10,079 nucleotides of DNA from an uncultured Lachnospiraceae bacterium. Its GTDB lineage: Bacteria; Bacillota; Clostridia; Lachnospirales; Lachnospiraceae. The position numbers and the translations under genes are program-made. Below are positions 1-10,079 of the stretch, piece by piece. The number at the start of each line of letters is the position of its first letter. Position 1 is the first letter of the stretch. The stretch covers positions 1 to 10,079 of the forward strand of contig CAKRNI010000082.1 of assembly GCA_934370915.1 (NCBI GenBank), written 5' to 3'. Below the pieces are notes generated by a model that ran no database searches, was not told the DNA's origin, and saw only the letters and a program-made list of their open reading frames with translations.

Positions 1-14
1 CAGTGAGGAATCAT

Positions 15-248
15 ATGGATGACGAGACAAGAAAACAGATGAATGTCGAGGAGACATTCGCGGCTCTCGACCGGATCATCGGAAAGCTGGAAAAGGGAGA
101 CGGATCTCTGGAGGATGCTTTCGCTGATTATGAAGAGGGCATGAAGCTTGTAAAGAGCTGTAACGAAAAAATTGAGACGATCGAAAAAAAGATCCTTGTT
201 TTGAGTGGAGATCAAACGGAGGAAAAGGAAAATGGCGGACAATTTTAA
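15..248 (+). CDS. xseB: Exodeoxyribonuclease VII small subunit (XseB)
   Basis: This 77-residue protein has the size and pattern of XseB, the small subunit that assembles in several copies on XseA to form exonuclease VII, a single-strand-specific cytoplasmic DNase used in repair. The family core is visible at about residues 10-50: FAALDRIIGKLEKG, then SLEDAFADYEEGMKL, then a helix containing CNEKI. The charged C-terminal tail (EEKE) is typically variable. I chose the ATG at 15 because GAGGA lies 5 nt upstream; an in-frame GTG at 3 has no room for a ribosome site in the window. A TGA at 4-6 could be the end of an upstream xseA, the usual neighbour, but six bases cannot prove it. The 3' end overlaps ispA by 17 bp, which suggests translational coupling. 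Confidence 0.93.
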   Translation: MDDETRKQMNVEETFAALDRIIGKLEKGDGSLEDAFADYEEGMKLVKSCNEKIETIEKKILVLSGDQTEEKENGGQF

Positions 249-1125
249 GGAAAGGTTCAGTCAGGCGGTCAAGGAGACTGAGACAGTCGTATATTCATAT
301 TTGCCGGAGGAGACCGGACACCAGAAGACGATCTTTGAGGCAATGAATTACAGTGTAAAAGCAGGTGGAAAGCGCTTAAGACCGCTTCTCATGCGGGAAG
401 TGTACCGTCTGTTCGGCGGAAACGGTCCGGAGATCGAGCCGTTCATGGCGGCCATGGAGATGATCCACACCTCGTCCCTGATCCATGACGATCTGCCGTG
501 CATGGATAACGACGAATACCGCCGCGGAAAACTCACCACCTGGAAAGCCTACGGCTATGATATGGCAGTACTAGCGGGTGACGCGCTGATGATCTACGCG
601 TTCGAGACTGCGTCAAAGGCCTTTTCCATGGGCGCTGATCCGGCAAAAGTCGGCCGCGCCATCGGGATCCTCGCAGAAAAGACCGGGATCTATGGCATGA
701 TCGGCGGACAGACCGTCGATGTGGAGCTCACCGGAAAGGCAGTTCCGAGAGAAAAACTTGATTTCATCTACCGGTTAAAGACCGGTGCTCTCCTCGAGGC
801 CTCCATGATGATCGGTGCAGTCCTTGCGGGCGCGACCGTGGAAGAGATCAAAGAGGTGGAAACGATGGCCTCCGAGGTCGGTCTCGCGTTCCAGATTCAG
901 GACGATATCCTCGATGTGACGAGCACTCAGGAAGAGCTTGGAAAGCCGGTTCTGAGCGATGAAAAGAACGAAAAGACCACTTATGTGACCTTAGAAGGTC
1001 TTGAAAAGGCAAAACGGGATGTAAAGGAAATTTCTGACCGGGCAGCAGGAAGACTTGCGGGGCTGCCGGGAAAAAATGAATTTCTGTACAATATTATTGA
1101 AATGCTCGTGAATAGGAAAAACTAA
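232..1125 (+). CDS. ispA: Short-chain (FPP/GGPP-type) polyprenyl diphosphate synthase
   Basis: This 297-residue trans-prenyltransferase condenses isopentenyl diphosphate with allylic diphosphates to make C15 or longer precursors of undecaprenyl phosphate and other isoprenoids. Visible motifs are GGKRLRP (residues 45-51, IPP binding), the first Asp-rich motif DDLPCMDND (86-94, with the two-residue insertion of bacterial type II FPP and GGPP synthases), and the second Asp-rich motif DDILD (224-228). The length fits the family. I chose the ATG at 232 over the in-frame ATG at 205 because GGAGG lies 9 nt upstream and MADNFKERF starts where homologues start. It overlaps xseB by 17 bp and precedes dxs of the same pathway. 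The fifth residue before the first motif is Ser81, where classical FPP synthases have Tyr, so product length is uncertain and GGPP or longer is plausible. Confidence 0.95.
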   Translation: MADNFKERFSQAVKETETVVYSYLPEETGHQKTIFEAMNYSVKAGGKRLRPLLMREVYRLFGGNGPEIEPFMAAMEMIHTSSLIHDDLPCMDNDEYRRGKLTTWKAYGYDMAVLAGDALMIYAFETASKAFSMGADPAKVGRAIGILAEKTGIYGMIGGQTVDVELTGKAVPREKLDFIYRLKTGALLEASMMIGAVLAGATVEEIKEVETMASEVGLAFQIQDDILDVTSTQEELGKPVLSDEKNEKTTYVTLEGLEKAKRDVKEISDRAAGRLAGLPGKNEFLYNIIEMLVNRKN

Positions 1126-1162
1126 TCACTATATAAAATATGTAAGGGAGTAGTCTGGAAAC

Positions 1163-3034
1163 ATGCTGCTTGATCATATAAAACAGTCTTCAGACATCAA
1201 AAAACTGAAAGAAGACCAGTATCCGGAGCTTGCGCGGGAGATCCGCCAGTTCCTGATCGAAAAAATAAGTAAAACAGGCGGCCATCTCGCTTCAAACCTC
1301 GGGGTTGTGGAACTTACGATGGCCCTGCATTTGGCGTTTGACCTTCCAAAGGATAAAATCGTCTGGGACGTGGGCCATCAGGCCTATACCCACAAGCTTT
1401 TAAGCGGAAGAAAAGCCGGTTTTGATGACCTGCGCCAGTTTGGCGGAATGAGCGGATTCCCGAAGAGAAAGGAAAGCCCTTACGATGCCTTCGACACAGG
1501 ACACAGCTCCACCTCCATCTCTGCGGGTCTTGGACTTGCTCAGGCGAGAGAGATCACAGAGGAAGATTATTCGGTGATCTCGGTCATCGGAGACGGTGCC
1601 CTGACCGGCGGAATGGCATATGAGGCATTGAACAACGCGGCCCAGATCAGAAAAAATTTTATTATTGTTCTGAATGACAATGAGATGTCCATTTCTAGGA
1701 ACGTGGGCGGAATGTCGAAATATCTCAGCAGTGTCCGCACAAAAGAAGGATATGCGGAGCTAAAGCTCCGAGTGGAACGGACACTTTCCGCGATCCCTGT
1801 GATCGGAAGACCGCTGGCATGCGGTCTGTACCAGTTAAAGAACGGGATCAAACAGTTCCTTGTTCCGGGAATGTTATTTGAGGACATGGGGATCACGTAT
1901 CTGGGGCCTGTGGACGGCCATAACGTTCAGGAAATGATCCGTGTATTTAAGGAAGCGAAGCGCGTCCAGCATGCGGTCTTAGTCCATGTTATCACGAAAA
2001 AGGGAAAAGGCTACAAGCCGGCGGAAGAAAATCCGGCGCGATTCCACGGTGTGGAACCATTCGATATCAAGACCGGAAATCCTTTAAAGAAAAAGGAGTT
2101 TCCGAGCTATACGGATGTATTCTCAGAGAAGATCTGCGAACTTGCCGGAAAGAATAAAAGAATCGTGGCTTTGACGGCAGCCATGCCGGATGGAACAGGA
2201 CTTACGAAGTTTGCGAAGGAATTCCCAAAACGGTTCTTTGATGTGGGAATCGCGGAGGCCCATGAGGTGACATCGGCGGCAGGCATGGCGGCAGCGGGAC
2301 TGAAGCCTGTAGTTGCGGTGTATTCTTCTTTTTTACAGCGTGGCTATGACCAGGTGCTTCATGATGTCTGTATTCAGGATCTTCCTGTGCTGTTTGCCAT
2401 CGACCGGGCAGGTCTTGTCGGAAGCGACGGGGAGACGCATCAGGGAATTTTTGATATTTCCTTCTTAAGTCTTGTGCCAGGAATGAACATCATGGCACCG
2501 AAAAACTGCTGGGAGCTTCAGGACATGCTGGAGTTCGGCGTGAATTTTGATGCGCCCCTCGCCATCCGTTATCCGAGAGGACAGGCGTACCGCGGACTGG
2601 AAGAATTCCGCGCTCCTGTCGAATATGGAAAGGCGGAGATGCTCTACGAGGAGTCGGAAATCGCACTTTTTGCCCTCGGCAGCATGGTGAGCACCGGCGA
2701 ACATGTCCGGGAAAAATTAAAGGAAAAGGGACAGCCCTGTACCTTAGTGAACGCGAGATTTGTAAAGCCGCTCGATACGGATATGATCGATCGTCTCTGC
2801 AAGACGCATAAACTGATCGTCACCATGGAAGAGAATGTTCTCCGCGGCGGCATGGGCATGTATGTCACAAAATATATCCATGAAAAACACCCGGAGATCC
2901 GTGTGATCCAGATCGCACTTCCGGATGCCTATGTAGAACACGGAAATGTTTCCGTGCTCAGGGAGATGCTTGGAATCAACAGTGATTCCGTGATCAGACG
3001 CATTGAGACGGAATTTTTAAACGAGAAGAGATAA
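1163..3034 (+). CDS. dxs: 1-deoxy-D-xylulose-5-phosphate synthase (Dxs)
   Basis: Dxs condenses pyruvate and glyceraldehyde 3-phosphate in a thiamine-diphosphate-dependent reaction, the first step of the MEP isoprenoid pathway, which also feeds thiamine and pyridoxal synthesis. The 623-residue length is typical. Visible features are GGHLASNLGVVEL with His41 near the N-terminus, the TPP/Mg motif GDGALTGGMAYEALNNA from Gly143 ending in the ligand-type Asn171, the catalytic-type Glu365 in DVGIAEAH, the cofactor-pocket YSSFLQR (Tyr387, Phe390, Arg393), DRAGLVGSDGETHQG, and RYPRG in the C-terminal half. An AAGGGAG site ends about 12 nt before the ATG. It lies 37 nt after ispA and 12 nt before tlyA, in the same operon. 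Around Glu365 the sequence EAHEVTSAAG departs slightly from the more familiar E-Q-H-A-V-T-F. Confidence 0.97.
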   Translation: MLLDHIKQSSDIKKLKEDQYPELAREIRQFLIEKISKTGGHLASNLGVVELTMALHLAFDLPKDKIVWDVGHQAYTHKLLSGRKAGFDDLRQFGGMSGFPKRKESPYDAFDTGHSSTSISAGLGLAQAREITEEDYSVISVIGDGALTGGMAYEALNNAAQIRKNFIIVLNDNEMSISRNVGGMSKYLSSVRTKEGYAELKLRVERTLSAIPVIGRPLACGLYQLKNGIKQFLVPGMLFEDMGITYLGPVDGHNVQEMIRVFKEAKRVQHAVLVHVITKKGKGYKPAEENPARFHGVEPFDIKTGNPLKKKEFPSYTDVFSEKICELAGKNKRIVALTAAMPDGTGLTKFAKEFPKRFFDVGIAEAHEVTSAAGMAAAGLKPVVAVYSSFLQRGYDQVLHDVCIQDLPVLFAIDRAGLVGSDGETHQGIFDISFLSLVPGMNIMAPKNCWELQDMLEFGVNFDAPLAIRYPRGQAYRGLEEFRAPVEYGKAEMLYEESEIALFALGSMVSTGEHVREKLKEKGQPCTLVNARFVKPLDTDMIDRLCKTHKLIVTMEENVLRGGMGMYVTKYIHEKHPEIRVIQIALPDAYVEHGNVSVLREMLGINSDSVIRRIETEFLNEKR

Positions 3035-3046
3035 GGAGCAAAGCCA

Positions 3047-3856
3047 ATGAAAGAACGGTTGGATGTTCTGCTGGTAAAGAGAAATCTGGCGGAGTCCAGA
3101 GAGAAGGCGAAGGCGGTCATCATGTCCGGCATCGTCTATGTGGATGGACAGAAGGAAGACAAGGCAGGATCCATGTTCGACGAGACAGCGAACGTGGAGG
3201 TGCGCGGAACCACATTAAAATATGTGAGCCGCGGCGGCCTGAAATTAGAGAAGGCCATGACACATTTCGGCGTGACATTAGAGGGAAAGATCTGTATGGA
3301 CGTCGGAGCGTCCACGGGCGGATTTACAGACTGCATGCTTCAGAACGGGGCAGTGAAGGTTTATTCTGTGGATGTGGGGCACGGACAGCTGGCGTGGAAA
3401 CTCAGAAATGATGAGCGCGTGGTCTGCATGGAAAAGACCAATATCCGTTATGTGACTCCGGAGGAGATCCCGGACAGGATCCAGTTTGTATCCATTGACG
3501 TCTCCTTTATTTCTCTGACGAAGGTTCTGGGGCCGGTGAAGGCACTTATGGAGCCGGACGGCGAGGTCGTATGCCTGATCAAGCCGCAGTTTGAGGCAGG
3601 GCGTGAGAAGGTCGGAAAGAAGGGCGTTGTCCGTGAAAAATCCGTGCATCTTGAGGTGATCGAGATGGTTGCCTCCTTCGCGGGCAGCATCGGTTTTGAG
3701 GCTCTCCATCTGGAATTTTCCCCGATCAAGGGGCCGGAGGGAAATATCGAGTATCTGCTCCATTTAAGAAACTGCACGGATGGAAGTACATTTGCGAACG
3801 ACACCATCGGTGCTTCCGAAATCGTTGAAAAGGCACACGAGACACTGGATAAATAA
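3047..3856 (+). CDS. tlyA: TlyA-family rRNA (cytidine-2'-O)-methyltransferase with S4 domain
   Basis: This 269-residue protein has the TlyA/YqxC layout: an N-terminal S4 RNA-binding domain (about residues 1-60) followed by an FtsJ-like SAM methyltransferase domain. The SAM motif CMDVGASTGGFTD lies at about residues 83-95. A K-D-K-E catalytic tetrad can be placed at Lys66 (RGGLKLEKA), Asp151 (SIDVSFIS), Lys179 (LIKPQFEAG) and Glu235 (GNIEY). The spacing matches the tetrad I recall for Mycobacterium tuberculosis TlyA with a constant offset of three. Characterised relatives methylate ribosomal cytidines (16S C1409 and/or 23S C1920) and affect capreomycin sensitivity; older databases call them hemolysin A. 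Which rRNA this one modifies cannot be read from sequence. AAGGAG, overlapping the dxs stop codon, lies 8 nt before the ATG. Confidence 0.94.
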   Translation: MKERLDVLLVKRNLAESREKAKAVIMSGIVYVDGQKEDKAGSMFDETANVEVRGTTLKYVSRGGLKLEKAMTHFGVTLEGKICMDVGASTGGFTDCMLQNGAVKVYSVDVGHGQLAWKLRNDERVVCMEKTNIRYVTPEEIPDRIQFVSIDVSFISLTKVLGPVKALMEPDGEVVCLIKPQFEAGREKVGKKGVVREKSVHLEVIEMVASFAGSIGFEALHLEFSPIKGPEGNIEYLLHLRNCTDGSTFANDTIGASEIVEKAHETLDK

Positions 3857-3876
3857 GGCATAACAGGCATAATTTT

Positions 3877-4725
3877 ATGAAGAAATTTTACATCGTTGCA
3901 AATCCTGACAAAGAGAATACGAAGAATATGCAGGCGGCTATTGAAAAGTATCTGAAGGCTCACGGCGCGGGAGTTTTTGCGGGGAAAAGTGTGTCCGGAC
4001 ATGGAAATCCGTATACGGATCCGGCGGAGGTACCTGGGGATACCGAATGTGTCATCACGCTGGGCGGGGACGGAACCCTGATCCAGGCGGCAAGGGATCT
4101 TGCAGGGAGAAATCTTCCGATGATCGGTATCAATCTCGGCGGCCTCGGCTATCTTACCCAGATCGGCCGGGAAGGCGATGTAAAGGAGCTTCTGGATGCG
4201 CTTTTGGAGGACTGCTATGAACTTCAGGAACGCATGATGTTGAAGGGCTGTGTTTACCGGAATGCAAGGCCGGTGAAAGAGAGCATTGCGCTCAATGATA
4301 TCGTCCTGACAAGAGACGGAGATCCACGGGTATTAAAGTTAAAGCTTTACGTGGACGGACAGTTCTTAAATGAATTCAGCGCCGACGGTATGATCGTTGC
4401 GACGCCTACGGGATCCACGGCGTACAATCTGTCGGCGGGGGGACCGATCGCCCAGCCGGACGGACAGCTGATGATCCTTACACCGATCTGTCCGCATACG
4501 CTGACATCGAGAACGATCGTTTTCGGAGCGGATAGCCGGATCAGAATCGAGATCCCGGCGACGAACCGTGGCAGTCAGGTGGCAGCTTTTGACGGCGACA
4601 CGTTAGTGCGGCTGGAAAATGGGGATTATATTGAGATCACAAAGGCAGAGACGGTGACAAGAGTTGTGAAGCTTGATCACCGGTCATTCCTTGATATTTT
4701 AAAGATGAAGATGTACGACGCGTGA
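3877..4725 (+). CDS. nadK: NAD kinase (ATP/polyphosphate-dependent)
   Basis: This 282-residue enzyme phosphorylates NAD to NADP in the cytoplasm. The diagnostic motifs are LGGDGT (residues 62-67), NLGGLGYLTQ shortly after, LNDIVLTR with Asn140-Asp141 (many homologues have N-E here), and DGMIVATPTGSTAYNLSAGGP, whose TPTGSTAY is at 176-183. The ribosome binding site is weak: only AGG, 9 nt before the ATG. It sits in a perfect 8-bp direct repeat (AGGCATAA at 3856-3863 and 3865-3872) in the 20-nt gap after tlyA, so translation may rely on read-through from tlyA. The position between tlyA and argR is the standard Firmicutes arrangement. Confidence 0.96.
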   Translation: MKKFYIVANPDKENTKNMQAAIEKYLKAHGAGVFAGKSVSGHGNPYTDPAEVPGDTECVITLGGDGTLIQAARDLAGRNLPMIGINLGGLGYLTQIGREGDVKELLDALLEDCYELQERMMLKGCVYRNARPVKESIALNDIVLTRDGDPRVLKLKLYVDGQFLNEFSADGMIVATPTGSTAYNLSAGGPIAQPDGQLMILTPICPHTLTSRTIVFGADSRIRIEIPATNRGSQVAAFDGDTLVRLENGDYIEITKAETVTRVVKLDHRSFLDILKMKMYDA

Positions 4726-4832
4726 ATTTACAGCGGAATGGCGCTGCAGGACACGCGGGCGGTGTGCGGATCCCTTCATTAAGAAGTGAAACGGACACTG
4801 ATACAGGACGAAATCAGAAAGGGGCAGCAGAC

Positions 4833-5285
4833 ATGAAAGTTGACAGACACAGTAAGATCGTGGAGCTGATCGGAAAATATCAGATCGAGACGCAGGAGGA
4901 GCTTGCGGAGTATCTGAAAAAGGCCGGATATCATGTGACACAGGCGACAGTATCGAGAGATATCCGTGAATTGAAGCTCACGAAAGCTCCTGGCAAAAAT
5001 GGCCGCCAGTGCTATGCAGTCATGCAGCATCAGAAAGATTTTGGCGAGAAATATATCCGTATTTTCAGGGACTGCTATGTGTCCATGGACATGGCACAGA
5101 ATATTCTTGTGATCAAGACGGTTTCCGGTATGGCGATGGCAGTCGCTGAGGCACTGGATGTGATCGGTTTTCATGAGATCGTCGGCTGTGTGGCCGGAGA
5201 CAATACGATCATGTGCGCGGTGCGGACCGTGGATGACACGATCATTCTGATGGATAAGCTGAAGAAGATCATTGAAGGAAAGTAA
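4833..5285 (+). CDS. argR: Arginine repressor ArgR/AhrC
   Basis: This 150-residue protein is a full-length ArgR, the hexameric repressor that uses arginine as co-repressor and controls arginine biosynthesis and catabolism. The N-terminal winged helix-turn-helix contains QEELAEYLKKAG and the recognition helix QATVSRDIRELKL. The C-terminal oligomerisation and arginine-binding domain contains NILVIKTVSGMAMAVAEALD and GCVAGDNT. The usual ligand-binding pair is Asp-Asp (GDDT); here it is Asp123-Asn124. The start is the ATG at 4833, with AAAGGGG 8 nt upstream. An in-frame ATG at 4722 would add 37 unrelated residues. The 107-bp gap after nadK contains no convincing promoter or ARG box, so co-transcription is likely. 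The TAA stop lies inside the left arm of an inverted-repeat element. Confidence 0.95.
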   Translation: MKVDRHSKIVELIGKYQIETQEELAEYLKKAGYHVTQATVSRDIRELKLTKAPGKNGRQCYAVMQHQKDFGEKYIRIFRDCYVSMDMAQNILVIKTVSGMAMAVAEALDVIGFHEIVGCVAGDNTIMCAVRTVDDTIILMDKLKKIIEGK

Positions 5286-5410
5286 CTGTTCAGTAGGTCT
5301 GCGCATTTACTGCGCTGACCGTAAGAAAACTTAGAATAGAAGGCAAAAATCCTATCGGCACAGCCGATTTGGAATGGATTTTTGCGCGTAACTGTTTACT
5401 GAACAGTTAC
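5282..5410. repeat. 129-bp structured element with perfect 14-bp terminal inverted repeats (MITE-like or structured RNA)
   Basis: GTAACTGTTCAGTA at 5282-5295 is the exact reverse complement of TACTGAACAGTTAC at 5397-5410. Between the arms are three hairpins. One is GGTCtGCGC/GCGCtGACC (5296-5320). One is TAAG/CTTA (5322-5333). The third is a two-tier stem: GCAAAAATCC (5343-5352) pairs with GGATTTTTGC (5376-5385) and encloses ATCGGC/GCCGAT (5354-5368). As RNA this folds as a multibranch structure closed by a 14-bp helix. It lies between the argR stop codon and the operon terminator, so it would be transcribed as argR 3' UTR. No transposase is present. It could be a non-autonomous mobile element, a REP-like repeat or a functional RNA. 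The ends contain TA, compatible with TA-target insertion, but no clear target duplication is visible. Confidence 0.8.
5388..5410. repeat. Local 9-bp hairpin that re-uses the right arm of the 129-bp element
   Basis: GTAACTGTT at 5388-5396 is a direct copy of the first nine bases of the left terminal repeat. It pairs perfectly with AACAGTTAC at 5402-5410 across a 5-nt loop (TACTG). The right arm can therefore pair either with the distant left arm (14 bp) or with this nearby copy (9 bp), and the two pairings exclude each other. No T-run follows, so it is not a terminator. Confidence 0.75.
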
Positions 5411-5468
5411 GGAGGAAAATAGACTTTGGACCTTTTGGTTTAAGGCAGAATATTGCAGAAATATTGAG

Positions 5469-5523
5469 CCCTGCAAAGCAGAACCGGGATAATTACCTGG
5501 TTTTGCTTTGCAGGGATTTTTTT
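5469..5523 (+). terminator. Strong Rho-independent terminator of the xseB-argR operon
   Basis: CCCTGCAAAGCA (5469-5480) pairs perfectly with TGCTTTGCAGGG (5504-5515). The pairing continues inward through GAACCGGG and CCTGGTTT with two G-U pairs, giving a stem of about 20 bp with a 7-nt loop at 5489-5495. Seven T residues follow at 5517-5523. The site is about 180 bp beyond the argR stop codon and before the recN promoter. Confidence 0.95.
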
Positions 5524-5543
5524 AGGAAACAGAACAGAAAAAA

Positions 5544-5557
5544 AGAACAACTGTTCG
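5544..5557. promoter_or_regulatory. LexA (SOS) operator 1 upstream of recN
   Basis: AGAACAACTGTTCG contains a perfect GAAC-N4-GTTC palindrome, the core of the Gram-positive LexA box (CGAACRNRYGTTYC). It lies just upstream of the -35 hexamer of the recN promoter. On the reverse strand it matches 12 of 14 consensus positions by my count. Confidence 0.75.
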
Positions 5558-5565
5558 AAAAACAC

Positions 5566-5594
5566 TGGACAATCGAACATATGTGTGCTATACT
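5566..5594 (+). promoter_or_regulatory. Sigma-A promoter of recN
   Basis: TGGACA (5566-5571) is one base from the -35 consensus. After a 17-bp spacer, TATACT (5589-5594) is one base from the -10 consensus. A TG at 5586-5587 forms an extended -10. Transcription should start near 5601, giving a leader of about 50 nt before the recN ATG. LexA operator 2 fills the spacer and operator 3 lies just after the predicted start, an arrangement suited to direct repression. Confidence 0.85.
5574..5587. promoter_or_regulatory. LexA (SOS) operator 2, inside the recN promoter spacer
   Basis: CGAACATATGTGTG matches the Gram-positive LexA box at 12 of 14 positions by my count. The left half-site CGAAC is perfect and the right half-site is degenerate (GTGT instead of GTTC). 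It lies exactly between the -35 and -10 hexamers, where bound LexA would exclude RNA polymerase. Confidence 0.75.
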
Positions 5595-5607
5595 CGTTTT
5601 ACCAAAT

Positions 5608-5621
5608 CGAACAAATGTTTT
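5608..5621. promoter_or_regulatory. LexA (SOS) operator 3, just downstream of the recN transcription start
   Basis: CGAACAAATGTTTT matches the Gram-positive LexA consensus CGAACRNRYGTTYC at 13 of 14 positions by my count, the best of the three. It covers roughly +8 to +21 relative to the predicted start. Confidence 0.85.
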
Positions 5622-5651
5622 ATTTTCATAGAGGGAAAGCGAGGGAACAGG

Positions 5652-7343
5652 ATGCTTGTTGGTTTACATGTAAAAAATCTTGCTCTGATTGAGCAGGCTG
5701 ACGTGGAGTTTGGAAACGGTTTAAATATCCTGACCGGTGAAACCGGAGCCGGAAAGTCGATTATCATTGGCTCTGTTGCCCTGGCGCTGGGCGCGAAAGC
5801 GTCAAGGGATATGATCAGATGTGGGGAAGAGTATGCGTATATTGAGCTTATTTTTTCGGTTGATGACGAGAAAAAACGGGAAGAATTAAAGAAAATGGAT
5901 GTGTATCCGGATGAAGATGGTCTTTTGATCATCTCAAAAAAGATCACCCAGACGAGAAGCATCAGCCGGATCAATGACGAGACAGTGACGACGGCGCGCT
6001 TAAAAGCCGTGACCGGAAAGCTTCTCGATATCCATGGACAGCATGAACATCAGTCTCTCCTTCATAAGCAGAAACATCTGGAGATCCTTGATGAATATTC
6101 CTGGAGAGAGACAGGAAGCTTAAAAAGAAATGTGGCAGAGAGTTACCGGAGATATCTGGAATTAAAGGGAAAACTTGACGGATTCTCTCTGGATGAGGAA
6201 AGCCGGAAGCGGGAACTTGATTTCGTGAGATTCGAGATCGATGAGATTGAGGATTCTGCATTAAAACCGGGCGAAGAGGAAGAACTTGCGGCGAAATTCC
6301 GTAAATTTTCCCATAGTCAAAAAATTATGGAAAGCTTACAGGGAGCTTATCAGGCGGTAGATGGGGACGCGATCGGGCGTGCGTACCGTGAGATGGAAAG
6401 TGTGGCATCCTACGATGAAAGACTGTCCGGGATCGCTGCGGGGCTTTCTGACGCGGAAAGTATTTTATCGGATATCTGCAGGTCGATCTCAGACTATATG
6501 GATGAGATGGAGTTTTCAGGGGAAGATTTTAAAAAGACGGAAGAACGTCTGGATCTTGTCCGTGGAATTATGGCAAAATACGGAAACAGCGAGGAAGCTG
6601 TCTTAAAGAGTCTGGAAGAAAAGAAAAAACGACTTGAGGACTTGGAAAACTATGCGGAACTGGCGTTTGCCGCAAAAGCCGAGTTTGAGGAGCAGAAGCG
6701 GGTTCTGGGACTTCTCTGCGGACGGCTCTCGAAGGAGAGAGAAAAAGCAGCAAAGATTCTGGAGAACCGGATCAGGGAGGAGCTTGAGGATCTGAATTTT
6801 CTTCATGTGGAATTTCGGGTAGATGTACACCGGACCGATCACTTTACGGCAGCCGGCTCCGACGAGGTAGAATTTTTGATCTCCACAAATCCGGGAAGTA
6901 TTCCGCCAAGGCCGCTGGGGGAAGTTGCTTCCGGCGGTGAACTTTCAAGAATTATGCTGGCGATCAAGACGGTCCTTGCGGACACGGACGATATTCCAAC
7001 TCTGATCTTCGATGAGATCGATACCGGTATCAGTGGACGGACTGCCCAGAAGGTATCGGAGCGCCTGTCCTATATCGGAAAAAAGCATCAGGTACTCTGT
7101 ATTACCCACCTTCCGCAGATTGCGGCAATGGCGGATACGCACTTTGAAATAAAAAAATCTGTGGAGAATGGTGTGACTGCGACGAAAATCAGAAAGCTTA
7201 CAGAGAATGATGAGGTAGATGAACTCGCGAGACTCTTAGGCGGCGCTGAGATTACGGAAAAAGTACGGGAAAATGCCGAGGAGATGAAACGTCTGGCTGA
7301 GGAGACGAAGAATCACAGAGCTGTACTTCGAACAGCGGGATGA
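5652..7343 (+). CDS. recN: DNA repair protein RecN (SMC-like ATPase)
   Basis: RecN is an SMC-related ATPase that acts early in recombinational repair of double-strand breaks. This protein has 563 residues, normal for the family. Visible features are Walker A GETGAGKS (29-36), a long charged coiled-coil middle region (roughly 150-375), the ABC signature SGGELSR (427-433), Walker B LIFDEIDTGISG with Asp454-Glu455, and the switch segment CITHLPQIAAMA. The start is the ATG at 5652, with GAGGGA about 6 nt upstream. An in-frame ATG at 5583 would place the coding region across the -10 and two LexA boxes, so I reject it. It is a single-gene transcription unit with its own LexA-controlled promoter and a terminator at 7398-7431, consistent with DNA-damage induction independent of the upstream operon. 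Confidence 0.97.
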   Translation: MLVGLHVKNLALIEQADVEFGNGLNILTGETGAGKSIIIGSVALALGAKASRDMIRCGEEYAYIELIFSVDDEKKREELKKMDVYPDEDGLLIISKKITQTRSISRINDETVTTARLKAVTGKLLDIHGQHEHQSLLHKQKHLEILDEYSWRETGSLKRNVAESYRRYLELKGKLDGFSLDEESRKRELDFVRFEIDEIEDSALKPGEEEELAAKFRKFSHSQKIMESLQGAYQAVDGDAIGRAYREMESVASYDERLSGIAAGLSDAESILSDICRSISDYMDEMEFSGEDFKKTEERLDLVRGIMAKYGNSEEAVLKSLEEKKKRLEDLENYAELAFAAKAEFEEQKRVLGLLCGRLSKEREKAAKILENRIREELEDLNFLHVEFRVDVHRTDHFTAAGSDEVEFLISTNPGSIPPRPLGEVASGGELSRIMLAIKTVLADTDDIPTLIFDEIDTGISGRTAQKVSERLSYIGKKHQVLCITHLPQIAAMADTHFEIKKSVENGVTATKIRKLTENDEVDELARLLGGAEITEKVRENAEEMKRLAEETKNHRAVLRTAG

Positions 7344-7397
7344 ATCGGCAGAATGAGAAAAAACTGACAGGGTGAAAATAAGAAAGCATCACATAAT

Positions 7398-7431
7398 AGG
7401 AGAGGAGCAAAAAAGCTGCCTCTCCTTTTTT
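7398..7431 (+). terminator. Rho-independent terminator of recN
   Basis: AGGAGAGG (7398-7405) pairs perfectly with CCTCTCCT (7419-7426). AGC/GCT pairs inside the stem with one bulged G, around an A6 loop. A run of six T residues ends the signal at 7426-7431. It lies 55 bp after the recN stop codon and separates recN from spoIVB. Confidence 0.9.
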
Positions 7432-7570
7432 AATAACGGTTTCTGTGATGGCTGGGAATGACTGTCTGACAAAGTGGAAACGATAAAAGGGAAGCGGGCA
7501 GCTTCGGAAAACTGCAGTGCAGGCGCGACAGCGGCGGTGCGGATAAAGAACGAATAAAGGAGGAGCTGCC

Positions 7571-8848
7571 ATGATGAAAAAAGAATCGTTTCGACGGATC
7601 CTGATCCGGATATTCTGGATTTCTCTCGTCTTTACAATCGGATTTTCTTGGGTCTATATCCGGTATGCAGTGCCGGATCGGCTGAATCTGGTGGTCAATG
7701 AGGAAGAAGTCTTTCATTTCGCTCTTCCTCCCGGAGTGACCTTTGAGAGTGACAGCGAGGAGGTTGTCCTGAAGAATGCTTCAGAAATCCCGCAAGGAAT
7801 GATCCGGATCGAACGCCCGGATGCAGTCTCCATGTATGGAAAAAATGAGGGAAGCTACCGGGTTGGAATGAAGTTCCTGGGACTTATCCGGATGAAAGAC
7901 ATTCAGGTGGAGGTGGTGGATGGATCTTATGCGATCCCCTGTGGAATGCCGGTGGGGATCTATTTAAAATCAAAGGGCGTTATGGTGATCGGGACAGGGC
8001 AGATCACAAATGATACGGGAAACGTTGTGGAACCTGCTTACGGGCTTTTAAAGTCCGGAGACTATATCCAGACGGTGGACGGAGAAGATCTGGAAGATAA
8101 AAATGATCTGGTGGACGCGGTGAGCGCGTCAGACGGAAAGACGCTGGCGCTCGGAATCCGGCGTGATGGTCGCAGAATCGAGGTCGATATGACACCGGTT
8201 CTTGCGGAAGACGGAAGCTATAAGCTTGGTGCCTGGGTCAGGGATGATACTCAGGGAATCGGAACCATGACTTATGTGGATATGAACGGAAATTTTGGTG
8301 CTCTCGGCCATGGGATCAGTGACAGTGATACCGGGGAACTGGTGGATATTGAAGGTGGGGAACTCTACGAGACCCAGATCCTTGGGATCGAAAAAGGCCA
8401 GACCGGAAAGCCGGGGGTCATGTCGGGAGTGATCTATTACGGAAAAGGAACAAAACTGGGGGAAGTGAAGGAGAATACGACGGAGGGAATATACGGAACC
8501 GTAAACAACCATTTTCTGGATTCAATAAAAACCGATGCGATTCCTGTCGGCTTCCGACAGGATATCCACAAGGGAACTGCGTACATCCGAAGCAATGTGT
8601 CCGGGGAAGTAAAAGATTATGAGATCGAAATTCAGAAGGTGGATTACGGCAGCATTCAGAAAAATAAAGGCCTGGTTCTCCGTGTTGTGGATGAGGAACT
8701 TTTAAATTTGACAAGCGGCATTGTCCAAGGTATGAGCGGTTCACCAATTATCCAGGACGGAAAACTTATCGGGGCTGTGACCCATGTGTTTATCAACGAT
8801 CCGACGAGGGGGTATGGGATCTTTGCGGAGAATATGATCTCGCATTGA
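7571..8848 (+). CDS. spoIVB: SpoIVB sporulation serine peptidase (S55 family)
   Basis: SpoIVB is made in the forespore, is secreted into the intermembrane space and cleaves SpoIVFA, releasing the pro-sigma-K protease, thereby linking forespore and mother-cell programmes. The 425-residue length is normal. Residues about 10-32 form an N-terminal membrane segment. A PDZ-like domain spans about 125-205 (GDYIQTVDGEDL). The S55 domain carries the putative catalytic His247 in ALGHGISD and nucleophile Ser391 in VQGMSGSPI; Asp374 is a candidate third residue. The conserved tail has AVTHVFINDPTRGYGI. The start at 7571 has GGAGG 7 nt upstream; the adjacent ATG at 7574 is also possible. In the 139 bp after the recN terminator I find no convincing sigma-G or sigma-F promoter. 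It shows that the organism is a spore-former or descends from one. Confidence 0.95.
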   Translation: MMKKESFRRILIRIFWISLVFTIGFSWVYIRYAVPDRLNLVVNEEEVFHFALPPGVTFESDSEEVVLKNASEIPQGMIRIERPDAVSMYGKNEGSYRVGMKFLGLIRMKDIQVEVVDGSYAIPCGMPVGIYLKSKGVMVIGTGQITNDTGNVVEPAYGLLKSGDYIQTVDGEDLEDKNDLVDAVSASDGKTLALGIRRDGRRIEVDMTPVLAEDGSYKLGAWVRDDTQGIGTMTYVDMNGNFGALGHGISDSDTGELVDIEGGELYETQILGIEKGQTGKPGVMSGVIYYGKGTKLGEVKENTTEGIYGTVNNHFLDSIKTDAIPVGFRQDIHKGTAYIRSNVSGEVKDYEIEIQKVDYGSIQKNKGLVLRVVDEELLNLTSGIVQGMSGSPIIQDGKLIGAVTHVFINDPTRGYGIFAENMISH

Positions 8849-8969
8849 GCGGGAACAATTTATGGGAAAGGTATTTAGAGCTTATAGGGATTTAACAGAA
8901 AGTGAGCAGAGGGGAGCTGGACACAGGGGGTATCGTTGTGAAGGAGCTCATATCTGTTTGAACAGTCAT

Positions 8970-9725
8970 TTATGCCAGTGTTTGTAGGAACGTGCTTAAC
9001 AGGTTCGCCGGAATCTGTCCCGGCGCGGATGCCTTTCCTGCGGTTCCGAAGGTCACGCAGGAGCCGACGAGCTGACCGCAGATCCGGCTGATGACGCCGG
9101 TGGGGCTCATGGACATGGTGATCACCGGGGTATCATCGTGCTCTTCCTTCATGGTCAGTGTGGCATCGAGCAGTGTCAGGACATCCCGCTCACACTGCGG
9201 CATCACCGCGAATTTCACGATATCGGCACCCAGGGACTGCATCAGGCAGAGATTGCTTATGATGATGTTCTTATCCGGCGTTGCGGTAAAGTCGTGACGG
9301 GAAGCGACGACCTTCACACCGACCCGGTGGGCTGCCGCAACGATCGTTTTCATCGTCTCTTCCCCGCGGGAGAGTTCCACGTCCACGAGGTCGATGAGAC
9401 CGCTGTCGATCACGGCGAGGATCGTCTTCGTGTAGGCCTCTGTGTCGATCTCCATCATTCCGCCTTCCACGCTGGTACGGATCGTGAAGAGTACCGGAAT
9501 ATTCCCTAAAGCATTTCGGAATAAAGTCATTGCCTTGATCCGGACTTCGGGATCTTCCATACCGGTGTAGAAGTCCGCACGCCATTCGATCAGGTCAAAC
9601 GGAGTATGTCGGATCAGATTTACAGATTTTTTCAGGTCATCAAGATTTGTATCCGTAACCGGAATGCAGATCTTCGGCATTCCGTCTCCCAATTTTACAT
9701 TTCTTACCTTTACAATTGCTCCCAT
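8970..9725 (-). CDS. aroD: 3-dehydroquinate dehydratase, type I (AroD)
   Basis: This 251-residue class I enzyme converts 3-dehydroquinate to 3-dehydroshikimate through a Schiff base, the third step of the shikimate pathway (some homologues act in quinate use). The Schiff-base lysine is Lys171 in ADIVKFAVMPQ and the general-base histidine is His144 in ASRHDF, one residue off the E. coli positions 170 and 143. Other family marks are EWRADF near the N-terminus, MSMSPTGVISR, and FGTAGKASAPGQIP near the C-terminus. The ATG at 9725-9723 has GGGGAG 9 nt upstream on the - strand. It is convergent with spoIVB (121-bp gap, no terminator seen) and has its own promoter at 9864-9892. No other shikimate gene lies in the window. 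Confidence 0.96.
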   Translation of the reverse strand: MGAIVKVRNVKLGDGMPKICIPVTDTNLDDLKKSVNLIRHTPFDLIEWRADFYTGMEDPEVRIKAMTLFRNALGNIPVLFTIRTSVEGGMMEIDTEAYTKTILAVIDSGLIDLVDVELSRGEETMKTIVAAAHRVGVKVVASRHDFTATPDKNIIISNLCLMQSLGADIVKFAVMPQCERDVLTLLDATLTMKEEHDDTPVITMSMSPTGVISRICGQLVGSCVTFGTAGKASAPGQIPANLLSTFLQTLA

Positions 9726-9792
9726 AAGCGGTTACTCCCCTGTTTCTATATGATTGATGTAATATTTGGTCATGCGATATATAACGCGCATC

Positions 9793-9842
9793 TCGCAGCA
9801 AGAATGCCAGCGCTTTGCATTCCAAATCGGCAAAGCCTGCGA
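9793..9842 (-). other. Structured segment of the aroD 5' leader, related to the argR-recN element
   Basis: Read on the - strand, TCGCAG then GCTTTGC (9842-9830) can pair with GCAAAGC (9818-9812) and CTGCGA (9798-9793). This forms a 6+7 bp helix with a 13-nt bulge on the 3' side. An alternative pairing, GCATTC with GAATGC (9817-9822 and 9802-9807), competes with the inner helix. The loop region contains GCCGATTTGGAATG, identical to 5363-5376 on the + strand. The structure begins about 15 nt after the predicted transcription start. It may be a repeat fragment or a regulatory leader; no T-run or known riboswitch core is recognisable. Confidence 0.55.
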
Positions 9843-9863
9843 AGCGTGATCAGCTATGTCCAT

Positions 9864-9892
9864 AGTATAAAGACAGGAGAGAAAAAAGTCAA
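9864..9892 (-). promoter_or_regulatory. Sigma-A promoter of aroD
   Basis: On the - strand, TTGACT (9892-9887) and TATACT (9869-9864) are each one base from consensus and are separated by exactly 17 bp. An A/T-rich tract just upstream (about 9905-9925) resembles an UP element. Transcription should start near 9857, leaving a leader of about 130 nt before the aroD ATG. Confidence 0.88.
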
Positions 9893-9936
9893 CACTTACG
9901 TACGTTAAAGTTTAAAAATTTAAAGCAATATATCAA

Positions 9937-9955
9937 CAGGAACGATCAATTCCTG
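9937..9955. repeat. Inverted repeat CAGGAA-N7-TTCCTG
   Basis: CAGGAA (9937-9942) and TTCCTG (9950-9955) form a perfect 6-bp inverted repeat around CGATCAA. That heptamer recurs at 9957-9963, just after the right arm. The repeat lies upstream of the aroD promoter in gene-free sequence. It could be a protein-binding site or a small hairpin. Confidence 0.5.
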
Positions 9956-10027
9956 CCGATCAAGCAAACTTATCGATCGATCGCAAAGGCGTGCAAAGAA
10001 TTGTTAAAATAATATCATATAGATTTA

Positions 10028-10049
10028 CAGGAAAACTGTCTTATTCCTG
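10028..10049. repeat. Inverted repeat CAGGAA-N10-TTCCTG
   Basis: CAGGAA (10028-10033) and TTCCTG (10044-10049) have the same arms as the repeat at 9937-9955, with the same flanking A before and C after, but a 10-nt spacer. The left arms of the two copies are 91 bp apart. Confidence 0.5.
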
Positions 10050-10079
10050 CATTTCACACATCAATTTTTACCATTCATA

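Follow-up and report, generated by a model that had tools for sequence, protein, structure and literature searches.

A dispersed MITE with likely IS66-type ends at the argR-recN boundary of a Lachnospiraceae genome, with copies in relatives and a covarying core probably maintained as a folded single strand

The window analyzed here is a stretch of 10,079 nucleotides from an uncultured Lachnospiraceae bacterium (assembly GCA_934370915.1, contig CAKRNI010000082.1), and the element under study occupies positions 5282-5410 of its forward strand, to which all features described below refer. It lies between argR and recN, both of which were recognized by eye from the translations of open reading frames (ORFs): argR spans 4833-5285 and encodes 150 amino acids from the ATG at 4833, while recN starts at 5652. 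The argR stop codon TAA (5283-5285) sits within the left end of the element, and the protein is unchanged by the insertion; with the element, argR ends in ...KIIEGK followed by TAA, without the element and one copy of the flanking duplication it ends in ...KIIEGK followed by TAG, and the product has 150 amino acids in both cases. A strong hairpin with a T run, resembling an intrinsic terminator, is found at 5469-5522, 58 bp past the element and before recN, which places the element within the presumed argR 3' UTR. Further towards recN, we observed three LexA-like boxes at 5545-5557 (GAACaactGTTC), 5574-5587 (CGAACatatGTgt), and 5608-5621 (CGAACaaatGTTt) and a promoter-like site (5566-5594) with these boxes around it; this arrangement would fit SOS control of recN.

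The element comprises 129 bp and is bounded by 14-bp terminal inverted repeats (TIRs), GTAACTGTTCAGTA at 5282-5295 and TACTGAACAGTTAC at 5397-5410, which are exact reverse complements 101 bases apart, as a preliminary description of this DNA had stated. On the outside, it is flanked by the two copies of an 8-bp target duplication (GAAGGAAA at 5274-5281 and GGAGGAAA at 5411-5418), which match at 7/8 positions. The left TIR is followed by stem-loop A (5296-5320, arms GGTCTGCGCA and TGCGCTGACC), for which the fold and covariation in relatives provide evidence, and by a linker (5321-5342), whose opening GTAAGAA (or GTGAGAA) is found again in relatives and is unpaired in their consensus. Stem-loop B (5343-5385), a long hairpin with an asymmetric internal loop, is supported by the fold, the consensus, and covariation. 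While stems A and B had already been listed in the preliminary description, the last helix had been overlooked: the start of the left TIR (GTAACTGTT) recurs as a direct copy at 5388-5396, and this copy can form a perfect 9-bp 3' hairpin (5388-5410) with 5402-5410 of the right TIR. Across relatives, 99.0% of cells are paired in this hairpin, compared to 93.9% for the pairing of the two TIRs with each other. A small stem at 5322-5333, which had been listed as well, is present in the single-sequence fold and absent from the consensus of relatives, which makes it unlikely to be a genuine feature. The region 5270-5425 folds with an energy of -55.2 kcal/mol, compared to a shuffle mean of -32.0 kcal/mol (sd 3.5; z -6.6), and none of 200 shuffles equaled it, which bears out the earlier impression of more order than in an ordinary spacer. 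The ORF list of the window contains no ORF of at least 80 amino acids inside the element. It is thus short, non-coding, and TIR-flanked, as expected for a non-autonomous transposable element (MITE), and several dispersed copies per genome, a further hallmark of MITEs, were found in relatives (genomes G308 and G026, see below).

A comparison of argR-recN spacers for empty sites, as had been suggested, succeeded in part. In L001 and L002, the closest relatives found (RecN 75% identical), a spacer of 10 bp devoid of the element separates argR from recN; like all relatives compared, they belong to species other than that of the window. Of 80 recN loci, 72 showed a recognizable argR-like end ahead of recN, across spacers of 3-201 bp, and 8 did not. 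The covariance model described below gave 4 hits in the 80 loci, none of them inside the 72 located argR-recN spacers.

Copies of the element are widespread elsewhere. BLAST searches retrieved three human faecal records that are 88-92% identical to the element and have unrelated flanks, two of which carry exact 8-bp duplications around it. These records (MT837311.1, MT836459.1, and MT839789.1) are deposited as UNVERIFIED 'Bacteriophage sp.' sequences, and they may be bacterial contigs instead of phage. With the element as DNA query, matches were obtained in 7 of the 40 genomes behind the recN loci (in G030 by 24 bases only) and in 37 of the 299 genomes in a draw from the family to which G007 (Clostridium sp. 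MCC353, the genome of locus L007) belongs, which we took to be Lachnospiraceae. A covariance model built from 37 diverse copies revealed relatives in 69 of the same 299 genomes, a count made under strict filters with at most 11 candidates scored per genome. In a draw from the class, 5/291 genomes matched: G007 and G240, which are also part of the family draw, G507 and G548, which belong to the genus of G240, and G578, whose match falls in an apparent coding sequence and was rejected as probably false. Copies within one genome can be numerous and very similar: the 3.2-Mb genome G308 harbors 40 copies at 98-100% identity among the 40 of 372 candidates that were scored, and at least 95 of 133 bases are matched at each of 36 places in G026. 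A 159-bp variant with extra sequence in the stem A loop is represented by L114:4819-4977 and by comparable copies in G026, and another copy (L311:1501-1633) is located about 170 bp from an S10-Clostridia ribosomal leader (RF03136) in the same locus. No match to the element was found in PLSDB, which speaks against spread on plasmids, and a pattern scan of IMG/VR for both exact TIRs returned none.

From the fetched loci, 197 model hits were obtained, 8 of which were dropped because they lacked a flank or repeated a place, leaving 189 distinct copies. The flanking 8 bp agree fully in 100 of these, at 7/8 positions in 44, at 6/8 in 10, and at 5/8 or fewer in 35; duplications at 7 or 8 of 8 positions are therefore present in 144/189 copies, compared to 1/945 in a shifted control. 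Given the second copies, which the preliminary description had proposed to look for by BLASTN, and their target duplications, we regard the mobility of the element as nearly certain.

According to crude ORF calls, 136 of the 189 copies are located between two genes, 41 are overlapped by an ORF, and 12 lack a gene on one side. Among the 91 copies between tandem genes, 64 are oriented in the sense of the genes and 27 antisense (P 1.3e-4), a bias to which replication co-orientation may contribute; the genes on either side are divergent for 36 further copies and convergent for 9. Of the 73 copies that follow a sense gene, 34 sit within 20 bp of the gene end, and the start of the next sense gene is at a median distance of 92 bp from the copy. 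The copy in the window conforms to this sense, downstream-of-gene pattern. Boxes resembling a -10 element occur upstream of 93/189 and downstream of 72/189 copies, which is a weak difference.

The ends of the element begin with GTAA (GTAACTGTTCAGTA). The IS66 ends printed in PMC11946415 begin with GTAAGCG, so that the agreement covers the first four bases only, and 8-bp duplications are listed for two IS66 elements in a table of PMC3281130. GTAA ends and 8-bp duplications fit the IS66 type as printed there (PMC11946415, PMC3281130). Beyond the TIR, no likeness between the MITE and the ends of the IS elements from related genomes described next was discernible by eye. A scan for IS ends in related genomes yielded two elements with clear ends and duplications. 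The TIR of one, in G294, differs (GTAAGTAGGAAAT), whereas the other, in G143, has fitting ends (GTTACTGTTCACACC and GTTACTGTTCAGACG) with an 8/8 duplication around 2358 bp that encode an IS66 transposase (PF03050 at 1.6e-25; NF033517 at 162 bits, under the cut-off of 180). Two additional IS66 elements with 8/8 duplications were identified in G327 (1984 bp, TIR GTTACAGTTCACACC, transposase with one stop) and G039 (2436 bp, TIR GTTACTATTCACGG, transposase split over frames). Such ends also occur on both sides of the IS66 loci L263 and L266 (genomes G330 and G047), with no duplication of at least 7 positions reported. Furthermore, the first 12 bases of the window's element (GTAACTGTTCAG) are the exact right end of L270 in G055; this element is not bordered by a duplication and was called IS66-like from a 28% match to the transposase of IS element L259. 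GTTACTGTTCAC is found exactly both in L259 and in the MITE copies L207 and L214. The ends of a further IS66 element, in G027, are dissimilar (GTAAACGGTAG). Taken together, the ends of the element are likely of the IS66 type.

PF03050 profile searches gave matches in 4/8 and 12/24 genomes, with no match in the other 12 of the 24 MITE-bearing genomes, whose contigs are incomplete. With the G143 transposase as query, the MITE was present in 9/18 transposase-positive genomes compared to 60/281 others (Fisher P 0.009). Because 60 of the 69 MITE genomes lack a match to this query, and because G026 has no PF03050 match and G308 only a sub-threshold one (in both cases on incomplete contigs), we regard a transposase of the IS66 family as the putative mover of the element.

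Several much smaller units have the same kind of ends. Two TIRs placed head to head make up 30 bp at L163:3466-3495 and are flanked by an 8/8 duplication, and units of 29 bp, likewise with 8/8 duplications, were found at L186:675-703, L194:640-668, and L229:1501-1529. The latter span from the TIR to the complement of GTAAATGC in the stem A loop; all three stop at the GTAA of this loop, as if GTAA plus little else were an end. Similar small units at L188 and L187 have duplications of 7/8 and 6/8, respectively. In addition, a 153-bp unit (L185:1340-1492) combines the TIR type of the MITE and an 8/8 duplication with a different interior, which is palindromic as well. The fully duplicated units of 29-30 bp and L185 indicate that movement does not need the full core. 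It should be noted that G007 contains tandem arrays of palindromes of about 30 bp and 8-bp duplications (L137:1719-1862 and L139:843-1054), which look CRISPR-like at first sight. A TIR-like pair 2.4 kb apart in the same genome was considered as an autonomous element and rejected, since it encloses a transporter and an AraC-like gene (by eye) and its sites are separate palindromes of about 30 bp.

The interior of the element was analyzed for covariation. Of 88 alignment candidates, 4 were dropped as unorientable (L185 among them), and the false L186:3427 was excluded later; alignment A1 contains 37 of 43 representatives, without L175, L127, the 159-bp L114 copy, L133, L098, and L186. Changes on both sides were observed in 22/38 pairs for the structure in which the TIRs pair with each other and in 24/34 pairs for the structure with the 3' hairpin, with none of 500 shuffles as high in either case. 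Sliding the partner reduced pairing from 92-93% to 30-41%; this control keeps the relatedness of the sequences, which the shuffle control does not. Thus, neither the lack of a second copy nor the lack of compensatory changes, named in the preliminary description as what would speak against its proposals, was encountered, and stems A and B are supported by the covariation. When inverted repeats are repaired by template switching, the outcome can look like compensatory change. We see no reason, however, why template switching should lead to the following asymmetry.

In the internal stems, G.T combinations outnumber A.C combinations by 83 to 41 (P 2e-4), whereas the pairing of the TIRs with each other yields 53 and 60, with each combination entering a single time within an 85% cluster (34 clusters from 180 unique sequences, one poorly paired position omitted). 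By helix, G.T:A.C is 28:7 in the 3' hairpin (P 5e-4), 23:11 in stem A (P 0.058), and 32:23 in stem B (P 0.28), so that stems A and B are not significant singly. Alignments A2 and A3 were fitted to the covariance model and may lean towards G.T; in A1, which was not fitted, the ratios are 16:5 for stem A, 8:2 for the 3' hairpin, 10:18 for the TIRs, and 12:17 for stem B, where 6 of the A.C combinations come from one apparently misaligned column. If double-stranded DNA were what is conserved, G.T and A.C should be tolerated equally, and the asymmetry therefore points to a folded single strand. A G.T mismatch is also better tolerated than A.C in DNA, so that this strand may be DNA that folds during replication or transposition. 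From these sequence patterns, selection of the interior at the level of RNA appears likely.

The same core was also found with other ends. In the genus of G240, the model matched in 39/61 genomes, and 9 of 21 model hits in fetched loci of this genus have IS66-type TIRs (10-12 of 12 positions), 8 of them with duplications of 7/8 or 8/8 and one (L386) with 6/8. The remaining hits have different ends and match at no more than 6/8 positions at the model boundaries, save for the tandem arrays L402 and L422; this boundary comparison also took in a further 21 hits in the genus. We observed here a second multi-copy class (L391, L392, L397, L399-L403, and L413-L432), which keeps the core, has other ends, and, as judged at the boundaries of the model, lacks a clear 8-bp duplication. 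In this class, the sequences of stem A and the 3' hairpin are wholly different and still paired, just as stem A is wholly different yet paired in other subfamilies of the element. The divergent set (alignment A4) is paired in 95.4% of cells and has changes on both sides in 30/34 pairs, with 0/500 shuffles as high. Together with alignment A5, in which 5 of 21 rows duplicate rows of A4, it shows G.T:A.C ratios of 34:1 in cells and 11:1 in distinct pair-and-letter combinations. Furthermore, G507 and G240 harbor a core without TIRs between atpF and atpH (genes recognized by eye; L312:1501-1628 and L316:1501-1627), adjoining a partial stem A repeat. Between the two species, this locus differs at 20 of 929 columns, and the four substitutions in stem A are two compensatory doubles. 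The core at this site may be derived from the mobile element or may be its source.

Considering all these results, 5282-5410 is, in our judgment, probably a non-autonomous MITE with IS66-type ends, the core of which is kept in the form of a single strand that folds, most likely as RNA, and would act in cis on mRNA. The preliminary description had offered a MITE or a structured RNA in the argR 3' UTR as alternatives, and the evidence supports both together. We suggest that an IS66-family transposase moved the MITE in trans and that its insertion at the end of argR duplicated 8 bp. A host transcript would then read through the element and convert it into RNA, with the folded strand being the one that starts with stem A, and a folded block after a stop codon and before the next gene could alter the processing, stability, or read-through of the mRNA while leaving the genes intact. 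For this cis effect, a reasoned guess, ERIC and Correia repeats serve as the models (PMC10969869). Computation shows the TIRs, target duplications, dispersal, covariation, strand asymmetry, and orientation bias, whereas the transposase, transcription of the window copy, and the effect of the RNA are inferred.

An explanation that would likewise yield strand asymmetry and covariation is that the hairpins act as single-stranded DNA during transposition or replication, with the fold helping the transposase to act or the element to be copied. It agrees with the 3' hairpin, which contains the right TIR and shows the strictest pairing of all helices, and with the recent movement indicated by near-identical copies. 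We nevertheless consider it unlikely, since the core looks dispensable for movement, judging from the 29-30-bp units and L185 with their full duplications, and since it is kept with other ends and, at the atp site, with compensatory changes even where TIRs are lacking; a bias of copies towards the sense of genes would not be expected from it either. The similarity of copies within one genome could also suggest an ordinary MITE without selected function, the palindromes of which are upheld by mutation, that is by template switching and recent common descent. Inverted repeats can indeed be corrected by template switching between their arms, but stems that are wholly different between subfamilies while the unpaired linker and loops recur, together with an excess of G.T over A.C in the internal stems that is not seen in the TIRs, make this account very unlikely.

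That the core occurs within a single genus on at least two sorts of ends, both of them multi-copy, and that its copies number in the tens per genome leads to a further possibility, namely a trans-acting or guide-like RNA of a mobile element, with a partner protein encoded elsewhere, that spreads on more than one set of ends; HEARO and omega RNAs are the role comparison for such a reading. As 64 of the 91 tandem-gene copies are in sense orientation, which is a better fit to a role in cis, we regard it as quite unlikely. The position of the element within the presumed argR 3' UTR would also be compatible with a chance run of hairpins or the plain terminator of argR in one species. The probability of this is close to nil in view of the copies in 69 of 299 genomes and the z of -6.6; a plain spacer or terminator is excluded by the dispersal, the duplications, and the separate terminator-like hairpin at 5469-5522. 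A MITE with a core that is probably selected as cis-acting RNA hence remains our preferred interpretation. A broader idea, to which we give rather less than even credence, is that the core (stem A, GTAAGAA linker, stem B, and 3' hairpin) might be a widespread and so far undescribed mobile structured RNA of Lachnospiraceae, present at tens of sites per genome, carried by at least two unrelated sets of ends, and able to be kept without ends at atpF-atpH.

Bacterial MITEs are usually regarded as remnants of IS elements, with their hairpins being a by-product of the inverted repeats. If the broader idea is true, the element would be a transposable regulatory RNA that seeds new UTR structures. With an interior that is compensatory and asymmetric in its wobble pairs and TIRs that are not asymmetric, selection on the folded strand becomes separable from selection on the transposon ends. 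Given how frequent the element is in this abundant gut family, copies may be present in many of its operon spacers and UTRs, and an effect on mRNA is directly testable because a genome can contain many near-identical copies.

Searches against Rfam returned no family at gathering score for the window. When the window stretch and 19 loci were scanned by E-value, only sub-gathering hits overlapped the element (BaMV_CRE at E 3.7 in the window and P9 at E 0.068 in L400), and a named Rfam RNA was rejected. HEARO RNAs are structured RNAs in mobile elements of the IS200/IS605 type and thus resemble our element in being a structured RNA on a mobile element; however, the Rfam E-value scans gave no HEARO match, and the ends and transposase type are different. 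The literature searched, which left aside most subscription journals and all preprints, contained no description of this element. ERIC is comparable in length (127 bp), palindromic order, intergenic sites, and tens to hundreds of copies, and in Yersinia it changes mRNA decay (PMC10969869). It forms, though, one long stem-loop (PMC2267715), whereas our element has several hairpins, and identity with ERIC was rejected because a search of 20,395 E. coli records (E 0.01) gave no DNA match to the element. The Correia/NEMIS elements of Neisseria are MITEs within mRNAs, and RNase III cleaves Correia repeats at their TIRs (PMC10969869); compared by description, they differ in host, and our element has further hairpins between its TIRs. 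QMITE2 of Coxiella burnetii shares duplications (7-9 bp), TIRs, a predicted structured transcript, and a location mostly in 3' untranslated regions, while its TIRs are 23-29 bp long and covariation is not mentioned for it in the text consulted (PMC10969869). Compared to IS66 and its derived MITEs, our element has shorter TIRs (12-14 bp instead of 20-30 bp) and a core conserved across a bacterial family; it has in common with them the GTAA-type ends and the 8-bp duplications, and near-identical ends are found on IS66 elements in related genomes.
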